64,000 nt of DNA from Lysinibacillus sp. ZYM-1 (lineage in GTDB: Bacteria > Bacillota > Bacilli > Bacillales_A > Planococcaceae). Location of the stretch: NCBI RefSeq assembly GCF_001308875.1, contig NZ_KQ465107.1:186001-250000 (forward strand), read 5' to 3'. The position numbers and the translations under genes are program-made. The notes under the pieces are model-generated. The model had not been told where the DNA came from and did no database searches. It worked only from the letters and a program-made list of their open reading frames with translations. Positions 1-64,000 of the stretch are shown piece after piece (position 1 is the first letter of the stretch; each line of letters begins with the position of its first letter).

Positions 1-294
1 ACCAGTAATAGTCCCTTTCCCCCTGTTGATACACAAAAATTAATATCTTCAGCTACGCGGATAAAGACGATTATGCAGCAAGCACAATTACTTACGGATA
101 AAATTGATAGTTCTCAACAATTTGCACATGATTTAAAAAATGCCGCACAACTTTCAAATAAAACAGAGGTCGAAAAATTAATTACATCCACAGGCATCAC
201 TACGAAATTCGAAACAAACTATACACCAGATAATTTTAGAATACATCTTATGGATAGTGCTTGCTGTGGGGTAACATTAATTTTAAATTGGTGA
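1..294 (+). CDS. C-terminal part of an unknown small protein (5' end outside window)
   Basis: Reading frame 1 is open from the first base of the window to the TGA at 292-294, so the gene starts upstream and only its last 97 codons are visible. The visible part is hydrophilic and helical-looking, with a Lys/Glu-rich middle, and ends in a Cys-Cys pair followed by a short beta-like, Trp-terminated tail (ACCGVTLILNW). I faintly recall small Bacillales spore-coat-like proteins with this sort of ending, but I cannot name the family. The in-frame ATG at 73 has no good ribosome binding site and is probably internal. Confidence 0.55.
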   Translation, partial: TSNSPFPPVDTQKLISSATRIKTIMQQAQLLTDKIDSSQQFAHDLKNAAQLSNKTEVEKLITSTGITTKFETNYTPDNFRIHLMDSACCGVTLILNW

Positions 295-391
295 ATCCAT
301 TTTAACCCTGTATTCCTATCAAAGTTGTAAACTATAAAAAAATATGCTAAAGTGTTTGTAATATTGTTTCTGAAAATTCTTATATCATATT

Positions 392-551
392 TCTTATCAA
401 GAGAGACGGAGGGATTGGCCCTATGAAGTCTCAGCAACCAGCTCAACAGTATGGTGCTAATTCCTATTGGCAAAATTTTTAGCCTTAAGATGAGAAGACG
501 AACTACCATTGTTTGATTCAGGGAGTCCTCTTCTATAGAGGACTCTTTTTT
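392..551 (+). promoter_or_regulatory. SAM-I (S-box) riboswitch with expression platform
   Basis: The leader matches the S-box consensus. P1 is formed by TCTTATC (392-398) with GATGAGA (489-495), followed by the conserved AGAGACGGAGGGA block at 401-413 and the GCAACC-type internal loop (AGCAACCAG, 433-441), and GGTGCTAATTCC at 453-464. A terminator hairpin follows at 523-551. In the family, SAM binding stabilises P1 and lets the terminator form, so the downstream gene is off when SAM is plentiful. The 3' side of P1 plus the following AGAAGA (493-498) can pair with TCTTCT at 529-534, a plausible antiterminator. It controls the gene at 585, 34 bp past the terminator. Confidence 0.93.
523..551 (+). 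terminator. S-box intrinsic terminator
   Basis: A 9-bp perfect stem, GAGTCCTCT (523-531) with AGAGGACTC (537-545), has a 5-nt loop and is followed by an uninterrupted T-run. It sits directly after the S-box aptamer and is its expression platform. Confidence 0.92.
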
Positions 552-584
552 ATTTACTACAACTAATAGAAAGCAGGGAATTAA

Positions 585-1322
585 ATGTCTAACGAACTTT
601 TACAAGCATTGCACTTACTAAAATCAAAACAATGGGTCGATTTGACACATACCTTCGGCCCTGATTCACCTCATTTTTTCATGTTTGAGGATGCTAGATT
701 TGAAACATTATTCTCGCATGATGATGGATTTTTCGCACAGCAATTTACCTTTCCAGGCCAATATGGAACACATATCGACCCACCGATTCATTTTGTAAGA
801 GATACTCGCTTTCTAGATGAACTAGCGCTAAAGGAACTCGTTCTCCCTCTTATCGTCATTGATAAATCACAAGAGGCTTCCAGAAATCATGACTTTACGC
901 TACGTGTTCAAGATATTCTTGAATTTGAGGCACAACATGGAGAGATTGAAGAAGGTACTTTTGTGGCACTTCGAACAGATTGGAGTAAACGTTGGCCAGA
1001 TAAAGAGGCATTCAGTAATAAAGATGTGGACGGACATAATCATATTCCCGGTTGGGGCTTGGAGGCATTACAATTTTTATTCAAGGAACGTAAAGTAAGT
1101 GCAATCGGTCACGAAACTTTTGATACCGATTCTGCTACTGATTTTCGTCAAAGCGGCAAATTGGATGGAGAATATTTTGTCCTTGATCAAGACACCTATC
1201 AAATTGAGCTTATGACTAATTTGGACAAGCTTCCTCCAAAAGGAGCTATTATTTTCAATATCGTACCTAAACCTGAAAAAGCATCCGGATTCCCTGTCCG
1301 ATCGTTTGCCATTTTGCCATAA
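585..1322 (+). CDS. Cyclase-family metal-dependent hydrolase under S-box control
   Basis: A 245-residue protein of the cyclase/kynurenine formamidase-like family (Pfam Cyclase). It carries the family metal-binding signature GTHIDPPIHF at residues 61-70 (H63, D65, H69), the GHETFDTD segment near residue 176 that supplies further active-site residues, and an upstream LTHTF motif. Family members hydrolyse N-formylkynurenine, isatin or related amides and lactones; the substrate here cannot be read from the sequence. No signal peptide, so probably cytosolic. The start at 585 follows AGCAGGGAAT. It is the only gene between the S-box riboswitch and a bidirectional terminator, so it is a single-gene SAM regulon. 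That suggests a role in sulfur or methyl metabolism, which is inference. Confidence 0.85.
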   Translation: MSNELLQALHLLKSKQWVDLTHTFGPDSPHFFMFEDARFETLFSHDDGFFAQQFTFPGQYGTHIDPPIHFVRDTRFLDELALKELVLPLIVIDKSQEASRNHDFTLRVQDILEFEAQHGEIEEGTFVALRTDWSKRWPDKEAFSNKDVDGHNHIPGWGLEALQFLFKERKVSAIGHETFDTDSATDFRQSGKLDGEYFVLDQDTYQIELMTNLDKLPPKGAIIFNIVPKPEKASGFPVRSFAILP

Positions 1323-1325
1323 CAA

Positions 1326-1352
1326 AAAGTCGGTATGAATCATACCGACTTT
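1326..1352. terminator. Bidirectional terminator between convergent genes
   Basis: The near-perfect palindrome AAAGTCGGTATG (1326-1337) / CATACCGACTTT (1341-1352), with A- and T-rich flanks on both sides, lies between the cyclase gene and the convergent DedA gene and overlaps the edge of the DedA stop codon. Confidence 0.85.
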
Positions 1353-1948
1353 CACTTTTGTACGTTTCTTTTTTTAAATAGATAATAAACAATTATCATG
1401 ACTAGGATAAACAACAAGATGACATAAATACTATAATGGGATAGATAGTAACCGACAAATCGCCACTTCTCCCCTAGCACTTTCCCTATTGTTATAAATG
1501 TGAAAGTCCAGATAAATGCCCCTGTATAAGCAAAGAAAGCGAATTTCTTATAGGGATAATTATTAATAGCGGCAATATAGGCTGTCAGATGGCGTACACC
1601 AGGAATAAAATAGCCGACGATTAATAAAAATGGCCCAACTTTCGAAAACATTTTTTTAGTGAAATCGATTTTTTGCTCAGTTATATGAATTTTTGGTCCA
1701 TATTTCTGCAAGAGCGGTAAGCCAAATCGACGGCCAACATAGTAGCTTACAGTAATACCTCCCATTGCGCCAACCATTGCACTTACTAAGGCGGGAATAT
1801 GTTCAAGGCTTTCTCGATAAACACTGTAGCCTACATAAGTCAAAAATACTTCATCAGGAAGTGGCAACCCAACAATGCCTCCAATTAGGATCACGATGAT
1901 GCCAAAATACCCGTAATGTTCAATTAGAGATTGCACATGCTGTGCCAT
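1352..1948 (-). CDS. DedA family membrane protein
   Basis: About 198 residues with the DedA/VTT (SNARE-associated) pattern: an N-terminal re-entrant hydrophobic stretch with GLPLPDEVFL, the glycine-rich VGYFIPGVRHLTAYIAA motif in the middle (here with the conserved R of the G-x-x-x-x-R-x-x-x motif), and three to four membrane segments at the C-terminus. DedA proteins act in the cytoplasmic membrane; several are now regarded as undecaprenyl-phosphate or phospholipid flippases/scramblases important for envelope integrity. I chose ATG at 1948 (MAQHV...) because AGGTGG lies seven bases upstream; the ATG six codons earlier lacks a ribosome binding site. It is a single gene in its orientation. Confidence 0.87.
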   Translation of the reverse strand: MAQHVQSLIEHYGYFGIIVILIGGIVGLPLPDEVFLTYVGYSVYRESLEHIPALVSAMVGAMGGITVSYYVGRRFGLPLLQKYGPKIHITEQKIDFTKKMFSKVGPFLLIVGYFIPGVRHLTAYIAAINNYPYKKFAFFAYTGAFIWTFTFITIGKVLGEKWRFVGYYLSHYSIYVILLFILVMIIVYYLFKKRNVQK

Positions 1949-2037
1949 TATCCAACCACCTAACACATTGTTCTATACATTCATAACCATATATCCAAAG
2001 AGTTTCTCAAACATCCACTTTACTACCTTATATGTCG

Positions 2038-2811
2038 TTAAATAATGTGAAGCTGACGTAAAGCAAAATCTATGCCGCCTTCAATGGATTTCTTTGTAAC
2101 AAAATCTGCAACATTTTTTAGAGCTTGGCTACCATTTCCCATGGCAACCCCGAGGCCAACCTGCTCTAGCATATCTATATCATTCTCTCCATCTCCAAAA
2201 GCTATTGCATCCTTAGAATTAATCTCAAAATAATCTAGTACAGCCTTTACAGCTATCGACTTGGACACATCATGCTGTAAGACATTCACAATATAAGGAT
2301 GCCATCGTTGCCGTAATATATTCGAAAATTGACAAGCTAATCTTTTTTCAGCCTGTTCATCCGCATAGAGACACATAAGAAAAACCTCTTCATCTATAAT
2401 GCTGTCATTTCTAACGGGAAAATCACGTAAAGACAATGTCTCTTGCATCGCGCTTAAGGCTAACGGATTTTGTATATCATTCATCGTAAGTTGTTCTGTA
2501 AAAAATGTTAAGGAATGCTGTTGTTGCTGTGCAAAAGCTTGAACATTTTGAACAATGCCCTTATCAATCGGAATTTTATGTATGACAACATCCTTGTGCT
2601 TTACATATGCCCCATTTGCTGTAATAAAGGTTTCAATCCCCAAATTTTTGAGCTCATCACACATGGACAACGGCCTTCCTGTCGCAGCCACTAGATGAAT
2701 CCCTTTATCCTGTAGTAGTTGAATGGCCTGCCGCGTACTTTCTTCCACAGCGCCATTCTCATAATTGATCAGAGTACCATCCACATCAAAAAATACTATT
2801 TTATATGTCAT
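2038..2811 (-). CDS. Cof-type HAD-IIB family phosphatase
   Basis: A 257-residue HAD-superfamily hydrolase. Motif I is DVDGT at residues 9-13 (nucleophile Asp9, acid/base Asp11), motif II is the AATGRP segment near residues 58-63, motif III is a Lys around residue 184, and motif IV is the GDGENDIDM stretch near residue 205. The cap between motifs II and III is of the C2B type seen in the Cof subfamily, which in bacilli dephosphorylates sugar phosphates, FMN and related metabolites. The substrate is not predictable. The start has GGATGGAG just upstream. Monocistronic, with about 90 bp to the DedA gene. Confidence 0.92.
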   Translation of the reverse strand: MTYKIVFFDVDGTLINYENGAVEESTRQAIQLLQDKGIHLVAATGRPLSMCDELKNLGIETFITANGAYVKHKDVVIHKIPIDKGIVQNVQAFAQQQQHSLTFFTEQLTMNDIQNPLALSAMQETLSLRDFPVRNDSIIDEEVFLMCLYADEQAEKRLACQFSNILRQRWHPYIVNVLQHDVSKSIAVKAVLDYFEINSKDAIAFGDGENDIDMLEQVGLGVAMGNGSQALKNVADFVTKKSIEGGIDFALRQLHII

Positions 2812-3135
2812 TTACTCCATCCTCTCACACCAAACTTTTGAACTATACAATTCGAATTGCCTATGAAATAAATTGTACATAATTCGACAAAATTTGCTCG
2901 AACTATATAACTTACTTTAAGTACACCGATAAATACTATTACGAACCTATTTCTAATAATATTTAACTAAAAACGCAAGCATTATTTTTAAATTAATAAT
3001 TCTAAAGGAGTATACCAAAGAACACAGAATTGTTAAAATGATAGATAATCAATTAAATACATTGAACGATAATTTACTACGTATAAATAGAACAAAAGAA
3101 ATAATATTCTAGAGCTTGCAAAGGAGTTGATTCTT
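2812..3135. other. AT-rich intergenic region
   Basis: A divergent spacer of 324 bp between the HAD and DUF2225 genes. It presumably carries both promoters; I see no operator-like dyad or riboswitch. A 24-codon ORF from ATG 3038 has no properly spaced ribosome binding site and I do not call it. Confidence 0.4.
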
Positions 3136-3819
3136 ATGGCATTTAACATTTACTACTATGAAAGTAGCGTAGATTGTAAATTTTGCAAAAAGCATTTTAC
3201 AACGTATAAAGTACGCCCAAATCGATATAAAATTATCGAGGAACAAACAGACTTCATGCCTGTTTATGATGGCCTAAACCCTTTGCTGTACGAAGTTGCC
3301 GTGTGCCCACATTGTGGCTATGCTTACCATAAATCAATGACACGGACATATGGACCTTTCATGCAGCTCATAGATGAACTATACATTAAAGAGCTCCAGA
3401 ACCCTATGAATATCTGTCAGGAACGCACGATCGATGATGCTATTATAAGTTTTAAGCTGGCCTACTTAGTATCCCGTGCATCAATGGAAGAATCGCTTTT
3501 AATGGCTAATTTCGCCTTAAAAATTGCCTGGTTATATCGCATAAAAGACGACGAAGAATCTGAAAAACGCTACCTTTTTGCCGCTAGAGATTTTTACAGT
3601 AAATCATTTGCCTCTAATCAGGAAGGTGGAGAGCGAATTCAGTTTTTACATGCTGAATTAAGCCTCCGACTTGGTGATATGACAGAAGCCAAAAAAGGCT
3701 TTTCAAGGTTAATTGCTGATAAGATTGTCTCGCCAAAATATCGAAAGCTAGCGCGTAATCGTTGGGAAAACTATAAATATGACGAACAACCTATAACAGT
3801 TAATGAAATCATTAATTGA
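3136..3819 (+). CDS. DUF2225 family zinc-ribbon/TPR-like protein
   Basis: A 227-residue protein with two Cys pairs near the N-terminus, C14-x-x-C17 and C57-P-H-C60, which form a probable zinc ribbon, followed by a region of repeated amphipathic helices of TPR type ending in RNRWENY. This is the layout of the DUF2225 family, common in spore-forming Firmicutes and of unknown function. The ATG at 3136 is preferred over the upstream TTG because GGAG (3123-3126) is nine bases before it. It is followed after 22 bp by a second small zinc-finger protein, so the two are probably cotranscribed. Confidence 0.8.
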   Translation: MAFNIYYYESSVDCKFCKKHFTTYKVRPNRYKIIEEQTDFMPVYDGLNPLLYEVAVCPHCGYAYHKSMTRTYGPFMQLIDELYIKELQNPMNICQERTIDDAIISFKLAYLVSRASMEESLLMANFALKIAWLYRIKDDEESEKRYLFAARDFYSKSFASNQEGGERIQFLHAELSLRLGDMTEAKKGFSRLIADKIVSPKYRKLARNRWENYKYDEQPITVNEIIN

Positions 3820-3841
3820 TGTGACGAGGAGAGGACTAGTT

Positions 3842-4195
3842 ATGTTGCTATTTCAAAAAAGAATAGATGTGAGAGAAGAGGATATTTTTTCAGAACTACA
3901 TCATTTTTTATTAAGAAAAAATAATCGTTATTTAACAAACGATGAGGTTGTGACTTTGACAGGTGTATCATCTGAGCTACTGTATAAATGGGTCAAAGCC
4001 GGAAAGTTAAAAAATTCAATTTTCCCTAATTTGGGTGCACCTTGTGAAAGATGTGGACAAATTACACAAGCAAAAATTTGTGTGAGCTGCTCCTCCTCCA
4101 TTATTGGTACCCTAAAACAAGAGGAAAAGGATCGTGCGTGGTTCAACCAGATTCAACGTAACCATGTTAGAGCTAGTACGTATCATTATAAATAG
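3842..4195 (+). CDS. Small YvyF-like (TIGR03826-type) HTH and zinc-finger protein
   Basis: A 117-residue protein. Residues 30-56 resemble a helix-turn-helix (NDEVVTLTGVSSELLYKWVKAGKL), followed by NLGAPCERC (C68, C71) and C80-VS-C83, a four-Cys zinc site. The combination of a 'wait-for-ligand' HTH, NLG-x-PC-x-x-C and C-x-x-C is what I associate with the C-terminal half of YvyF, the flagellar-operon protein of bacilli. Here it stands alone beside DUF2225, not in a flagellar operon. The ATG at 3842 has GAGGAGAGG upstream; the in-frame ATG at 3803 overlaps the previous gene without a ribosome binding site. Function unknown. Confidence 0.65.
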   Translation: MLLFQKRIDVREEDIFSELHHFLLRKNNRYLTNDEVVTLTGVSSELLYKWVKAGKLKNSIFPNLGAPCERCGQITQAKICVSCSSSIIGTLKQEEKDRAWFNQIQRNHVRASTYHYK

Positions 4196-4201
4196 CTACT
4201 G

Positions 4202-4259
4202 AGCATCTCCGTTTGTACTTCTTCCCTTATCCTTACAAATGGAGATGCTTTCTTTTTTT
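4202..4259 (+). terminator. Rho-independent terminator
   Basis: A 16-bp stem, AGCATCTCCGTTTGTA (4202-4217) with TACAAATGGAGATGCT (4234-4249), with one G-U pair, followed by a T-rich tract. It ends the DUF2225/YvyF-like unit. Confidence 0.9.
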
Positions 4260-4270
4260 ACAACCATTCC

Positions 4271-4328
4271 AAATTTAAACAAAATTTAAACAAACTCCCC
4301 CTATGCTTTAAACTTTGCCCCCTATACT
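4271..4328 (+). promoter_or_regulatory. Phased direct repeats and -10 upstream of the Ere-family gene
   Basis: AAATTTAAAC occurs at 4271-4280 and 4282-4291 (11-bp period) and CCCCCTAT at 4297-4304 and 4318-4325 (21-bp period, two helical turns). The second CCCCCTAT runs into TATACT (4323-4328), a good -10, while no good -35 is visible. Tandem sites on one helix face next to a promoter with a weak -35 are typical of activator control by an OmpR-type response regulator. The activator is unknown. Confidence 0.4.
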
Positions 4329-4361
4329 AAATATCAACATAAAGAGAAGGGCTGATTTTTA

Positions 4362-5771
4362 ATGAAGATATATAGGAAACGTAAAGTTATTATAAGTATG
4401 GCACTAACAAGTTTAATAGCATTCAGTGGCATAACTAGTGCCTCAGCGGCTGTCCCTGCAATAAAAGAACAGGAAAACTACGGCATGGTGCAACAGGCTA
4501 GGACTTCTAATGAGACATTACAGGATTGGAAGAAATGGGTGAACGATCATGCGTATAGCTTGTCTTCCATCCAACCTGAAGCAATTAGTGCGCAGAAAAT
4601 CCCATCTAGTAAATTTGAGGATTTAGAAATGCTAAAACCGTTATTACACGATAAACGTATTGTCTTTTTAGGAGAAAGCTCTCATGGGGTCGCACAGTTT
4701 AATCTCGCTAAAACTCGTTTAATACAATTTTTACATCAGGAAATGGGCTACAATGTTTTAGCCTTTGAAAGTGGTATGGGCAATGTCATGAACGCCCAAG
4801 GGAAAATTGACAAACAAGCTGCTCTACAAACAATGAAGGATGCTATATTTGGAGTATGGTGGACAAAAGAAACATTGCCTCTTTTTGAATACGCAAAAAC
4901 AACTCAAGCTACAGAGAAACCTCTTGTTCTAGCAGGCTTTGATATTCAACAGCAAGGGGCATTTACGAATGGGGATTGGTTGCAAAACCCACAATTGGCT
5001 CAGCAATTCAGTGATGCGGAGAAGCAACTCGCGGAGTGGAGCTCTAGCAAAGATCTAAAAGGCTACCAGAAAGAAAAAACAGCTATTATCAACGTGTATA
5101 AACAAGTAATATCTCAAGTTCAAAAGAAGGAAAAAGAGCTTCAAAAGGCTTATCCGAATGAACTTCAAATAGTAAAACTGATGGAGCGCACTTTAGCAGA
5201 CCGTATCCGTTTGGCAGACGAATATGTAGAGCTAACAATTCAGTCCAATATCGAGATGGAGCAAAATAAATATGAATCATTTTTAAAAACGATGGAGTGG
5301 CGTGATCAGGCGATGATGGAGAACTTACTTTGGCTAGCTGAAGAAGTTTATCCAACAGAAAAGTTTATCGTTTGGGCGCATAATGACCATATTCGTAAGG
5401 CACAATCAGACGTAATGGGCTCCCCATATCCAGTTAAATTAATGGGTGAACGTTTACCAGATATCTACAAAAAATATAGCTATGTATTAGGTCTATATAT
5501 GACAAGCGGAGAAACTGCCAATAATATGGGCGAGACGATGGCCGTTTTACCACCTATAAAAGGATCTATCGAAGATATTGTATCTTCAGCCAACAAACCT
5601 TACACATTCATTGATTTACGTAATCGTCAAAATGAACGTGGTAATTCATGGATGTTTGAACCTCGCTTATCCTATAGCTGGGGAGTTATACAAGAAAGCC
5701 TTGTTCCACGCGATCAATACGATGGTATTCTTTTAATTGATAAGGTGAATAAGCCAACATATGTAAAATAA
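4362..5771 (+). CDS. Secreted erythromycin esterase family protein
   Basis: 469 residues with a classical Sec signal peptide (KRKV, then a hydrophobic core, then ASAA; cleavage near residue 30). The mature part is an erythromycin-esterase (Ere/EreA-like, DUF-type succinoglycan-related) domain: it has GESSHG at residues 104-109 (E105 and H108 correspond to catalytic/metal residues in the family), a conserved AFESG segment near 135-139, and WAHNDHI around residue 343. B. subtilis has a comparable exported homologue, YbfO. True Ere enzymes open the macrolactone ring and are cytosolic, so an exported member probably has another or an additional substrate. RBS AGAAGGG precedes ATG 4362. A hairpin terminator follows. 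Confidence 0.85.
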   Translation: MKIYRKRKVIISMALTSLIAFSGITSASAAVPAIKEQENYGMVQQARTSNETLQDWKKWVNDHAYSLSSIQPEAISAQKIPSSKFEDLEMLKPLLHDKRIVFLGESSHGVAQFNLAKTRLIQFLHQEMGYNVLAFESGMGNVMNAQGKIDKQAALQTMKDAIFGVWWTKETLPLFEYAKTTQATEKPLVLAGFDIQQQGAFTNGDWLQNPQLAQQFSDAEKQLAEWSSSKDLKGYQKEKTAIINVYKQVISQVQKKEKELQKAYPNELQIVKLMERTLADRIRLADEYVELTIQSNIEMEQNKYESFLKTMEWRDQAMMENLLWLAEEVYPTEKFIVWAHNDHIRKAQSDVMGSPYPVKLMGERLPDIYKKYSYVLGLYMTSGETANNMGETMAVLPPIKGSIEDIVSSANKPYTFIDLRNRQNERGNSWMFEPRLSYSWGVIQESLVPRDQYDGILLIDKVNKPTYVK

Positions 5772-5783
5772 CCTTTCTTATAT

Positions 5784-5825
5784 AACGATAGCAAACTAGG
5801 ATCCCTAGTTTGCTATCGTTTTTTA
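5784..5825. terminator. Strong bidirectional terminator
   Basis: A perfect 17-bp stem, AACGATAGCAAACTAGG (5784-5800) and its complement (5804-5820), with a 3-nt loop and a T-run up to 5825. It separates the Ere-family gene from the convergent DUF4272 gene. Confidence 0.93.
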
Positions 5826-6998
5826 GGTATTCATTGAAATAGTATCCCAATCTTCATTTTGATGACCGATCAACCAGAATAAGCCTCTGCGTCTTTCCAA
5901 CACAATACTTTCATTCATACCAGCAGGAGCTGTTTGTTCTTGTATACGACTATCTACACAAGCCCAGTGTAATCTATAAATCTTATCAGTTTCATCCAGT
6001 ATTTCTTCCTGGCTACGCATCGCACTTTGAAGATAAAATTGCTCAAACGTTTCATAGTTAGAAACAACTTGAATAGCATACTCACAATCACATACTCCCT
6101 CAGGAAAATCAAGCTTCTCAACAAATCCAAGTGCCCAAATCAGTGTCCAATAAGCTTCATATTGCCATGAAATATTAATGGCTTCTTGTACATTTGGTTG
6201 TTGATCATTTAAAAAGGCCCTTTCATTGTCAGTTAGACTGGCTTCCACTTCATATTTACGCAACATATTGATGAAGAAGTCTCTTGATTCCCCGATATTT
6301 TCTCCCTGTGCCACATCACAAGCAAATTGAATAACAATTAATAAAGCTACAGCTCTCCTAGCAATATCCTCCTTAATTTTAAACTGACAATCCTTCATTG
6401 GCGGAAGTTGCGGGAGTGAATCTGTATATGGAATACCTTTTTCTTTTAAATAGGCTAACGTTTTATTCTTTCTTTGATGACCTTCTTCTGATATTGCCTC
6501 TTGTACCCTCACCTTTCGTGTACAAGCATAAGGTCTAAAATTAGATGGCCCTGATTGCCCATCCGGATAAACAATAACTACACCTTCCCTGTCTAGTAAG
6601 GTGCTATTTGGTAATAAGCCAATCCCCCCTATAGTTGATAGAAGGCTCAGGCATAATTGCATTTGTTCATCCTTTATTTCTTTTTCAGATTCGATCGCAA
6701 TAACTGTATTTAACACAGAAATTTGTGTTAAAACTAATTCTTTTAAATTGTCATCTTCAAAAGGAATACTGTTGTAATAGTTCATCATTCCAGGAATATT
6801 ATTCACAAAGTAAGCTGGATTTGTATCCTCAGACATCACTCTAATGATCAATTTGTATTTGTTAAATAATGCTTTGGACTTTATGTGATAGTCATCTTCA
6901 TTTTTTTCAATAGCAAAACCTTTACCAAAAACATCGGAAATCTTACATTCGATATCTTCCGTATTATTCATAGAAGCGAATATAGTGAAATTGTTCAA
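5823..6998 (-). CDS. DUF4272 domain-containing protein
   Basis: 391 residues. The C-terminal two thirds, from about residue 170, match the DUF4272 pattern I know: RxxAVALLIVIQ, SWQYEAYWTLIWALGF, then HWACVDSRI, ERRRGLFWLIG and the closing WDTISMNT. The N-terminal part, up to residue 150, has no recognised domain. DUF4272 proteins are soluble and uncharacterised; many lie beside SUKH/Imm-type proteins, as here, where the SUKH gene is 29 bp upstream in the same orientation. No signal peptide or membrane segment. An immunity-type role is inference from the neighbour; no toxin gene is present nearby. Confidence 0.8.
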   Translation of the reverse strand: MNNFTIFASMNNTEDIECKISDVFGKGFAIEKNEDDYHIKSKALFNKYKLIIRVMSEDTNPAYFVNNIPGMMNYYNSIPFEDDNLKELVLTQISVLNTVIAIESEKEIKDEQMQLCLSLLSTIGGIGLLPNSTLLDREGVVIVYPDGQSGPSNFRPYACTRKVRVQEAISEEGHQRKNKTLAYLKEKGIPYTDSLPQLPPMKDCQFKIKEDIARRAVALLIVIQFACDVAQGENIGESRDFFINMLRKYEVEASLTDNERAFLNDQQPNVQEAINISWQYEAYWTLIWALGFVEKLDFPEGVCDCEYAIQVVSNYETFEQFYLQSAMRSQEEILDETDKIYRLHWACVDSRIQEQTAPAGMNESIVLERRRGLFWLIGHQNEDWDTISMNT

Positions 6999-7027
6999 TC
7001 ATTTCTCCTCCTGACAGTCATTAAATC

Positions 7028-8305
7028 TCACCAAAGATCCAAGCCTTTTAGAGCTTGGTTAAATAATTGTTTATGTTTTCGTAGTACTTCATTGTCCTTC
7101 CAAAACGTAAGCAAAGGCTGCCATTTCTCCCTATCCACTGAAGCAGTCGGCTTAATTCCTTGCTGCAACATTTGACATACTGCTCGTATAGCAATTAGAC
7201 GCTCTACTTCACTGCCATTTAACCACTCAAATAAAGTATCTGCACTCGGCTGTGATTCTACTAAAAGCATATCCCACCCATCTATCGGAAAGGAAACATA
7301 GCGTTTCATCCAAGTTATCGTTTTTGGGCTATGAAAATGACGTAGTCGATGTAAAGCTGTATAGGCATCAATTCGCCCTTGCTCGATATCTTGAAGAACA
7401 AGAAATAATCCCTCTTCTTTTGGTAGACAATAGGCTGTTAAATAATCTCGAATACAAGTAGGCATATCATTTTGGTCTTCCCAAAGTGTCCTTACCCAAT
7501 CACTTGCCTCTGTCGCACAAACCTTTACTAACACTTTGCACCACGCTTCTTTGTCTGCTAAAGGCCTTGATTGTTCAATTTTATTTCGAAGCGCAGCACA
7601 CACCTTCTCAGAATCATACCGTGTAAATGCTTCTTGAACTTTGGCTTCTTTCACACCATGCATTGATACATATATGAGTAAGGAATCCAAGTGATACATA
7701 GCTTGGTTCCATGTTGTAGTTAAATACTGCTCAAACCACTTTAGCCAGATTTGAGAGTTGTTCAAACTTATATCTAATCCATCCTCACTACAAAATTGTC
7801 GATGCTGTCCACAATCTGCCCCTATACACCCTAAAGTCGTGACCTTCTCTATATAATCATTAAAACTCCAGGCAAGAAGGTCAAACTCACCCTCCTCATG
7901 ACTCCAATACCAAACTGAACCATCCTCATTCTTAATAAGGAGCGCATCACCATTGCCAGCCGTATGAAATTGTAGGTATAGTTGTTCTTTTTCATTATCA
8001 CTGTCTCCGCCAAAATCAGGACATTCGAGTTCTTCCAAGCTCCAGCCAAAATTACCTAAAGGTGTGTCTTCCAGCTCAATAGGAAGTAGTGCCTCGTCAG
8101 GTAAAGACCAATATACCCCCACTTGTCGAGAACAATGAAGTAATACATCACGTAACTCAGAAGGAATCGGAACACCGAGCCGCATCTCTACCATTGATAG
8201 TTCATACACAGTAGCCATAGGCTTTATCTCCAGTGGATGAATCCAAGCACCTTGCTGTTCAAGCTGTTTTAATAATTGCGTCCATCGATCCACCCATATT
8301 TGCAT
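7028..8305 (-). CDS. SMI1/KNR4 (SUKH) domain protein with long C-terminal extension
   Basis: 425 residues. Residues 1-155 form a SUKH/SMI1-KNR4-type domain: an N-terminal helix, EMRLGVPIPSELRDVLLHCS (about residues 36-55), the Trp-rich GWSLEEL, and the DALLIKNEDGSVWYWSHE strands near 118-135 followed by SFNDYIEKV. The rest (about 160-425) is helical with no recognised domain and could be a HEAT-like scaffold. SUKH proteins are common as immunity proteins against polymorphic nuclease toxins. This gene and the DUF4272 gene form a two-gene unit without an adjacent toxin. ATG 8305 follows GGAGGAA. Confidence 0.78.
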   Translation of the reverse strand: MQIWVDRWTQLLKQLEQQGAWIHPLEIKPMATVYELSMVEMRLGVPIPSELRDVLLHCSRQVGVYWSLPDEALLPIELEDTPLGNFGWSLEELECPDFGGDSDNEKEQLYLQFHTAGNGDALLIKNEDGSVWYWSHEEGEFDLLAWSFNDYIEKVTTLGCIGADCGQHRQFCSEDGLDISLNNSQIWLKWFEQYLTTTWNQAMYHLDSLLIYVSMHGVKEAKVQEAFTRYDSEKVCAALRNKIEQSRPLADKEAWCKVLVKVCATEASDWVRTLWEDQNDMPTCIRDYLTAYCLPKEEGLFLVLQDIEQGRIDAYTALHRLRHFHSPKTITWMKRYVSFPIDGWDMLLVESQPSADTLFEWLNGSEVERLIAIRAVCQMLQQGIKPTASVDREKWQPLLTFWKDNEVLRKHKQLFNQALKGLDLW

Positions 8306-8524
8306 AACTATTCCTCCATGCTTAGGAAAATTTTTCGGATAATGCTCTACTTTTTTCTCTACTAATTTATCGTCAGGAAGTCATTTATGTATTAGAATTT
8401 GACTTTACTTTTCCTAAAAACACTCGGATTTTACTTCCATTTAAATTCAAAATATATGCTAAATTACTTACCTTTACTAGTTCTTTTCTAGTTTTCTTCA
8501 GCAATTCTCATAAATCGTATCTTG

Positions 8525-8574
8525 TTGACAATTTGAAAGGAAGCGCCTATTATTATAAATACATTCGAATGTAT
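8525..8574 (+). promoter_or_regulatory. TetR promoter with overlapping operator
   Basis: TTGACA (8525-8530), a 17-bp spacer and TATTAT (8548-8553) form a sigma-A promoter. Six bases after the -10 lies a perfect 16-bp palindrome, ATACATTCGAATGTAT (8559-8574). The same motif, ATACATTCGTATGTAT, recurs twice before the hydrolase gene downstream, so it is very probably the operator of the TetR regulator encoded at 8592, giving autoregulation. Confidence 0.82.
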
Positions 8575-8591
8575 CTATAAGGAGATATTTT

Positions 8592-9233
8592 ATGGCCAGA
8601 AATAAATATCCAGAAGTTACGAGAAAAAGAATCATTGAATCAGCTGTTAAATTATTTACTTTAAACGGTTGGGATAATGTAACGATTCAAGAAATTGTAG
8701 ATGATGTAGGGGATATTACTAGAGGAGCATTTTATCATCATTTTAAAACGCGTGCTGATGTTATTGATGCCATCACAAAGGAAATGCTAACAGCAAATAA
8801 CTATTTTAATGACATCTCTGATTTGGAAAACTTAAATGCTTTAGAGCGTTTAAGACAAGGCATTTCTTTCTCAATTTCTCAAAGCGGAAAGGAAGAAAAC
8901 TTATCCACGATTCCTTTGAAAATGAATTCTGCCGAGTTTGTTTATAGCCGCATCACTGAAGGAATTCAGGTTGTTGCACCAGGTATTCAAAAAATTATTG
9001 ATGAGGGCAATCAAGACGGCTCGCTGCAAGTTGTTTTTCCGAAGCAAGCAGCTGAAACTTTTACAATGCTTTTTGATATTTGGATGAATCCTGAAATATT
9101 TCGTGTAAGCCGAGCCGAATTTATTCATAAAATCGAACATATAAGTTTGATGTTCAAAGGAATTGGCATACCACTTATGAATGATGAGTTGAAAGATGTT
9201 TTTTTAGCATTATTTGATAAAGTGCAGGAATAG
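8592..9233 (+). CDS. TetR family transcriptional regulator
   Basis: 213 residues. The N-terminal 50 residues form the TetR DNA-binding domain (RKRIIESAVKLF, then TIQEIVDDVGDITRGAFYHHF with the conserved YHHFKTRADV end). The C-terminal domain is all-helical and family-specific, so the ligand is not predictable. AGGAGATATTTT precedes ATG 8592. The gene has its own operator-bearing promoter and is followed, 113 bp downstream, by a membrane-anchored alpha/beta hydrolase whose leader carries two further copies of the operator. Very likely the local repressor of that hydrolase. Confidence 0.92.
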   Translation: MARNKYPEVTRKRIIESAVKLFTLNGWDNVTIQEIVDDVGDITRGAFYHHFKTRADVIDAITKEMLTANNYFNDISDLENLNALERLRQGISFSISQSGKEENLSTIPLKMNSAEFVYSRITEGIQVVAPGIQKIIDEGNQDGSLQVVFPKQAAETFTMLFDIWMNPEIFRVSRAEFIHKIEHISLMFKGIGIPLMNDELKDVFLALFDKVQE

Positions 9234-9271
9234 TAAACTACTATATGTAGTTTATTATTTTAATCCTATAC

Positions 9272-9333
9272 ATACATTCGTATGTATATATACTTAAAAA
9301 TATTTTTAACTAATTACATACATTCGTATGTAT
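9272..9333 (+). promoter_or_regulatory. Pair of TetR operators upstream of the hydrolase
   Basis: ATACATTCGTATGTAT occurs at 9272-9287 and again at 9318-9333, 46 bp apart, differing in one base from the perfect palindrome before tetR (8559-8574). The second copy ends just before the AAGGAG of the hydrolase, so a bound repressor would cover the promoter and initially transcribed region. Confidence 0.78.
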
Positions 9334-9346
9334 GAAAAGGAGATAA

Positions 9347-10759
9347 ATGATGAAAACCTTAGAAGTACTATTTACACTTATTTTAATACTATCGAGTATA
9401 TCACTAACTTTTAGACAACGTGGGGTAACTAAAATAAACCTTATTATGATAGCTGCCAATTACGTTTTATTAATAGGAACAATTATAACGATTGGTGCTA
9501 ACTGGCGCATGATCCCTGCTTATTTTGTTTTGATGTTATTAACATTGCAAGTTTTTGTGAAGCCCAAAAATACAATTGTTTCAAAAAAAATAAGTATGAA
9601 AATAATTAAAATTTCAGGCATTGTTGTGGCCACTATTGCAATGTTCACATTACCAACGTTATTTCCAATCATGTCTTTTCCCGAACCAACAGGAAAATAC
9701 ACAGTAGGAACACAGACATTTCACCTGATCGATAAGAATCGCAAAGAATTTGTCGTACCTAATCATCAGGTGAATCGTGAACTGATGATTCAAGTTTATT
9801 ATCCTGCTGAAAAAGGGACAGGACAGCCTTCACCCTACTTTAAAGATATAGATGCGTTAACACAACAGTTAGCAACGACACAGGGATTTCCCAATATTGC
9901 TACAACGCATTTAGGACTAACGAAAACCCATTCTTATCAAGATGCGACAGCTATAAAGTCTAAAGAAAAATTTCCACTTTTATTATTTGCACATGGTATG
10001 AGTTTATATAGTCGCCAAAATACCTTCCAACTAGAAGAATTAGTGAGTCATGGCTATATTGTCGTTGCTCTTAACTTTACAGGTGATGCGGCAACAACAA
10101 TATTCCCCGATGGTGATCGGGTTGATTTTACACCAATTGAAAACACCATTACATTCTTGAATAATCGAATCCATCTTTGGGAGCAGGATGCATCATTTGT
10201 TTTAGATGAAGTCATTAAAGGTGATTTTGATAAGAACTTCCATGCAATAGCCTCACTAATTGACTATGATAACATTGGTATGCTAGGTCATTCTTTTGGC
10301 GGTGCTACTTCTGCTCAAATGCTAGTAAAGGATAATCGTATTAAAGCAGCCATTGATATGGATGGTGGGTTATATGGCGATTCAATGCCCAAAAATGGTC
10401 CTGAAAAGCCTTTTATGCTTATGAATGCTGAGGCATCCATTAACTTTATGAAAGAAGCATATAACCAACAGCCTGGTAATCGTGATGAATTGTTTGTAGA
10501 AGCTCATCTACGAAATAAAACAATTGAAAAGCCTGGTGTCTACACAGCTATTATTCCAAAAACAAATCACGGAAGTTTTACAGATTTAGCAGCCGTTTCG
10601 CCGATTATTAATGAATCTGGGGCAGATGTAAATGCAATTTATAAATTGATTAATGAATTATCACTTGGTTTTTTCGATAAAAATTTAAAAGGAACCCATG
10701 ACAATAAATTAAATAAAATACAAAAGGAACATCCGGAAATAAACTTAACTTTGCATTAA
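9347..10759 (+). CDS. Membrane-anchored alpha/beta hydrolase (PAF-acetylhydrolase-like)
   Basis: About 470 residues. Residues 1-115 contain three to four hydrophobic segments, followed by an alpha/beta hydrolase domain of the PAF-acetylhydrolase/dienelactone-hydrolase-like type. The oxyanion strand FPLLLFAHGMSLYSRQ is near residue 210, the nucleophile elbow is GHSFGG at 314-319 (Ser316), an acidic residue follows in AAIDMDGGLYG, and the catalytic His is probably in KTNHGSFTD near residue 406. The substrate is unknown; esters or phospholipids are plausible. A clear paralogue lies at 24995-26428. Start: AAGGAG is followed by ATGATG; 9350 is equally possible. Regulated by the TetR upstream. Confidence 0.82.
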   Translation: MMKTLEVLFTLILILSSISLTFRQRGVTKINLIMIAANYVLLIGTIITIGANWRMIPAYFVLMLLTLQVFVKPKNTIVSKKISMKIIKISGIVVATIAMFTLPTLFPIMSFPEPTGKYTVGTQTFHLIDKNRKEFVVPNHQVNRELMIQVYYPAEKGTGQPSPYFKDIDALTQQLATTQGFPNIATTHLGLTKTHSYQDATAIKSKEKFPLLLFAHGMSLYSRQNTFQLEELVSHGYIVVALNFTGDAATTIFPDGDRVDFTPIENTITFLNNRIHLWEQDASFVLDEVIKGDFDKNFHAIASLIDYDNIGMLGHSFGGATSAQMLVKDNRIKAAIDMDGGLYGDSMPKNGPEKPFMLMNAEASINFMKEAYNQQPGNRDELFVEAHLRNKTIEKPGVYTAIIPKTNHGSFTDLAAVSPIINESGADVNAIYKLINELSLGFFDKNLKGTHDNKLNKIQKEHPEINLTLH

Positions 10760-10770
10760 AGCATATTTGG

Positions 10771-10802
10771 GGTTGTTGAAAGGCAGAGATGCATCAACAA
10801 CC
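10771..10802. terminator. Terminator between convergent genes
   Basis: Stem GGTTGTTGA (10771-10779) with TCAACAACC (10794-10802), followed by a T-rich tract on the plus strand. It ends the hydrolase gene and overlaps the stop codon of the convergent MerR gene. Confidence 0.8.
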
Positions 10803-11624
10803 TTCTTTTATTTCCACCATAATTTTTGTTACATATTCCTCTTCACGATTTTTAATAACCGCATCATAAATATATTCCTCATAAACGTATTGCCCCAGTT
10901 CATAGCCCTTTTCACTCATAACCTTAAATAATCGCTTGTAGGACTCGCCAAGTGTCGTGGACGTTCCTACATGATATCCAACAATAAAAATTCCTTCAAT
11001 CGCCTTGAAATAAGGGTGACCTTCCTGTGGATGCGGCTGTTCAATATACAAGTAACTATAATTATCATAGTTACCTGCTAACACTTGCTCCCTCCTTGTA
11101 ATCCCGCCAATAGGATAACCTGTGTCTAATTGGGAGAGATCCAACTCATCAATAAAATCTGAGACTGCCTTAACAAATTGTTCTTCCGTTGAATCCTCAA
11201 TATTTCGACTTAAGTACATTGTTGCCTCTGGTAAATGCTCGATTGTAACGCTATCAAAATCGAGATGTAGCGCCTCCTCTGTTAAATCAATTTTGACATC
11301 GATAATATCTTCAATCATCTCCAGTTCTCGACGTTTCTTCGCGACAATTTCCTTTTGCTGATGCATCAAATCTAAAAAATTCTCAGGTGATTTCTCTGCC
11401 ATATACTGCTGGATATCTTTCAAAGACATGCCAACAGCCTTTAATAACTCAATGACGCTAAAAAAGTCGTATTGGGCAAGTGAATAATACCGATAATCTT
11501 TACTATCCTTCATGACGGGAGATAACAAGCCAATTTGATCATAATAAATTAAAGTTTGCTTATTAACTTTACATATTTTAGCAAATTCTCCAGTTGTAAA
11601 ATATTTCACATTTTTATTAAGCAT
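10794..11624 (-). CDS. MerR family regulator, BmrR/BltR-like
   Basis: 276 residues. The N-terminus is a MerR DNA-binding domain (FTTGEFAKICKVNKQTLIYY, then IGLLSP and the RYYSLAQYD wing), followed by a long dimerisation coiled coil (residues 80-115), and a C-terminal GyrI-like effector-binding domain (about 125-276) rich in aromatic and acidic residues, as in BmrR and BltR. These regulators sense bulky cationic drugs and twist a 19-bp-spaced promoter. It is divergent from a BltD-like acetyltransferase and a MATE pump with such a promoter between them, so they are its targets. ATG 11624 follows GGAGG. Confidence 0.88.
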   Translation of the reverse strand: MLNKNVKYFTTGEFAKICKVNKQTLIYYDQIGLLSPVMKDSKDYRYYSLAQYDFFSVIELLKAVGMSLKDIQQYMAEKSPENFLDLMHQQKEIVAKKRRELEMIEDIIDVKIDLTEEALHLDFDSVTIEHLPEATMYLSRNIEDSTEEQFVKAVSDFIDELDLSQLDTGYPIGGITRREQVLAGNYDNYSYLYIEQPHPQEGHPYFKAIEGIFIVGYHVGTSTTLGESYKRLFKVMSEKGYELGQYVYEEYIYDAVIKNREEEYVTKIMVEIKEGC

Positions 11625-11641
11625 TTTTTGAGTTTCCTCCC

Positions 11642-11672
11642 TTGACTATATAGTAACTATATACTTTAGATT
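11642..11672 (+). promoter_or_regulatory. MerR-type promoter with central dyad
   Basis: TTGACT (11642-11647) and TAGATT (11667-11672) are separated by 19 bp, the diagnostic over-long spacer of MerR-activated promoters. Within it lies the 17-bp perfect dyad TATATAGTAACTATATA (11647-11663). It points towards the acetyltransferase-MATE operon and lies between it and the divergent MerR gene. Confidence 0.86.
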
Positions 11673-11710
11673 GTACCTATTCACATTAAAAATAGAAAGG
11701 TTTTGACATT

Positions 11711-12178
11711 ATGTTCACGGAGATTCGTGACATTACAGCTTTTAACAAACAGGAAATTTTAGCATTACGCATTGCTGACAATCAGCAAAATTTCATCGAA
11801 AGTACAGACCAATGCTTAGCAGAGGCGGAAATGGATCGGCGCTTTACACCCTTAGGTTTGTATAAGGATTGCACCGCGATAGGCTTCGCTATGTATGGCG
11901 TATTCCCTCACGAGGATCACAGTCAACGTATTTGGCTCGATCGATATTTGATTGATGAACGATATCAGGGACAGGGTTTAGGTAAACATTTTTTACAGCA
12001 GCTTATACATTACTTAACAGTAAAGTTCAACTGTCACAAAATATATTTAAGTGTTTATGACAATAATGCAGTAGCTATTCAGCTATATAAGCAATTTGGC
12101 TTTTTATTTAATGGCGAACTAGATGATAAAGGTGAAAAAGTAATGGTCTTGGAGGTGCATGGACATGACAACCATTAA
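11711..12178 (+). CDS. bltD: GNAT acetyltransferase, BltD-like (spermine/spermidine)
   Basis: 155 residues of the GNAT fold. From memory it is close to B. subtilis BltD throughout: the IEST-x-x-CLAEA segment (about residues 31-41), FAMYGVFP (about 59-66), WLDRYLIDERYQGQGLGK with the acetyl-CoA loop (about 77-94), and the C-terminal FGFLFNGELDDKGEKVMVLE. BltD acetylates spermine and spermidine. In B. subtilis it is cotranscribed with the MFS exporter Blt, controlled by BltR; here the same pair of functions is present but the exporter is a MATE protein. Its stop overlaps the next gene by 14 bp, so translation is coupled. Confidence 0.82.
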   Translation: MFTEIRDITAFNKQEILALRIADNQQNFIESTDQCLAEAEMDRRFTPLGLYKDCTAIGFAMYGVFPHEDHSQRIWLDRYLIDERYQGQGLGKHFLQQLIHYLTVKFNCHKIYLSVYDNNAVAIQLYKQFGFLFNGELDDKGEKVMVLEVHGHDNH

Positions 12179-13508
12179 TCCAATTGAAACAAGGCCGCTT
12201 AAACCATTGTTTTTATCCTACTTATTTCCGGCAATGATCGGTATGTTCCTGATGTCAGTCAATATTTTAGTAGATGGTATTTTCGTCAGTCACGGCGTGG
12301 GACCTACCGCCTTAGCAGGGGTTAATATCGCTGTTCCGATTTTCTCTATTTTACTTTCCATTTCTCTTTGGATTGGTATGGGAGGAGCTACACTTTATTC
12401 AATTTCTCTAGGGGAAGGCAATAAGCAACGAGCCCATCAGCTCTTTACGTTGGCATTTACTATGATGCTTGTGGTCGTGGTAACAATTATCGGTTTCCTT
12501 GCGTTTAATCTAAAGGATGTTTCTTATATATTCGGCGCGAGCGATGATACGTATCCATATGTACAAGAATATCTACATGTTATTTTGTTATTTGGGGTAT
12601 TTTACACAATTGAAAATTTACTAAGTATTTTTATTCGAAATGATGGTAATCCAAAGCTAGCAATGCTGGGCTTAATTACGACATCTGTATTGAATATTAT
12701 CTTAAATTATATTTTTATCTTCGTCCTAGATTATGGTGTAACAGGCTGTGCCTTAGCAACAGCAATAGCTACTATCATAGGTACAGCTGTACTATGTCTT
12801 CACTTTTTCCGCCCACAATCTGAATTAAAGTTTGTCTCTTCTTTTTTCAATGTATCAGATCTAAGAAAAATTTTTGCTATTGGATTACCTAGTTTTATCG
12901 TCGAAGCTTCTGTAGCGGTTATTGTCATTTTGTATAACGTAACCTTTTTACACTATCTAGGAGCAAGCGGTGTGACAGCCTATGCAATGGTCAACTATAT
13001 CCATACAGTCCTGTTAACGATTTTCCTAGGGATTGGTATGGCCCTACAGCCATTAGTTAGCTATCATCATGGTGCAAGATTACTTGAACGATTAACGGCA
13101 TTATTAAAAATTGGGTTAGCCACTGCCTTTATTTTAGGGTTAACAACAGCGTTTATAGCTATGCTTTTCCCTTCACAGTTAATGGCATTATTCGGAGATA
13201 GCTCATTGGAAATTCGTCATATGGCAACTCAAGGCTTTGTTCATTTCGCCATTGGCTATGTATTCTTAGGAATCAATATGGTGTTCGCCGAATTCTTTCA
13301 ATCCATCGAAAAAATTCGTATTGCCACAATGATTATGTTACTTCGTAGTATTATCTTATTTATCCCAACACTTATCCTCTTGCCTAAAGTGCTTGGCTCT
13401 CAGGCAATTTGGTGGACCTTCCCAGTGGCAGAGGGTATTACAGCGCTGCTCATTTACTGGTACATTAAAAAAAATCCACGGGCAATTGCCTCTCCAGACA
13501 CTGCTTAA
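12165..13508 (+). CDS. MATE family efflux transporter
   Basis: 447 residues with twelve predicted membrane helices and the MATE repeat pattern: two homologous halves, LFLSYLFPAMIGMFL at the start, DGIFVSHGVGPTALAGVNIAVP, and the second-half IGLPSFIVEAS with SYHHGAR. MATE pumps expel cationic drugs and dyes in exchange for sodium or protons. Start ATG 12165 is chosen because GGAGG (12151-12155) is nine bases upstream; the ATG at 12159 is too close. Second gene of the BltD-MATE operon behind the MerR-type promoter. A polyamine or a drug with a similar charge is the likely cargo (inference). Confidence 0.9.
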   Translation: MTTINPIETRPLKPLFLSYLFPAMIGMFLMSVNILVDGIFVSHGVGPTALAGVNIAVPIFSILLSISLWIGMGGATLYSISLGEGNKQRAHQLFTLAFTMMLVVVVTIIGFLAFNLKDVSYIFGASDDTYPYVQEYLHVILLFGVFYTIENLLSIFIRNDGNPKLAMLGLITTSVLNIILNYIFIFVLDYGVTGCALATAIATIIGTAVLCLHFFRPQSELKFVSSFFNVSDLRKIFAIGLPSFIVEASVAVIVILYNVTFLHYLGASGVTAYAMVNYIHTVLLTIFLGIGMALQPLVSYHHGARLLERLTALLKIGLATAFILGLTTAFIAMLFPSQLMALFGDSSLEIRHMATQGFVHFAIGYVFLGINMVFAEFFQSIEKIRIATMIMLLRSIILFIPTLILLPKVLGSQAIWWTFPVAEGITALLIYWYIKKNPRAIASPDTA

Positions 13509-13510
13509 AT

Positions 13511-13546
13511 GGAAAGGGGACCTTGTACTTATACAGGTCCCTTTCC
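13511..13546. terminator. Terminator after the MATE gene
   Basis: Stem GGAAAGGGGACCT (13511-13523) with AGGTCCCTTTCC (13535-13546), one base bulged, 11-nt loop. Confidence 0.75.
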
Positions 13547-13552
13547 TACTAT

Positions 13553-13820
13553 TTATTCAGTCAAATATCTAATAACAGCCATTTCTTTACCGAAACGATC
13601 ACCGTAATCAACAAACCCTAAACTTGCATATAGATGATGTGCACCTTTATTTTCTGGACGATAGCCTACTACAACCTTTGTTGCATCCGGTAACTTAGCT
13701 ATTTCTTTAATCATTAGTTTTGTAGCCTTTACCTTGAAAGTGCTGATCAATCATAATGCGGTAGATCCAGTAGCCACCAACACTACTAATTGTATTATTG
13801 AGTTTACTAACTAATATTGA
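13553..13820 (-). pseudogene. Broken GNAT acetyltransferase fragment
   Basis: Two adjacent reading frames together give the C-terminal half of a GNAT enzyme. Upstream (13730-13820) one frame reads VGGYWIYRIMIDQHFQGKGY, the typical beta4/acetyl-CoA loop, and then hits a stop. A second frame (13553 to about 13720) continues with LMIKEIAKL, GYRPENKGAHHLYASLGF and ends in the usual C-terminal strand. The join near 13715-13725 lacks the expected G-K-A bases, so there is a frameshift, and there is no N-terminal half (a TAA at 13821-13823 closes the frame). It is a decayed remnant, probably of a diamine/spermidine-acetyltransferase-like gene. Confidence 0.78.
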
Positions 13821-13967
13821 TTATTATTTTACTTTTATGTATATTATTACAAATAAGATAAGGATAAACATATAATTTCATAGCTTTATTCCTAAATAAT
13901 TTTGAACGTGTAGTGAGTCTATTGTGTACAGCAGGTTTTTCATCGCAAAACAAAGGAGAGATGGTAG

Positions 13968-14999
13968 ATGAAAATACAATATCCTTCTATAAAAGCACCT
14001 CTAACAATAGGAGTAACCGCTCCATCTAGCGGCGTTGAGCAGCACCTTCGTCTTTTAATAACAGAAGCTAAAAAAAAATTAGCCCAAAGAGATATTAGCG
14101 TTATCGTCGGGAATACTACCTGGACGCAGCTTAAAGGTAGAAGTACTACAAAAGAAAAACGTGTCTTTGAGCTTATGAATTTTTTATTAGATAAGAGTGT
14201 TGATGTCATCATGCCGCCATGGGGTGGCAGTTTTTTGATGGAGATATTACCTCTAATTGATTGGGATGAATTAAAAAAGGCAGGTCCGAAATGGATATTA
14301 GGCTATTCAGATATTAGTACGTTATCATTTGTATACACAACAGTGACTGGATATGCTTCTGCACATGGTGTGAATTTCACTGAATTATCAGCACCTAAAT
14401 GGGATGATCTATCTTCTAAATGGATAGATGTGCTTACGTGTCATGCGGGTCATTCAATCACTCAAAACTCCTCAGAATATTTTCAATCGAGCTGGGAACA
14501 TGTTTTTAAAAATCCTGCTACAGGATTTTATTTTGACAATGCTACTGAGTGGAAAGTTTTAAATAACGAACTTCGTAACCGTATGACAGGTAGATTAATA
14601 GGTGGATGTTTAAATACATTACAAATACTTATAGGTACACCTTTCGATTACGTAGAGCCCTTTATTAACAAATATTGTTCTGAGGAAGGAACAATATGGT
14701 ATTTAGAAAGTGTGGGTATGGATGCAGCAAAAATTTATCGAGCACTTTGGCAATTAAAGTATAATGGTTGGTTCACAAAATGTAACGGGGTCCTGATTGG
14801 GCGGGCAGGGCTATATGAAGATCTAAAGGATTTTACATTAGTAGATGCTTTACGAGATATTTTTGATGAAATGGGAATACCCGTTTTCTATGACGTAGAT
14901 ATTGGTCATGTACCTCCACAATTAATTTTAGTAAATGGAGCACTTGGTGAAGTTGTTGTTGAAGGTGGGAAAGGTACGCTAAAAATGCAATTTTGTTAG
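13968..14999 (+). CDS. S66 family peptidase (LD-carboxypeptidase / MccF-like)
   Basis: 343 residues of the S66 family. The serine nucleophile sits in LGYSDIS (Ser114), preceded by the oxyanion region MPPWGGSF at 82-89; the catalytic Glu is in WYLESVGM (near residue 246) and the His in VDIGHVPPQ (near 316). The insert length fits the MccF/microcin-C self-immunity subgroup rather than the short LdcA type. Members cleave the L,D bond of muropeptides or of peptidyl-nucleotide antibiotics; the actual substrate is unknown. No signal peptide, so cytoplasmic. AGGAGAGATGG lies before ATG 13968. Monocistronic. Confidence 0.88.
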   Translation: MKIQYPSIKAPLTIGVTAPSSGVEQHLRLLITEAKKKLAQRDISVIVGNTTWTQLKGRSTTKEKRVFELMNFLLDKSVDVIMPPWGGSFLMEILPLIDWDELKKAGPKWILGYSDISTLSFVYTTVTGYASAHGVNFTELSAPKWDDLSSKWIDVLTCHAGHSITQNSSEYFQSSWEHVFKNPATGFYFDNATEWKVLNNELRNRMTGRLIGGCLNTLQILIGTPFDYVEPFINKYCSEEGTIWYLESVGMDAAKIYRALWQLKYNGWFTKCNGVLIGRAGLYEDLKDFTLVDALRDIFDEMGIPVFYDVDIGHVPPQLILVNGALGEVVVEGGKGTLKMQFC

Positions 15000-15030
15000 A
15001 GTACAAAATTATCCAACTCGAGTAAATAGA

Positions 15031-15053
15031 AAGGGGCCTTATGTAGGTCCCTT
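15031..15053 (+). terminator. Weak hairpin after the S66 gene
   Basis: AAGGGGCCT (15031-15039) pairs with AGGTCCCTT (15045-15053) with one mismatch and a 5-nt loop. There is no strong T-run, so termination would be weak. Confidence 0.45.
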
Positions 15054-15221
15054 GAATAGAAATGACGAAAACGCATAGCCCACAACTGCCTTTCCTTTCA
15101 CTCACTTTCATTATTATCTTTTCTCTCAAAACTCTCCATTTCCATTTTCAACTACTCTATATCATATGACACAATTTTCAAAAAGGGTGTAATACATTTA
15201 TAGAAATGAGACTAAAAAAAA

Positions 15222-15242
15222 CCAACACAAAATTTGTGTTGG
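15222..15242 (-). terminator. Terminator of the GNAT gene at 15244
   Basis: CCAACACAA (15222-15230) pairs with TTGTGTTGG (15234-15242), and the minus-strand transcript continues into a U-run opposite the A-tract at 15214-15221. Confidence 0.85.
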
Positions 15243-15243
15243 C

Positions 15244-15786
15244 TCAATGTCTATTTGGTATTTTCATATACTCTTCCGAAAGAATACTCATTATGATTTC
15301 GTCTGAAAAAGTATTGTTCATAAATAGTGCCTGCCTCAATACACCTTCTTTTTTAAAGCCGACCTTTTCATAGGATTTGATTCCTCTAATATTGTGAGAG
15401 TAAACTTGTAATTCTAAACGATTCAGACACAGCTCCTCAAATGTGAATTTTTGAGCAAGTTGGACTGCTTCTGATCCAAGCCCTCTGCCACAATCCTCTA
15501 TCCCATGCAGAGCTATACGGAACATTGCTTTTTTATTCTCTAAATCCACTTCCATAATGGCTAAATCCCCAATTACTTGATCATTATGTACTAAGCAAAT
15601 AGCAAAATCATAGCGAGCCGAATCTTCTCTAAAGCGGTGGATAGCCTCTTTAATTTGTTCCTTTGTTAACAAGTTACGATTTCCTGTCATATACATGATT
15701 TCTTCATTTTGAAAACATCTCGCAATACTATCTATATCGTTATCAGCGATTTCCCTTAAATATACCTTCTGTCCTTTTACCATCAT
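15244..15786 (-). CDS. GNAT family acetyltransferase (RimJ/RimL type)
   Basis: 181 residues of the GNAT Acetyltransf_3 type: VYLREIADNDID at the start, the beta4 strand with DLAIMEVDLENKKA (about residues 92-105), the acetyl-CoA loop DCGRGLGSEAVQ (about 118-129), and NRLELQVYSHNIRGIKSYEKVGFKKEG near 145-170. Relatives acetylate N-terminal residues of ribosomal proteins or small amines. The target is unknown. ATG 15786 follows GAGGGGGTG by eight bases; the annotated in-frame GTG further upstream lies inside that ribosome binding site. Its own terminator follows. Confidence 0.87.
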   Translation of the reverse strand: MMVKGQKVYLREIADNDIDSIARCFQNEEIMYMTGNRNLLTKEQIKEAIHRFREDSARYDFAICLVHNDQVIGDLAIMEVDLENKKAMFRIALHGIEDCGRGLGSEAVQLAQKFTFEELCLNRLELQVYSHNIRGIKSYEKVGFKKEGVLRQALFMNNTFSDEIIMSILSEEYMKIPNRH

Positions 15787-15834
15787 TGTAAACACCCCCT
15801 CTACTTATCTTAAATGAGCTAAGCTTGAAAGTAA

Positions 15835-15869
15835 AAAGGGATCCTCTCTCCGTACAAGATGATCCCTTT
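15835..15869 (-). terminator. Terminator of the AI-2E family gene
   Basis: AAAGGGATC (15835-15843) pairs with GATCCCTTT (15861-15869); the minus-strand transcript runs into a short U-tract at 15833-15837. Confidence 0.75.
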
Positions 15870-15880
15870 GTAAAGCTATT

Positions 15881-16933
15881 CTATTCCATCTGTTTTTTGT
15901 CCCCTAAGGAGTCTAATTTCTGTTTAGGATCTTCTGAGGAAGTAACACCCAGTATATCAAGTAAGAACATGAATAATGGGATACCAATGATTAATCCCCA
16001 TACACCAAGGAAATGCTCTGAGAAGAGGATGACCATGAATGTGTAGAAAATCGGTAAATCTGTCTTTGCTGACATTAGCTTTGGATTTAAGAAATATGCT
16101 TCAATGGCGTGTAAAACCATAACAATTACTAAAATGTAGACAATGTACATTAAGCCACCAATACTATAGGCAATAATACTTAGTGGGATTAATGAAATAA
16201 TAACGCCTGCGACTGGCACTAAGCCTAAAATAAAGAGCATAATCCCAAGAGCAATTAGGTGTGGGAAGCCCATAATAGAAAGGGCAATTACAGATAATAC
16301 ACAGTTAACAGCTGCAATAATGAACTGTGCCTCAATCACTTTACCGAATGAGCGGATGAAAATTCTTGAGAAATAATGAAGTTCATCGTAAAGAGGCCCA
16401 ATTTTACTATCCTTAAATTTTGACGTAAACTCGATGATTCGTTTCTTTTCTAACAAGATGAACAAACTCAATATTAGGGAAATCAAAATTTGCATAATGA
16501 TTTTACCAATATTCGTAATATTTTTGAGCGTTAAATCCACACCTTGTTCTAAATATTTGCCAAGCTCAATTTTCTCAAAAGTCGGAGCTAAATATCTGGC
16601 AATCTCATTGTCATCTGGATCAAGATTAAAACTGGCAATCAAATCAAAAAGCTGTGTGATTTGCTGGGTGACAATGGGCAAGTATTTGTAAATCACAGCT
16701 ACAATACCAGCGACCAGTAACAAGTATAATGTTACAGTGACAGCTTTTTCATTCATTGGCGTATATTTTCTTATGCCTTTCGTCGTCTTCGTAGTAAGCT
16801 GATTCATCAAATAGGTAATAATAAACGTAAGCAAAATTAAGTTGATCATACTACGCATTAAATATAATGCAACAGCAATTCCAACTAGAATGATAAAACG
16901 TTTAAATCCATTACTCCGAAAGAAATTACTCAT
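15881..16933 (-). CDS. AI-2E family transporter (PerM/YdjX-type permease)
   Basis: 350 residues with about eight membrane helices in the AI-2E family arrangement: two N-terminal helices, a central amphipathic region (about residues 85-150) with FDLIASFNLDPDD, and the C-terminal helix cluster with FPHLIALGIMLFILGLVPVAG (about 218-240), the usual GGLMYIVYILVI and NPKLMSAKTDLPIFYTFMVIL signature, ending in a charged tail. Some members export the quorum signal AI-2, others are Na+(Li+)/H+ antiporters, so the name is only a family label. The start is at MSNFFRSNG with AAGGAGTG upstream. Monocistronic. Confidence 0.9.
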   Translation of the reverse strand: MSNFFRSNGFKRFIILVGIAVALYLMRSMINLILLTFIITYLMNQLTTKTTKGIRKYTPMNEKAVTVTLYLLLVAGIVAVIYKYLPIVTQQITQLFDLIASFNLDPDDNEIARYLAPTFEKIELGKYLEQGVDLTLKNITNIGKIIMQILISLILSLFILLEKKRIIEFTSKFKDSKIGPLYDELHYFSRIFIRSFGKVIEAQFIIAAVNCVLSVIALSIMGFPHLIALGIMLFILGLVPVAGVIISLIPLSIIAYSIGGLMYIVYILVIVMVLHAIEAYFLNPKLMSAKTDLPIFYTFMVILFSEHFLGVWGLIIGIPLFMFLLDILGVTSSEDPKQKLDSLGDKKQME

Positions 16934-17347
16934 CTATTCACTCCTTCTACAAAATGGCTCGCTGCCTCTGCTACCTAAGGTTACACTAGTAACTAAACAT
17001 CAGTAGTAAACATTAATTTACATCAATACGCATCATTCTTATGTAAAAATTTCCCTCTCATCTAATGAGTATAGCCATCTACCTTCAAATTAAGACCAAA
17101 TCCGTATAAAACCTAAGGGTGGTGAAGTGAATTGTATGTCTAGTCAAATTAAAAAGTTAATACTTTTATCCATTTTGAAAGCTTTATCAGCGTATAAGCC
17201 TATATTCTATGAATCTATTATAACTCTTAGATTCTACATATCCAATTTGAAAGTTCATCTATAATGGTATTTGTATTACTTTTATCCATTATTGCTCTAT
17301 GCTATTTTAATGAGAGCTATAAATGATAATAGAAAAGGACTGATTCG
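16934..17347. other. Intergenic region without a convincing gene
   Basis: A 414-bp divergent spacer. A 41-codon ORF from ATG 17136 (ending near 17263) is hydrophobic-basic and has GGTGG upstream at poor spacing; a second 20-codon ORF follows. I cannot support either as a gene. No operator or terminator seen. Confidence 0.35.
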
Positions 17348-17737
17348 ATGAAAATTAGTAGAAATCCTCAAGACATTCATCCACCTGTAGCCCCTTATGT
17401 CCATCAAATTGAAGTAACTGGCCCAAACAGATGGTTAACATTGTCTGGGCAAATCGGCATGGAGCTCGATGGAACTATACCTGAAGATCCGATCACTCAA
17501 TTGAAAATTGCCCTAAATAATATTAGAAAAAATCTTGATAGTGCCGATATGGGGATTCAAGATATCACAAAGCTCGTGTTTTATTTGGTGGGGGATATGG
17601 AGGCTCATCAACGAAAAGAAACGATCAGTGATTTTTTGGAAGGCCATCTTCCATGTACAACATTAATATACGTAGTAGCACTGGCTGCTCCAGCCTTAAA
17701 GGTTGAAATTGATGCATGGGCTTGTAAAGAATTATAG
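17348..17737 (+). CDS. RidA/YjgF family protein
   Basis: 129 residues of the RidA (YjgF/YER057c/UK114) fold: GQIGMELDGTI (about residues 35-45), QLKIALNNIRKNL (51-63), TKLVFYLVGDME (71-82) and the C-terminal VEIDAWACKEL. Archetypal RidA deaminates reactive 2-aminoacrylate/enamine intermediates using an Arg near position 105. In this protein that region reads HLPCTTLIYVVALAAPALKVEID, without the R-x-x-V signature, so it is more probably a Rid-family paralogue than a true RidA imine deaminase. AAAAGGACTG precedes ATG 17348. Confidence 0.85.
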   Translation: MKISRNPQDIHPPVAPYVHQIEVTGPNRWLTLSGQIGMELDGTIPEDPITQLKIALNNIRKNLDSADMGIQDITKLVFYLVGDMEAHQRKETISDFLEGHLPCTTLIYVVALAAPALKVEIDAWACKEL

Positions 17738-17790
17738 CCTTATTTTATGTTAAATTTTATAGAAATGTGATTTGTATTTATTCATAGAAA

Positions 17791-17819
17791 ATCCCCCTTT
17801 AGAGACTCTAAAGGGGGAT
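17791..17819. terminator. Bidirectional terminator
   Basis: ATCCCCCTTTAGAG (17791-17804) and its exact complement (17806-17819) form a strong hairpin between the convergent RidA-family and permease genes. Confidence 0.85.
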
Positions 17820-17830
17820 AAAATCTTTCA

Positions 17831-19231
17831 TTATTGTTTTTCACCAGTAGAGCCGATTTTTGCATGTTTATACCCATAGAATAAATAGATAACTAAACCG
17901 ATTAACAACCAAATGAAAAAGCGTAAAATCGTAAATAACGGAAGACTAAAGATTAGTGCTAGTGATCCTCCTACACCAACGATTCCTACAAGCCATATAG
18001 CTGGAACTTTAAATGCTCGTGGTTGATCTGGCCTTGTATAACGAAGCACAATAACACTGACTGTCGTTAAGGCGAATGCCGTTAAACCACCGATGTTCGC
18101 AAACTCGGCTAATTCACCAATCGATAAGAATCCTGATAACAGAATACCCGTTAGTACAACAATGATAGTTGATAATACAGGAACCCCTGTCTTTTTATTA
18201 GTTTGAGCAATACGCTCAGGAAGAAGACCATCACGACTCATGGCAAATAGTACACGTGTAGCACTTGTTGTATTTGCAATCATTGTAGCAAGCAACCCAA
18301 AGATAACGGCTACCGCGACAATAGCACCTCCCCATTGAATACCTACAGATTGTAATGCGAACACTGTAGGATTTGGGACATCTAAATCAGGGAATGGTAC
18401 AATCCCTGTCAAGATTGCTGCAACAAGAGCATAAATAAGCGTTAAAACACTCAACCCACCAATCAATGCTTTCGGGATTGTTTTTTGTGGATTTTTTACT
18501 TCTTCAAGTACTGTTGTCACACCATCAAAACCTGTAAAGGCAAAGAATACTAATGCTGCGCCCGCCATGACACCTGACCACCCAAATGGTGTAAATGGCG
18601 TCCAGTTTACAGGATCAACATGGAAAGTACCGATAACAAGGAACAGGATTATCGCTGCAACCTTAGCGATGGTAAATAATGTGTTTGAACGGCCCACATT
18701 CTTAATCCCGCTCAATGCAATCCATGCCACGATAAGCCATCCAATTACGGCAGGCAGGTTAACAATCCCACCGTGTGCAATATCCTTTGTGAGAACCTCT
18801 GGTAAATGAATACCTACAGATTGTAAAAATGAATCTACGTAACCACTCCAACCAACTGCAACGGTACTAGCAATAACGGTAAATTCTAATAATAAATCCC
18901 ATCCAATCATCCAGGCGATAATTTCACCTAACGCGATATAGGAATAGGTGTAGGCACTTCCGGCGACGGGGGCCATTGCTGCAAATTCAACATATGCTAG
19001 TCCAACTGCAATTGTCACAATTCCACCAATTAAGAAAGAAACAATTACCCCTGGACCTGCATGTAAAGCAGCTGTCGTTCCTGGTAATACAAATATCCCT
19101 GCCCCAATTGTTGCTCCTAGAACATACAGCATTAACTGCCATGAACCCAGTTCACGTTTAAGTTTAAAGCGTTCTACCTCTGTTATCTTGTTAGCTTGTT
19201 CGATCGACTTCCTTCGTAAAAAACTCGCCAT
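17831..19231 (-). CDS. APC family amino acid permease (YfnA/CAT-like)
   Basis: About 466 residues with twelve membrane helices. The N-terminal cytoplasmic tail is followed by LGATIGAGIFVLPGTTAA, the unwound TM1 substrate-binding motif of the APC fold, and by FFAFTGFDGVTTVLEEVKNPQKTIPKALIGG in TM6-loop, diagnostic for the cationic-amino-acid-transporter (CAT) branch that includes B. subtilis YfnA. Substrate is probably one or more amino acids taken up by proton symport. I take ATG 19231 (MASFLRRK), which has AAGGGGGG nearby; the GTG 11 codons earlier has none. The 270-bp AT-rich upstream region has no T-box or lysine riboswitch that I can see. Confidence 0.92.
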   Translation of the reverse strand: MASFLRRKSIEQANKITEVERFKLKRELGSWQLMLYVLGATIGAGIFVLPGTTAALHAGPGVIVSFLIGGIVTIAVGLAYVEFAAMAPVAGSAYTYSYIALGEIIAWMIGWDLLLEFTVIASTVAVGWSGYVDSFLQSVGIHLPEVLTKDIAHGGIVNLPAVIGWLIVAWIALSGIKNVGRSNTLFTIAKVAAIILFLVIGTFHVDPVNWTPFTPFGWSGVMAGAALVFFAFTGFDGVTTVLEEVKNPQKTIPKALIGGLSVLTLIYALVAAILTGIVPFPDLDVPNPTVFALQSVGIQWGGAIVAVAVIFGLLATMIANTTSATRVLFAMSRDGLLPERIAQTNKKTGVPVLSTIIVVLTGILLSGFLSIGELAEFANIGGLTAFALTTVSVIVLRYTRPDQPRAFKVPAIWLVGIVGVGGSLALIFSLPLFTILRFFIWLLIGLVIYLFYGYKHAKIGSTGEKQ

Positions 19232-19434
19232 AATACCCCCCCTTTTTTCAACAAACAACACCAACTATCATTTTTATACATTTTTAATAATAATTGTATA
19301 TTATACAGTTTTCTAAATATAGTCAACAATTAGATTATTATAATAATTCATTTTTTATAGAATAATTTGTACTCAACAATAAATCAATCTAAATTATTGT
19401 ATATTTTCTTTTATCTTAAAAAACCTCAGCAAAA

Positions 19435-19463
19435 ATCCCTTTAAAATATTATTTTAAAGGGAT
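19435..19463 (-). terminator. Terminator of the TetR gene at 19505
   Basis: ATCCCTTTAAAAT (19435-19447) pairs perfectly with ATTTTAAAGGGAT (19451-19463); the minus strand continues into a U5 run. Confidence 0.8.
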
Positions 19464-19504
19464 ACATGGACTACAAAATTTTATTCTTTTAATAGTTTAA
19501 AACT

Positions 19505-20086
19505 TTATTGAAGTAATGTGAGAGTCGTTGCTATTGCATTATCAACAAAGGAACGCTGTGGCTGTGATTTCATCATAACGGTTAATCCAATTAACGATAC
19601 AATTAGTGCTTGTGCTAAAGATTTTGCATCCATGTCAGCCTCAAACTCACCCGCTTGGACTCCTCGCTCTATCGTCTCCTGAAAAATAACAGCTAGATAA
19701 AGTTGATGTTCTCTCGTTAAAATTTCAAATCTCTCGTCATGAGGAGCTAATTCAACCATTGTATTGATACAAAAACAGCCGTTACTAAGATCTTTCGTAT
19801 ATTCAGCTGCAATCACTTCTTCAAAAAAAGTAGCAAATGCCTGCTTTACAGACGTATGGCTTTGGAGTCTTGCTCGTATATCAGCTGCACGAGATGTCGT
19901 ATATCTTCGAAGTGCCGCTTCGAAAAGCTCTTTTTTGTCACCAAAGGTTGAATAAATACTCGGACGTTGAATACCCATTCTAGCAGTGAGATCACTTAAA
20001 GAAGTGGCTTCATATCCCTTCTCCCAAAATAACTGCATGGCAGCCTCTAATACTTTTTCTTCATCAAATTCACGGGTTCTTGCCAT
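19505..20086 (-). CDS. TetR/AcrR family regulator
   Basis: 193 residues. DNA-binding domain at the N-terminus (EEKVLEAAMQLFWEKGYEATSLSDLTARMGIQRPSIYSTFGDKKELF, described here by its key pieces: LFWEKGYEATS and RPSIYSTFGDK), then a ligand domain with SNGCFCINTMVEL, typical of regulators of flavin or efflux genes. It is divergent from an MFS-oxidoreductase-esterase operon across a 251-bp gap carrying TetR-type palindromes, so it very probably represses that operon and itself. GGAGGTGG lies in front of ATG 20086. Confidence 0.92.
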   Translation of the reverse strand: MARTREFDEEKVLEAAMQLFWEKGYEATSLSDLTARMGIQRPSIYSTFGDKKELFEAALRRYTTSRAADIRARLQSHTSVKQAFATFFEEVIAAEYTKDLSNGCFCINTMVELAPHDERFEILTREHQLYLAVIFQETIERGVQAGEFEADMDAKSLAQALIVSLIGLTVMMKSQPQRSFVDNAIATTLTLLQ

Positions 20087-20240
20087 AAAAAATCCACCTC
20101 CATTATTTAAAGTTAGTGAGTTGGAAACTTCAAAAAATTAAAATACCAAACAGTATGTAATCATTGTATAATTAGCTGCTTTTATTGTCAATTTCCGATA
20201 TATGAAGTGAATAAGATATAAAAAAACCCCAAATAAATAC

Positions 20241-20299
20241 TTGACATCATTCATAACAGTAAGATATATTTACCAATAATTATATTGTACCGATCGGTA
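20241..20299 (+). promoter_or_regulatory. Promoter and TetR-type operator of the MFS operon
   Basis: TTGACA (20241-20246) and TATATT (20265-20270, 18-bp spacer) form a promoter. TACCGATCGGTA (20288-20299) is a perfect 12-bp palindrome of the form many TetR regulators bind, placed just downstream where a repressor would block transcription. A degenerate second copy, ATACCAAACAGTAT (20143-20156), lies close to the divergent tetR start and may serve autoregulation. Confidence 0.72.
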
Positions 20300-20337
20300 T
20301 GTTATAATTAAATTCTTTCATGAACGGAGGTTATGGT

Positions 20338-21555
20338 GTGGATAGTGATCTGATGCAAGAAAGGGATACATCCGTGATGAGCCGACAAACTTCTATGCCT
20401 CGTGCTGTCATATTTTTATTCGCAACAGCCTGTGGCATGTCTGTCGCCAATATTTACTTCGCACAGCCGCTGCTTGATCAATTGTCTAATGAGTTTAATA
20501 TTGATCACTCGATTATCGGTGTTGTTATTACCATCACGCAGATCTTTTATGGGTTGGGCTTATTACTTCTAGTGCCACTTGGGGACTTACTAAACCAGCG
20601 ACGTTTGATTATCGGACAGATGCTGTTATCCACAACGGCTTTAGTTATAGTCGGTACTGCTTCTTTAAGCGTGGTACTTTTCGCAGGTATGGCTTTAGTC
20701 GGTTTACTTGCAGTTGTGACACAGACACTTGTGGCATTTGCAGCAACTATAGCTTCCCCTACAGAACGTGGACGTGTCGTTGGTTTTATCACAAGTGGAA
20801 TTGTCATTGGCATACTGCTTGCTCGGACCTTCGCTGGATTATTAACAGATTTGGGAGGATGGCGTTCCGTCTATCTAGTTTCTGCCGCCGTTATGCTTGT
20901 AATGGCCTGTTTGTTTCTAAAGGTGTTACCGAAAGTGGAGCGTGAAGTAAAAACACTTCCCTATCATCAACTAATTAAATCCGTGTTTACTCTGTTTAAA
21001 CAAGAAAAAACATTGCGTATCCGCTCAGTTCTAGCCATGCTAATTTTTGCTGATTTCAGTATTTTGTGGACTCCACTTGTGCTTCCACTTAGTGCACCAC
21101 CATTAGCCCTTTCACATAGTGCAATTGGCGCTTTTGGTCTTGTTGGAGTGGCTGGTGCATTAGCTGCGGCACAGGCAGGAAAACTGGCCGATCGAGGTTA
21201 CGGACAAAGAACAACAGGCATTGCTTTAGCTCTATTACTGATTTCATGGTTGTTTATCAACTATCTAGAACAGTCGTTATTAGCGTTAATTGTAGGAATC
21301 GTGTTGCTTGATTTGGCTGTACAGGCAGTCCATGTTACTAATCAGGCGATGATTCTTCCATTACGTACAGAGGCACGGAGTCGACTTACCGCTGGATACA
21401 TGATTTTTTATTCCATTGGCAGTGCGAGTGGCTCAATTGCTTCTACGCTAATGTATGCACACTTTGGCTGGGGAGGGGTTTGTTTCCTCGGAGCTTCCAT
21501 TAGCGCAATGGCTATTCTTTGTTGGGCAACAACTAAAAAGTTGACAAACTATTAA
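20338..21555 (+). CDS. MFS transporter
   Basis: About 405 residues with twelve membrane helices of the major facilitator superfamily. The first-half signature is GDLLNQRRLIIGQML between TM2 and TM3 (residues about 83-97), with ANIYFAQPLLDQL in TM1 as in the YnfM/YgaY-like drug and metabolite exporters, and TERGRVVGFITSGIVIGILLARTFAG at TM4-TM5 (antiporter motif C region). I place the start at GTG 20338 because GGAGG (20326-20330) is seven bases before it; ATG 20320 has no ribosome binding site. First gene of an operon with the oxidoreductase and esterase, under the divergent TetR. Confidence 0.9.
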   Translation: MDSDLMQERDTSVMSRQTSMPRAVIFLFATACGMSVANIYFAQPLLDQLSNEFNIDHSIIGVVITITQIFYGLGLLLLVPLGDLLNQRRLIIGQMLLSTTALVIVGTASLSVVLFAGMALVGLLAVVTQTLVAFAATIASPTERGRVVGFITSGIVIGILLARTFAGLLTDLGGWRSVYLVSAAVMLVMACLFLKVLPKVEREVKTLPYHQLIKSVFTLFKQEKTLRIRSVLAMLIFADFSILWTPLVLPLSAPPLALSHSAIGAFGLVGVAGALAAAQAGKLADRGYGQRTTGIALALLLISWLFINYLEQSLLALIVGIVLLDLAVQAVHVTNQAMILPLRTEARSRLTAGYMIFYSIGSASGSIASTLMYAHFGWGGVCFLGASISAMAILCWATTKKLTNY

Positions 21556-21576
21556 ATTAACTAGGAGAGATGACAA

Positions 21577-22650
21577 ATGGAAATAGGAATTACCTCTTTT
21601 GTAGAAACAAAACCAGATGTTCATAGTGGAGAAGTGATTAGTCATGCACAACGTTTGCGTGAAGTGGTGGAAGAAATTATTCTTGCAGATCAAGTAGGGC
21701 TGGATGTATTTGGCGTTGGCGAGCATCATCGAGAAGATTATGCTGCATCCTCTCCAGCAATGGTGCTATCCGCTGCCGCTTCGCAAACGAAAAACATTCG
21801 ACTTACAAGTGCAGTGACCGTCCTTTCTTCAGCTGATCCAGTACGTGTCTATCAGGATTTTTCTACTTTAGACGGACTATCAAATGGGCGTGCGGAGATT
21901 ATGGCTGGCCGTGGATCCTTTATCGAATCTTTCCCCCTATTTGGCTACAATTTAAATGATTATGATGAACTGTTTGAAGAACATTTGGACTTATTACTCA
22001 AAATTCGCGAGTCAGAAAAAGTAGTATGGGAAGGGAAGCATCGACCAGCCATCAACAATTTAGGTGTGTATCCAAGATCTGTTCAAAACTCCTTACCCAT
22101 ATGGATTGGAAGTGGAGGAAATCAACAATCTGCCATTCGGGCCGGACTTTTAGGATTACCACTTATGCTAGCAATCATTGGAGGCAGTCCTATGCAGTTT
22201 GCTCCAATCGTACAACTCTATAAAAAAGCTGCAGCTCATGCAGGCCACGATTTATCTAAGCTTCAGGTAGGCTCTCATTCAATAGGTTTTGTTGGTCCAA
22301 ATAAGGAATGGGCAGCAGATACATTTTTCCCATCCACAAAAGCGGGCATGAATAAATTGGGCAAAGAACGCGGCTGGCCGTATTATGATCGTTCTAGTTA
22401 TGATGCTGCACGAAGTTTTGAAGGGGCATTATATGTAGGTGATCCAAAGACAGTTGCAGATAAAATCATTCATCTTCGTAAACATGTAGGGATCACACGG
22501 TTTATGCTATACGTACCTTTAAGTACAATGCCACATGATCAAGTCATGCAAGCGATAGAACTTCTTGGAACAGAAGTGGCACCCCGTGTGCGTGAGGAAG
22601 TTGCCAAATGGGAGTCGGAAATGGCACTAGAAGGACATCCATTTCTTTAG
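21577..22650 (+). CDS. LLM class flavin-dependent oxidoreductase
   Basis: 357 residues of the bacterial luciferase-like monooxygenase (LLM) family, a TIM barrel using reduced FMN/F420. Key pieces are DVFGVGEHH at residues 47-55, IRLTSAVTVLSSADPVRVYQDF near 85-106, AEIMAGRGSFIESFPLFGY near 108-126, and IGSGGNQQSAIRAGLLGLP near 179-197. It belongs to the group related to alkanal monooxygenase alpha subunits; many members are inactive on aldehydes and have undefined substrates. It begins 21 bp after the MFS gene with AGGAGAGATG. Its place between exporter and esterase suggests oxidative attack on an imported or toxic compound. Confidence 0.92.
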   Translation: MEIGITSFVETKPDVHSGEVISHAQRLREVVEEIILADQVGLDVFGVGEHHREDYAASSPAMVLSAAASQTKNIRLTSAVTVLSSADPVRVYQDFSTLDGLSNGRAEIMAGRGSFIESFPLFGYNLNDYDELFEEHLDLLLKIRESEKVVWEGKHRPAINNLGVYPRSVQNSLPIWIGSGGNQQSAIRAGLLGLPLMLAIIGGSPMQFAPIVQLYKKAAAHAGHDLSKLQVGSHSIGFVGPNKEWAADTFFPSTKAGMNKLGKERGWPYYDRSSYDAARSFEGALYVGDPKTVADKIIHLRKHVGITRFMLYVPLSTMPHDQVMQAIELLGTEVAPRVREEVAKWESEMALEGHPFL

Positions 22651-22678
22651 GATTTCATTATTTTAAGGGGGAATTTAT

Positions 22679-23620
22679 ATGACGATTAATAACCGAGTAC
22701 TACCAGAATTAAGACAGGCTTACTCACAATTTCCGGGCTTTCGTCTGCAGGAAGATTTAGCGTGGAGTCGCAGCCTCTTAGTCCAGCCACCATTGGAAAA
22801 GTCAACACTTGTGCACACGACGAATTGCATGATTCCTAGAGGAGATGGAGGTGAAATGCTAGTTAAAATTTATGAGCCAATTGAACGAAACCGTGATAAA
22901 CTTCCAGCTATGCTTTGGATTCATGGTGGTGGTTTCGTTATGGGACACCCCGATATGGATGATCTTCTATGTGAACGTTTTGTTCAGACCGCTAACTGCG
23001 TTGTCGTTTCTGTTGATTATCGACTTGCTCCTGAGCATCCTTATCCAGCCGCAATTGAAGATTGTTATGCAGGATTAGTATGGATGACAGCTGAGGCTCC
23101 ATCACTCGGCATTGATGTTAAACGAGTGGCAATTGCTGGTGCAAGTGGTGGCGGAGGGCTAACAGCAGCTCTAGCATTAATGGCTCGCGATAAGGGAGGG
23201 CCCTCAATTATATTCCAAATGCCATTATATCCAATGCTTGATAACCGAAATGAAACACCATCTAGCTATGAGATTACTGATGTTCATGCAACATGGAGTA
23301 GATCAAATAATTTGACCGCTTGGCGTATGTACTTAGGAGAAGAAAAGGACACCAACGAACTTTCTCCGTATGCGGTTCCTTCAAGAGCAGATAATTTAGC
23401 AGGGTTACCGCCAACCTATACATGTATAGGGCAACTTGATTTATTTCGGGATGAAACCTTTGATTATGTAACACGTCTTGCCCAAGCAGGAGTAGATGTT
23501 GAAATGAATCTCTACCCTGGTAGCTTTCATTGCTTTGAAGTCTTTGTGCCTGAAGCCGAGGTAAGTCAGCGTGCAAGTCAGAACTATTTAGATGCAATGG
23601 CTCGCGCTCTTCACCCTTAA
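22679..23620 (+). CDS. HSL-family (family IV) alpha/beta hydrolase esterase
   Basis: 313 residues. It has the hormone-sensitive-lipase oxyanion motif HGGGFVMG (His82-Gly85), DYRLAPEHPYPAAIEDC near residues 112-128, the nucleophile in GASGGGG (Ser156), the acid in GQLDLFRDE (near 256-258) and the His in SFHCFE (His284). These are the marks of Aes/HSL carboxylesterases that act on short-chain esters. RBS AAGGGGG precedes ATG 22679, 28 bp after the LLM gene. Third gene of the MFS-LLM-esterase operon; a Baeyer-Villiger-like oxidation followed by ester cleavage would be chemically consistent (inference). Confidence 0.9.
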   Translation: MTINNRVLPELRQAYSQFPGFRLQEDLAWSRSLLVQPPLEKSTLVHTTNCMIPRGDGGEMLVKIYEPIERNRDKLPAMLWIHGGGFVMGHPDMDDLLCERFVQTANCVVVSVDYRLAPEHPYPAAIEDCYAGLVWMTAEAPSLGIDVKRVAIAGASGGGGLTAALALMARDKGGPSIIFQMPLYPMLDNRNETPSSYEITDVHATWSRSNNLTAWRMYLGEEKDTNELSPYAVPSRADNLAGLPPTYTCIGQLDLFRDETFDYVTRLAQAGVDVEMNLYPGSFHCFEVFVPEAEVSQRASQNYLDAMARALHP

Positions 23621-23994
23621 TCTACCTTACTGAGAATGTGAACTAGCCTTTATCATAGTCGTTAAGGAGTTCAGTTGCAATCATAATTGACAGGAGCAGA
23701 ATTTTCTAAATGAAAGTTGCTGCTCTTGGAATGTTTGAATATGGGAAAATTTAAAATGCGAAAATGCTTTGACGATATTTTCGCATTTTTAATTATAACA
23801 ATTTAGTTATGGTGACCTTGTTGATAAAAACTTCACAGCTATGCAAGTCTAATTCCTCTATTTATGGCTTTCAATGTTTTAAGGATTCATTTATGGCAAG
23901 TTTATCGAAAAATAAAATAATGACTTTTTTTATCATCAAATGAACTATGATGTTAAAATTACTATAAAGTGATCCAATCAGGAGGTGTAATCAT
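23621..23994. other. Intergenic region with one terminator
   Basis: 374 bp between two co-directional genes. It holds the operon's terminator (23753-23790) and then an AT-rich stretch that must carry the MerR promoter. I see no dyad of MerR type. Confidence 0.5.
23753..23790 (+). terminator. Terminator of the MFS-LLM-esterase operon
   Basis: AAAATGCGAAAAT (23753-23765) pairs with ATTTTCGCATTTT (23777-23789), followed by Ts. The core is nearly identical to the hairpin at 28507-28547. Confidence 0.85.
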
Positions 23995-24957
23995 TTGGAG
24001 GAAAAATATACTATAGGTGAAACAGCTAAAATAATAGGTTCTACTATAAAAACAGTTCGTTACTATGATGAAGTTGGGTTGCTGAAACCTACAAGTTACA
24101 CTGATGGTGGACATCGTTTATACACGGTGGAAGATATATGGCGTCTTGAAATGATTACAAACCTGCGTTATTTGGATTTTGGAATTGATGAAATAAGCAA
24201 AATGATATCTGAGGAGATATCATTCACTAGAGCACTTGATTGGCAGATTGAATCGATGGAAACACAGGTTAATACGCTTATGGATATGATATCAATTTTG
24301 CGTCAAGCAAAGGAACATAATGGGGATTCATTGCAGTGTATTCATGATTTAATAAATGCTCGAACAATTAAAGCTGAAAATAAAAAACAATTTATCGATA
24401 AAAAAGTGAAAGAAATACAATTCTTAAATGACATTCCAAAAGAGTGGAAAGATTCGTTTTTTTATTATTTTGATAAATATATTATTAATCAGGTGAAAGG
24501 CTCCGCCAAACAAACCGCTGCTTGGCATGAGTTGCAGGAGCTCATAAATGATCCGCAGTTTATAAAAGACCTGAAAAACACTGAATTTTTGTACATGAAT
24601 ATTGTTCATCAACCAAAATATAATGCTACAACACTGGTCAGAAAGCTCGAAAACATCCATGATCGATTGAATAAGGCGTTGAAACAAAAATCGCCTGCCA
24701 GCAGTCCGGTTGTACAGGCCATTGTCGATGATACTGCTAGGCTGTATACGAACTCAGAGCAATTGGACAATAAAGAAGATTACTTCCATTACTTTGTAAA
24801 ATATATTCAAAGAACCAAAACCAAACGACTCGAACGATGCGAAACGTTATGTGCCATTCTAAGTCCACAATACTACCAACTCTCAAAAGCTAATCAATTA
24901 CTATTTCAAGGAATAGAATGGCGACTTGAACATACGGAAAATTCAGAAGGCGAATAG
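23995..24957 (+). CDS. MerR family regulator with long C-terminal domain
   Basis: 320 residues, starting at TTG 23995 with AGGAGGTG seven bases upstream. Residues 1-70 are a MerR DNA-binding domain (YTIGETAKIIGSTIKTVRYYDEVG, key residues TVRYYDEVGLLKP and GGHRLY). A coiled-coil linker follows (75-110), then a roughly 200-residue helical domain with no GyrI signature, ending in a charged tail. I do not recognise the effector domain. Convergent with the alpha/beta hydrolase at 24995; the shared hairpin overlaps its stop codon. Its target is uncertain: the hydrolase is the nearest candidate, but it is not divergent from this gene. Confidence 0.86.
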   Translation: MEEKYTIGETAKIIGSTIKTVRYYDEVGLLKPTSYTDGGHRLYTVEDIWRLEMITNLRYLDFGIDEISKMISEEISFTRALDWQIESMETQVNTLMDMISILRQAKEHNGDSLQCIHDLINARTIKAENKKQFIDKKVKEIQFLNDIPKEWKDSFFYYFDKYIINQVKGSAKQTAAWHELQELINDPQFIKDLKNTEFLYMNIVHQPKYNATTLVRKLENIHDRLNKALKQKSPASSPVVQAIVDDTARLYTNSEQLDNKEDYFHYFVKYIQRTKTKRLERCETLCAILSPQYYQLSKANQLLFQGIEWRLEHTENSEGE

Positions 24958-24989
24958 TTGAGGGTTAAACACCCTCAACTATTCGCCTT
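24947..24989. terminator. Long bidirectional hairpin between convergent genes
   Basis: A perfect 19-bp stem, AAGGCGAATAGTTGAGGGT (24947-24965) and its complement (24971-24989), with 5-nt loop. It contains the MerR stop codon. No strong T-run on either side. Confidence 0.7.
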
Positions 24990-24994
24990 AGCTG

Positions 24995-26428
24995 TCAACC
25001 TTTCTGTAACGTAAATTCTGGATAATCCCCAATATTTTGCTCTAATAGTTTAAATGGCTGTTGCTTTAAATAATGATTAAAGAAATCCAATGAATAGTCG
25101 TTAATCAGATGATAAGCCTTTTGGATGTCGACCCCTTCCATCCGTTCATAAAGTGGTGAAAACAGATATAAATCAGAGAAGCCCATATGCTTCATATCTT
25201 TAATCTTCATCCAATAGTTCCCACCCACAGTTACATACTCATACCGTGGCAAAGTTTCCTTTATAAACTCGATTAACTCCTTATCATCCGTTTCCTTCGC
25301 TTCTCTGATTGAGTCATCTGCACTCATCATCATAAACGGCTTCTTCAGCCCCTCCGTAGGAACTCGGAGTTTTCCATATAGAACGCCGTCCATATTAAGA
25401 GCTGCTTTTATTCTTGAATCTGTCATTAGCATTTGGGTGCTCGTTGCCCCACCAAAGGAATGGCCAAACATACCTATATTCTCCATATCCATTCGACCTG
25501 TAAAACGGTTTTCAGAATCATTTTGGGCCAGCTGCTCTACTTGATCCAGCACAAATTTAGCATCTTCTACCCAACCTTCATTTGCTTTATCTAAATATGC
25601 AATTGATTCCGTTTTTTGTGGGACGTAATTTGCTATACGACCATCAGAAAAAACTGAGGCCGTGCTACTGTAGGTGTGATCTATACCTACCACGATATAG
25701 CCTTGACTGACTAATTGCTCAATTTGAAAAGTGTTCTGATTTTTATGCCCACTAAAGCCATGAGAGAAAAGGAGTACCGGATAGGTTGTTTCCTGATTAG
25801 AAATCTCAGCGTTCTCAATAGCATGTGTTTTGACATAACCAAAATTTGTGAATAAAAACTTCGGTAAATTTAAAATTTTACTATACCCCTCTGCAAAAAC
25901 AGCAGAATCGGAAATATAAGGAGCCGTATTACCTTTAGCATTCATATCAGCAGGATACCAGATCTGTACCATTAATTCGCGTTTGTCGCCAGGTTCTGGT
26001 GTGAGAGTCTCTTCCCTCTTAGTATCCTCCCAATCGTAGGTGACTGTTCCAATTTTGTACGGACCCGCTGGCTTTTCAAAGGTAAATACCGGAAGAACGA
26101 TAGGCAGACTAACTGCTATGGCAGAATAAAGTACGGCTAATGTTGAATTCAGAACAACGCGTAATCGGCGCATACTTGATTGTTGTTCTTTTTGAACTTT
26201 TGAGTTAAAAAAGTGCCTTATCACAACAACAACGAGAAAAAATAATGTCATCAAATAAGTCGGTATCATTTGCCACCGCATCCCTTCGATGATTCCATGG
26301 ACAAGTAGAAATAGCATAGACATACCACCAGCTATCAGTATTCCTCGCTGTGACTTATTTCTACCAAAAACTAACCAACCTAGTAAAACAATATTAAAGA
26401 TGACATAAAACAATTCAATAGACCTCAT
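24995..26428 (-). CDS. Membrane-anchored alpha/beta hydrolase, paralogue of 9347
   Basis: 477 residues from ATG 26428, chosen because AAGGAGG is eight bases upstream; the longer reading frame has no signal. Layout equals that of the gene at 9347: four N-terminal hydrophobic segments within residues 1-115, then a PAF-acetylhydrolase-like alpha/beta hydrolase with PVLLFSHGFSGHKNQNTF near 222-239, GHSFGG (Ser324) and the acid in ALNMDGVLYG. The two proteins share long near-identical stretches such as QNTFQ-EQLVS-GYIVV and MFGHSFGGATS. Substrate unknown. Monocistronic; no dyad seen upstream comparable to the TetR sites of the paralogue. Confidence 0.82.
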   Translation of the reverse strand: MRSIELFYVIFNIVLLGWLVFGRNKSQRGILIAGGMSMLFLLVHGIIEGMRWQMIPTYLMTLFFLVVVVIRHFFNSKVQKEQQSSMRRLRVVLNSTLAVLYSAIAVSLPIVLPVFTFEKPAGPYKIGTVTYDWEDTKREETLTPEPGDKRELMVQIWYPADMNAKGNTAPYISDSAVFAEGYSKILNLPKFLFTNFGYVKTHAIENAEISNQETTYPVLLFSHGFSGHKNQNTFQIEQLVSQGYIVVGIDHTYSSTASVFSDGRIANYVPQKTESIAYLDKANEGWVEDAKFVLDQVEQLAQNDSENRFTGRMDMENIGMFGHSFGGATSTQMLMTDSRIKAALNMDGVLYGKLRVPTEGLKKPFMMMSADDSIREAKETDDKELIEFIKETLPRYEYVTVGGNYWMKIKDMKHMGFSDLYLFSPLYERMEGVDIQKAYHLINDYSLDFFNHYLKQQPFKLLEQNIGDYPEFTLQKG

Positions 26429-26686
26429 AATAAAAACCTCCTTGTTTTTTTGATCTTGCTGATTCAAATCAAAGTGTATTACCTCCAGTAAGAGGAGAAT
26501 CAAGCGCTTAATACAAAAAAACACTGACATTTTTTATAATTGTCCACCATTTTACAAATTTGAGGCTATTTATTATTAAAAAAAAATTGAGAAGTTATAA
26601 AAAATTGTCTTTATAATATCAATAAAGAACTATGAATATTTCATAGGTACAGGTTAAGTTATTTTAGAAGTTAGGAGAGGACAAAA

Positions 26687-27439
26687 ATGGATTCCTATGA
26701 AGTATCGACATTAAAAAGGGGCCTTTTGATTTTAGATATATTACGTCAAAAGCATTCTCTTACATTAACTGAAATTATGGAAGAATTATCAATGAATAAG
26801 ACATCTGTTTTTCGCATGCTTTATACGCTAGAAAAAATGAATTATGTTCTTAAATATAATAAGTATTATCAATTAAATCCGCATATTTTCAGGGATGAGC
26901 ACTTATATTGGCATAAAGATATCCAATGGGCGTCTCTCGTAGCGCCCTATCAATTAGCCCGCCAAGAAGAAATAACTACTTATATCGGTATTTTGGAAAA
27001 TTGTGACATTGTAATAAAAAATGTAATTAGAGAGCCTTTTGAACAGCCTGCTTTTCATGCCATCGATACTCGGACACCTATGCATTCAAGCGCGCTAGGA
27101 AAAGTAGTGTTAGCTCATCTGTCACCTACAAAACAACGTGAACTATTAAATAGTATTGAACTTAATACCTTTACAGCAAAAACCTTCTATGATTATGGTC
27201 TATTGATTCCTCATTTACAGGTTATTAAAGCTCAAGGATATGCTGTTGATAATGAAGAAACGAATGAGGGTAAATGTTGTATTGCCGTTCCAATTTATGT
27301 GAATGGGGAAATAATCGGTGCCATTGCTTTGCATGGTTCAACGAATCAAATAAAAAAAACTGCCATTCGGTCATTTGTCAAAAAGTTAGAAGAGGCAAGT
27401 CAGCAATTGACAGAAGAAATTCATTATCTTTTAGCATAA
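26687..27439 (+). CDS. IclR family transcriptional regulator
   Basis: 250 residues. N-terminal winged helix (STLKRGLLILDIL, then TLTEIMEELSMNKTSVFRMLYTLEKMNY) followed by the IclR effector domain from about residue 80, with TPMHSSALGKVVLAHL near 120-135 and the conserved GYAVDNEETNEGKCCIAVPIY near 184-205. IclR regulators sense small organic acids or quinate-like compounds. It is transcribed towards an aldo/keto reductase 119 bp downstream, a plausible target. GGAGAGG precedes ATG 26687. Confidence 0.93.
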   Translation: MDSYEVSTLKRGLLILDILRQKHSLTLTEIMEELSMNKTSVFRMLYTLEKMNYVLKYNKYYQLNPHIFRDEHLYWHKDIQWASLVAPYQLARQEEITTYIGILENCDIVIKNVIREPFEQPAFHAIDTRTPMHSSALGKVVLAHLSPTKQRELLNSIELNTFTAKTFYDYGLLIPHLQVIKAQGYAVDNEETNEGKCCIAVPIYVNGEIIGAIALHGSTNQIKKTAIRSFVKKLEEASQQLTEEIHYLLA

Positions 27440-27558
27440 TGTTAAGGCCCTTGGCAATTAAAATGTAATTGTTTCTATATATGAAACTATAACGATGTAT
27501 GTTGGTAAAACATCCTTTTTGCTCTATTCTGATTACAGAATAACGAGGAGGTAGGAAT

Positions 27559-28494
27559 ATGAAATTTCATACTCTTAAAAAAACAACTATCAAGATTTCC
27601 AAAATTGGTCTTGGGACGAATGCTGTAGGTGGACATAATTTATTTGAAAACTTAAATGAACAAGATGGGAAGGAGCTAGTCTCAGCTGCACTTGATTTAG
27701 GGATAACTTTTATTGATACAGCAGACATTTATGGAAAAGGGCGTTCAGAAGAACTTGTTGGAGAAGTATTAAAAAAATACTCCAGGGAAGATTTCGCTTT
27801 AGCAACAAAGGGCGGTAGACATTGGCTTGAGGACGGTTCAGTAAAAACAGATAATCATCCGCAATATCTACGTGGTGCATTCGAAAATAGCTTGAAACGG
27901 CTACAAATGGATTATGTAGATCTTTACTATCTACACTTCCCGGATAACGAAACTCCTCTTGCGGAGTCAATTGGTGAATTGTCACGTTTAAAGGAAGAAG
28001 GAAAGATCCGAGCAATAGGCATTTCAAACGTAACATTAGAGCAGCTTATAGAGGCAAATGTGCATAATGATATTTCTGTCCTACAATCTCCTTACAATAT
28101 GTTAAATCGTTCAGGAGAACAGGATTTATTGCCATACTGTATAAAAAATGAAATTTCATTTATTCCATACGGTCCACTTGCATATGGTCTACTTGGTGGC
28201 AAGTATACAAAAGACTTTAAGCTAGGTACTGGGGACTGGCGAATTTCGAACCCTTTATTCCAAGGCGAATTATTTGAACAAACATTAGTAAAAATAGAAG
28301 CGTTAAATGGACTTGCAGAGGAAAAGCAAACGACATTACCAAATCTAGCGCTTGCCTGGTTATTAGCTCAAGATGGCGTTGATGCCGTTATCCCAGGTGG
28401 GAAACATAAAAAACAAGTGGCTAACAATGTGAAAGCAACTGATATCCTATTAACAAACGAAGATTTAGTGAATATAGAGAGAATTTTAATATAA
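27559..28494 (+). CDS. Aldo/keto reductase
   Basis: 311 residues of the AKR superfamily: DTADIYGKGRSEELVG (catalytic Asp and Tyr near residues 54 and 59), the lysine in ATKGG (about 78-82), the HFP motif near 117-119 in place of HWP, and the C-terminal NADPH-binding segment VIPGGKHKKQVANNVKA near 277-292. Cytosolic NADPH-dependent reduction of aldehydes or ketones; substrate unknown. AACGAGGAGG precedes ATG 27559. It has its own gap of 119 bp after the IclR gene, enough for a promoter, so it may or may not share the IclR transcript. Confidence 0.92.
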   Translation: MKFHTLKKTTIKISKIGLGTNAVGGHNLFENLNEQDGKELVSAALDLGITFIDTADIYGKGRSEELVGEVLKKYSREDFALATKGGRHWLEDGSVKTDNHPQYLRGAFENSLKRLQMDYVDLYYLHFPDNETPLAESIGELSRLKEEGKIRAIGISNVTLEQLIEANVHNDISVLQSPYNMLNRSGEQDLLPYCIKNEISFIPYGPLAYGLLGGKYTKDFKLGTGDWRISNPLFQGELFEQTLVKIEALNGLAEEKQTTLPNLALAWLLAQDGVDAVIPGGKHKKQVANNVKATDILLTNEDLVNIERILI

Positions 28495-28506
28495 GTTTGA
28501 AACCAA

Positions 28507-28547
28507 AAAAATGCGAAAATGCTGTTAAATCAACATTTTCGCATTTT
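28507..28547. terminator. Terminator between convergent genes
   Basis: AAAATGCGAAAATG (28508-28521) pairs with CATTTTCGCATTTT (28534-28547), flanked by A- and T-tracts on both sides. It closely resembles 23753-23790. Confidence 0.85.
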
Positions 28548-28551
28548 ATTT

Positions 28552-29169
28552 TTAAACAGGACGTTCTAACGCAAATATATCACCAATTTTTGCGTAATTT
28601 GAGCCAGCTAGTCTGCTAATTGCATTTAGTTTTCTTGGATCAATTCGCCCTTCATTATAAATGGTTTCATCTATATGATATTGTACGACTTCACCAATGA
28701 ATAAATCGCCTGTCTGCTCCTCACCATTCATCAATGGAATTGTCTGCACTAATCGACACTCCATACGTACCTTTGCCTCTTGAATTCCCGGAACTGCAAT
28801 TTGTTGACTCTCTATTAGTGTAAATTGAGCTCTATCAATTTCGCTTTCTGTAACAGGTAATGATGCTGCGGTTTCATTCACCTGCTCTACATTATTTTCA
28901 TCCACAATATGAACCACAAATTGTTGCTGATGATGGATATGCCGAGCTGTATCTTTCAAACGGCCATTCGGTCTTTGAATGGCTAAAGAAATCATCGGTG
29001 GGTTGGAGGACACGATATTAAAATAACTAAATGGTGCCCCATTGATAACCTCTTGTTCTGACTTCGTTGTCACAAACGCAATCGGCCTTGGAATAATACT
29101 TCCAATTAATAACTTATAGTTTTCACGTTCCGAATTTTTCTTAGGATCAATCGAAATCAAGCGACTCAC
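28552..29169 (-). CDS. Flavin reductase-like FMN-binding protein
   Basis: 205 residues with the FMN-binding split-barrel fold of the flavin reductase/DIM6-NTAB family: NYKLLIGSIIPRPIAFVTTKS near 17-37, FSYFNIVSSNPPMISLAI near 47-64, and GDLFIGEVVQYHID near 155-168. These proteins bind FMN and supply reduced flavin or act as oxidoreductases. The gene starts 5 bp after the ring-cleaving dioxygenase gene stop, in the same direction, third in an operon that begins with the FMN reductase at 30786 and an MhqR-like operator. Detoxification of quinones or aromatic electrophiles is the likely setting. Confidence 0.88.
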   Translation of the reverse strand: MSRLISIDPKKNSERENYKLLIGSIIPRPIAFVTTKSEQEVINGAPFSYFNIVSSNPPMISLAIQRPNGRLKDTARHIHHQQQFVVHIVDENNVEQVNETAASLPVTESEIDRAQFTLIESQQIAVPGIQEAKVRMECRLVQTIPLMNGEEQTGDLFIGEVVQYHIDETIYNEGRIDPRKLNAISRLAGSNYAKIGDIFALERPV

Positions 29170-29174
29170 CCCTC

Positions 29175-30113
29175 TTAGTCAAGCTCATGTACGTTAATTG
29201 GAATTAATGTTCTTTCTAATTGTTCTCGATGTTGCTCGTACTGAGGAGGTAACATTAATTGACTACCCATTGTCTCAGGTGTTTCGTCATGAGCAAATCC
29301 TGGAGGATCAGTAGCGATTTCAAATAAAATTTCACCAGGTTCACGGAAATAAATCGCATTAAAATAATTACGATCTTTGACTTCCGTTACATGTTGTCCA
29401 TGATTCATAACATACTCTTGCCATTCTAAATGATCCGTATTATCTTGAGCTCTCCACGCAATATGGTGAACCGTTCCTACACCCATTTGTCCACGTAAAC
29501 CTGCAACCGTTTTTAAATCAACTGTATTGCCGATTTCTGCACTAGATTTAAAACGAGTATAGTCACCTTCTGACGCTACTTTTTCAAGACCCATTACCTC
29601 TGTTAAAACTTTTGCAGTTTCTTCAGGGTGGCTTGAGTATAGAGTAGCTCCACCGAACCCTTTAATAGCAACCTCAGGCGTTACTTCACCAAATGTCCAT
29701 TCATTTAATTCACCTGCAGCACGTGCAACCAGTTCAATATGCAGGCCATGCGGATCATCTAGTTGAATAACTTGCTCACCAAAACGTTCAGCTTTTTGGA
29801 AAGGAATTGAGAATTTTGCTAAGCGATTAACCCAAAATGGTAATGCCCCTTCGGGTACAACATACGTTGTGACACCGACTTGACCGTCACCAATACGCCC
29901 TTGATAAGCATTGGCCCAAGGAAAGAAGGTAATGATTGTTCCTGGTTTCCCACCTTTGTCACCAAAATATAAATGATATGTGCCTGGATCATCAAAGTTT
30001 ACTGTTTGTTTCACTAAACGCAAGCCTAACACACCTGCATAAAAATCAATATTCTCTTGCGGATGCCCTACGATAGCTGTGATATGGTGAATACCTGCTG
30101 TATGTTTTTTCAT
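29175..30113 (-). CDS. mhqO: VOC family ring-cleaving dioxygenase (MhqO/MhqA-like)
   Basis: 312 residues with two vicinal-oxygen-chelate modules: the first begins GIHHITAIVGHPQENIDFYAGVLGLRLVKQTVNFDDPGTYHLYFG (pieces: HHITAIVG, TVNFDD, YHLYFGD), the second near residue 215 begins VHHIAWRAQD. Metal ligands would be His8/9 and the His in VHHIAW plus a Glu near REPGEILFEI. It resembles MhqO and MhqA of B. subtilis, proposed to be hydroquinone-specific dioxygenases. Start ATG 30113 is chosen for the AAAGGG nine bases before it. Part of the operon behind an MhqR-type operator. Confidence 0.87.
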   Translation of the reverse strand: MKKHTAGIHHITAIVGHPQENIDFYAGVLGLRLVKQTVNFDDPGTYHLYFGDKGGKPGTIITFFPWANAYQGRIGDGQVGVTTYVVPEGALPFWVNRLAKFSIPFQKAERFGEQVIQLDDPHGLHIELVARAAGELNEWTFGEVTPEVAIKGFGGATLYSSHPEETAKVLTEVMGLEKVASEGDYTRFKSSAEIGNTVDLKTVAGLRGQMGVGTVHHIAWRAQDNTDHLEWQEYVMNHGQHVTEVKDRNYFNAIYFREPGEILFEIATDPPGFAHDETPETMGSQLMLPPQYEQHREQLERTLIPINVHELD

Positions 30114-30189
30114 GTTAACATGCCCTTTCATGTCTAATTTTTCTAATCCATACTTTACCCAATTTCGTACTACCTCAAACTGCTCAAGC

Positions 30190-30786
30190 TTAACGAATTG
30201 TGTATAATGCTTTAGACCATGGAATTACTTGGTCTAACATTTGATTGACTGAATCAGTTTGTACAGCTTGTGGTTTGAAGTCTGAACCATTTTCAAAATC
30301 TGTGAATAGTGATAATGCTGGATGAACACGTACATCTGCGATTAATAGTTCGCCCATGATGCCACGTAAATGTTCCGCTGCTCGAGCTCCACCTACAGAG
30401 CCATATGAGACAATCCCTGCTGCTTTGTTATTCCACTCAACACGTAAATAATCCAGTGCATTTTTTAGAGCGCCTGTAATAGAGTGATTATATTCTTGTA
30501 CGATGAACACAAATCCATCTTGTTTAGCGATGATTTCTGACCAAGCCTGTGCGCCTGAAGCATCTTGTCCTGGTTCTCCTAGTAATGGCAATTTATAATC
30601 AGCGATATCAATCACTGTATAGTTTGCATCACCTCGTTGATCTGCGATTTCCTTTACCCATTGCGCTACCTGAGGACTTACACGTCCCTCACGTGTTGAT
30701 CCAATAATAATACCGATATTTAATTCTGCCATTGTCTGTTCCTCCTCTTTTTTTGAAGAAAATAATTTATTAAAAAAACCCATCAT
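30190..30786 (-). CDS. NADPH-dependent FMN reductase
   Basis: Up to 199 residues of the NADPH-dependent FMN reductase/flavodoxin-like family: GIIIGSTREGRVSPQVAQW (phosphate-binding loop), GEPGQDASGAQAWSEII, FVFIVQEYNHSITGALKNALDY and GIVSYGSVGGARAAEHLR, as in B. subtilis YhdA azobenzene reductase and AzoR2-related enzymes. Two starts are possible: ATGATG at 30786/30783 behind AAGGAGG, giving a basic 18-residue N-terminal extension with KEEEQ, or ATG 30732 (MAELN) behind GAGGAGG, giving the standard length. It is the first gene of the operon behind the MhqR-like box. Confidence 0.88.
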   Translation of the reverse strand: MMGFFNKLFSSKKEEEQTMAELNIGIIIGSTREGRVSPQVAQWVKEIADQRGDANYTVIDIADYKLPLLGEPGQDASGAQAWSEIIAKQDGFVFIVQEYNHSITGALKNALDYLRVEWNNKAAGIVSYGSVGGARAAEHLRGIMGELLIADVRVHPALSLFTDFENGSDFKPQAVQTDSVNQMLDQVIPWSKALYTIR

Positions 30787-30836
30787 TGTACCTCCTTACG
30801 AAAGTTAAAGGTTAATTCATTTATCTTGAATTTATT

Positions 30837-30884
30837 TATCTTGAATTCGAGATAATAATAACACGGTACTTTCTTAAACGTCAA
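30837..30884 (-). promoter_or_regulatory. MhqR-like operator and promoter
   Basis: On the minus strand TTGACG (30884-30879) and TATTAT (30860-30855), with an 18-bp spacer, form a promoter, and directly downstream lies TATCTCGAATTCAAGATA (30854-30837). This 18-bp dyad is one base from the perfect palindrome and fits the B. subtilis MhqR box as I recall it (tATCTcgaAtTCgAGATa). A half-site, TATCTTGAATT, is repeated just downstream at 30822-30832. No MhqR gene is in the window. Confidence 0.78.
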
Positions 30885-30919
30885 CACCTTTGTTTTTTAA
30901 TTTTAAAAGGCAGAGGAAT

Positions 30920-31264
30920 TTATCTCTCTGCCTTTCTTAAATATCTATCAACTTGTGATTTTAAATAACTATACTGGGCATCATCCGTATCTTGATAAGC
31001 CTCTGCTCTATTCGAATCAATGTCTTGATAGTCGATTTTAGATGAAAACTGTTCCTCCGTAAAATCCATTCTCTCTCCATTAATTACATTATAAAAGTGC
31101 CAGCCTTCCTCAAGAAATACCTTCTTAATTTCTCCGCCAAGAATATCCTGCACTACTAAAGAAGTAACACCGCATTGTCCTTTTGCAGGGTTCCCATCAC
31201 TCTATTTAGAACTTGATTGAATCGACCAAGATTGTCTTAAAACATTTAATAAATTGTCCTCCAT
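30920..31264 (-). pseudogene. YunG family protein gene interrupted by an amber codon
   Basis: One frame from ATG 31264 (behind GGGAG) to the stop at 30920 reads a complete protein of about 114 residues, apart from a single TAG at codon 21 (31204-31202). Before it comes MEDNLLNVLRQSWSIQSSSK, after it SDGNPAKGQCGVTSLVVQD, GGEIKKVFLEEGWHFYNVIN and a C-terminal helix. I recognise the YunG family (SWS, NPAKGQCGVT, GGWHFYN pieces); family members have Trp where TAG occurs, so one G-to-A change would explain it. The downstream part alone has ATG-like start at 31153 but would lack the conserved Cys region. Function of YunG proteins unknown. Confidence 0.8.
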
Positions 31265-31288
31265 ACTAAAAATCTCCCAAAAGTCACA

Positions 31289-31813
31289 TTAAAATGGCAC
31301 TTCGTCTATCTTAATCGGCGTTAGATTTCCTAAAACCCAATCTTCTTTGATAGCACCGTAGACAATACTATCAGTCACTGAGCCATCTTCATTTTCCCAA
31401 GCATTTCTTAAATAGCCTTCCTTCACAAAGCCTGCTTTGCTAAAACATTTTCGCATCCCTATATTATCTACTCTTGTATAGCCTTCAATACGAATCTTAC
31501 CTTTCACCTCAAATAAATATGCTTGTAACCAATGAAGTGCTTGTACACCATAACCTTTACCTCTACAATTTGCATCTAAGCGGATATCAAAAAGAGGGAT
31601 GGTATCACTTATATCATGAATAAAGATAAGCCCTACTCTCTCTCCATTTACAAGTATCCAATATGTTTCACGATCGTTCTCATAATAACCTTCTGCAAAT
31701 GCTGCTCGAACAGTCTCTTCTTTTAAGTGCTGATTTGTGTGATAAAACCAAATATTTTGAGTTAGTAAATGTACTAAGGCGTCTATTTCGCCCGTAAATA
31801 ATTTGATTTCCAT
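31289..31813 (-). CDS. GNAT family acetyltransferase
   Basis: 174 residues. The RimJ/RimL-like GNAT core is clear: WILVNGERVGLIFIHDISD (about 52-70), FDIRLDANCRGKGYGVQALHWLQ with the acetyl-CoA loop (about 74-96), RVDNIGMRKCFSKAGFVKEGYLRNAW (about 115-140). Substrate unknown. It follows the Lrp gene by 18 bp in the same orientation, so the two probably share a transcript. GGAGAT lies before ATG 31813. Confidence 0.87.
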   Translation of the reverse strand: MEIKLFTGEIDALVHLLTQNIWFYHTNQHLKEETVRAAFAEGYYENDRETYWILVNGERVGLIFIHDISDTIPLFDIRLDANCRGKGYGVQALHWLQAYLFEVKGKIRIEGYTRVDNIGMRKCFSKAGFVKEGYLRNAWENEDGSVTDSIVYGAIKEDWVLGNLTPIKIDEVPF

Positions 31814-31831
31814 AAATATCTCCTTATTTTA

Positions 31832-32248
31832 TCAGTCCTCACATATATCAGAAAAAATAAAATTGCTTTTTGTATGTGCATATAGCTGTAATTCATCAAT
31901 AAATTGCTCTACATCAGGAAAAGAATGAAAATGGGCTTTTAATAAAAAACAACTCTCTCCCGATATTCGATAACAAAAATCTACGTTTGTACATGTCATG
32001 ATATGATCTTTAAAATCTGCATAGCGGTTATTTTTGATTGTTGCTTCGATTATAGCTTCAATCGGAAAGCCTAATGCTTTCATATTAATGTCCAGTGTAT
32101 ACTTCCTTATAATTTGCTGTTCCTCTAATTGCCGCACCCTTTCACGAACTGCCGGTGCAGATAAGTGTACTCTTCTACCTAATTCACTCATAGAAATTCG
32201 ACTATCTTTTTTCAATTCTTTTAGTATCGTTTCGTTGATGAAATCCAT
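31832..32248 (-). CDS. Lrp/AsnC family transcriptional regulator
   Basis: 138 residues: helix-turn-helix (LKELKKDSRISMSELGRRVHLSAPAVRERVRQLEE, with the key SAPAVRERV recognition helix) followed by a RAM/AsnC ligand-binding domain (residues 62-138) with the sequence EAIIEATIK and YRISGESCFLLKA. Lrp-type regulators sense amino acids. It is divergent from a carboxymuconolactone-decarboxylase-family gene and is followed by a GNAT gene. GATATTTC lies before ATG 32248; a stronger Shine-Dalgarno sequence is not obvious. Confidence 0.92.
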   Translation of the reverse strand: MDFINETILKELKKDSRISMSELGRRVHLSAPAVRERVRQLEEQQIIRKYTLDINMKALGFPIEAIIEATIKNNRYADFKDHIMTCTNVDFCYRISGESCFLLKAHFHSFPDVEQFIDELQLYAHTKSNFIFSDICED

Positions 32249-32354
32249 TGTAGAAATATCCCTTCATTTTAAAAGGGAACGATGACTTTTCCCTTCGAAT
32301 TTGTATATTAACTTCGTTATTCATATTTTACACTAACTAAAGGAGGGATGATTA

Positions 32355-32759
32355 ATGACACTAATTCATTTACATGACAAGGGCTTAACACCCTTTCAAC
32401 AACTACTAGGCTATAATGAGGAAATACAGTTTCACTGGTTACAACTAGGGGAAACGCTCGAAAAGGACGGACATTTATCTGCCCATCTGAAAGAAGAAGT
32501 CCGAAAAACATTGGCTCAAAAAAATGGTTGTCAGTATTGTCAGGCAAAAGGTAAGCCTGACCCTCAACACTACGATGAGAAAACAGCTGTTTGTACAGGG
32601 TTTGCTGAAGCATTCTTAATCGCTAAAGGGCATACTGCTCCCAATGTCACAGCTGTTTTAAAAGAATATTTGACAAAGGCAGAAATCAGTGAGCTACTAG
32701 CATTTATTTGCTTCACGACCGCACAGCAATATTTCGGCGCTCTTATGCAATTGAAATAA
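32355..32759 (+). CDS. Carboxymuconolactone decarboxylase / AhpD-like family protein
   Basis: 134 residues of the CMD/AhpD all-helical fold, with C59-QY-C62, the redox-active C-x-x-C of AhpD-like peroxidase-associated proteins, in the helix LKEEVRKTLAQKNGCQYC and a downstream acidic/His region (DEKTAVCTGFAEAFLIAKG). Such proteins act in peroxide or alkyl-peroxide metabolism or as small-molecule thiol redox partners. Strong AAAGGAGGG before ATG 32355. Divergent from Lrp across 106 bp; regulation by that Lrp is plausible. Confidence 0.88.
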   Translation: MTLIHLHDKGLTPFQQLLGYNEEIQFHWLQLGETLEKDGHLSAHLKEEVRKTLAQKNGCQYCQAKGKPDPQHYDEKTAVCTGFAEAFLIAKGHTAPNVTAVLKEYLTKAEISELLAFICFTTAQQYFGALMQLK

Positions 32760-32764
32760 TAACA

Positions 32765-32787
32765 GAACTAGGGAAGCACCCTAGTTC
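32765..32787. terminator. Hairpin after the AhpD-like gene
   Basis: GAACTAGGG (32765-32773) pairs with CCCTAGTTC (32779-32787), 5-nt loop, only a weak T-rich tail. It is followed by two copies of TTCTATCCGTC at about 32806 and 32827, an unexplained short direct repeat. Confidence 0.7.
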
Positions 32788-32837
32788 TTATCCATCAGTT
32801 TCAACATTCTATCCGTCACTTTTGGCGTTCTATCCGT

Positions 32838-33257
32838 CTACCCCATGTTTTTATCGATTTCATTGGCTATATCAATAATAAATTTCTTACTCAGCTCTTC
32901 TTTCATATTATTCTCAGCATCCACCATTACTTTTTCGATGAGACAACCTTCGTTATGAAAGGAATCCTCATGATCAGAAGAACAACTAAATAATGAGGTT
33001 TGTCCTTCAATAGCATAAATCACATCTAAAAAAGAAATTTCTTGAGGACATTTCGAAATACGATAACCGCCATTGACACCTGGATTTGATTCAATTAAAC
33101 CTGCCTTTACAAGCTTTGTTAAAATCTTCGAAAGATAGGTTGGAGATAGTTTCTGCATATCTGCTAGTGACTCTACACTCATTGACTTCCCTTTAGGTGT
33201 AAGTGTTAAAAACACCATTGTATGTAACGCATAGTTTGTTGCTTTTGAATACTTCAT
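32838..33257 (-). CDS. Rrf2 family transcriptional regulator
   Basis: 139 residues. Winged helix with the Rrf2 signature: NYALHTMVFLTL, SVESLADMQKLSPTYLSKILTKLVKAGLI and GVNGGYRIS. C-terminal to it are Cys92 and Cys105 in LFSCSSDHED and NEGCLIEKV, plus Cys70. NsrR and IscR use three Cys to hold an iron-sulfur cluster; the number and spacing here do not match exactly, so a [Fe-S] or a thiol switch is possible. Start ATG 33257 is separated by ATG from 33260; both have AAAGGTG nearby. No divergent or downstream target obvious. Confidence 0.88.
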   Translation of the reverse strand: MKYSKATNYALHTMVFLTLTPKGKSMSVESLADMQKLSPTYLSKILTKLVKAGLIESNPGVNGGYRISKCPQEISFLDVIYAIEGQTSLFSCSSDHEDSFHNEGCLIEKVMVDAENNMKEELSKKFIIDIANEIDKNMG

Positions 33258-33321
33258 CATTAATCACCTTTCATTAAGGACCTTTACTATCTGCAATTAA
33301 AACACATTCTACCACATATGA

Positions 33322-33351
33322 AAAAAGCATGTTTAATAAAACACGCTTTTT
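33322..33351 (-). terminator. Terminator upstream of the cupin gene's 3' end
   Basis: AAAAAGCATGTTT (33322-33334) pairs with AAACACGCTTTTT (33339-33351) with one G-U. It lies between the Rrf2 gene start and the 3' end of the cupin gene, six bases before the stop of the latter. Confidence 0.75.
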
Positions 33352-33356
33352 ATCCC

Positions 33357-33884
33357 TTATTCTTCTTGACCATAGCCCGCTTCTTCAGCCTCTGCATCTG
33401 CCTTCGTCACATGAATAGTCCCAGATGGATGATTGGGTGGCGCATAAATCGTATAGAGCTTTAATGGTTCATTTCCTATATTCGTAATATTATGCCATGT
33501 CCCTGCGGGCACCATGATGGCCGTATCTTCAGAGACATTTCTTTGAAAGTTTAAATAATCTTTAGTTGGCCCCATTTGAACAACTCCCTGACCCTCTTCA
33601 ATACAAATGAATTGATCAACATGGGGATGCACCTCTAAGCCAATATCATCCCCTATATTGATGCTCATCACAGTTATTTGTAAGTTTGATCCTGTCCACA
33701 GTGCTGTTCGGTAATTTATATTTTGCTTCGTCACCTCTTCAATGTCCACAACGAATGGCTCTGGTCCATAATCACTCTGCCTATTATTTCTGGTCCCTTG
33801 ATCTACCTGAGTTGGATAAGCCCAATAAACAGGGTGATAACTGTAATTATACATTGGGTAATTACCATAATAAGGGTAATTCAT
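33357..33884 (-). CDS. Cupin domain protein with Tyr-rich N-terminus
   Basis: 175 residues. The first 30 residues are Tyr/Pro/Asn-rich (MNYPYYGNYPMYNY, then HPVYWAYP), like Bacillales spore-coat proteins. A single cupin domain follows with both cupin motifs: GLEVHPHVDQFICIEEGQG (metal ligands His and Glu near residues 87-98) and VPAGTWHNITNIGNEPLKLYTIYAPPNHPSGTIH, the sugar-isomerase or oxalate-decarboxylase-like region. Related small cupins in this genus are annotated as spore coat or sugar-isomerase-like; I infer a coat-associated role from the N-terminus only. ATG 33884 follows AGAGG by nine bases. Confidence 0.78.
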   Translation of the reverse strand: MNYPYYGNYPMYNYSYHPVYWAYPTQVDQGTRNNRQSDYGPEPFVVDIEEVTKQNINYRTALWTGSNLQITVMSINIGDDIGLEVHPHVDQFICIEEGQGVVQMGPTKDYLNFQRNVSEDTAIMVPAGTWHNITNIGNEPLKLYTIYAPPNHPSGTIHVTKADAEAEEAGYGQEE

Positions 33885-34031
33885 TGATCTCAATCCTCTC
33901 ACACATTATAAATGTATAGTATGCAAACGGATGAATGAATGTACTAATCCCAGCGAGATCAGCAACAATGTCGCTCTTTGAAATTCAAGTTTAAATTGGT
34001 ATCATTTTAAAAAAGATAGGAGGTATTTATT

Positions 34032-34490
34032 ATGTATGAGAGATTAGCGGCAAAACTAGCACATACTACGTCTATTAAATGGTATCCCAGACATGGTGTC
34101 AAAGATAATTGGATAATCGATGCAGAAGCAGAGCTAGGTTTCCAATTACCACCCTCTTATTGCTGGTGGTTAAAAAATTATGGCAATGCACGACTAAATG
34201 GCGGAAACATCCTTACGTTATGTCAACCAGAATACAGAGATATCGACGATAGTGATATTCTCTACATACATCGTCTGAACTTGGCTGATGAGGATTGGTA
34301 CAGAGCGTATCCAAATAGATTAGATTTATTTGTCCCGGACTCAGATGAATTGTACTTCTTTGATCTATCAGCTAAAGATGAACATAGGGAGTTTCCAGTC
34401 ATGTGTTATGACTTAATGAATGACATGATCTATCAGTATGCACCTACATTCTCAGATTTTCTTGAAAGATTACTTGATGAACATAAATAA
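34032..34490 (+). CDS. SMI1/KNR4 (SUKH) family protein
   Basis: 152 residues, essentially one SUKH domain: the leading helix with DNWIIDAEAELGFQLPPSYCWWLKNYGNARLNGGNI (pieces: EAELGFQLPPSY, WWLKNYGN), acidic DSDELYFFDLS, and the terminal YDLMNDMIYQYAPTFSDFLERLL. SUKH proteins are frequent immunity proteins and sometimes free-standing. No toxin gene is adjacent. AGGAGG precedes ATG 34032. A weak GCCTCT/AGAGGC hairpin (34498-34514) follows. Confidence 0.85.
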   Translation: MYERLAAKLAHTTSIKWYPRHGVKDNWIIDAEAELGFQLPPSYCWWLKNYGNARLNGGNILTLCQPEYRDIDDSDILYIHRLNLADEDWYRAYPNRLDLFVPDSDELYFFDLSAKDEHREFPVMCYDLMNDMIYQYAPTFSDFLERLLDEHK

Positions 34491-34520
34491 TCTAGTCGCC
34501 TCTGCGATAGAGGCAACTCA

Positions 34521-35639
34521 TCACTCGAATAATTCCGTTTTGAGACGCATTCTGAATTTTTCGTCTGTAAGAAATTTTAATTGAAAACTATTCATACTAT
34601 TAGATAGTTTCATTTGCTCCATTGTATTTAAGTCGTTAGCAAAAAAGACGATTTCTGTTTGATTACCTTCTTTATCTTCCGCATAGGCTGCTAGTGTCAA
34701 TACAAAGGCAGTTGACCCTCCTTTTTGACCTGCGTGTGAGAGCCATTCTTGATTTTTCGGATTCTGCATCAACTGTTCCATCACAGGATCTAAGTACTTA
34801 TGTACATCTTCGCTAAAATAATTTTTACTATTCATTTTTTCTAAAATAGAGATGTAGTCATTTGCGGAAGCTCTTATTAAACGATCAGACCAAACCTTTT
34901 GAATATCCATATTGAGCATTTTTAGAGCCTTTGCTTTGTCCTCTTTTGTTAAAGGATGTTCTACCCAATTCTCGTGAATAGCCAATGTCCTTTCTCGATA
35001 TTCAGTCATATCCATATCTTTTAAAGCAGTTAGTGTTTCTTTTTTCGTTCGGCTGTTGCCATCCATCAATTGAGTGGGGATATAGAGAGCACTTACGATT
35101 GGATATAGAGGTTCATGATCTTTTAGGTCAAGTTGAGTAAGAACTTCATTTATATATTGGAGTCCAAGTATATGCATTAAGTATTCTGTATTTGCATTGG
35201 AACTATAAGTAATCATGCCATTTGCTACTTCGCTCAACGGCACACTTTCCTCGCCATTGAGGTTTAACTGCGCTAACCATGCTTCATGTGCTCCTCCATC
35301 TGTTTTAGGGATATAAAATTTCTCTAATTCCCCTAAACGAACTTGTTGCTGAGGATTGATATGTCCACCTGCTGCTTGTTGAGCATAGGCAATAGCTACA
35401 ATTATTTTAACTGTACTAGCTAAAGGCAGTTGTTCCTTCGTATTTTGCTCTACCCAACTCTGACGATTGTATTGTATCGCTACTGAAACATTTTTGTTGC
35501 CTTTATTTTCTTTCATAAATTGCACAATATATTCGGGATCGTCTTTATTGATTTCCTTTTGAAATTTCCAAAATACAACGCCTATCACTAACCCTGCACA
35601 AACTAAAGAGCCACCAATCAACCAATACCACTTCTTCAC
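34521..35639 (-). CDS. Class A beta-lactamase-like serine hydrolase
   Basis: 372 residues with an N-terminal signal anchor (WYWLIGGSLVCAGLVIGVVFW, residues 4-24). The catalytic domain has the three penicillin-recognising motifs: S75-T-V-K78 (SxxK), S146-S147-N148 (SxN), and K-G-G near residues 306-308 (KTG). It is longer than classical class A enzymes (about 290 residues) with extra helical inserts near 180-240, so it could be a D,D-carboxypeptidase-like protein or a beta-lactamase-fold hydrolase instead of a true beta-lactamase. The C-x-G-L lipobox is absent at the usual place. 13 bp after the stop of the DUF4303 gene; shares orientation with it. Confidence 0.82.
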   Translation of the reverse strand: MKKWYWLIGGSLVCAGLVIGVVFWKFQKEINKDDPEYIVQFMKENKGNKNVSVAIQYNRQSWVEQNTKEQLPLASTVKIIVAIAYAQQAAGGHINPQQQVRLGELEKFYIPKTDGGAHEAWLAQLNLNGEESVPLSEVANGMITYSSNANTEYLMHILGLQYINEVLTQLDLKDHEPLYPIVSALYIPTQLMDGNSRTKKETLTALKDMDMTEYRERTLAIHENWVEHPLTKEDKAKALKMLNMDIQKVWSDRLIRASANDYISILEKMNSKNYFSEDVHKYLDPVMEQLMQNPKNQEWLSHAGQKGGSTAFVLTLAAYAEDKEGNQTEIVFFANDLNTMEQMKLSNSMNSFQLKFLTDEKFRMRLKTELFE

Positions 35640-35652
35640 ACCAATCCCTCCT

Positions 35653-36207
35653 TCACTCAGCTGCTTCCAACAACCATTCCTGTAATGCTGTAGATGATTG
35701 ATTATTTAATCGAAGCGCTATTTCTGTATTTATTTCTACAGGCGGCATAATTTCCACAAATATGCATATTGAATTCCTAGATTGATTCAAAGCAAATAGT
35801 CCCTCTTCATCAAGCTTTTTCATTGCTAGCTCCATAGCCTGTAGTCGTAATGTCAATTCTTTTTGCCATCCTTCGCCACCAGAAAGAAAAGGGCGTGCAT
35901 CAAAGCATTGACGAACATTTAAAAAGTTCTCTTCACCAAAGCCACAATAAGGAGAATCTGCATAAGACCACTTGATTACAGTAGCCATTTCAGGTTGAGG
36001 GATGTTGCTGTTTATTGCCTGTGTAGTAGCTTCTCGCTCCAAAGCTTCCCACGACCACGCAGAGACATTAGGTGCATGCCCTTCTTCTGTTGTATATAAC
36101 GTACAGTAATAATACCGCTCACCATTTTTAAATAGATTTAGAAATGATTTTCTTGCAGCATTAGCAATTTCCTCCACTAAAATCTCAATATCTTCGATAG
36201 GCACCAT
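35653..36207 (-). CDS. DUF4303 family protein
   Basis: 184 residues with the pattern I associate with DUF4303: YYYCTLYTTEEGHAPNVSAWSWEALER near residues 31-57 and KWSYADSPYCGFGEENFLNVRQCFDARP near 79-106. Cytosolic, no membrane segment. DUF4303 proteins are often annotated as immunity-like. Together with DUF4272 and two SUKH proteins this is the fourth such orphan in the window. AGGGGATATT before ATG 36207. Confidence 0.75.
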   Translation of the reverse strand: MVPIEDIEILVEEIANAARKSFLNLFKNGERYYYCTLYTTEEGHAPNVSAWSWEALEREATTQAINSNIPQPEMATVIKWSYADSPYCGFGEENFLNVRQCFDARPFLSGGEGWQKELTLRLQAMELAMKKLDEEGLFALNQSRNSICIFVEIMPPVEINTEIALRLNNQSSTALQEWLLEAAE

Positions 36208-36372
36208 AACTAAGAATATCCCCTTTAATAAGATCTATCTGTAAAACAACCTTCAATGATCAACTGATTTTGATTTGTCACATTTTTAATTTAAATAGTA
36301 AGAAACAAAAACCCACCTATAATCTTCATTCACATAGGATTTAGATGAGTTTTGAATGTAGTAATTTAATCA

Positions 36373-36582
36373 TCAACCCTTCTTGAGAAATAAAACTAAT
36401 ACTAATGAAGCCAAAAAGAATAAACTTAGATGGAAACTCAACAAATTCGCAATGTACTGAATGTAATATTGAGTATTAAGTATTGTATTTTGTTGTAGCA
36501 TTAACGTAGAAATAATTGTCGGACTAAATAACGCAATAACAGCAATAAAAATTATACAACTTAAAAAAATTTTTTTATCCAA
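36373..36582 (-). CDS. Small two-helix membrane protein, unknown
   Basis: 69 residues from a TTG at 36582 with AGGTGA at 36592-36587, so the ribosome binding site lies inside the end of the preceding gene and translation may be coupled. It has two hydrophobic segments, LSCIIFIAVIALFSPTIIS and LFFLASLVLVLFL, and a basic KKG end. I do not recognise it. The longer reading frame (up to 36726) overlaps the upstream gene and has no ribosome binding site. It could be an accessory or immunity protein to the ORF at 36587. Confidence 0.5.
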   Translation of the reverse strand: MDKKIFLSCIIFIAVIALFSPTIISTLMLQQNTILNTQYYIQYIANLLSFHLSLFFLASLVLVLFLKKG

Positions 36583-36586
36583 AAAA

Positions 36587-36826
36587 TCACCTATCAATAA
36601 AGTATCTATACGTTTTTGTATAAGATACTCCCACTGGTTTTCCTGCAACCCCACTTCCAGCACGTACATATTCAGTAGAAATAATTTGTCTTTCAGGTAC
36701 CCAATAATCAAAATGATACTGATCAAGTACAGGATAAGCGCTTAATTCTACCCGTCTCCAAAGACCTTTATAACTAGACTTGTCCCCCCTATAGTGGCAG
36801 CAACATTTAATAAAGTTTATGGTCAT
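36587..36826 (-). CDS. Unknown small protein, second ORF of a two-gene unit
   Basis: Up to 79 codons from ATG 36826; 10 bp after the stop of the SRPBCC gene. No ribosome binding site at that ATG. The C-terminal half is composed of Gly, Tyr and Ser (VRAGSGVAGKPVGVSY, then TKTYRYFIDR) and looks secreted-peptide-like. In the first half another frame (about 36745-36800) encodes a hydrophobic stretch, NVAATIGGTSLVIKVFGDG, so a single frameshift would fuse a membrane/leader-like N-terminus to this C-terminus. I cannot tell a real small gene from a decayed one. Confidence 0.4.
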   Translation of the reverse strand: MTINFIKCCCHYRGDKSSYKGLWRRVELSAYPVLDQYHFDYWVPERQIISTEYVRAGSGVAGKPVGVSYTKTYRYFIDR

Positions 36827-36835
36827 CTAAATACA

Positions 36836-37276
36836 CTAATGAATTAATGAAGCTCTTAAATTGTTTATGCCATTTTCTAAGTATCCTTTGAGACAAGTTA
36901 ATGTATAGATCCACCCTTCTTTTTGACCCATCATTTTCTTCACAATTTCCGGATCATGTGCGCTCAGTCCTGACTCCACTACCTCAATGATTGTCTGTCC
37001 CTGATATTCTTCAAGTGCGATGGTAACAATTGTCACTTCACCATGTTCCTCACCCCAAGAAAATACAATTTTTTTGTTGGCCTCTATTTCAAGTACGGAG
37101 ATAATTCCCTCTGCGCTATACTCCTCGTACCTCAATGTAATCCTTTTACCCTCCACCCATCTTTCAGAGCTGCTAGAGAACCAATAATGCCCGATTTCAG
37201 AAGGAGAAATAATGGCTTCAAAAACTTTATGGGCTGGCTGTTTGATTTTTAATTTAGTCGTCACATCCGTATTCAT
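36836..37276 (-). CDS. SRPBCC (AHSA1-type) domain protein
   Basis: About 146 residues of the START/SRPBCC fold: a first strand with KIKQPAHKVFEAIISPSEIGHYWF, a central region WVEGKRITLRYEEYSAEGIISVLEIEANKKIVFSWG, and the C-terminal helix QKEGWIYTLTCLKGYLENG. AHSA1-like members bind hydrophobic ligands or co-operate with Hsp90; most bacterial ones are of unknown function. AAGGATGATGATCG precedes ATG 37276 (37279 is possible). Confidence 0.85.
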   Translation of the reverse strand: MNTDVTTKLKIKQPAHKVFEAIISPSEIGHYWFSSSSERWVEGKRITLRYEEYSAEGIISVLEIEANKKIVFSWGEEHGEVTIVTIALEEYQGQTIIEVVESGLSAHDPEIVKKMMGQKEGWIYTLTCLKGYLENGINNLRASLIH

Positions 37277-37360
37277 CATCGATCATCATCCTTTTTATTG
37301 TGTTTATCTAGACATTCTCCAAATTTCCCCATTTACCTTTCTTATAATAAAAATTTAATA

Positions 37361-37394
37361 AAAAAAATGCGATTCTCCTTATCGTAGAATCGCA
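37361..37394 (-). terminator. Terminator of the ABC-F gene
   Basis: TGCGATTCT (37368-37376) pairs with AGAATCGCA (37386-37394); in the minus-strand direction it runs into a U7 tract opposite 37361-37367. Confidence 0.9.
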
Positions 37395-37403
37395 CATTTA
37401 AAT

Positions 37404-38852
37404 TTAAAATATCTTTTTATTTTCAATAGTAAACTGTATGTCTGCTACATTTTCAATAAAATTTTTATCATGTGACACAAAGATTATCGTACCCTCATAA
37501 GCCGTTATAAATTGCTCTAACGCTTCTAATGCTTGAATGTCTAAGAAGTTAGTTGGCTCATCCAATAACAGTATATTATAGTTCCCCAAAAACAGATAAC
37601 AAAGCTCAAGGCGTATCGCTTCACCACCGCTTAATGACTTCACACCCTTTTGTATATCCGTTCCTACAAATTGCATGGAACTTAAAACACTTCGTAAAAA
37701 GCCTTCCTCGTAATCAGAGCGATTTTTTAAAAATTGGAGGACTGTTTCCTCACTTTTAAATTGATAGCTCATTTGATGAAAATAGCCTATTTTAGCCTTA
37801 GGGGAAATAGTCAACCCATCCTCATTATTTGCAATATGTCGTAGTAATGTACTTTTTCCACAACCGTTACTACCTGTCAGCGCAATTTTTTTACCCAATG
37901 GTATTTGGAAGTTTATTTCATCTAATAATACTTTGCCTGGAACGTGTAAAGTGAATTGATCCGCCATAATCGGAAATTTATTGTGTAGTTCCAAAGCTTT
38001 CGATTGTCGGAAAATTATTTTTCTGTCTACCTGTAGCGCTTCTACTTTCTGAAGCTTCTCTATTCGATGTTCTATCGCTTTAGCTGCCCGTTGTACGCTT
38101 TTTTGACTCGTACCTTTGGACTTAGTCATAAACATGCGATTTGGTTTTGCATTTGCTTCTCTTTTTGACATGCTACCTGCTTGGGTAATTTTTTCAGCTT
38201 TTTTCATTTTTTCATCGACAGCTTTTTCAAGACGACATTTTTCTTTTAAGTATAAGTCATGAGCCTGACTCTGTTGATCTCGCTCTACCTGCTTTTGCCA
38301 AGCATAATTACTATAATTTCCAGAGTAAATATTTACTCTGCCCCCATCAACCTCCCAGATCGTTGTGACCAATTCATCTAGTACAGCACGATCATGGCTA
38401 ATTAGTACAAGCGCGCCATAATAATAACGTAATTCATCCATTAAAAACGAAATACCTTCTTGATCTAAATGTGTTGTTGGCTCATCAATGAGCAGTGCTT
38501 CCTCATAAAAAGAAAATAATTGAGCTAACTTCAATCTCGTTTGCTCGCCACCACTTAGTCCTTTAGAATATGAAGGAATAGCTAATTTCCCTAACAACTG
38601 AGCCTCTGCCTCTACTGACGTTGGTGCTTCCAATTGTTCAAAATATCCGAAATGAACATGACTATTTACCATCCCACTTGTCGGCTGAATCTTGCTAGCA
38701 AGTAATTTCATTAATGTACTTTTTCCAGCGCCATTTTTCCCAACGATACCGATCCGATCAAATTGGTGAATGGCCAATTTTTCAATGTTTAAAATCTCTT
38801 TATCTAAATAATTCACAATTACGTGATCTAATTCAAAGCAAACTTTTTCCAT
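37404..38852 (-). CDS. ABC-F family ribosomal protection-type protein (Msr/Vga-like)
   Basis: 482 residues, two ATP-binding domains and no membrane part, the layout of ABC-F proteins that dislodge ribosome-bound antibiotics. Domain 1: Walker A GKNGAGKST (38-46), LSGGEQTRLKLAQL, Walker B LLIDEPTTHLD. A charged linker follows at about 190-265 (VERDQQSQAHDLYLKEK to KSKGTSQKSVQRAAKAIEHRIEKLQK), then domain 2 with GSNGCGKST (about 330), LSGGEAIRLELCYLFL and LLLDEPTNFLD. The length is near Msr(A) (about 490) and well short of VmlR (about 550). The leader carries a macrolide-type stall peptide, so resistance to macrolides or related drugs is likely. ATG 38852 has GGGAGG upstream. Confidence 0.9.
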   Translation of the reverse strand: MEKVCFELDHVIVNYLDKEILNIEKLAIHQFDRIGIVGKNGAGKSTLMKLLASKIQPTSGMVNSHVHFGYFEQLEAPTSVEAEAQLLGKLAIPSYSKGLSGGEQTRLKLAQLFSFYEEALLIDEPTTHLDQEGISFLMDELRYYYGALVLISHDRAVLDELVTTIWEVDGGRVNIYSGNYSNYAWQKQVERDQQSQAHDLYLKEKCRLEKAVDEKMKKAEKITQAGSMSKREANAKPNRMFMTKSKGTSQKSVQRAAKAIEHRIEKLQKVEALQVDRKIIFRQSKALELHNKFPIMADQFTLHVPGKVLLDEINFQIPLGKKIALTGSNGCGKSTLLRHIANNEDGLTISPKAKIGYFHQMSYQFKSEETVLQFLKNRSDYEEGFLRSVLSSMQFVGTDIQKGVKSLSGGEAIRLELCYLFLGNYNILLLDEPTNFLDIQALEALEQFITAYEGTIIFVSHDKNFIENVADIQFTIENKKIF

Positions 38853-38881
38853 ATTACTACCTCCCGAAATTGAATCATTTC

Positions 38882-38930
38882 GTATCGATAGCTATGGTAT
38901 CGATACAAGCTTCTAGTGAAAGCTCGTATC
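38882..38930 (-). promoter_or_regulatory. Two mutually exclusive hairpins in front of the ABC-F gene
   Basis: On the transcript GATACGAGCTTTCACTAGAAGCTTGTATC-like arms (38930-38902) form one hairpin, and TATCGATAC (38898-38906) with GTATCGATA (38882-38890) form the next; they share the GATAC at 38902-38906 and cannot coexist. A third small hairpin, CGAAAT/ATTTCG (38864-38882), abuts the GGGAGG of the ABC-F gene. The first one contains the stop of leader peptide 2, so ribosome occupancy could choose between them (inference). Confidence 0.6.
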
Positions 38931-38952
38931 AAAAGAATAGTAGCATATGCAT
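38929..38952 (-). CDS. Leader peptide 2 (MHMLLFF)
   Basis: ATG CAT ATG CTA CTA TTC TTT TGA with AGGAGG eight bases upstream (38966-38961). It is a seven-residue micro-ORF immediately after the terminator at 38980-39007 and before the hairpin pair. A translated leader this short, placed at a hairpin, suggests a second level of translational control. No stall motif I can name. Confidence 0.55.
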   Translation of the reverse strand: MHMLLFF

Positions 38953-38979
38953 TATATATTCCTCCTGATTGGATAAATC

Positions 38980-39134
38980 AAAAAATCACAGACAATTTGC
39001 CTGTGATCCAAGTAACAGAGCTATATGATAAGAGTAAGCCTCACTAAATGATGGCGTAAACTCCCTTTCTTATGCGATGAAGATGATTAAAAAAGGACAG
39101 ACTATCCTGTATACTCTGGCTTCACAAACAGAGT
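38980..39134 (-). terminator. Attenuator terminators in the ABC-F leader
   Basis: Three hairpins in transcript order: ACTCTG/CAGAGT (39134-39113), AGGATAG/TCTGTCCT followed by U7 (39108-39089), and ATCACAG (39007-39001) / CTGTGAT (38991-38985) followed by U6 (38985-38980). The last is a full intrinsic terminator before the ABC-F gene and after leader peptide 1, the classic position for drug-inducible attenuation. Confidence 0.8.
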
Positions 39135-39150
39135 TTTTGACCCTATTCAG

Positions 39151-39195
39151 TTATTGGCTCAAAACGGTACAATGTAGTCTCATTAAATATGTCAT
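39151..39195 (-). CDS. Leader peptide 1 (MTYLMRLHCTVLSQ), ErmK/ErmD-type
   Basis: A 14-codon ORF behind AAGGAGG (39213-39207). The peptide has the same length as the ErmK/ErmD leader MTHSMRLRFPTLNQ and the same residues at M1, T2, M5-R6-L7, L12 and Q14. The MRL segment is the known erythromycin/ketolide-dependent stalling motif of that leader class. In ermK it acts by transcription attenuation. A promoter (39256-39229) precedes and terminators follow. Confidence 0.86.
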   Translation of the reverse strand: MTYLMRLHCTVLSQ

Positions 39196-39228
39196 TTTTT
39201 AATAATCCTCCTTAAAAGTGTTATGACT

Positions 39229-39256
39229 ATTATAAATATTTTTTCTAATTAGTCAA
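39229..39256 (-). promoter_or_regulatory. Promoter of the ABC-F leader transcript
   Basis: TTGACT (39256-39251), a 16-bp spacer and TATAAT (39234-39229) on the minus strand, 34 bp upstream of the leader peptide 1 start codon. Confidence 0.82.
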
Positions 39257-39380
39257 GGTCATGTACAATAAAAGGTCGATATATGATAAATAAACATTAC
39301 AAAAAGTATATCATTTGGTGAAAACCTGATATAGTATGGATTTAAGAAAAAATCTAATTTGATATGGTGGTGTTATGTGA

Positions 39381-40220
39381 ATGAAAAAATACGTAATGGA
39401 TATTTTAATAATTATGCTTGGATCACTGCTTTTTGCCCTGGCAGTTAACTTATTTGTTATTCCGAATGATTTGGGTGAAGGTGGCGTAACGGGCTTAACG
39501 ATTATTGCCTATTATCTTTTCGGTTGGTCTCCGAGTATAGTCAGCTTTATTATGAATGCGGCTTTACTGCTAGTTGGTTATAAATTTCTAAATAGACAAA
39601 CAACAATCTATACAATCATTGCGGTCTCTTTCCATTCTTTATTCTTACATTTAACGGAATCTTGGTCTATTTCCTCTAATGAAATTATCGTTAATACGAT
39701 TTTTGGTGGAGTATTTGCTGGGGTTGGTATTGGCTTGATAATAAGAGTTGGTGGTACAACTGCAGGTTCTACAATTTTAGCTAGAATCACCAACAAATAC
39801 CTTGGCTGGAGTATTAGCTATGGACTTTTATTCTTTGATTTAATCGTTGCCTTTTCATCTTATTTTATCATCGGTGCAGAGGCGTTAATGTTAACGATTG
39901 TCATGCTATATGTTGGTACAAAGGTGATGGAATTCGTTATCGAAGGAGTTAATCCTAAAAAAGCAGTTACGATCATCTCTAAAAAACCAGAAGACATTGC
40001 TGGACAGGTGACTGCTTATATGAATCGTGGCGTTACTGTTCTTGCAGGTCATGGCTATTATACAAAGGAACAAAAAGAAATTCTGTATATCGTTATTAGT
40101 AAGCAAGAAGTGGTAAAGCTTAAAAAAATTGTTAAAGAAGTCGACAAGGACGCCTTTATTGCGATTCATGATGTAAGGGACGTTTTCGGAGAAGGATTTA
40201 TTGAACTAGCAAAATCTTAA
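39381..40220 (+). CDS. YitT family membrane protein
   Basis: 279 residues of the YitT (DUF161/DUF2179) family. Five to six membrane helices in the first 190 residues, with LGSLLFALAVNLFVIPNDLGEGGVTGLTII at the start and GGTTAGSTILARITNKYLGWSISYGLL in the middle, then a soluble DUF2179 domain (from about 195) with MNRGVTVLAGHGYYTKEQKEILYIVISKQEVVKLKKIVKEVD. Function unknown; B. subtilis has several paralogues. Monocistronic, terminated by a hairpin at 40286-40322. A weak GGTGG lies before ATG 39381. Confidence 0.9.
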   Translation: MKKYVMDILIIMLGSLLFALAVNLFVIPNDLGEGGVTGLTIIAYYLFGWSPSIVSFIMNAALLLVGYKFLNRQTTIYTIIAVSFHSLFLHLTESWSISSNEIIVNTIFGGVFAGVGIGLIIRVGGTTAGSTILARITNKYLGWSISYGLLFFDLIVAFSSYFIIGAEALMLTIVMLYVGTKVMEFVIEGVNPKKAVTIISKKPEDIAGQVTAYMNRGVTVLAGHGYYTKEQKEILYIVISKQEVVKLKKIVKEVDKDAFIAIHDVRDVFGEGFIELAKS

Positions 40221-40269
40221 GACAGTCAAAAACACCTTTTGTTAGTAACATTATCTAGGGTGAAATATT

Positions 40270-40282
40270 TATAATCAAACTA
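40270..40282 (+). repeat. First copy of the TATAATCAAAC motif
   Basis: TATAATCAAACTA lies in the YitT gene's 3' flank, 95 bp before the full 14-bp motif at 40365. It is the leftmost member of the motif family listed with the island edges. Confidence 0.5.
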
Positions 40283-40285
40283 TTA

Positions 40286-40322
40286 AAAAGGTATTACATT
40301 TTAATGATGTAGTACCTTTTTT
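40286..40322 (+). terminator. Terminator of the YitT gene
   Basis: AAAAGGTATTACAT pairs with ATGTAGTACCTTTT with one G-U; followed by TTTTTT. Confidence 0.85.
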
Positions 40323-40364
40323 ATTGTAGTTATACGTAAATATATATGGTATTATTTGTAATAT

Positions 40365-40378
40365 TATAATCAAACTTT
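40365..40378 (+). repeat. Left inverted repeat of the island (TATAATCAAACTTT)
   Basis: TATAATCAAACTTT is the exact reverse complement of AAAGTTTGATTATA at 49532-49545 and 49545-49558. It lies 19 bp before the start codon of the recombinase-like gene, as expected of an element end. Confidence 0.6.
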
Positions 40379-40396
40379 AGGTATAGGAGGATATAT

Positions 40397-41044
40397 ATGA
40401 GATATGTTCAAGTATCTTCAAAAACATATAGGGATAATACAGGCAGGAGCATAGACTTTCCTACTCTTCTCGTTGAGCATAATGGAAAGACCATGCTTTT
40501 TGAACAATTACATAGATATCAAATAAAGAATCGTAGTAAAAGCAGAACTTGGCATAAGAAATTAGTACAAGCTGTTGGACTATTGCTTGATTATATGGAA
40601 GCAAATCAGAAATATTATTCTTCTCCAAAAGAATTCTTTGATACATTTACGGAGTCTGTTTATTCAGGAACAATAAATGAAGAAGGTTTAGACCCTTCAG
40701 GGCTTTATTGGTTACCTAAAAGAGTTGAAACAGCGAATATGCTTTTATCTGCTTTAAATGGATTATCAGATTGGTTATATGAAGAATATGGAGCTGTTCA
40801 ATTAAACCCTTGGAGAAAAGCTACAAGATATGAAGAACGACTTAACTGGATGGCACAGATAAACAAAAGTCAGAACTCATTTCTAGGGCATTTAAATGAT
40901 GTTCATGAAATACCTGCTAATAAACTTTTCTTCATTTACATTGCCTCCTTAATTGAGTATGCCATTATTATAACATATATTCCAAATTATACATATTTTA
41001 ACTATTATTCAAAATATGTTATAATATTAAAGTGTTTTAATTAA
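40397..41044 (+). pseudogene. Truncated tyrosine-recombinase/integrase-like gene
   Basis: The first about 170 residues resemble the N-terminal, DNA-arm/SAM-like part of a family of large tyrosine recombinases of mobile elements (RSKSRTWHKKLVQAVGLLLDYMEANQ, GLDPSGLYWLPKRVETANMLLSALNGLSDWLY, YEERLNWMAQ, FLGHL). The catalytic domain (R..H-x-x-R..Y) is missing. After about residue 172 the sequence becomes low-complexity and hydrophobic and ends after 215 codons, so the gene is cut off and fused to unrelated DNA. A strong AGGAGG precedes ATG 40397. Recombinase kinship is recognised by pattern only. Confidence 0.6.
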
Positions 41045-41084
41045 AGAGCGTAATTCACATTCTTAAAGAGAAGAGAGGCGTGAA

Positions 41085-41516
41085 ATGAAGAGAATAATTT
41101 CCCTTTTATTGTTTATTCTTGTTTTAACAGGGTGTAGTTTATTTCCGACGGAACCAATCCTTCAACCAGAGGGGAAGGTTATTGTAAATGGAGAACAATA
41201 TAAAATGATTTCAGATGAATATGAATGGAAAGAAGGCAACGTTGAAATAAGTACTGGAAGTTCAGATATAAATGAACTATTAGAGAACTTCGAAACATTA
41301 GACATTAAAAAAGGTGATACCTTAAAATTTGAAATTGATAAAAACCCTTCATCTACTACTGTAATTAAACTGAATGAAGACGGTACAAGTGATACTGTTG
41401 AAATTAAAAATAATAAAATAAAAATGCCATCAGAAAATGGTTATTATATATATCAACTTACATCAGTATGGCCGCAAGGAAGAGAGACTTTTGTTTTTGA
41501 TGTTAATGTAAAATAA
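41085..41516 (+). CDS. Lipoprotein of unknown function
   Basis: 143 residues. MKRIISLLLFILVLTGCSLF is a lipoprotein signal peptide with lipobox LTGC (Cys17). The mature part is an all-beta-looking acidic domain with GKVIVNGEQYKMI, then LKFEIDKNPSSTTVIKL and a C-terminal ETFVFDVNVK, similar in style to small secreted Ig-like domains. Unknown family. GAGAGG precedes ATG 41085. It follows the truncated recombinase gene by 40 bp; probably an island passenger. Confidence 0.75.
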   Translation: MKRIISLLLFILVLTGCSLFPTEPILQPEGKVIVNGEQYKMISDEYEWKEGNVEISTGSSDINELLENFETLDIKKGDTLKFEIDKNPSSTTVIKLNEDGTSDTVEIKNNKIKMPSENGYYIYQLTSVWPQGRETFVFDVNVK

Positions 41517-41524
41517 AAAAGAAT

Positions 41525-41616
41525 GAACTATTAAAAAAATCTGATACCAATATGTTACGAATAGCTCTAGCGAAAGAAATTCTTTCGAGTACTGAGTTAT
41601 GCGTTACTAATAGTTC
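41525..41616 (+). repeat. Long imperfect palindrome after the lipoprotein gene
   Basis: Outer arms GAACTATTA (41525-41533) and TAATAGTTC (41608-41616); inside, GTTACGAATAGCTCT and CGAAAGAA (41554-41577) pair with CTTTCG and ACTGAGTTATGCGTTAC (41582-41607) with a few mismatches. The left arm has an extra 21 bases. The size and arm structure resemble a degenerate MITE-like element as much as a terminator. Confidence 0.5.
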
Positions 41617-41877
41617 GTTATTTTCTAGGTCTTGTATTTAATTATTAATTTGAATAGTAAGCCCCTAGATTTAAGGCTAAGTATTTATCCTCTATACTGC
41701 CTCTACCAGACACCTCAAATTCAATACAATTTCGGTGCTACATGTTAAGAGAATTCAGTATTAACTGTACATATTGTAGCTTTGTAATATAGTTTGATCA
41801 AAATGGAGCCTTATATTATAATACCAAGATTGATTTTTATAAAAAAGTTGGATTATTTTCTTCCTAATGTTGTTACA

Positions 41878-41942
41878 CAATCGGGCCCTTTCATGAAGAA
41901 AGACGCCCGCTTTCTTATTTCAGAAAAGCGCCCGATTGTTGA
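41878..41942 (+). repeat. Palindromic repeat copy A (CAATCGGGC...GCCCGATTG)
   Basis: A 65-bp element with terminal inverted repeats CAATCGGGC / GCCCGATTG and a conserved interior (TCATGAAGAAAGACGC, then CAGAAAAGCG). Other copies are at 42352, 46201 and, in part, 42431 and 49423. In this window all copies lie between 41.8 and 49.5 kb. The arm spacing allows a single hairpin in RNA. Confidence 0.78.
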
Positions 41943-41994
41943 AAACTTTAATTGCTATTTTTTCCTCAATTGAGTCCTTCTTTCAACAAAATTT

Positions 41995-42243
41995 CTATCC
42001 TAAAAATACAATTTCACCATTTTCTTTTTTTGCTCGAATTGTAATTTTACCCACGCATTGTTTTGGATTTTTATAACCGTTTTCAACTTCTTGAAATAGC
42101 GTAGATAATAGATTTTCTACTTCACCTAATGTTGTATCTTTAGAAAGTTTATGTACACGCATTAATTCGATACCTTTATAAGCATCTTCAGTCCCATGAA
42201 CTTCAACTTCTCCAAATGCTCTAACTTCAATTTCTATTTTCAA
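41995..42243 (-). CDS. Small hypothetical protein
   Basis: 82 residues from TTG 42243, chosen because GAGGAG sits eight bases upstream; the ATG 13 codons earlier has none. Acidic/basic alternating beta strands (MKIEIEVRAFGEVEVHG), GYKNPKQCVGKITIRAKKENGEIVFLG at the end. No family recognised. Between two palindromic repeats in the island; monocistronic. Confidence 0.55.
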   Translation of the reverse strand: MKIEIEVRAFGEVEVHGTEDAYKGIELMRVHKLSKDTTLGEVENLLSTLFQEVENGYKNPKQCVGKITIRAKKENGEIVFLG

Positions 42244-42351
42244 ATTTTTCAGCTCCTCAAAATTATTAATACATTTACGCATTATAATTTAAAAAAATTT
42301 GGACTTCCTTGTCCTATATTCAACAAAAAAGAACCAATCACCTTTATTCAG

Positions 42352-42414
42352 CAATAGGGCACTTTCCATGAATAAAGACGCTTTCCTTATTTCAGAAAAG
42401 CGCCCGATTGTTGA
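42352..42414 (+). repeat. Palindromic repeat copy B
   Basis: CAATAGGGC at 42352 pairs with GCCCGATTG at 42402-42410 with a mismatch; interior as in copy A with the changed AATAAAGACGC. It is followed by partial copies at 42421-42492 (AAGCACCCGATTGTTGA and AAGCACCCTGTTAATTGAA). Confidence 0.75.
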
Positions 42415-42523
42415 AGATCGTTATTGAACTAAAGCACCCGATTGTTGAGTACCTTATTGAAGATAAGCACCCTGTTAATTGAAGAAGGGTCTTCCATTAT
42501 TGATTAACATTGTAATAATCCTT

Positions 42524-42559
42524 AAAAAGAGACATCATTATAAAACGATGTCTCTTTTT
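42524..42559. terminator. Terminator of the GNAT gene at 42581
   Basis: AAAAAGAGACATC (42524-42536) pairs with GATGTCTCTTTTT (42547-42559), flanked by A and T tracts in both directions. Confidence 0.85.
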
Positions 42560-42580
42560 TAAATACTTCAAGGGAACTTT

Positions 42581-43084
42581 TTAGACAAATCTCCAAAAGT
42601 ATAATTCTTCTGTTTCTTTATACATTTCCGCCCCTAATTTTTCTAATACTCTGTGCGATGGAATATTATCTTTATCAGTATCAGCAATAACGTACAAAAC
42701 ATCGGACTGATTTAACAACCAGTTTTTTAAACTATTAACAGTTTCCGTCATATAGCCGTTTCCTTGATATTTAGGGAGCGTATAGTAACCTATTACTACT
42801 TCACCATTTTCATTTGGAAGCCCCTTTAACATTATTCCACCAACACTACAGTTTTTATCTTTTGACACGATTAACCAATTTGTATACCAAATATAATTTT
42901 CCACATCGCATAACAATTTTGAAAGTCTTTTTTCCATAGCTTGTTTAAGTTCTGGACTGAGAAATCTATCTGAGTCAATTAATGATAACCTTTGTTCCAT
43001 TTCCTTTGGATTATCTATTAGCAACCTTAGATTTTCTGCACTCAGTGGAATTAATCTTAATCTTTCTGTGTTTAATTCATTCAT
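42581..43084 (-). CDS. GNAT family acetyltransferase (RimJ/RimL type)
   Basis: 167 residues with RLRLIPLSAENLRLLI at the start, YTNWLIVSKDKNCSVGGIMLKG (beta2-beta3), VVIGYYTLPKYQGNGYMTETVNSLKNWL containing the acetyl-CoA loop QGNGYM (about 110-116), and a terminal HRVLEKLGAEMYKETEELYFWRF. Substrate unknown. It lies inside the accessory island and is monocistronic. RBS: GGAGTG before ATG 43084. Confidence 0.85.
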   Translation of the reverse strand: MNELNTERLRLIPLSAENLRLLIDNPKEMEQRLSLIDSDRFLSPELKQAMEKRLSKLLCDVENYIWYTNWLIVSKDKNCSVGGIMLKGLPNENGEVVIGYYTLPKYQGNGYMTETVNSLKNWLLNQSDVLYVIADTDKDNIPSHRVLEKLGAEMYKETEELYFWRFV

Positions 43085-43446
43085 TAGTACACTCCTATCA
43101 TAATTTTGAACGTCATTTTATAGACAAAATCAAATTTAAAAATAGGTATATGTTATTGGCAGCTACTCCCGTTACAATTAATCCAAAATAAAGGAGGCAT
43201 AATACTTTGCAATCCAATATTAAATGGTTAATAAAGTATATCATTCCATAAATATATTGTAAACTCTTCCAGTAATCGAAAAATGGTTCTCTGCAAACTG
43301 TTTTCTTGTTTAACTAAACTGCCTCGTTAGTACATTTATTCAAACTTATCCCTTTTTCGCCTTCTTTCGTATAGGAACACCCCTAATATAAGGAGCTATT
43401 ATCCTCCAAATCAAATCTAAATAATAATTAATAAAAAAAATCATCT
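43085..43446. other. Intergenic island DNA, gene remnants
   Basis: 362 bp without a complete gene. At 43188 AAAGGAGG precedes TTG 43207, which opens a 14-codon frame (MQSNIKWLIKYIIP) that stops at once and could be a truncated gene start. Near 43310-43335 CTAAACTGCCTCGTTAG looks like a fragment of a common Bacillales intergenic repeat. Nothing else is supported. Confidence 0.35.
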
Positions 43447-43851
43447 CTATTCATTGAGATGATTCATAACACTTTCGAGAGTTTTATTCTTTAACTCGTT
43501 TTCCATTGCTGTTTGTACACTTTCAAAGGTTACATTCAGTGTATGTTGAATTTTTTTACCTACATGGCAATCAGGATTAGGGTTATTGTGTATAGGAAAC
43601 AACTCTTTTTCTATATGAACGGCTTTATAAATATCAAATAAAGTGATGTCACTAGGGTCTCGAGTTAAGGAAGAACCTGGTACGCCAACTTTAGAAGTCA
43701 GAATTCCAGCTTTTTTTAAGTCACTACTTATTCGTCTTATGACAACAGGGTTTGTATTTACACTGCTGGCAATCTTCTCAGATGATAATGTTGAGTCTGT
43801 AGAAATTAACGATAATACATGGATCGCTACAGAAAGACGTATATTTATCAT
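43447..43851 (-). CDS. Rrf2 family regulator (YwnA-like)
   Basis: 134 residues of the Rrf2 family: INIRLSVAIHVLSLIS, then EKIASSVNTNPVVIRRISSDLKKAGIL and the wing-like VGVPGSSLTRDPSDITLFDIYKAV, with a single Cys (PNPDCHVG) in the region where NsrR/IscR have a cluster, typical of YwnA. ATG 43851 has GAGGGGTG upstream. It is divergent from azoR-like/ywnB-like genes; in B. subtilis ywnA is next to ywnB, so the arrangement is conserved. It is the likely repressor at the two dyads 43971-44014 and may sense thiol-reactive or redox stress. Confidence 0.85.
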   Translation of the reverse strand: MINIRLSVAIHVLSLISTDSTLSSEKIASSVNTNPVVIRRISSDLKKAGILTSKVGVPGSSLTRDPSDITLFDIYKAVHIEKELFPIHNNPNPDCHVGKKIQHTLNVTFESVQTAMENELKNKTLESVMNHLNE

Positions 43852-43953
43852 GCAAATCACCCCTCATGTAATAATATTAGTTACATATATTTATTTGTCA
43901 ATTAGATAATATCCAAATAATTATTTAAAAAGATTATTACTGAAAAAAGATTA

Positions 43954-44014
43954 TTGACATTCGTATAAGGTGTAACTATAATCGTTACAGAAGGGTGTAA
44001 CAATTACTGTTACA
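43954..44014 (+). promoter_or_regulatory. Promoter with two 19-bp dyad operators (azoR operon)
   Basis: TTGACA (43954-43959), 17-bp spacer and TATAAT (43977-43982) form a near-consensus promoter. Site 1 TGTAACTATAATCGTTACA (43971-43989) covers the -10; site 2 TGTAACAATTACTGTTACA (43996-44014) covers the start region. Both have TGTAAC-N7-GTTACA and centres 25 bp apart. They fit autorepression-free control by the divergent Rrf2 protein. Confidence 0.85.
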
Positions 44015-44079
44015 ACTCAATAACCCTTTGTATTTAATAAAACTATTACTATGCTTTGGAAGAAAGGGAGTATTACAAA

Positions 44080-44718
44080 ATGACAACAGTATTATATATC
44101 ACAGCACATCCACATGATGAAACAAAATCTTACAGTATGGCGACAGGAAAAGCGTTTATTGATACGTATAAAGAAGTTAATCCTAACGATCAAGTAGTTC
44201 ACATTGATTTATATAAAGAAAATATCCCTCAAATTGATGCAGATGTTTTTAGTGGATGGGGAAAACTTAGATCAGGGTCAAGCTTCGAGGATCTATCAGA
44301 GCAAGAGAAATTAAAAGTAACTCGCCTTGGTGAAATAAACGAACAGTTTATTACGGCTGACAAGTTTGTCTTTGTTACGCCATTCTGGAACTTTTCATAT
44401 CCTCCCGTTATGAAAGCTTACTTGGATGCAGTTTCTGTAGCAGGTAAATCTTTTAGATATACAGAAAACGGGCAGCCAGTAGGGTTGCTAACAGACAAAA
44501 AAGCATTGCACATACAGGCACGAGGTGGTTTTTACTCTGAAGGTCCAGCTGCAGAACTTGAAATGGGTCATCGTCATCTCCAAGTAATGATGAATTTCTT
44601 TGGTGTTCCTTCTTTAGAAGGACTCTTCGTTGAGGGACATAATAAAGTGCCTGAAAGAGCACTTGAAATTAAAGAAGATGCTATTGCTCGTGCAAAAGAT
44701 TTAGCTAAAACTTTCTAA
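44080..44718 (+). CDS. FMN-dependent NADH-azoreductase-like flavoprotein
   Basis: 212 residues of the AzoR family (flavodoxin fold): [20 protein letters not shown] at the phosphate loop, [23 protein letters not shown] in the dimer/FMN region and [12 protein letters not shown] near the C-terminal third. AzoR reduces azo dyes and quinones with NADH by a two-electron route that avoids semiquinone radicals. ATG 44080 has GAAAGGGAG upstream; the longer reading frame has no signal. First gene of the operon, directly behind the Rrf2 operators. Confidence 0.9.
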
Positions 44719-44757
44719 AATTATCAGGGAATAACTATTTAAATTAGTGGGATTAAC

Positions 44758-45396
44758 ATGAAAATCGGTATTATTGGAGCAAATGGTAAAGCAGGAAGTT
44801 TTATTCTTAAAGAAGCCTTTAGTCGTGGACATGAAGTAACAGCTATTGTACGTAATGCTGCTAAAGTATCTCATGAACAAGTGGTAATATTAGAGAAAAA
44901 TGTATTTGATTTAAAAAAGGAAGACCTTAATCAATTTGATGTAGTGGTAAATGCCTTTAAGGCTTCCAATGGACAAGAACAACAACATGTGGAAGCTGGT
45001 AGAGTTTTAATTAATGCATTACAAGATGCTCCTGAAACTAGATTAATTGTAGTAGGCGGTGCAGGAAGTTTGTATGTAGATGAAACTCAAACAATGAAAA
45101 AATTTGAATCACCAGGTTTTCCAGAAGCCTATTACCCAACTGCAAAATATATGGGCGAAAACCTAGAGGATCTTCGAAATACTAGTAGTGTTCATTGGAC
45201 TTATATTAGCCCAGGTGGGGTTTTTGACCCAGAAGGTGAGAAAAAAGGTTCTTACCAAAAAGGAAAAGATCAAATTATCTTAAACTCAACAGGTGAAAGC
45301 TACATTAGCTATGCAGACTATGCTCTTGCAATACTTGATGAAATAGAAAATCAACAACATAAAAATGAGCGTTTCGCTGTAGTGGGAGAACGCTAA
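44758..45396 (+). CDS. NAD(P)-dependent epimerase-like oxidoreductase (YwnB-like)
   Basis: 212 residues of the NAD(P)-binding, NmrA/SDR-a-like group: GIIGANGKAGSFILKEAFSRGHEVTAIVRN at the dinucleotide fold (G7-x-x-G-x-x-G pattern), VVVNAFKAS, and LIVVGGAGSLYVDE, then WTYISPGGVFDP. Same order as B. subtilis ywnA-ywnB. The catalytic SYK of classical SDRs is not obvious, as in YwnB. Follows the azoreductase gene by 39 bp. Confidence 0.88.
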   Translation: MKIGIIGANGKAGSFILKEAFSRGHEVTAIVRNAAKVSHEQVVILEKNVFDLKKEDLNQFDVVVNAFKASNGQEQQHVEAGRVLINALQDAPETRLIVVGGAGSLYVDETQTMKKFESPGFPEAYYPTAKYMGENLEDLRNTSSVHWTYISPGGVFDPEGEKKGSYQKGKDQIILNSTGESYISYADYALAILDEIENQQHKNERFAVVGER

Positions 45397-45435
45397 GTAC
45401 AAAAAAATATTATTCTTTTGAAAGGAGCTTTTAGT

Positions 45436-46068
45436 ATGAGTGATAAAGAAATTTCTCTTGTATATGTATGGGATGCTTATTGTGGTTGGTGTTATGGCTT
45501 TTCGAAAAGTATTCGTACTTTGCACGAAAACCACCCAGAATTACCATTAACAATTATTTCCGGCGGTTTATTTGTAGGAGATAGAAGTCTTCCTATAAAT
45601 GAATACCCTCACATTCCTGAAGCAAATAAGCGCATAAGTCAGCTTACTGGTGTAGTGTATGGTGAAGCTTACCAAGAACTTCTAGCAAACGGAACTTTTG
45701 TTATGGACTCTGAGGTTGCAGCCATTGGGTTTTCTGCATTAAGATCTATTGCACCTGAACGTGCAGTGTATTTTGCTTCATCCATGCAACACGCTTTTTA
45801 TTTTGAGGGAAAAAGCCTTAGTGCTGAAGAAACTTATAGGGAGATAGCTATTGCTCATAATCTTAATCCTGATTTAGTTATTGAACGGATGAAGGAAAAA
45901 GATACTATAAGCGATGCTTATGCTGACTTTACAAAGGTTCATCAACTTAACGTTAATAGTTATCCTACACTTTTATTGAAAAAAGGTGATGAATACATCA
46001 GCTTAGGCGGGGGTGCTATGACTGCTGAAAAGCTTGAAACTCACTTGAAAGAAATTTTAGAAAAATAA
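45436..46068 (+). CDS. DsbA/FrnE-family thioredoxin-fold protein
   Basis: 210 residues. Thioredoxin-like fold with the active site C16-GW-C19 in VWDAYCGWCYGFSKS, a helical insert, and the cis-proline strand VNSYPTLLLKKG near 176-187 (the SYPT of DsbA/FrnE relatives). No signal peptide, so cytoplasmic, like FrnE of Deinococcus. ATG 45436 follows AAAGGAG. Third gene of the azoR operon; the redox-active CGWC would fit thiol repair after electrophile stress. Terminator at 46113-46152. Confidence 0.87.
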   Translation: MSDKEISLVYVWDAYCGWCYGFSKSIRTLHENHPELPLTIISGGLFVGDRSLPINEYPHIPEANKRISQLTGVVYGEAYQELLANGTFVMDSEVAAIGFSALRSIAPERAVYFASSMQHAFYFEGKSLSAEETYREIAIAHNLNPDLVIERMKEKDTISDAYADFTKVHQLNVNSYPTLLLKKGDEYISLGGGAMTAEKLETHLKEILEK

Positions 46069-46112
46069 AAATAAAGTTTCGGTTTATTCAAGAATTTAAT
46101 TGATATTCAATA

Positions 46113-46152
46113 AAAACATCCTCTATGTAATATACAAGATAGAGGATGTTTT
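46113..46152 (+). terminator. Terminator of the azoR operon
   Basis: AAAACATCCTCTAT (46113-46126) pairs with ATAGAGGATGTTTT (46139-46152). Confidence 0.85.
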
Positions 46153-46200
46153 ATTTAGTATTATTAATGAGTTCTTTATATGTCTCCCATGTACTTTCTT

Positions 46201-46266
46201 CAACAATCGGGCCCTTTTCATGAAGAAAGACGCTCGCCTTATTCAAGGAAAGCGCCCGATTGTTGA
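46201..46266 (+). repeat. Palindromic repeat copy C
   Basis: The most perfect copy: CAACAATCGGGC (46201-46212) pairs with GCCCGATTGTTG (46254-46265) with no mismatch; interior TTCATGAAGAAAGACGC then CGCCTTATTCAAGG. Confidence 0.8.
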
Positions 46267-46279
46267 ATTGATGGGTTAT

Positions 46280-46414
46280 AACAAAGTTTGATTAAGAAAG
46301 TGTTACAACCGTGATTTTGTAATAGAAAAAGCCCTTTTATTTTGAAAAAAGATTGATCAAAATAAGAGAGCTACGTTTTTCTGTATATTTCATTTTTAAA
46401 ACAAAGTTTGATTA
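46280..46414 (+). repeat. Direct repeats AACAAAGTTTGATTA flanking 120 bp
   Basis: AACAAAGTTTGATTA occurs at 46280-46294 and, 120 bp later, at 46400-46414. The motif contains the TTTGATTA of the island-edge repeats. The second copy lies 180 bp before the 3' end of the MFS gene; an inverted copy, TTATCAAACTTTGTT, is at 48592-48606 beyond the TetR gene. Confidence 0.6.
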
Positions 46415-46593
46415 CAATTTTTTGTAAACACTACTTTTTTTGTTATATGTAAGCTACAAAAAAGTTGCTTTCTTAAAAAGAATAATATAGCTTCCGGATC
46501 GCCTCGATACCTAGCAAAAAACTAATATTATCATTGCATAATCAAAAAGTAAATTTAGCGGAAAGGAAATAGAGATGTAAAGAAATTTAAAAT

Positions 46594-47739
46594 CTAATAA
46601 CCTGTATTTTTCTTACGTAAATATGGGATTAATGAAATTGCCCCAAGGATTGCTAAACAAGATCCAATCCATAACGGAGATACAAATCCATATCCTTTAC
46701 TGATTCCAAAACCACCAAGTGACGAACCAATAACAACACCCAGAGTAATAAAAGAACTATGAACGGTATTTATCATTGTTCCATTACTAGCTGTTTTCAT
46801 TACTCTCGCAACCATTGCAGGATTCAATGCTACACCAGTTAAACCAATAAAAATCATCGAAATAACCGCAATGTATTTATTCTCTGCACTTAAAGCAAAT
46901 AAAGACAATGCTACTATTAATATAATCAATCCGCTCATCAGTATTTTCATTGTATATTTATCAGCAAACTTGCCAATCACTATATTCCCAACTACCGTCG
47001 CGCTACCATAGAGAGCAAGTAAATATGGAATACTTGCACTTGTAAAGCCTGTGACATTTGTAAAGATAGGAGTGAAATAACTAAATGCTGCAAATGTACC
47101 ACCAATAATAAACATACTTGTTGTGTACGCTGCCCAAAGATGCCTGTTTTTAAAATGCATAAGTTCGTCTTTCCAGTTCAGTTGCTCTTTGTTTGATAAT
47201 GATGGTAGCAACCACTGAATCATAATCCCTGATACTAGCACAAGAACAGCAACAGCCCAAAAACTAATACGCCAACCAAAATATTGCGAAATAATGGTTG
47301 TTATAGGTAAACCTAATACAGTTGCAACCATTAAACCTGCAAGTACAATTGATGCAGCTTTTCCCATTGAATCAGAGTGAACCAATGTTGTAGAAAAGGA
47401 AATCGCAACTCCAAAGGCTGAAGCTGAAGCAATACCAGTTATAATACGTGAAATCATCATAATATCATAGTTCCATGCAATAGCTCCTAGCGATTGACCA
47501 ATTAAAAATATAAACATTAAAAACAATAGTGCTTGTTTGCTACGCATTCGTAAGAGAATTGCAGTTAAAATGGGGCCTCCTACCACCATTGCTCCTGCAT
47601 AAGCTGTTATTAAATAACCAATAGATGATACAGAAACCTGGAATGCAAGAGCAAGTTCGTTCATCATACCTGCAACCATAAATTCTGATGTAGTCATACA
47701 AAAGATTGCTAAAGCTAGTAAATAAATAATCGATGGCAT
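46594..47739 (-). CDS. MFS transporter (YdhP/AraJ-like)
   Basis: 381 residues, twelve membrane helices of the DHA1-type MFS: the loop LRMRSKQALLFLMFIFLIGQSLGAIAWNYDIMMISRIITG at TM3-TM4, and GKFADKYTMKILMSGL in the second half, corresponding to the G-x-x-x-D-R-x-G motif. AraJ/YdhP relatives export sugars or drugs. No ribosome binding site is strong at ATG 47739 (AGGAGAG is seven bases upstream, acceptable). It is downstream of the TetR gene by 64 bp. Confidence 0.9.
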   Translation of the reverse strand: MPSIIYLLALAIFCMTTSEFMVAGMMNELALAFQVSVSSIGYLITAYAGAMVVGGPILTAILLRMRSKQALLFLMFIFLIGQSLGAIAWNYDIMMISRIITGIASASAFGVAISFSTTLVHSDSMGKAASIVLAGLMVATVLGLPITTIISQYFGWRISFWAVAVLVLVSGIMIQWLLPSLSNKEQLNWKDELMHFKNRHLWAAYTTSMFIIGGTFAAFSYFTPIFTNVTGFTSASIPYLLALYGSATVVGNIVIGKFADKYTMKILMSGLIILIVALSLFALSAENKYIAVISMIFIGLTGVALNPAMVARVMKTASNGTMINTVHSSFITLGVVIGSSLGGFGISKGYGFVSPLWIGSCLAILGAISLIPYLRKKNTGY

Positions 47740-47803
47740 ATAAACTCTCCTAAATTCATTATTGTAACAAACGGTACAAAAATAGTTCTAAAAAAAGAGC
47801 GCA

Positions 47804-48400
47804 CTAAGCGCCAAAAAGTGACCCTAACGTTCCGTTCATAACCTGTTCTGCCAACCCCCGATTTTGCATTGAAGCATTAAGAACCCGGAACCCGTAATAA
47901 CTGCTTAAAAAAAGACTAGTTAATTCCTCAGCGGTTTGCTTTTTAGAAATTTCTCCAGTCTGCAACCCTTCCTCCATCACTTTCTTAATAGCTTGGTTCA
48001 GAAGTTCAACATGTCTTGAGAAAATTTCTTGAACCATTAAATCATTATTAGCTCTTTCCACACTGGCATTGATCAATAAACACCCTTTTTGGTCAATATT
48101 CTCAAAGTCTTCCTTCAATGCCCATTCAAAAAAATTACTTAACCGTTCTTTAACTGGAATTTGGGTAGTTAATAATTCCTTTTGTTCCCTAATTCCAATT
48201 TCGTGGTAGCGTTCTAATACTTGTTTATACAGTTCATGTTTACTACCGAATGTATTGTATAAACTTCCTTTCCCAAGTCCTGTATCGTTGCATAAATCTT
48301 GTGTAGAACACCCCTCATATCCTCTTATCCAAAATGTTTTCATTGCAACATCTACAATTGAGGAATAATTAAACTCTCTGGGTCTGCCACGATTACTCAA
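47804..48400 (-). CDS. TetR family regulator
   Basis: 198 residues. HTH region GRPREFNYSSIVDVAMKTFWIRGYEGCSTQDLCNDTGLGKGSLYNTFGSKHELYKQVL (pieces RPREFN, GKGSLYNTFGSK); the C-terminal helical domain is similar to that of TetR regulators for MFS pumps. It shares a transcript with the MFS gene and probably represses it. Motifs TTTTGTACCG occur both in the promoter region (48444-48453, plus strand) and in the TetR-MFS gap (47786-47777, minus strand) and are candidate operators, though not perfect dyads. Confidence 0.9.
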   Translation of the reverse strand: MSNRGRPREFNYSSIVDVAMKTFWIRGYEGCSTQDLCNDTGLGKGSLYNTFGSKHELYKQVLERYHEIGIREQKELLTTQIPVKERLSNFFEWALKEDFENIDQKGCLLINASVERANNDLMVQEIFSRHVELLNQAIKKVMEEGLQTGEISKKQTAEELTSLFLSSYYGFRVLNASMQNRGLAEQVMNGTLGSLFGA

Positions 48401-48754
48401 TCTTATTCTCCTCTCATTTTAAAAATATAACATTAGTAGAATATCTCTTTTGTACCGAATAGTCAATAAATCTGTTTTATTGTAACTTTAAAATAAAATT
48501 AGACTACTTTAGATTACGAATAAATTAATATAGTCCATTATCCAAACGAGATGTTATTTGAATTTATTATTTTATCAATCTTTGTTTTTAATTATCAAAC
48601 TTTGTTATGAATGATCAAATTTTTTTACAAAGCTACATGAATATGTTTTCAAAATAGCGGTAATGAAAATTAATATTAAATAAAGGAAATATCCTCTTGA
48701 AAGTAGAATATTACCCTACAACCATAATTAACTATTCCGATGAGGAGGATTCTT
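48401..48754. other. Intergenic region with inverted TTTGAT repeats
   Basis: 354 bp between the divergent TetR and DinB genes. It holds TTATCAAACTTTGTT (48592-48606), the inverted partner of 46400-46414, and another ATCAAA at 48614. An AT-rich stretch must carry the divergent promoters. No further gene. Confidence 0.5.
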
Positions 48755-49264
48755 GTGCGTCCACGACCATTATTTATTGAAAATCCAGAGCATGATAGGT
48801 ATGTTAGTCTTGTGCCAGATGGAGATATTGAAGAAATACTGAGTAAGCAACGAACTAAGACCCTTACCCTCTTAGGCAGCGTATCAGAGGAGTTAGCAAG
48901 GAAGACGTACGCACCAGGGAAATGGACTTTAAAAGAAGTGATTGGGCATATGACCGACTCGGAACGTGTGATGTCGTATCGAATGCTTGCCATTGCACGA
49001 AATGAAAGTGCACCACTCCCAGCAATGGATCAGGATCAATACGTTTCTGCGGCAAACTTCAACAAATTATCTTGGGAACAGTTACTAGCTGGTTTAGACA
49101 TGGTACGCTCCAACACGTTAAGCCTGATTTCAACTATTGATGAAGCTGCGTGGGTTCGTAATGGAACTGTAATGAACAGCCCAGTTTCGGTAGGTACCAT
49201 TGCATATGGCATTGTCGGGCACGAGTTACACCATATGAAAGTGATTAGTGATAAATACTTATAA
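48755..49264 (+). CDS. DinB family protein
   Basis: 169 residues of the DinB four-helix-bundle family (YfiT/DinB-like, putative metal enzyme): TYAPGKWTLKEVIGHMTDSERVMSYRMLAI near residues 55-85 with the first His, SWEQLLAGLDMVRSNTLSLI, and the C-terminal VGHELHHMKVISDKYL with the H-x-x-x-H metal ligands. DinB proteins are linked to bacillithiol-dependent or hydrolytic reactions. I take GTG 48755, with GAGGAGG at 48742-48748 before it; the ATG at 48740 lies in that site. Confidence 0.86.
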   Translation: MRPRPLFIENPEHDRYVSLVPDGDIEEILSKQRTKTLTLLGSVSEELARKTYAPGKWTLKEVIGHMTDSERVMSYRMLAIARNESAPLPAMDQDQYVSAANFNKLSWEQLLAGLDMVRSNTLSLISTIDEAAWVRNGTVMNSPVSVGTIAYGIVGHELHHMKVISDKYL

Positions 49265-49282
49265 GTCTCTTTCTATTAATGA

Positions 49283-49324
49283 AAAAACCTAATTTCTCAT
49301 TTAATACTGAGAAATTAGGTTTTT
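49283..49324. terminator. Terminator of the DinB gene
   Basis: AAAAACCTAATTTCTCA (49283-49299) pairs with TGAGAAATTAGGTTTTT (49308-49324). Confidence 0.9.
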
Positions 49325-49474
49325 TAATAGTGAGACTTCCTTAGTATTATAAATCCGCATTTTCCTGACGCTATCTCTATTTATAAATTCCCTATTTTCT
49401 TTAATTTCTTATTCAATTAAATGGCCCGATTGTGGAATAAGAAAATTATCAATCTTTATTAAAAGACCACAATA

Positions 49475-49520
49475 AAAAATACATCCATTATCTCAATAAG
49501 GATTTAATGGATGTATTTTT
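49475..49520. terminator. Orphan terminator-like hairpin
   Basis: AAAAATACATCCATTA (49475-49490) pairs with TAATGGATGTATTTTT (49505-49520), a perfect 16-bp stem with 14-nt loop. It lies 137 bp downstream of the ddl stop in the minus direction and 255 bp after the DinB stop, so its gene may have been lost. A partial palindromic repeat (GGCCCGATTGTGGAATAA, 49423-49440) is just before it. Confidence 0.7.
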
Positions 49521-49531
49521 ATATACAAATA

Positions 49532-49570
49532 AAAGTTTGATTATAAAGTTTGATTATATATAATCAAACT
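49532..49570 (+). repeat. Right-edge inverted repeats (AAAGTTTGATTATA, TATAATCAAACT)
   Basis: AAAGTTTGATTATA occurs at 49532-49545 and 49545-49558 and is followed by the inverted TATAATCAAACT (49559-49570). The first two are the exact reverse complement of TATAATCAAACTTT at 40365-40378, 9.2 kb away, and bracket the island. Confidence 0.65.
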
Positions 49571-49656
49571 CAAATCCTCTAAATATAAGGTCTGGTTTTA
49601 TTTTATTATACTATTTACCCTATATTACCCTGATACAAAAAGGTGTTTTTTCTATT

Positions 49657-50565
49657 TTACTTATTTCTATCAATCTGTATGGAGCTTTCAATAATGCTAT
49701 CCAATAGCGCCGAATAGCTGATTCCAGCAGCAAGAGCACTTTTTGGTAGGAGGCTATTTTGGGTCATGCCAGGTAATGTATTAACCTCCAATACATAAGG
49801 AACGCCCTCCTTAATTAGCATATCTACTCTAGCATACACATTACATTTTAAAGACTTATAGCTGGTCATTGCAGCTTTTGCCACACGATTATGAATCGCA
49901 AGCGGGAGTTCCACTGGCTCCTCTATTGTCGAAGCATCATCATATTTCGCCTGGTAATCAAAAAATACTGCCGTATGTTTGATTGAAAGGACTGGCAATA
50001 GCTTGTCATTGAGGATTGGGCATGTAATTTCGTCACCAATCAAATATTGTTCAATAATGATTTCGTTATCCCACTTAAATATCTCTGATACAGCAGTCAA
50101 TAAGGCACTCCGATCATGGATAATTTGGACACCTACACTAGAGCCACCAGCATTGGGTTTGACAACAAGCGGATAACCAATAAGCTCTATATCCTGTAAG
50201 GGTAGCTCCTCCCCTTTTATGAGATGCATCCAGTCTGGTGTTGCGACACCTTCATATCGAAGTATTTTTTTGGCCATATTTTTATCCATGCACAAACTAC
50301 TTGCTAGAAGACCGCTTCCCGTATAAGGAATATCCAATGTTTCTAGCACTCCCTGAATCGTACCATCCTCCCCAAACTTACCATGAAGTGCTAACAAAGC
50401 CACATCAATGTCACGCACCTTGTCAATTACCTCTTTGTTGTCATCTAATATAATGGCAGTAACTTTGTATTTTTGCTTATCTAATTGAGTGACCATTTCC
50501 TTACCTGTCATGATGGAAACCTGCTTTTCAGAGGAAGTACCACCCATAATTACGCCAACTTTCAT
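49657..50565 (-). CDS. ddl: D-alanine--D-alanine ligase
   Basis: 302 residues of the ATP-grasp Ddl family: MKVGVIMGGTSSEKQVSIMTG, ALLALHGKFGEDGTIQGVLETLDIPYTGSGLLASSLCMDKNMAKK, ATP-grasp pieces LVVKPNAGGSSVGV and EVNTLPGMTQNSLLPKSA. It makes D-Ala-D-Ala for peptidoglycan. ATG 50565 follows AGGAGGGG; it is 4 bp after the stop of the MocR-type regulator gene, so translation is coupled. It is about 30 residues shorter than typical DdlB but has all active-site segments. It may be the second, inducible Ddl of the genome. Confidence 0.92.
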   Translation of the reverse strand: MKVGVIMGGTSSEKQVSIMTGKEMVTQLDKQKYKVTAIILDDNKEVIDKVRDIDVALLALHGKFGEDGTIQGVLETLDIPYTGSGLLASSLCMDKNMAKKILRYEGVATPDWMHLIKGEELPLQDIELIGYPLVVKPNAGGSSVGVQIIHDRSALLTAVSEIFKWDNEIIIEQYLIGDEITCPILNDKLLPVLSIKHTAVFFDYQAKYDDASTIEEPVELPLAIHNRVAKAAMTSYKSLKCNVYARVDMLIKEGVPYVLEVNTLPGMTQNSLLPKSALAAGISYSALLDSIIESSIQIDRNK

Positions 50566-50569
50566 TTTC

Positions 50570-52018
50570 TCAACCCCTCCTATCATTTTTTAATGTGTCA
50601 CCAATGATTTGAATACCACGGACAATATCCTCTTCTGATAACCGGGAAAATCCTAGGCGAAATGTGTTTCTACCGAGCCCATTTGTATAAAAAACATCTC
50701 CTGGATAAAACACCACACCTTTGTCATAACATTTTTCCAATAGCCTTCGAGCATCAATACCCTCTTCTAGTTCAATAAAAAGATGGAGTCCTCCATTTCC
50801 TCTGATTCTGCTAAATGGAATGTATTGCATACAGGTTTGACGAGCAAGTTCATATTTTTTCTTATAGACAGACCTTGCTTTTTTTAAATATTTTTCAAAA
50901 TAGCCATCCTGCAAATATTGATACAACACCGCTTGATCCAGGGTAGATGTATGAATCGTTCGAGCTCTTTTCATGCTTTCTAAATAATTGATTAACTCCT
51001 TATCGGCTAAAATCCAACCAACTCGTAGTCCTGGAAAAAGGATTTTAGAAAAGCTGCCGATATACACAATATTATTTCCTGATCCACTAAAAGCAATAAG
51101 CGGTGCTAGATGAGAGCTAGAGTATCTTAATTCCTCATTAAAGCCATCCTCTACAATAGGAATTTGATAGGTTGAAAATAGCTGAATGATAGCATCTCTT
51201 TTTTCAGAGGAGGTGACGATACCAGTTGGATTATGATAGGAAGGAATAAGATAAGCAAAATCAAAATCCTTTTCTGTTATACTTTTCTCCACCATCTCCA
51301 TATCAATGCCATCATCCTTCATATCAATGCCGTGTATATCTAGCCCATGTAAACGAAAAAGCTTCAATGCCGCATGATGCGTAGGATTTTCACATAAAAC
51401 ACGCCCAGATTTTTTGGCTATTGAGGATAATAAAATATCTAGCCCTTCCGTAAAGCCATTGGTTATTAAAATATCTTTATTAGAAATATTTACACCCTTC
51501 ATTTCCATATAACCAAGTAGATAATCAATTAAAGGTTTATAACCTTTTGCATAGCCATAATTCAAGACGATGTCGCCCTCAAGGGACATCCGTGTAAGAA
51601 ACGCCCTTTTGAAATTCTCAACATCAAAAAGCTTTTCTTCCGGGGCAATACTAGTGAAAGAAATCATTCCTTTTTGCCACTGTATATCTTGCCGTATTAA
51701 ATCGATTTCATCTGCTAACAAAGTTGCTGTATTAAGCCTATTCTTCCAGTCAAACTCGATCGTCGACGTTTTCAATGTAGTAACCTTTCCTACAAAGTTC
51801 CCTTTTCCCTTCACTGCATAGATGATGCCATCCTGTTCTAACTCGGCATATGCATTTAAAACTGTATTTCTGCTAATGGCTAATAACTTACTAAGTTCAC
51901 GGGTAGATGGAAGCTTTTGATGCTCCAACAGATGTCCCTTAACAATCATGTCATGAACATAATCCTTCAATTGCACGTAAACAGGACGATCATCCATTAT
52001 CTTAAAATCATTAAACAC
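50570..52018 (-). CDS. MocR-type (GntR/aminotransferase) regulator, DdlR-like
   Basis: About 482 residues: a GntR winged helix (RPVYVQLKDYVHDMIVKGHL, then KLPSTRELSKLLAISRNTVLNAYAELEQDG) and a fold-type I aminotransferase domain from about residue 110 with IPSYHNPTGIV and the PLP lysine in GSFSKILFPGLRVGW. MocR/PdxR regulators bind PLP, some also a D-amino acid substrate. In Brevibacillus brevis a MocR protein, DdlR, activates the D-Ala-D-Ala ligase gene; the same pairing is seen here with ddl directly downstream. Start GTG 52018 follows AAGGGGG; ATG 52039 has no ribosome binding site. Confidence 0.88.
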   Translation of the reverse strand: MFNDFKIMDDRPVYVQLKDYVHDMIVKGHLLEHQKLPSTRELSKLLAISRNTVLNAYAELEQDGIIYAVKGKGNFVGKVTTLKTSTIEFDWKNRLNTATLLADEIDLIRQDIQWQKGMISFTSIAPEEKLFDVENFKRAFLTRMSLEGDIVLNYGYAKGYKPLIDYLLGYMEMKGVNISNKDILITNGFTEGLDILLSSIAKKSGRVLCENPTHHAALKLFRLHGLDIHGIDMKDDGIDMEMVEKSITEKDFDFAYLIPSYHNPTGIVTSSEKRDAIIQLFSTYQIPIVEDGFNEELRYSSSHLAPLIAFSGSGNNIVYIGSFSKILFPGLRVGWILADKELINYLESMKRARTIHTSTLDQAVLYQYLQDGYFEKYLKKARSVYKKKYELARQTCMQYIPFSRIRGNGGLHLFIELEEGIDARRLLEKCYDKGVVFYPGDVFYTNGLGRNTFRLGFSRLSEEDIVRGIQIIGDTLKNDRRG

Positions 52019-52059
52019 TTCCTTACCCCCTTGTTTCATTCTTACATAACCCTAGCGTA

Positions 52060-52267
52060 CCAAAAAGGTCCACGCTTTATGTAATTTCCGATTACAGTGG
52101 TTGTTCTTCTTTCTATCATATTTTAATATTGTCATTCCTATCAATTACGGCCCTGGTGTAATTTTTTTATCTCATTGTCCATTGGGTCAACAATGGGCGA
52201 ATAATGAAATGGGGAAATATAGCATTTTATATAGCAAAGTAATCGACTCCTCCAATGCCAAAAAGGT
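52060..52267. promoter_or_regulatory. Repeated CCAAAAAGGT motifs in the MocR/amidase gap
   Basis: CCAAAAAGGT occurs at 52060-52069 and 52258-52267 (with further -GTAC flanks), and an imperfect dyad around CCATTG/CAATGG lies at 52181-52197. MocR regulators bind directly repeated motifs, so these may be its sites in the 337-bp divergent gap between the regulator and the amidase gene. Confidence 0.45.
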
Positions 52268-52355
52268 ACAATAAAAATTTAAAGGTGGTACATGATCGGT
52301 TTGTCTTGTGAAAAGGACAATGCCACTTCCAAATTCAAATGAAGGAGTGATTGTC

Positions 52356-53567
52356 ATGATTAATGAAGGTAGACTCTTACAACATCTTCAAGACTTAAGC
52401 CAAATTGGCTACAATGAGGGTACAGGTGGGATTAATCGCTTCTCATTCACACCAGAAGAAAAGCAGGCCATTGAGTTAGTGACGACTTACATGGAACAAG
52501 CAGGTATGAGCGTAACGGTCGATGCTGTTGGGAATCTTATTGGTACTTATGGGGAAGGTAAAGAAACCATTATGCTAGGTTCTCACATCGATACAGTTCC
52601 AGAGGGCGGTAAATATGATGGTGCGTTAGGTGTGCTAGCCGCAATTGAAGTGGTAAACACGATGCATGAGCAACAGGTGCTTCCCTCTAAAAAAATACAA
52701 GTTGTCGCTTTTAAGGATGAAGAAGGCACGAGATTTGGCTTTGGGTTACTTGGTAGCAGTGCAATGGCTGGTCTTTTAACCGGGGAGCAATTACAGCACA
52801 AAGATGAAGCTGGCATTTCCATTGAAGATGCCATGAAGGAATTCCAACTGTCACCTTATCCTTTAGTAAATGCACAACGTAATGACATCATAGCTTACTT
52901 AGAAATGCATATTGAGCAAGGCAAAGTACTAGAAAATGAAAATTTGCCTGTCGGTGTCGTGACAGGCATAGCAGCTCCTTTATGGTTAGAAATATCTGTA
53001 ACCGGCGTCAGTGAACATGCAGGTGCAACACCTATGCCTATTCGGCAGGATGCTCTAACTGCGGCAAGCGAGATGATTTTAGCCATTGAACGTCTATTAA
53101 ATGACACAACAGATGCCGTGGCAACTGTCGGCAAGCTTACTGTATCCCCAAATGGAACAAACGTCATCCCAGGCAAAGCCACTTTCTCTATAGATTTACG
53201 AGATATTGACGAACAAAAAGTGAGTACGCTAGAGGCGGCGATATTGCAACAACTTCAACAAATTGCAGAGCGAAGAAATGTCACATTGGCTTCAAAAATA
53301 TTACAGCGCATTAAGCCTGCAAAAACTGATGAGAAACTACAACAGCAACTTGCAACAAGTATTGAAAAACAAGGGATACGTCCATATTCTCTTATAAGCG
53401 GTGCTGGGCATGATGCAATGAATATTGCTGAAATAGCTCCAATTGGGATGTTGTTCGTCCGTTCAAAAGACGGCATTAGCCACAATCCCTTAGAATATAG
53501 TTCCGATGAGGATATCATTGTAGCAACTAATATTTTTTACGATTCTGTCGTCGAACTCGCTAAATAG
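52356..53567 (+). CDS. M20 family amidohydrolase (N-carbamoyl amino acid hydrolase-like)
   Basis: 403 residues of the Zn-dependent hydantoinase/carbamoylase (AmaB, allantoate amidohydrolase) group: MLGSHIDTVPEGGKYDGALGVLAAIEV (metal ligands His and Asp near 80-95), FKDEEGTRFGFGLLGSSAMAG (Glu), YLEMHIEQGKVLENENLPVGVV, and SGAGHDAMNIAEIAPIGMLFVRSKDGISHNPLEY near the C-terminus. Such enzymes hydrolyse N-carbamoyl-L-amino acids, ureidoglycolate or N-acyl amino acids. ATG 52356 follows GAAGGAGTG; the longer frame from 52308 lacks a signal. Confidence 0.9.
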   Translation: MINEGRLLQHLQDLSQIGYNEGTGGINRFSFTPEEKQAIELVTTYMEQAGMSVTVDAVGNLIGTYGEGKETIMLGSHIDTVPEGGKYDGALGVLAAIEVVNTMHEQQVLPSKKIQVVAFKDEEGTRFGFGLLGSSAMAGLLTGEQLQHKDEAGISIEDAMKEFQLSPYPLVNAQRNDIIAYLEMHIEQGKVLENENLPVGVVTGIAAPLWLEISVTGVSEHAGATPMPIRQDALTAASEMILAIERLLNDTTDAVATVGKLTVSPNGTNVIPGKATFSIDLRDIDEQKVSTLEAAILQQLQQIAERRNVTLASKILQRIKPAKTDEKLQQQLATSIEKQGIRPYSLISGAGHDAMNIAEIAPIGMLFVRSKDGISHNPLEYSSDEDIIVATNIFYDSVVELAK

Positions 53568-53596
53568 CCAACTATTATATATAAAAGAAACTACTA

Positions 53597-53628
53597 GAAG
53601 CTATCCATCACTTTTGTTGGGTAGCTTC
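53597..53628. terminator. Terminator after the amidase gene
   Basis: GAAGCTATCC (53597-53606) pairs with GGGTAGCTTC (53619-53628), one G-U. Confidence 0.75.
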
Positions 53629-53634
53629 TTGAAT

Positions 53635-53896
53635 TCACTGAATGGGTATTGTCATTTCTAACTCAGGAATATTTTGAATCTTAGGTTCATTATTTTCGTC
53701 CATTTGAAATGCACCCTTTGGATATTCTTTAAAGAGATGTATAGAAGGCTTGATCGTAATGGATGCTAATACAGATTCAAAAGGAGTAAAGCGATGGATA
53801 ATCCATAATTTGTTCACTACCATTGCTCTCATGCCAACCTTTGCCATTAATTAATTCAAGTTTATGCCCCTGCTCATCAAAAATTGGAAGTGACAT
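53635..53896 (-). pseudogene. Frameshifted C-terminal remnant of a DUF4179/DUF5643-type protein
   Basis: Two frames combine to the C-terminal end of a DUF4179/DUF5643-type protein. From 53896 the first frame reads MSLPIFDEQGHKLELING, KGWHESNGSEQIMDY, then a stop near 53785; the second frame (to 53635) continues with FTPFESVLASITIKPSIHLF, then IPELEMTIPIQ. The shift is near 53795. It lies downstream of an ECF anti-sigma gene whose relatives are often followed by such proteins, so a full DUF4179 gene has been mostly deleted here. Confidence 0.7.
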
Positions 53897-53923
53897 GAAG
53901 TTAGTGCAATTAGTGAACGAAGT

Positions 53924-54769
53924 TTAAGAGATGTTACCGTTTTCATCACAGTAAAATTCAATGGTAAATCTCTTCTCAGATTGAGCGTTATTTAGCTCAT
54001 AAATTCCTTCTATTTGAATACTAATTGCTCGGCCTCCATCTATTAAATCTGTTTTAAAGGATGTTTGCTTCCACTCACCACTTTGGGTTTTCACTAGTTT
54101 TGTAGAAATATTCTGTACAGAAGTGAACATTTGACGATTGTGAGATGGACTAAATTGTGTTTCAAAATCTCCTGTTACCTCTATTGTTCTAATTAAATCA
54201 GGAAAGTACAAATAGGTTTTCTTAGTTGTACTACCATCGTTATCTGTAATTACGGGTTCTGGGTTAATTAACATCATTTTATTCATTTTACGTTCTGTGA
54301 TTAAATGCTGCTCTATCCACGAATGAACGTCCTGTTCAAACTCTTCTGGTGTAATCCAATATTCATCTTCGAACTTATCTATTGGTGAAACACCAATGAC
54401 TAAACCTGATTTCAGCGCCATTGCTTCCTCTATTATTTTTAAATATTGCTCATAGTACTGTTTTTTTACCTCATCCGTAAGTGTTGGGGGTGGTTTTTTA
54501 GCTAGTTCATCTTCTAATTGTGATTCCTCTTGTTCATCAGGGATAGCCATCGAAGAAGCAGATGGAGGGATATTATCCTTCACATTTTGAATGGTTGGTA
54601 GGAGACTAATTCCAATCAGAAAAACCGCCAATATTGAAACCATTAAAGGCTTCCATTGATAGTTTGGTTGATGAGATTGATGTAATTTCGCCATAATATT
54701 CGCTTTATCATCCTCTGATAACTTAATAGATGTAGGAATCGACTTTTCCAGTTCTTTTTTAATATTCAT
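53924..54769 (-). CDS. Anti-sigma factor-like membrane protein
   Basis: 281 residues. The N-terminal cytoplasmic segment (residues 1-38, IMAKLHQSH) is followed by one transmembrane helix (LMVSILAVFLIGISLLP, about 42-58) and an extracellular domain rich in Pro/Thr and beta strands with no recognised family. It overlaps the ECF sigma gene by 11 bp (ATG 54769 inside it) and is encoded directly after it, the standard arrangement for a membrane anti-sigma factor. No zinc-binding HxxxCxxC is visible at the N-terminus, so it is not a ZAS-type anti-sigma. Confidence 0.8.
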   Translation of the reverse strand: MNIKKELEKSIPTSIKLSEDDKANIMAKLHQSHQPNYQWKPLMVSILAVFLIGISLLPTIQNVKDNIPPSASSMAIPDEQEESQLEDELAKKPPPTLTDEVKKQYYEQYLKIIEEAMALKSGLVIGVSPIDKFEDEYWITPEEFEQDVHSWIEQHLITERKMNKMMLINPEPVITDNDGSTTKKTYLYFPDLIRTIEVTGDFETQFSPSHNRQMFTSVQNISTKLVKTQSGEWKQTSFKTDLIDGGRAISIQIEGIYELNNAQSEKRFTIEFYCDENGNIS

Positions 54770-55283
54770 ATTCTAACTCTCCCTCCTCTATTGTTATTTT
54801 TGCTAATTTTCGCCCTCTAACTAATCTTGTTTTCACTGTGTTGGGAGAGCATTTTAACACTTCGGCAATTTCTGTTATTGATAGTTCAACATAATAATGG
54901 AGCCAAATCACTTCTCGATATTTAGTAGGTAAAGAATTGACTAATTGCCCGATAGACTTACTTTGCTCTTGTTGTAAAATGTCCAGCTCTAGAGATTCTC
55001 GTTTCAACCAATTCTTCATTTTCTCCGTTACTTCAAATTTTTTATAATGCCAGCTTTTTAAATAATTTTGGCATTCATTCACTGCTATTCGATATAAATA
55101 GGTTTTGGTAGAAGAACGTCCTTCAAAGGCATCGAGGCTTTTATAAAATTTAATAAAAACTTCTTGTACAAGGTCCTCTGTCTTTTGTAGTTCTTTTACA
55201 TATGTATAAATTAACCGTTTTAAATAATCTCCATGTTGCTCCATTACTTCATAAAGCAATTTTTCTTTCTCATTAGATGTCAT
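54759..55283 (-). CDS. ECF sigma factor (sigma-70 family)
   Basis: 174 residues. Region 2: LKRLIYTYVKELQKTEDLVQEVFIKFYKSLDAFEGRSSTKTYLYRIAVNECQNYLKSW with the -10 recognition parts DLVQEVF and TYLYRIA; region 4: LPTKYREVIWLHYYVELSITEIAEVLKCSPNTVKTRLVRGRKLAK. No C-terminal extension. It is paired with a membrane anti-sigma factor gene, so it should be released by an envelope signal. Target promoters cannot be read from the window. Confidence 0.93.
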   Translation of the reverse strand: MTSNEKEKLLYEVMEQHGDYLKRLIYTYVKELQKTEDLVQEVFIKFYKSLDAFEGRSSTKTYLYRIAVNECQNYLKSWHYKKFEVTEKMKNWLKRESLELDILQQEQSKSIGQLVNSLPTKYREVIWLHYYVELSITEIAEVLKCSPNTVKTRLVRGRKLAKITIEEGELEYEY

Positions 55284-55422
55284 AACAAAACCCTCCCTTC
55301 TTTAATGTTAGACAAAACTGGAAATGAACTGGTTTCATTTTACCAAAAGGAATATTCTCTCTTTTTATATGCTATAGTGTATTTATGGTTAATTTTTCTA
55401 TAATTTAGGAAGGTGCGATGAA

Positions 55423-56205
55423 ATGGAAGAAATTTTAACGATTACAAATTTAACAAAGAGTTATGGAAACAAGGAAATTTTAAAGGGAATTGACCTCCAT
55501 GCCTCTAGAGGGGAAATCATCGGCTATATTGGTCCAAATGGTGCCGGCAAAAGCACGACTGTTAAAATCATTTTAGGACTTGAAGGTGACTATGGTGGAG
55601 AAATTAAGCTCTTTGGGGAGAATATTGGGCAAAATCAAATAGACTATAAGCAGAAAATCGGATACGTTCCAGAAATCGCTGATGTATACGACAACCTAAC
55701 AGGCTATGAATATTTAACGTTTATCGGGCAGTTGTATGGACTTGAGCTAGAGGAAGCAGCTAGCAAATCCAAATCACTCATGGAGTTGTTTGGGGTTGGT
55801 GCAGCATACCATTCTAGAATTTCTTCCTATTCAAAAGGCATGCGACAAAAACTACTAATCATTGCAAGTCTCATACATAATCCAGACCTACTATTTTTAG
55901 ATGAACCAATCAATGGCTTAGACGCAAACAGTGTCATGATTTTTAAAGAGATTTTAACGCAGCTTGCAGCCAACGGAAAAACAATATTCTATTCATCTCA
56001 TATTATGGATGTAGTTGAAAAAATCAGTAGTCGTATTATCCTGCTGTATGATGGCAAAATCGCAGCGGACGGAACATTTGCCCAGTTACAAGAAGATAAC
56101 ACTGAAGGAACGTTGGAAAGGATTTTTAATCAATTAACAGGATTCCATGAACATCAGGAGATTGGCGAGAAATTTGTGTCGATCGTTCAAGGAGTACACT
56201 CATGA
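55423..56205 (+). CDS. ABC transporter ATP-binding protein
   Basis: 260 residues: Walker A GPNGAGKST (near 39-47), Q-loop GYVPEIADVYDNLTGYEYL, signature YSKGMRQKLLIIASL, Walker B LLFLDEPINGLD, the H-loop YSSHIMDVVEKI. Of the DrrA/CcmA-like type, typical for drug or antimicrobial-peptide exporters. It overlaps the permease gene by 4 bp. A GGAAGGTGCGATG ribosome binding site lies before ATG 55423. Confidence 0.93.
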   Translation: MEEILTITNLTKSYGNKEILKGIDLHASRGEIIGYIGPNGAGKSTTVKIILGLEGDYGGEIKLFGENIGQNQIDYKQKIGYVPEIADVYDNLTGYEYLTFIGQLYGLELEEAASKSKSLMELFGVGAAYHSRISSYSKGMRQKLLIIASLIHNPDLLFLDEPINGLDANSVMIFKEILTQLAANGKTIFYSSHIMDVVEKISSRIILLYDGKIAADGTFAQLQEDNTEGTLERIFNQLTGFHEHQEIGEKFVSIVQGVHS

Positions 56206-57824
56206 CAGATTTCAAAACGCTCCAATTGCTTGATCTATTCCGATGGCTTTTTGTAAAGATAGGCATTGATTATGACATGATGCGAAAAATCCTCCATATA
56301 AAATTAACGATGGATGAACGTAAAGTACCAACTCTATTTAATCAGAACAAAAAAAAAGACGATCAAAAATATGGCTATATTAAATCACTATGGATTTATG
56401 TTTTATTCGGCCTTATACTCATCCCGCTAATGGGGTTTGGGCAAAATTTTCTTTTTCAAATGAGTATTGCGTTTGCCATGATCATATTTTTAATTATGAC
56501 GTCATTGATTGCTGACTTTTCTTCTGTGCTCTTAGATGTACGAGATAAAAGTATACTTTCCACTAAGCCTATTTCCGCTAAAACCATTAATGCTGCAAAG
56601 TTCATGCATATTTTTATTTATTTATCCTATTTAACAATTGCCTTAACGGGTATTCCTTTAATAGTTAGCCTGTTTACGCAAGGAATTGTGTTTTTTATTT
56701 TGGCAGGTCTAGAGATAATATTCATTAATTTATTTATTGTAGCATTCACAGCCATTTTATATATTGCCATTTTACGCTTCTTTGATGGTGAAAAGCTGAA
56801 GGATATGATCAACTATGTCCAAATTGCTTTGTCATTGATGCTGATGGTTGGTTATCAGGTTCTTATTCGGTCCTTTGAATTCGTTAATTTGGATATGACA
56901 GTGTCATTTCATTGGTGGAGTCTCTTCCTAATACCGATGTGGTTCGCTGCACCCTTTGAATTAACGCTAAATGGAGATACTTCCTTATTAACACTGGTAT
57001 ACAGCATCTTTGCAGTCATCATACCGATTCTTTCGATTGGCTTATACATCAGACTCATTCCAACCTTTGAGCGTAACCTTCAAAAACTGTTAAGTACAAG
57101 TAAATCAAAAAAAGAGAAGAACAATCGACTGAAATCATTTTTATTAGCATTAGTATGTAGAAGCCATGAAGAGAGAGCATTCTATCGTTTCGCCTCCCTT
57201 ATGATGAAACAAGAGCGAGAGTTTAAGCTAAAAGTTTATCCTTCTTTAGGTTTTTCATTTATTATTCCATTTATTTTTATATTTACTTTTAGTAGGTCGG
57301 AAGAAATTGATTATTCTACTAGTATGGGTTACTTAAATATTTATTTTAGTATGATGATTATTCCATCCGCTGTACTTTTGCTTGGCCATTCTGCTAAATA
57401 TAAAGCTGCTTGGATTTATAAAATACTCCCATTAAAAGATTATACGAATTTACAAAAGGGCAGTTTAAAGGCATTTTTAATCAAATTGTATGTGCCATTG
57501 TTTTTGGTATTAAGCATAGTGTTTAGCTATATTTACGGTATTCGAATACTCCCAGATTTACTGGTGGTTTTAGTTACAAGTTTGCTGTATACCTTCCTCT
57601 GCTTCTTCACGATGAACAACAAAATACCTTTTACCAAACCATATGACGAAATGGGAGATGCTCAAGGATGGAAAACTTTTTTATTACTCATCCCCTTAGC
57701 TATGCTAGCAGGTCTACACTATTTAATTGCTAGTCAAGTGGCTCTCGGATCTACGGTTTATTTTATTGTGCTTTTCTTTATCAATATCGTGGTATGGAAG
57801 CTCGCCTTCAAACCTGAACAGTAA
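56202..57824 (+). CDS. ABC transporter permease (large, about 12 helices)
   Basis: 540 residues with about twelve hydrophobic helices and an N-terminal cytoplasmic stretch (1-60). Hydrophobic segments are found at 62-110, 130-230 and 255-300, then a charged loop (300-330, FERNLQKLLSTSKSKKEKNNRLKS) and further helices to the end. No ABC2-membrane signature stands out, but genes of this size next to a DrrA-type ATPase are common in Bacillales exporters of antimicrobial or lipid compounds. ATGA overlap with the ATPase gene shows translational coupling. Substrate unknown. Confidence 0.8.
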   Translation: MTDFKTLQLLDLFRWLFVKIGIDYDMMRKILHIKLTMDERKVPTLFNQNKKKDDQKYGYIKSLWIYVLFGLILIPLMGFGQNFLFQMSIAFAMIIFLIMTSLIADFSSVLLDVRDKSILSTKPISAKTINAAKFMHIFIYLSYLTIALTGIPLIVSLFTQGIVFFILAGLEIIFINLFIVAFTAILYIAILRFFDGEKLKDMINYVQIALSLMLMVGYQVLIRSFEFVNLDMTVSFHWWSLFLIPMWFAAPFELTLNGDTSLLTLVYSIFAVIIPILSIGLYIRLIPTFERNLQKLLSTSKSKKEKNNRLKSFLLALVCRSHEERAFYRFASLMMKQEREFKLKVYPSLGFSFIIPFIFIFTFSRSEEIDYSTSMGYLNIYFSMMIIPSAVLLLGHSAKYKAAWIYKILPLKDYTNLQKGSLKAFLIKLYVPLFLVLSIVFSYIYGIRILPDLLVVLVTSLLYTFLCFFTMNNKIPFTKPYDEMGDAQGWKTFLLLIPLAMLAGLHYLIASQVALGSTVYFIVLFFINIVVWKLAFKPEQ

Positions 57825-57829
57825 AGTCA

Positions 57830-57870
57830 AAAACGGCTTGAGCCCCACATTGTATGGGCCCAGCCGTTTT
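57830..57870. terminator. Terminator between convergent ABC operons
   Basis: AAAACGGCT (57830-57838) pairs with AGCCGTTTT (57862-57870); inside, GAGCCC pairs with GGGCCC-like arms. Confidence 0.85.
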
Positions 57871-57873
57871 CCT

Positions 57874-58488
57874 TTAAAATGCCTTTCGCTCATAAATACG
57901 GATGGAGAGCATCCATGAGCCTATATATAATAGAACAATCAGTAATGTGATAATAAGGTATAGTTGTAGCTCCTGTACAGTCATGAAATTTTGTACAACT
58001 GTTTTTACTAAATTATTAAAGTTAGGGAAAAAGGATTTAACCATCACCAAATAAATGGCAAACGAAACCATCATAAAAATAGTTAAGTACTTCGTTTTGA
58101 ATTTATAGGAAATTGGTAGAATAAAAGAAATTACAATCATAACGAGGCCCATAATCAGCAATATTTCTTTCCACAATACAGCTACCTCTTTCCCATTTAA
58201 AAGAAAGTCGAACAAATACGTATAGAACATAAAGAACCCTGTAAAAATTAACGTTCCAATATATTTCGAACTAACAATTTCTTTTCTTGTATAAGGTAAT
58301 GAATTGAGTAAAATATTAGCATTATCTTTTTCATCATTAGAGAAAGCACTTAAAACAAATACGATACTATATATAAAAACTATAAATACCGACGAAACAT
58401 TAACCATTAAATAAAGAATAATAGTTGCTATGTAGATTATTAGGATGTTTTTTTGAATTAAAATATCTTTTAGAATAAGGTTCAACAT
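57874..58488 (-). CDS. ABC-2 type permease (YtrC/D-like)
   Basis: 204 residues with six membrane segments, of the ABC2-membrane-5 type that accompanies YtrA-regulated ATPases. It begins MLNLILKDILIQKNILIIY, has NDEKDNANILLNSLPYTRKEIVSSKYIG with the typical SLP-x-x-R-x-x-I-V-x-x-K-Y motif, and ends in SIRIYERKAF. ATG 58488 follows AAAGGGTGG and overlaps little with the ATPase gene (4 bp gap). Third gene of the GntR-ATPase-permease operon. Confidence 0.87.
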   Translation of the reverse strand: MLNLILKDILIQKNILIIYIATIILYLMVNVSSVFIVFIYSIVFVLSAFSNDEKDNANILLNSLPYTRKEIVSSKYIGTLIFTGFFMFYTYLFDFLLNGKEVAVLWKEILLIMGLVMIVISFILPISYKFKTKYLTIFMMVSFAIYLVMVKSFFPNFNNLVKTVVQNFMTVQELQLYLIITLLIVLLYIGSWMLSIRIYERKAF

Positions 58489-58492
58489 ATTC

Positions 58493-59350
58493 TTACCACC
58501 CTTTCTTTGTATAATACATAATGTCTTCAAGCGTAGGCTTTTCAACAACAACCGTATCGCCAAATATAGTGGCTACCCGATGTTTATTAGCCGTTAATGC
58601 TTCAAAGCCTCTGTTTGTTTTACGTAGGGCAATGAATTCCCGCTCCGTTTCACAATCTAATAAATCCAGTGTTCCTTTAACAATGGCATACTCCTCTTCA
58701 ATTTTATAAAACTCCTTGGTGAAGATATGCTGGCCATTATGAATAAAGGTAATATAATCTGCAATACGATCTAAATCTGTAGTAATATGTGTGGAGAAAA
58801 ATATAGTTTTGTCCTCATCTTGCATTAACTCATGTAAAATATTGAGTAACTCTCTCCGGAAAATAGGGTCAAGTCCAGACGTTGGCTCATCCATTATAAT
58901 TAATTCAGCGTGATGTGCTAATGCAATAGCTAATGATGCCTTCATCTTCATCCCTTTTGAGAATGTCTTCATATTTTTGTTCAAAGGTAGTTCGAACTGT
59001 TCAACATAATACTGAAATTTCTTGTCGTCCCATTTTTTATAGGCTGGTTTAATGATCATTTTCATATCCTTTAGCGTAATATTTTCATAAAAGATATTCT
59101 CATCATAGACAAAACCGATACGTTCTTTTATTTCTTTTTCATGCTTCTTATAGCTTTTACCGAAAATAGAAATAGTTCCACTATCCTGCTGCAATAAATT
59201 CATAATCATTTTAATCGTCGTCGATTTTCCTGCACCATTTCCTCCAATAAACCCTGTGACAAATCCTTTTTTAACATTGATTGAAAGATCCCTTATTTGA
59301 AAACCATTAAATGACTTTTGTATATGCTGTAATTCAATAACATTTTCCAT
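58493..59350 (-). CDS. ABC transporter ATP-binding protein (YtrB-like)
   Basis: 285 residues: Walker A GGNGAGKST (near 36-44), signature FSKGMKMKASLAIALA, Walker B LIIMDEPTSGLD, H-loop FFSTHITTDLDRIADYITFIHNGQ. A C-terminal domain of about 70 residues is typical of this exporter class. It starts directly at the stop of the GntR gene. With the permease at 57874 it forms an ABC exporter probably involved in cell-envelope stress, as B. subtilis Ytr/Yts-type and S. aureus PmtB-like systems are. Confidence 0.92.
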   Translation of the reverse strand: MENVIELQHIQKSFNGFQIRDLSINVKKGFVTGFIGGNGAGKSTTIKMIMNLLQQDSGTISIFGKSYKKHEKEIKERIGFVYDENIFYENITLKDMKMIIKPAYKKWDDKKFQYYVEQFELPLNKNMKTFSKGMKMKASLAIALAHHAELIIMDEPTSGLDPIFRRELLNILHELMQDEDKTIFFSTHITTDLDRIADYITFIHNGQHIFTKEFYKIEEEYAIVKGTLDLLDCETEREFIALRKTNRGFEALTANKHRVATIFGDTVVVEKPTLEDIMYYTKKGW

Positions 59351-59728
59351 CTATTCATCCTCCGTATACAATAAAGTAAGCATATCCTTTAACTCAACTA
59401 AACTAATATTCATTTCCTTCGCATTTTGAATCGCTACCAGTAACTTTTCCTCAATAGCCTTCATTTTTCTTTCTTTCATCATTTCTGTATTTTGTTCAGA
59501 GATGAACGAACCTTTCCCAACAATCGAGTAAATAAAACCGTTTTTTTCTAGCTCTTCATAAGCACGTTTTGTTGTAATGACACTAATCTCTAAATCCTTT
59601 GCTAGTTGACGCATGGAAGGCAATGACTGCCCCTCCTGTAATTCACCTGTTAAAATTAGTTTTTTGATCTGCGCATATATCTGTTCATAAATGGGTTCTT
59701 TTGAACTGTTTGAAATAATAATTTGCAT
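59351..59728 (-). CDS. ytrA: YtrA subfamily GntR regulator
   Basis: 125 residues: winged helix with PIYEQIYAQIKKLILTGELQEGQSLPSMRQLAKDLEISVITTKRAYEELEKNGFIYSIVGKGSFIS (pieces SLPSMRQLAKDL and TTKRAYEEL) and a short C-terminal dimerisation helix, as in YtrA and not in larger GntR classes. First gene of the operon with the ABC exporter. A perfect dyad operator lies just upstream (59749-59777). Confidence 0.92.
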   Translation of the reverse strand: MQIIISNSSKEPIYEQIYAQIKKLILTGELQEGQSLPSMRQLAKDLEISVITTKRAYEELEKNGFIYSIVGKGSFISEQNTEMMKERKMKAIEEKLLVAIQNAKEMNISLVELKDMLTLLYTEDE

Positions 59729-59748
59729 GCAAATACCTCTTCGCGAAA

Positions 59749-59777
59749 ATATTGTATATATACTTTATATACAATAT
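59749..59777 (-). promoter_or_regulatory. YtrA-type operator
   Basis: Perfect 12-bp arms ATATTGTATATA (59749-59760) and TATATACAATAT (59766-59777) with a 5-bp spacer, directly upstream of the GntR start. Autoregulation of the ytr-type operon is expected; in the family the repressor is released by cell-wall antibiotics (known from Ytr). Confidence 0.85.
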
Positions 59778-59826
59778 ATACACATTGACATTAATTTGCA
59801 AGTAAAAATTTCCTGTTAATTACTAC

Positions 59827-59862
59827 TAAAAAAAGCATATAGCCAAATGAATGACTACATGC
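59827..59862 (-). terminator. Terminator of the second hisS gene
   Basis: GCATATAG (59835-59842) pairs with CTACATGC (59855-59862); the minus transcript runs into a U7 tract at 59834-59828. Confidence 0.8.
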
Positions 59863-59870
59863 CCTTATTC

Positions 59871-61151
59871 TTAAAATACAAATGCAACGAGTTCTTCCTT
59901 ACCGCTTTGCATTTCTTTTATTTTATACATATTATGAGTGACCTCATCTTCTCCTAATACTATGACCTTTTGTGTATTTTCACGATTAGCTTTTTCCATT
60001 GCCTTTTTTACTTTCTTCCCACTTAGCTCAACTTCTACCTTATATTCTTTTCGGCGCAATTCTGCTGCCAGCTTTAGCGCTGCCTTTTCCGTTCCAATGG
60101 GAATAATATAAATATCTGCAATCGGTGTGTTTCGCTCTATTTTCCCTGAAAGCTCCAAGGCTGTAAATATGACATCTAAACCAAAAGAGATCCCCACAGT
60201 GGCATAGGATTGCTCCGACCCCATAAGGCCACCAATCGCCTGATCATAACGCCCTCCACTCCCCATACTGGAACGAATGGTTTCATCGGCTAAAAAGATT
60301 TCATAAATGGTCCCTGTATAAATCTCAAGCCCCCGCGCTAAAAACGGATTGAATATACATTGTTCACTTAACTCAAGTGTGTTTAAATAAGCTGTTAGTT
60401 CCATTAATTCCTGTAAACCTTGTTGTAACAACATATTTTTGTTCGCGTACTCTTTAAAATATGCCATATTTATTTGAGTACGTTCCTCTAGAAATTGCTT
60501 AATCTTATTAATACTGTTATTAGAAATCCCTAATTCCTGTAATTCTGTTAGCATTGTTTTTTGGTCTATTTTTTCCATCTTGTCTAAAATTAAAATGACT
60601 CGATTCATTTGCTCCTGCTCTACCTCAAATAATTGCAATAAACCAACTAAAAGTTTGCGATTATTATATTGGATATTAATTTGCAGATTAAGTTTATCAA
60701 ATGCATCTATCGCCATCATCATTAGCTCCGCCTCAGCAGCCTGTGAGGCTACCCCAACAATATCTACATCACATTGTGTAAATTCACGAAAACGCCCCGC
60801 CTTAATGGGGCCGTCTCGAAATACTTTACCAATCTCATATCGTTTAAATGGCATTGAAATAGAAGGGTTCATCGCTACAACCTTTGCAAACGGAATCGTT
60901 AAATCATAGCGTAACGCTAAATCACGCTCACCTCTATCCGTTAATGTGTACATTTCCTGTAGAATCTCTGCACCACCAGCATATTTTGAAGCCATCAGCT
61001 CTGTATAGTTAAGAATAGGTGTCTCTAACGGCTTGCAGCCATAAGCCATAAACGTATCTTCTAAAGTACGCCGAATAGCACGACGAGTGACCTCCTGCTC
61101 TGGTAAATAATCTTGTGTTCCGCGAACATTTTGATAGTCCATTTTTTTCAT
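59871..61151 (-). CDS. hisS: Histidyl-tRNA synthetase paralogue (HisS2)
   Basis: 426 residues, class II synthetase. Motif 1 region PEQEVTRRAIRRTLEDTFMAYGCKPLETPIL; motif 2 VFRDGPIKAGRFREFTQCDVDIVG (with F-R-D-x-P and RFREF-x-Q); the histidine-A motif GLEIYTGTIYEIF, in which the usual D is E; motif 3 GSGGRYD; C-terminal anticodon-binding domain with IIPIGTEKAALKLAAELRRKEYKVEVE. All motifs of a functional HisRS are there, not only those of HisZ. Start ATG 61151 has GAGGAGG eight bases ahead; longer frames overlap the terminator. It is preceded by a His-codon leader (61284-61337), making it a probable inducible second HisRS. Confidence 0.88.
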   Translation of the reverse strand: MKKMDYQNVRGTQDYLPEQEVTRRAIRRTLEDTFMAYGCKPLETPILNYTELMASKYAGGAEILQEMYTLTDRGERDLALRYDLTIPFAKVVAMNPSISMPFKRYEIGKVFRDGPIKAGRFREFTQCDVDIVGVASQAAEAELMMMAIDAFDKLNLQINIQYNNRKLLVGLLQLFEVEQEQMNRVILILDKMEKIDQKTMLTELQELGISNNSINKIKQFLEERTQINMAYFKEYANKNMLLQQGLQELMELTAYLNTLELSEQCIFNPFLARGLEIYTGTIYEIFLADETIRSSMGSGGRYDQAIGGLMGSEQSYATVGISFGLDVIFTALELSGKIERNTPIADIYIIPIGTEKAALKLAAELRRKEYKVEVELSGKKVKKAMEKANRENTQKVIVLGEDEVTHNMYKIKEMQSGKEELVAFVF

Positions 61152-61180
61152 CACCATTGCCTCCTCATTTTTTGGCAAAT

Positions 61181-61226
61181 AAAAAAACCGTATACGATAA
61201 AGCCCCAAATCAGCTTTATTTATACG
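61181..61226 (-). terminator. Attenuator terminator before hisS
   Basis: Transcript arms CGTATA (61226-61221) and ATAAAGC (61219-61213) pair with GCTTTAT (61203-61197) and TATACG (61194-61189); U7 tract at 61187-61181. It lies 58 bp past the stop of the His-rich leader and 30 bp before the hisS start codon. Confidence 0.84.
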
Positions 61227-61239
61227 ATTACATAAGAAA

Positions 61240-61286
61240 TAGTCTTTCTATTCAATATTAATAAATTAATAAGGATAGCAAGACTA
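61240..61286 (-). promoter_or_regulatory. Leader 1:2 hairpin of the his attenuator
   Basis: TAGTCTTGCTAT (61286-61275, beginning with the leader stop codon) pairs with ATAGAAAGACTA (61251-61240) with one mismatch. It begins at the leader peptide stop, exactly where a ribosome stalled at the three His codons, two codons earlier, would prevent its formation. The 2:3 alternative is not clear to me. Confidence 0.65.
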
Positions 61287-61337
61287 CTGACTATGATGAT
61301 GTTTTGTTGTGTACGATTGGACAAAAATAATTGTCAT
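61284..61337 (-). CDS. His-rich leader peptide (MTIIFVQSYTTKHHHSQ)
   Basis: ATG 61337 behind AAGGAGGGAATA, 17 codons, TAG at 61286-61284. The three consecutive CAT codons (61301-61293) are followed by AGT, CAG and stop. Three His in a 17-codon leader directly before a terminator and a histidyl-tRNA synthetase gene is the design of ribosome-mediated his attenuation. Confidence 0.9.
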   Translation of the reverse strand: MTIIFVQSYTTKHHHSQ

Positions 61338-61366
61338 ATGTATTCCCTCCTTTTATATTAAGGGAT

Positions 61367-61395
61367 ACTATAAGACAAAACAAATCAAATGTCAA
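61367..61395 (-). promoter_or_regulatory. Promoter of the his leader transcript
   Basis: TTGACA (61395-61390), 17-bp spacer and TATAGT (61372-61367) on the minus strand, about 30 bp upstream of the leader start codon. Confidence 0.86.
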
Positions 61396-61409
61396 ACTAT
61401 TTCGTGAAA

Positions 61410-61835
61410 TCAAAAAATTATTTTTTTTAACTTTTGTAATGTACCTAACATATTCGCTAATTCCTCGGGTGTTAAATTGGCTTGATACTTTTCAGAAATC
61501 TGTTGATTAAACGCTTCAACTTCCTGTTTATAAAGCCATCCTTTCTCACCTAATTCAATAGAAAAACCACGCTTATCTTCTACATGCTGCCTTTTTATTA
61601 TATAGCCATCCTTTTCAAGCTTTGCGATCTGCTGGCTCACAGCACTTTTCGTAATAGCCATTTTTTCAGCTAGTTCAGAAGGTGAAGAAGAAGGATGACG
61701 AATCACAAATGTCAAAAGGACATATTGTTGATTATTTAAGGAGAAATTAGTATAGTTTCTTTCCATTTTCTCAAGAATGATCCAAATATCTTCAATGGTT
61801 TGATTAATTTGCTCCACTACATTATTAGTCTTCAT
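61410..61835 (-). CDS. MarR family regulator
   Basis: About 141 residues: HTH LTFVIRHPSSSPSELAEKMAITKSAVSQQIAKLEKDGYIIKRQHVEDKRGFSIELGEKG, including the wing DKRGFSI, with N-terminal and C-terminal dimerisation helices. ATG 61835 has AAAGGTG 12 bases upstream; GTG 61850 is a possible alternative that overlaps the upstream gene. It follows the small membrane protein gene with overlap, so both share a transcript. Its target is unknown. Confidence 0.9.
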   Translation of the reverse strand: MKTNNVVEQINQTIEDIWIILEKMERNYTNFSLNNQQYVLLTFVIRHPSSSPSELAEKMAITKSAVSQQIAKLEKDGYIIKRQHVEDKRGFSIELGEKGWLYKQEVEAFNQQISEKYQANLTPEELANMLGTLQKLKKIIF

Positions 61836-62106
61836 TTTTTTGAGTGTCACCTTTTTCTCGCCATTTTTTAGGATTAAGATAGCTTTTAAACTTGTTAGCT
61901 ACCTCTTTCCCAACAAGTAAAGCACCTAGCCAAAATAAGATTTCAGCTATAATAATACTCCCTGGTATAATTCCTGCTTTTAATTTCGTAGGTATGGGTG
62001 TAAATGGTGTAATGATTGGGATTAGCCATAGTGAAAGAGAAAAGATAATAATGCCTACTCCAAGTTTATAGGCAAAGGGCTTTTGTGCTTTTTCGTTAGA
62101 TGTCAT
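61825..62106 (-). CDS. Small two-helix membrane protein (transporter suffix domain-like)
   Basis: 93 residues with two membrane segments (LGVGIIIFSLSLWLIPIITPF and IIPGSIIIAEILFWLGALLVGKEVA) and a basic C-terminal tail (SYLNPKKWREKGD). Similar proteins are annotated 'transporter suffix domain-containing', as a stand-alone copy of the C-terminal part of some MFS-like transporters. It overlaps the MarR gene, so it is probably an accessory factor of the MarR regulon. Function unknown. Confidence 0.7.
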   Translation of the reverse strand: MTSNEKAQKPFAYKLGVGIIIFSLSLWLIPIITPFTPIPTKLKAGIIPGSIIIAEILFWLGALLVGKEVANKFKSYLNPKKWREKGDTQKNED

Positions 62107-62208
62107 GAAACCATTCTCCTGTACAATATTTTATTTAAGTTAACTAAACTATATTATAAATTTCTTTAGTATGTTAAGCAATGTTATTATTACCAGGAAA
62201 ACAAAAAC

Positions 62209-62246
62209 CCCATCTATTTGAAAATTGATGAATCCAAATAGATGGG
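62209..62246 (-). terminator. Terminator of the DUF4179 gene
   Basis: CCCATCTATTTG (62209-62220) pairs with CAAATAGATGGG (62235-62246); U-rich on the minus strand. Confidence 0.85.
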
Positions 62247-62270
62247 ATGATAGTATTACATTTTTTGTGT

Positions 62271-63908
62271 TTATTGTTTTACAGATGTAAGTGGCACACG
62301 TAACTCATCATTTGGCTTGTTAATTAAATAATTATAAACGAGAATGTCAAGCTCCTTCTTGTCAAAATTCTCATAAACATCCATTCTTTTATTATTATCA
62401 AGCATACCCATAAATTCAGGCGTTCCATGGATTTTTTCTTTATCATCTAAATAATAGGTTTGATTGACTCCAGCAAATTCTGGATTAGCGCTTAATGATT
62501 CCACATAAAGGTTATTGTCCTTCATGTAATAAGTCCATGAGATCGGATACCCTGCAATATTAGATGTTACACTTTGAGGCTTTGCTGATATGTTCGTTAA
62601 ACGGGTTGAATTGTAGTCTCCATATATACCTTCAACACGGTGCTTAGCAACAAATGTTATAGGTTGATTTTCCAGAGAAGCTGCATCTAGTCCTTTCATT
62701 TCAAAGCGAAGCTCTGTTTCATTAGGATTTCCATCTATACCCGATATATTACCAGTCAATAAAGTTCCGCCCACATCCAGTTGATAATCACTATATGGAA
62801 AAGTCTCGTATTTTTCTTGAGTAAGAATCAACCGAACTTGGGTCGGTGTAACCGTCATTTCATGGATTTTAGTCCCACCAGGCACATTGTCAATTGGGAT
62901 ATCTAGTACTTGCTTAAATGACGCATTTTCCAATTGTTTTTTAGCTAGATTTAGTTTTATACGCCAATCACTCTCTTTTGTTTCTAGTACGCGATTATAA
63001 GAAATTTGGAATTTAGTCCCTTCTTGGTGTAAGGCATCAGACTCGAATAGTTGCTGACTAAAATATTCACCCTTTGCTCCTTGATTTCCCGAGAAAGATC
63101 TTTTCCCATTCTCAATAGAATTTGTTCTGTCATTAATCGCCTCAATGAATATCCCTGTATTTCGAACTTTTAAATCTGTAAGCGTAACTGCTGATTTAAG
63201 TAATACTTTACCCTTATCTTGTTCAAAAGATTGGATAGTCACGGTGTCAACCCCATCCTTTTGAATTGGGAAAACTTGCGTAGTCAAGTCATTTGGATTA
63301 TAGCTGATAGAATGTTTCTCATTGCTGATGAACTGAATATTCTCCATCGTAAACTCCACATCTGCCATCTGGCCTTCTACAACCCAATCCGTTTCAAAAT
63401 ATCCCTGGAAGACACCAAGCTCCTCATTCCAAGAATGTGTATAACTCCCTTCAATAAAGTTACCCTTCGCATTTTTAAGTCCGGTTAATTCAAAGCCTAT
63501 ATCCTCTCCATCCCAAGATACTTCAGGTTTTAAACTATATAGCAGGAAGGTTCTATTATCATCTATAAACGCCGTGTGTACAGTTAATGTAAACCCATCC
63601 TTCTTAACAGATTGCTCAATCGTCTGGCCTAAGCCTTGTGCTAATGCAGACTGAATACCAGCCCTATAAGTAAGAATATTGGACCAGTCGTAATTCAGTG
63701 CTGCATAAACAGGTGTAGCCATTAGAGCTACAGATAATCCCGCTACCAAAGCAAATCTCTTTCTTTTACGAGGTCGAAGTTCGATTGGTACATCTGCAAT
63801 CTTTAGCTCGTCCTTCTGGATACTACTCCACATTTGATCAAAATCAGGATACGACATGTTATTGTCTGCCTTCATTTCATTTTTAAGTTTCTTTTCAATG
63901 CGTTCCAA
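62271..63908 (-). CDS. DUF4179 domain protein (putative anti-sigma / ECF-linked)
   Basis: 545 residues, starting at TTG 63908 with AGGGGGAG seven bases upstream and overlapping the sigma gene end by 14 bases. N-terminal cytoplasmic part (1-50), one membrane helix (FALVAGLSVALMATPVYAA, about 52-70), then a DUF4179 domain (YDWSNILTYRAGIQSALAQGLGQTIEQSVKKDGFTLTVHTAFIDDNRTFLLYSLKP) and a C-terminal DUF5643-like part. Such proteins follow ECF sigma factor genes and act as membrane anti-sigma factors with an extracellular sensor. The next gene upstream is an ECF sigma gene. Confidence 0.85.
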   Translation of the reverse strand: MERIEKKLKNEMKADNNMSYPDFDQMWSSIQKDELKIADVPIELRPRKRKRFALVAGLSVALMATPVYAALNYDWSNILTYRAGIQSALAQGLGQTIEQSVKKDGFTLTVHTAFIDDNRTFLLYSLKPEVSWDGEDIGFELTGLKNAKGNFIEGSYTHSWNEELGVFQGYFETDWVVEGQMADVEFTMENIQFISNEKHSISYNPNDLTTQVFPIQKDGVDTVTIQSFEQDKGKVLLKSAVTLTDLKVRNTGIFIEAINDRTNSIENGKRSFSGNQGAKGEYFSQQLFESDALHQEGTKFQISYNRVLETKESDWRIKLNLAKKQLENASFKQVLDIPIDNVPGGTKIHEMTVTPTQVRLILTQEKYETFPYSDYQLDVGGTLLTGNISGIDGNPNETELRFEMKGLDAASLENQPITFVAKHRVEGIYGDYNSTRLTNISAKPQSVTSNIAGYPISWTYYMKDNNLYVESLSANPEFAGVNQTYYLDDKEKIHGTPEFMGMLDNNKRMDVYENFDKKELDILVYNYLINKPNDELRVPLTSVKQ

Positions 63909-64000
63909 ATTGATTCTCCCCCTTCAACCATAAGTTTTGATTTTGTTCCAATTTTTTGCGCATGATTTTCAATGCCTTGTGAAGCCTCGACTTCACTGTG
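63895..64000 (-). CDS. ECF sigma factor C-terminus (partial, 5' end outside window)
   Basis: The last about 34 codons of a minus-strand frame ending at TGA 63897-63895: TVKSRLHKALKIMRKKLEQNQ, the sigma region 4.2 recognition helix and tail. It overlaps the DUF4179 start. The rest lies beyond the window edge. The second sigma/anti-sigma pair in 10 kb. Confidence 0.85.
   Translation of the reverse strand, partial: TVKSRLHKALKIMRKKLEQNQNLWLKGENQFGTH

Follow-up and report, generated by a model that had tools for sequence, protein, structure and literature searches.

Two stacked leader peptides and an ErmD/ErmK-type control region in front of an Msr-family ABC-F gene of Lysinibacillus

Leader peptides of the MRL type are already in print for several macrolide resistance genes. 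In Table 3 of PMC4335068, msr(A) is preceded by MTASMRLK, msr(C) by MTASMKLRFELLNNN and the mef genes of mef/mel(msr(D)) elements by MTASMRLR, and an MRL-type leader is likewise given for erm(K/D). A passage of the same paper finds no discernible homology between the regions of mef(E) and erm(K) outside the leader. For mefA/msrD, part of PMC10314930 describes two leaders, MefAL and MsrDL, that act in tandem, and excerpts of PMC9226507 and PMC10201436 describe transcription plus translation attenuation for VmlR and CplR. According to a portion of PMC8298421, Ser4 of ErmDL lies between the two erythromycin sugars and can be exchanged for Ala or Gly only, while stalling with telithromycin, but not with erythromycin, requires Arg8. 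In the literature examined, antibiotic-sensing leaders have so far been described gene by gene.

Here we analyzed a 64,000-nucleotide stretch of DNA from Lysinibacillus sp. ZYM-1 (the window), which contains an Msr-family ABC-F gene preceded by two leader peptides. We consider it likely that the region is a two-tier drug-inducible leader, with an ErmD/ErmK-type attenuator as tier 1 and the peptide MHMLLFF as tier 2. The first leader belongs to the known ErmD/ErmK type; what appears to be new is that two leaders stand in tandem and how widely the chassis is shared. The original prediction, which knew only the first leader, saw in transfer or convergent reuse of the same sensor with a different effector a potentially notable case of modular antibiotic sensing. 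Given the entries of PMC4335068, an MRL leader before an Msr-type ABC-F gene is not new in itself, and since MRL-type leaders before msr and mef are in print, the swap of effector alone is not new.

The leader region of the msr gene

The msr gene product is predicted, from its family, to confer resistance to macrolides and streptogramin B. Its upstream control region of about 400 bases comprises a promoter, a Shine-Dalgarno sequence (SD), leader 1, a terminator with a T6 tail, leader 2 and stem-loops that run into the msr SD (Table 1). Positions 38853-39215 fold better than 100 of 100 shuffled sequences (z -4.7). A comparison of the leader region with Rfam gave no match even at E up to 1; the sole Rfam match of the window at gathering score is a SAM riboswitch at 391-496 (+). 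Directly downstream of msr lies an open reading frame (36836-37279, -), and a SRPBCC-family gene holds the same place in the plasmid copy of L. fusiformis.

Table 1. Positions of the msr gene and of the elements of its control region in the window
Feature	Position	Strand	Remarks
Sigma-A-type promoter, TTGACT / 16 nt / TATAAT	39229..39256	-	11/12 consensus matches
Shine-Dalgarno of leader 1, AAGGAGG	39207..39213	-	kept across orthologues
Helix H0, 5' arm, at the SD and start of leader 1	39195..39207	-	pairs with 39082-39094
Leader peptide 1 MTYLMRLHCTVLSQ, ErmD/ErmK type	39151..39195	-	ATG at 39195, 14 codons, stop 39153-39151
Hairpin H1, end of leader 1 to just past it	39135..39164	-	39164-39159 with 39140-39135
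Hairpin H2 (CTCTG...CAGAG)	39114..39133	-	nearly invariant, no covariation
3' arm of H0, TTTTTTAATCATC	39082..39094	-	about 100 bases downstream of 5' arm
Terminator 2 of the cassette, intrinsic, with T6 after the stem	38983..39009	-	terminator scan; 0.2 expected in shuffles
Shine-Dalgarno of leader 2, AGGAGG	38961..38966	-	
Leader peptide 2, MHMLLFF	38929..38952	-	SD-led short ORF; M..LLF[FY] in 13/13 close orthologues
Predicted translational attenuator	38857..38930	-	segments 1 38930-38920, 2 38912-38902, 3 38892-38877, 4 38870-38857 (msr SD in 4)
Msr-family ABC-F ribosomal protection gene	37404..38852	-	NF000168, 751 bits vs cut-off 680

Leader 1 with its promoter, SD and U6 terminator is real, as originally predicted. 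Promoter-like sites as such show no excess in the region (2 found vs 4.8 expected from shuffles). The peptide MTYLMRLHCTVLSQ is identical to the ErmD/K leader MTHSMRLRFPTLNQ at seven of 14 positions (M1 T2 M5 R6 L7 L12 Q14), the number that had been claimed. The MRL of the proposed stall segment is present, but the second Arg of R-x-R is lost (R8H): the complete Arg-x-Arg stall motif at positions 6-8 is absent from leader 1 of the window, which reads R-L-H, and the ErmDL-critical position 4 is occupied by Leu. Of two terminators proposed earlier, the U6 terminator was recovered by the terminator scan as the one terminator-like site in the region. The other is a 5-bp hairpin read by eye, GGATA-GTC-TGTCC before T6 at 39094-39089, at which the scan gave no call; this T6 is also part of the long-range helix H0.

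In the proposed mechanism of tier 1, leader 1 would be translated through when no drug is present, the RNA fold would stop transcription at the U6 terminator, and the start region of leader 1 would later be closed by H0. In the presence of a macrolide, the presumed inducer, a ribosome stalled on leader 1 would prevent those pairings and RNA polymerase would read on. By comparison with ErmDL, stalling on MTYLMRLHCTVLSQ with erythromycin is expected to be weaker because of Leu4, and the response to ketolides is expected to be lost because of His8. Because both residues are at ErmDL-critical positions, the sensing by leader 1 of the window may be weakened or differently tuned, and the second tier looks intact.

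The original prediction placed the ABC-F gene under the control of leader 1. Leader 1 does lie upstream of msr, but it is not the sole candidate for control because it is followed by another leader, missed earlier, for which a separate attenuator is predicted. The motif M..LLF[FY] stands directly upstream of ABC-F in 29 of 62 assessable cassette loci among the matches listed (msr first 18/39, mef-msr 8/8, rlmA-msr 2/13, mph-msr 1/2), after exclusion of two 'MIFY' hits (L070, L120) as false.

Attenuators of the ErmC type have four segments that form 1:2 and 3:4 stems, with the SD of the gene in 3:4 and an alternative 2:3 pairing. In 31 distinct sequences of the predicted attenuator (37 sites), the outer 3:4 stem holding the msr SD is paired in 31/31, and the share of paired cells is 84.6% for the inner 3:4 stem and 98.4% for the 1:2 stem; the stems are mostly invariant, with little covariation. 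As the outer 3:4 stem and hairpin H2 of tier 1 are both invariant, covariation is unable to support them. The alternative 2:3 pairing was read by eye in the sequence. With a ribosome placed on leader 2, the predicted accessibility of the msr SD/AUG rises only from 0.28 to 0.30-0.48 in the window, whereas the SD of the orthologue L019 is freed (0.41 to 0.59-0.70); the stalled-state folds of L018, L122 and L156 gave no rise in SD/AUG accessibility. A terminator scan of the sequence after leader 2 found none. In tier 2, a ribosome stalled on MHMLLFF would cover segment 1, segment 2 would pair with 3, and the msr SD would be freed from 3:4. Both tiers may still work in this strain.

A close msr orthologue (67-100% identity) was found in 13 of the 32 genomes of the genus, the window's own included, and a distant one (42-43%) in three. 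Leader 1 precedes 11 of these 13 close orthologues and leader 2 all 13, in the forms MHMLLFF, MYSLLFF, MGMLLFY and MMMLLFY. Beside MTYLMRLHCTVLSQ, leader 1 reads MTYSMRLRCTILSQ, MGYSMRLRFT[VF]LNQ (two), MTYSMRRRCPDLSQ, MTHAMRLRFQVLSQ, MTHAMRLRFPMLNQ (two), MTHSMKLRFPTLAQ, MTHSMKFRFPILV and MIPRLWSLTLNQ; MTHAMRLRFPMLNQ is closer to ErmDL, with 12/14 positions identical. We looked for leader 1 upstream of msr in all 13 and found none in L019 and L020, which keep leader 2 only. Leader 1 is therefore dispensable, and it could be that in the present strain it is decaying, with control by leader 2 alone and the likeness to ErmD a relic. Leu4 and His8 would fit such a decay, as would the orthologue L012, in which MTYSMRRRCPDLSQ goes together with a lost terminator U run (read from the sequence), as if both had decayed together. 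Against this, the promoter, SD, H1, H2, terminator and reading frame are all intact in the window, other Msr leaders are also changed at R8 (MRLH in L255, MRLY in L122 and L261), and erythromycin stalling tolerates most residues at ErmDL position 8, as part of PMC8298421 reports. We regard decay of leader 1 as unlikely and retain the two-tier reading.

A control region shared by different effectors

The leader region is not confined to msr genes. A blastn search matched it in 18 of 72,556 plasmid records, over the whole region or at least 34% of it, at 75-89% identity. Twelve of the 18 records were opened: the region heads erm(D) in one, a putative RNA methyltransferase plus msr(I) in two, mef(F) or an MFS gene plus msr(G) in three, a macrolide phosphotransferase in three and msr alone in two, and in one, which carries mef(F), it is cut by the record start. 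Identity to the erm(D) region of B. licheniformis pBL141-1 is 81.1% over 143 bp, and in L038 the same core goes with MTHSMRLRFPTLNQ. The leader region is also present, at 89% identity, in two plasmid records with the label Stenotrophomonas rhizophila (L046 = CP031730.1; CP065518.1); L046 shows a Lysinibacillus-like msr neighbourhood, and the label looks wrong or the DNA foreign. The core pattern had 0 matches in viral contigs, and 30-bp matches in two phage records were judged to be chance.

The core pattern, built from the noncoding part and not from the peptide, was used to scan genome contigs, with at least 119 stretches and at least 120 sites found. Among the 120 matches listed, an SD-led leader is present in 113, one (L124) is cut off and six have none. 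These six are exactly the six outside Bacillota (three Treponema and three other MAGs) and were therefore rejected as chance matches. The first gene among the 120 matches listed is ABC-F in 39, Erm in 24, RlmA-like in 19, Mph in 13, Mef in 10 and HflX in 2; 13 further sites, the six chance matches among them, are without a first-gene class. The leader precedes abc-F genes at 11/13 close genus orthologues, the window's own included, and ABC-F is the first gene of at least 39 cassette sites. Of the class representatives compared with NCBIfam, both Erm (broad family NF000499), HflX and Msr scored above the curated cut-off, and RlmA-like, Mef and Mph matched their own families below it. R/K-x-R/K occurs in 104 of the 113 leaders among the matches listed (sample 1).

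A covariance model of 35 cassettes (threshold E up to 1e-4) matched 74/261 genomes of the order and 9/299 of the phylum, and 79/398 evenly drawn genomes of the class Bacilli, in 44/145 genera. Seven of the phylum matches are outside the class: five have a leader and an effector of known kind (Mef, ABC-F twice, Mph, Mef-like), one has an HflX gene without recognised leader and one has nothing. Nine matches of the model precede Lmr(B)-like pumps. In five of these nine, from Lysinibacillus-group genomes, the leader is shortened to MTLRFPTLNQ (L200, L202, L231), MTLRFQTLNQ (L201) or MTLKFPTLNQ (L230); of the other four, three (L227, L228, L234) have an R/K-x-R/K leader and L266 is unclear. Three further matches precede dehydrogenase genes (L206, L222, L265). 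The leaders of L206 and L222 are MIDILSLNR and MIDILTLNR, without Arg-x-Arg, and that of L265 is another peptide; in L222 a Vga-like ABC-F gene comes next after the dehydrogenase gene.

HflX GTPase genes lie behind the cassette matches L138, L154, L268, L269, L273, L276, L282, L284, L288, L293 and L302. Most of these have a recognisable leader, which is not clear in L268 and L276; L138 adjoins mph, and L293 is a copy of L138. The genome of the window itself holds a second cassette (L199, G000:C40:1-2300), with the leader MTASIRLRFHITN before a Mef-like MFS gene.

Among the matches listed, the mean identity between cassettes with unlike effectors is 70-89%, depending on the class pair, over 132 columns from the SD to the 3' element, with maxima of 98.5% in Robertmurraya (ABC-F vs Mef) and 97% in Halalkalibacter (ABC-F vs Mph). 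Downstream of the leader stop codon, identity across classes averages 77-92% and reaches 100% (ABC-F vs Mph), and in every class pair this stretch is more alike than the whole cassette, among the matches listed. The leader region of about 130 nt is homologous at the DNA level in front of genes of the Erm, Msr, RlmA-like, Mph, Mef, HflX and Lmr(B)-like kinds. The relation to the ErmD/ErmK sensor claimed in the original prediction thus extends to the noncoding region, and the modular reuse with different effectors is wider than it had proposed. Leader 1 could also resemble ErmDL without shared ancestry, if both had converged on a peptide that stalls well. This alternative had been left open, and it would be favored by the Mef(E)L and ErmKL peptides, which are similar although a passage of PMC4335068 reports no discernible homology for the rest of their regions. 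Convergence, however, predicts loss of cross-class similarity outside the peptide codons, and the opposite was found; because the noncoding sequence is alike across effector classes, we favor homology and consider convergence highly improbable.

The RNA helices of the cassette are conserved. Among the matches listed, H0 has 90.5% of its cells paired in 114 sequences; its six slid versions reach 41-59%, and column shuffles average 88.8%, with 0/300 as high. For H1, 95.7% of cells are paired, vs 8-63% in slid versions, among the matches listed. Two-sided changes, in 11/17 pairs of H0 (shuffle mean 5.1; slid controls 6-11, so that this measure alone does not separate) and, among the matches listed, in 4/8 pairs of H1 (slid controls 0-4), were rejected as support, since slid controls equal the true helices at up to 11 and up to 4 pairs; H0 and H1 were therefore judged by the share of paired cells. 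The copy of H0 in the window has one mismatch, by eye. The 3' arm of H2 belongs to the search pattern, and its 5' arm lies outside. A terminator-like site occurs between core and effector in 100/101 loci among the matches listed, vs 45/505 block-shuffled regions, and the terminator-2 motif, among the matches listed, in 31/38 ABC-F, 14/17 RlmA, 7/10 Mef, 10/23 Erm, 3/11 Mph and 1/2 HflX loci. An antiterminator pairing of the H2 region with the 5' arm of the terminator is an uncertain possibility; it was above shuffles in only 40/100 loci among the matches listed.

On a cassette tree of the matches listed, in which 60/99 inner branches are open, the first effector changes 37 times, with a least possible number of 5 and a shuffled mean of 58.9. 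Some of them will reflect a first gene that was gained or lost within a shared operon. The cassette might be an old vertical inheritance in operons that gained or lost genes (mef, rlmA, mph as first gene), in which case 'sensor swapping' would be overstated. Many mixed operons headed by the cassette among the matches listed (RlmA+ABC-F 12, Mef+ABC-F 8, Mph with ABC-F 4) agree with such a history, as does the nearest cassette, which shares the effector in 68/107 cases among the matches listed vs 24.8 with shuffled labels. By contrast, Erm, Mph and HflX also occur as first genes where no msr was visible downstream (Erm alone in 21 loci and Mph alone in 11, among the matches listed), and although the tree is weakly resolved, its starred branches alone force at least 5 changes for ABC-F, 3 each for Erm and Mph, 2 each for Mef and RlmA, and one for HflX among the matches listed. 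A purely vertical history therefore appears rather unlikely, and the data suggest that the sensor is a reusable part.

Sensor residues and the effector

We compared ErmDL position 4, taken as the residue two places ahead of the motif's initial Arg or Lys, between effectors. In sample 1, among the matches listed, it is aromatic in 11/20 RlmA operons (10/19 before L060 was placed with RlmA by eye from a cut-off gene start), 4/20 Erm, 0/13 Mph, 1/38 ABC-F, 0/10 Mef and 0/2 HflX. Sample 2 kept 91/131 leaders, with 18 duplicates, 18 leaders without the +x+ motif and 4 without leader or effector dropped. Here the residue is aromatic in 7/14 Erm, 6/13 Mph, 4/6 RlmA, 3/6 HflX, 0/20 ABC-F, 0/4 Mef, 0/24 distant Mef, 0/3 Lmr(B)-like and 0/1 Vga-labelled.

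When Erm/Mph/RlmA is set against Msr/Mef, a contrast chosen after both samples had been seen and uncorrected for ancestry, aromatic residues number 15/53 vs 1/48 in sample 1 (among the matches listed) and 17/33 vs 0/48 in sample 2. The contrast of RlmA with all others, 10/19 vs 5/83 in sample 1 (among the matches listed), is weaker in sample 2 (4/6 vs 16/85, p 0.02), and on independent branches an aromatic position 4 and RlmA can be compared in two pairs only. About half of the RlmA leaders retain Ser or Ala at position 4, which argues against a strict code. Resistance through Msr and Mef is known for macrolides with 14- and 15-membered rings. RlmAII/TlrB works against tylosin, according to part of PMC6851288, and the same part reports that the B. 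subtilis tlrB leader MIIQFIRYR stalls with tylosin and gives no toeprint with erythromycin. This peptide has Phe at the place equivalent to ErmDL position 4.

As further variants, the leaders of L018, L100, L128, L160, L129 and L157 (MIPRLWSLTLNQ and relatives), which precede msr, mef and mph, have R-x-Trp instead of R-x-R; MTHFMRLRFPTLNQ is another natural leader.

As far as the aligned cassettes tell, the RNA chassis stays while the sensing residues vary. It is thus conceivable, though we hold it tentatively and at a little under even confidence, that the ErmD-type leader serves Bacilli as a portable chassis for sensors, repeatedly captured by unrelated resistance genes, with the drug-contacting residues re-edited for each effector. 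The split in aromatic residues at position 4, the shortened Lmr(B)-like leaders, the MIDIL[ST]LNR leaders and the Phe of the tlrB leader are all compatible with this proposal. If one switch heads a large share of the macrolide resistance genes of Bacilli and the residue follows the effector, these leaders would form a natural mutational series for drug recognition in the tunnel. Resistance genes of different biochemistry could then be predicted to share one induction logic, and the tandem leaders before msr would be an example of the possible stacking of two sensors in front of a single gene.

Comparison with described systems

In the open-licence literature searched, we found no statement of a DNA-homologous cassette common to Erm, Msr, Mph, Mef, RlmA and HflX. 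Among the closest described systems is the erm(K)/erm(D) attenuator of Bacillus licheniformis, of which both the leader peptide and the control-region DNA are homologous to those of the window, with a terminator before the gene in both. Its effector is a 23S methylase, whereas that of the window is an Msr ABC-F protein; the window adds L4 and H8 and has a second leader between terminator and gene.

Similarly, mefA/msrD (Mega) begins, according to part of PMC10314930, with the ErmDL-like MefAL and, as in the window, has a short hydrophobic leader immediately upstream of its msr gene. The mef gene lies between these leaders, and none lies between those of the window. MsrDL (MYLIFM) is followed by a terminator in the description given in that part of the paper, whereas MHMLLFF is followed by a predicted SD-sequestering hairpin, with no terminator found. 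In the mef(F)-msr(G) operons on plasmids of Macrococcoides and Lysinibacillus capsici, the same cassette comes first and a leader-2-like region precedes msr(G); here mef again separates the two leaders, which in the window are stacked.

The msr(A) and msr(C) genes resemble the window in having an MRL/MKL-type leader before an Msr ABC-F gene, a likeness drawn from the peptide only. For tlrB (RlmAII) of Bacillus subtilis, vmlR and cplR, the likeness is one of control: they are described as under uORF control with transcription and translation attenuation, as we propose for the window, although their leader peptides (MIIQFIRYR for tlrB, the consensus MIN and MR[I/M] for vmlR and cplR) are unlike those of the window.
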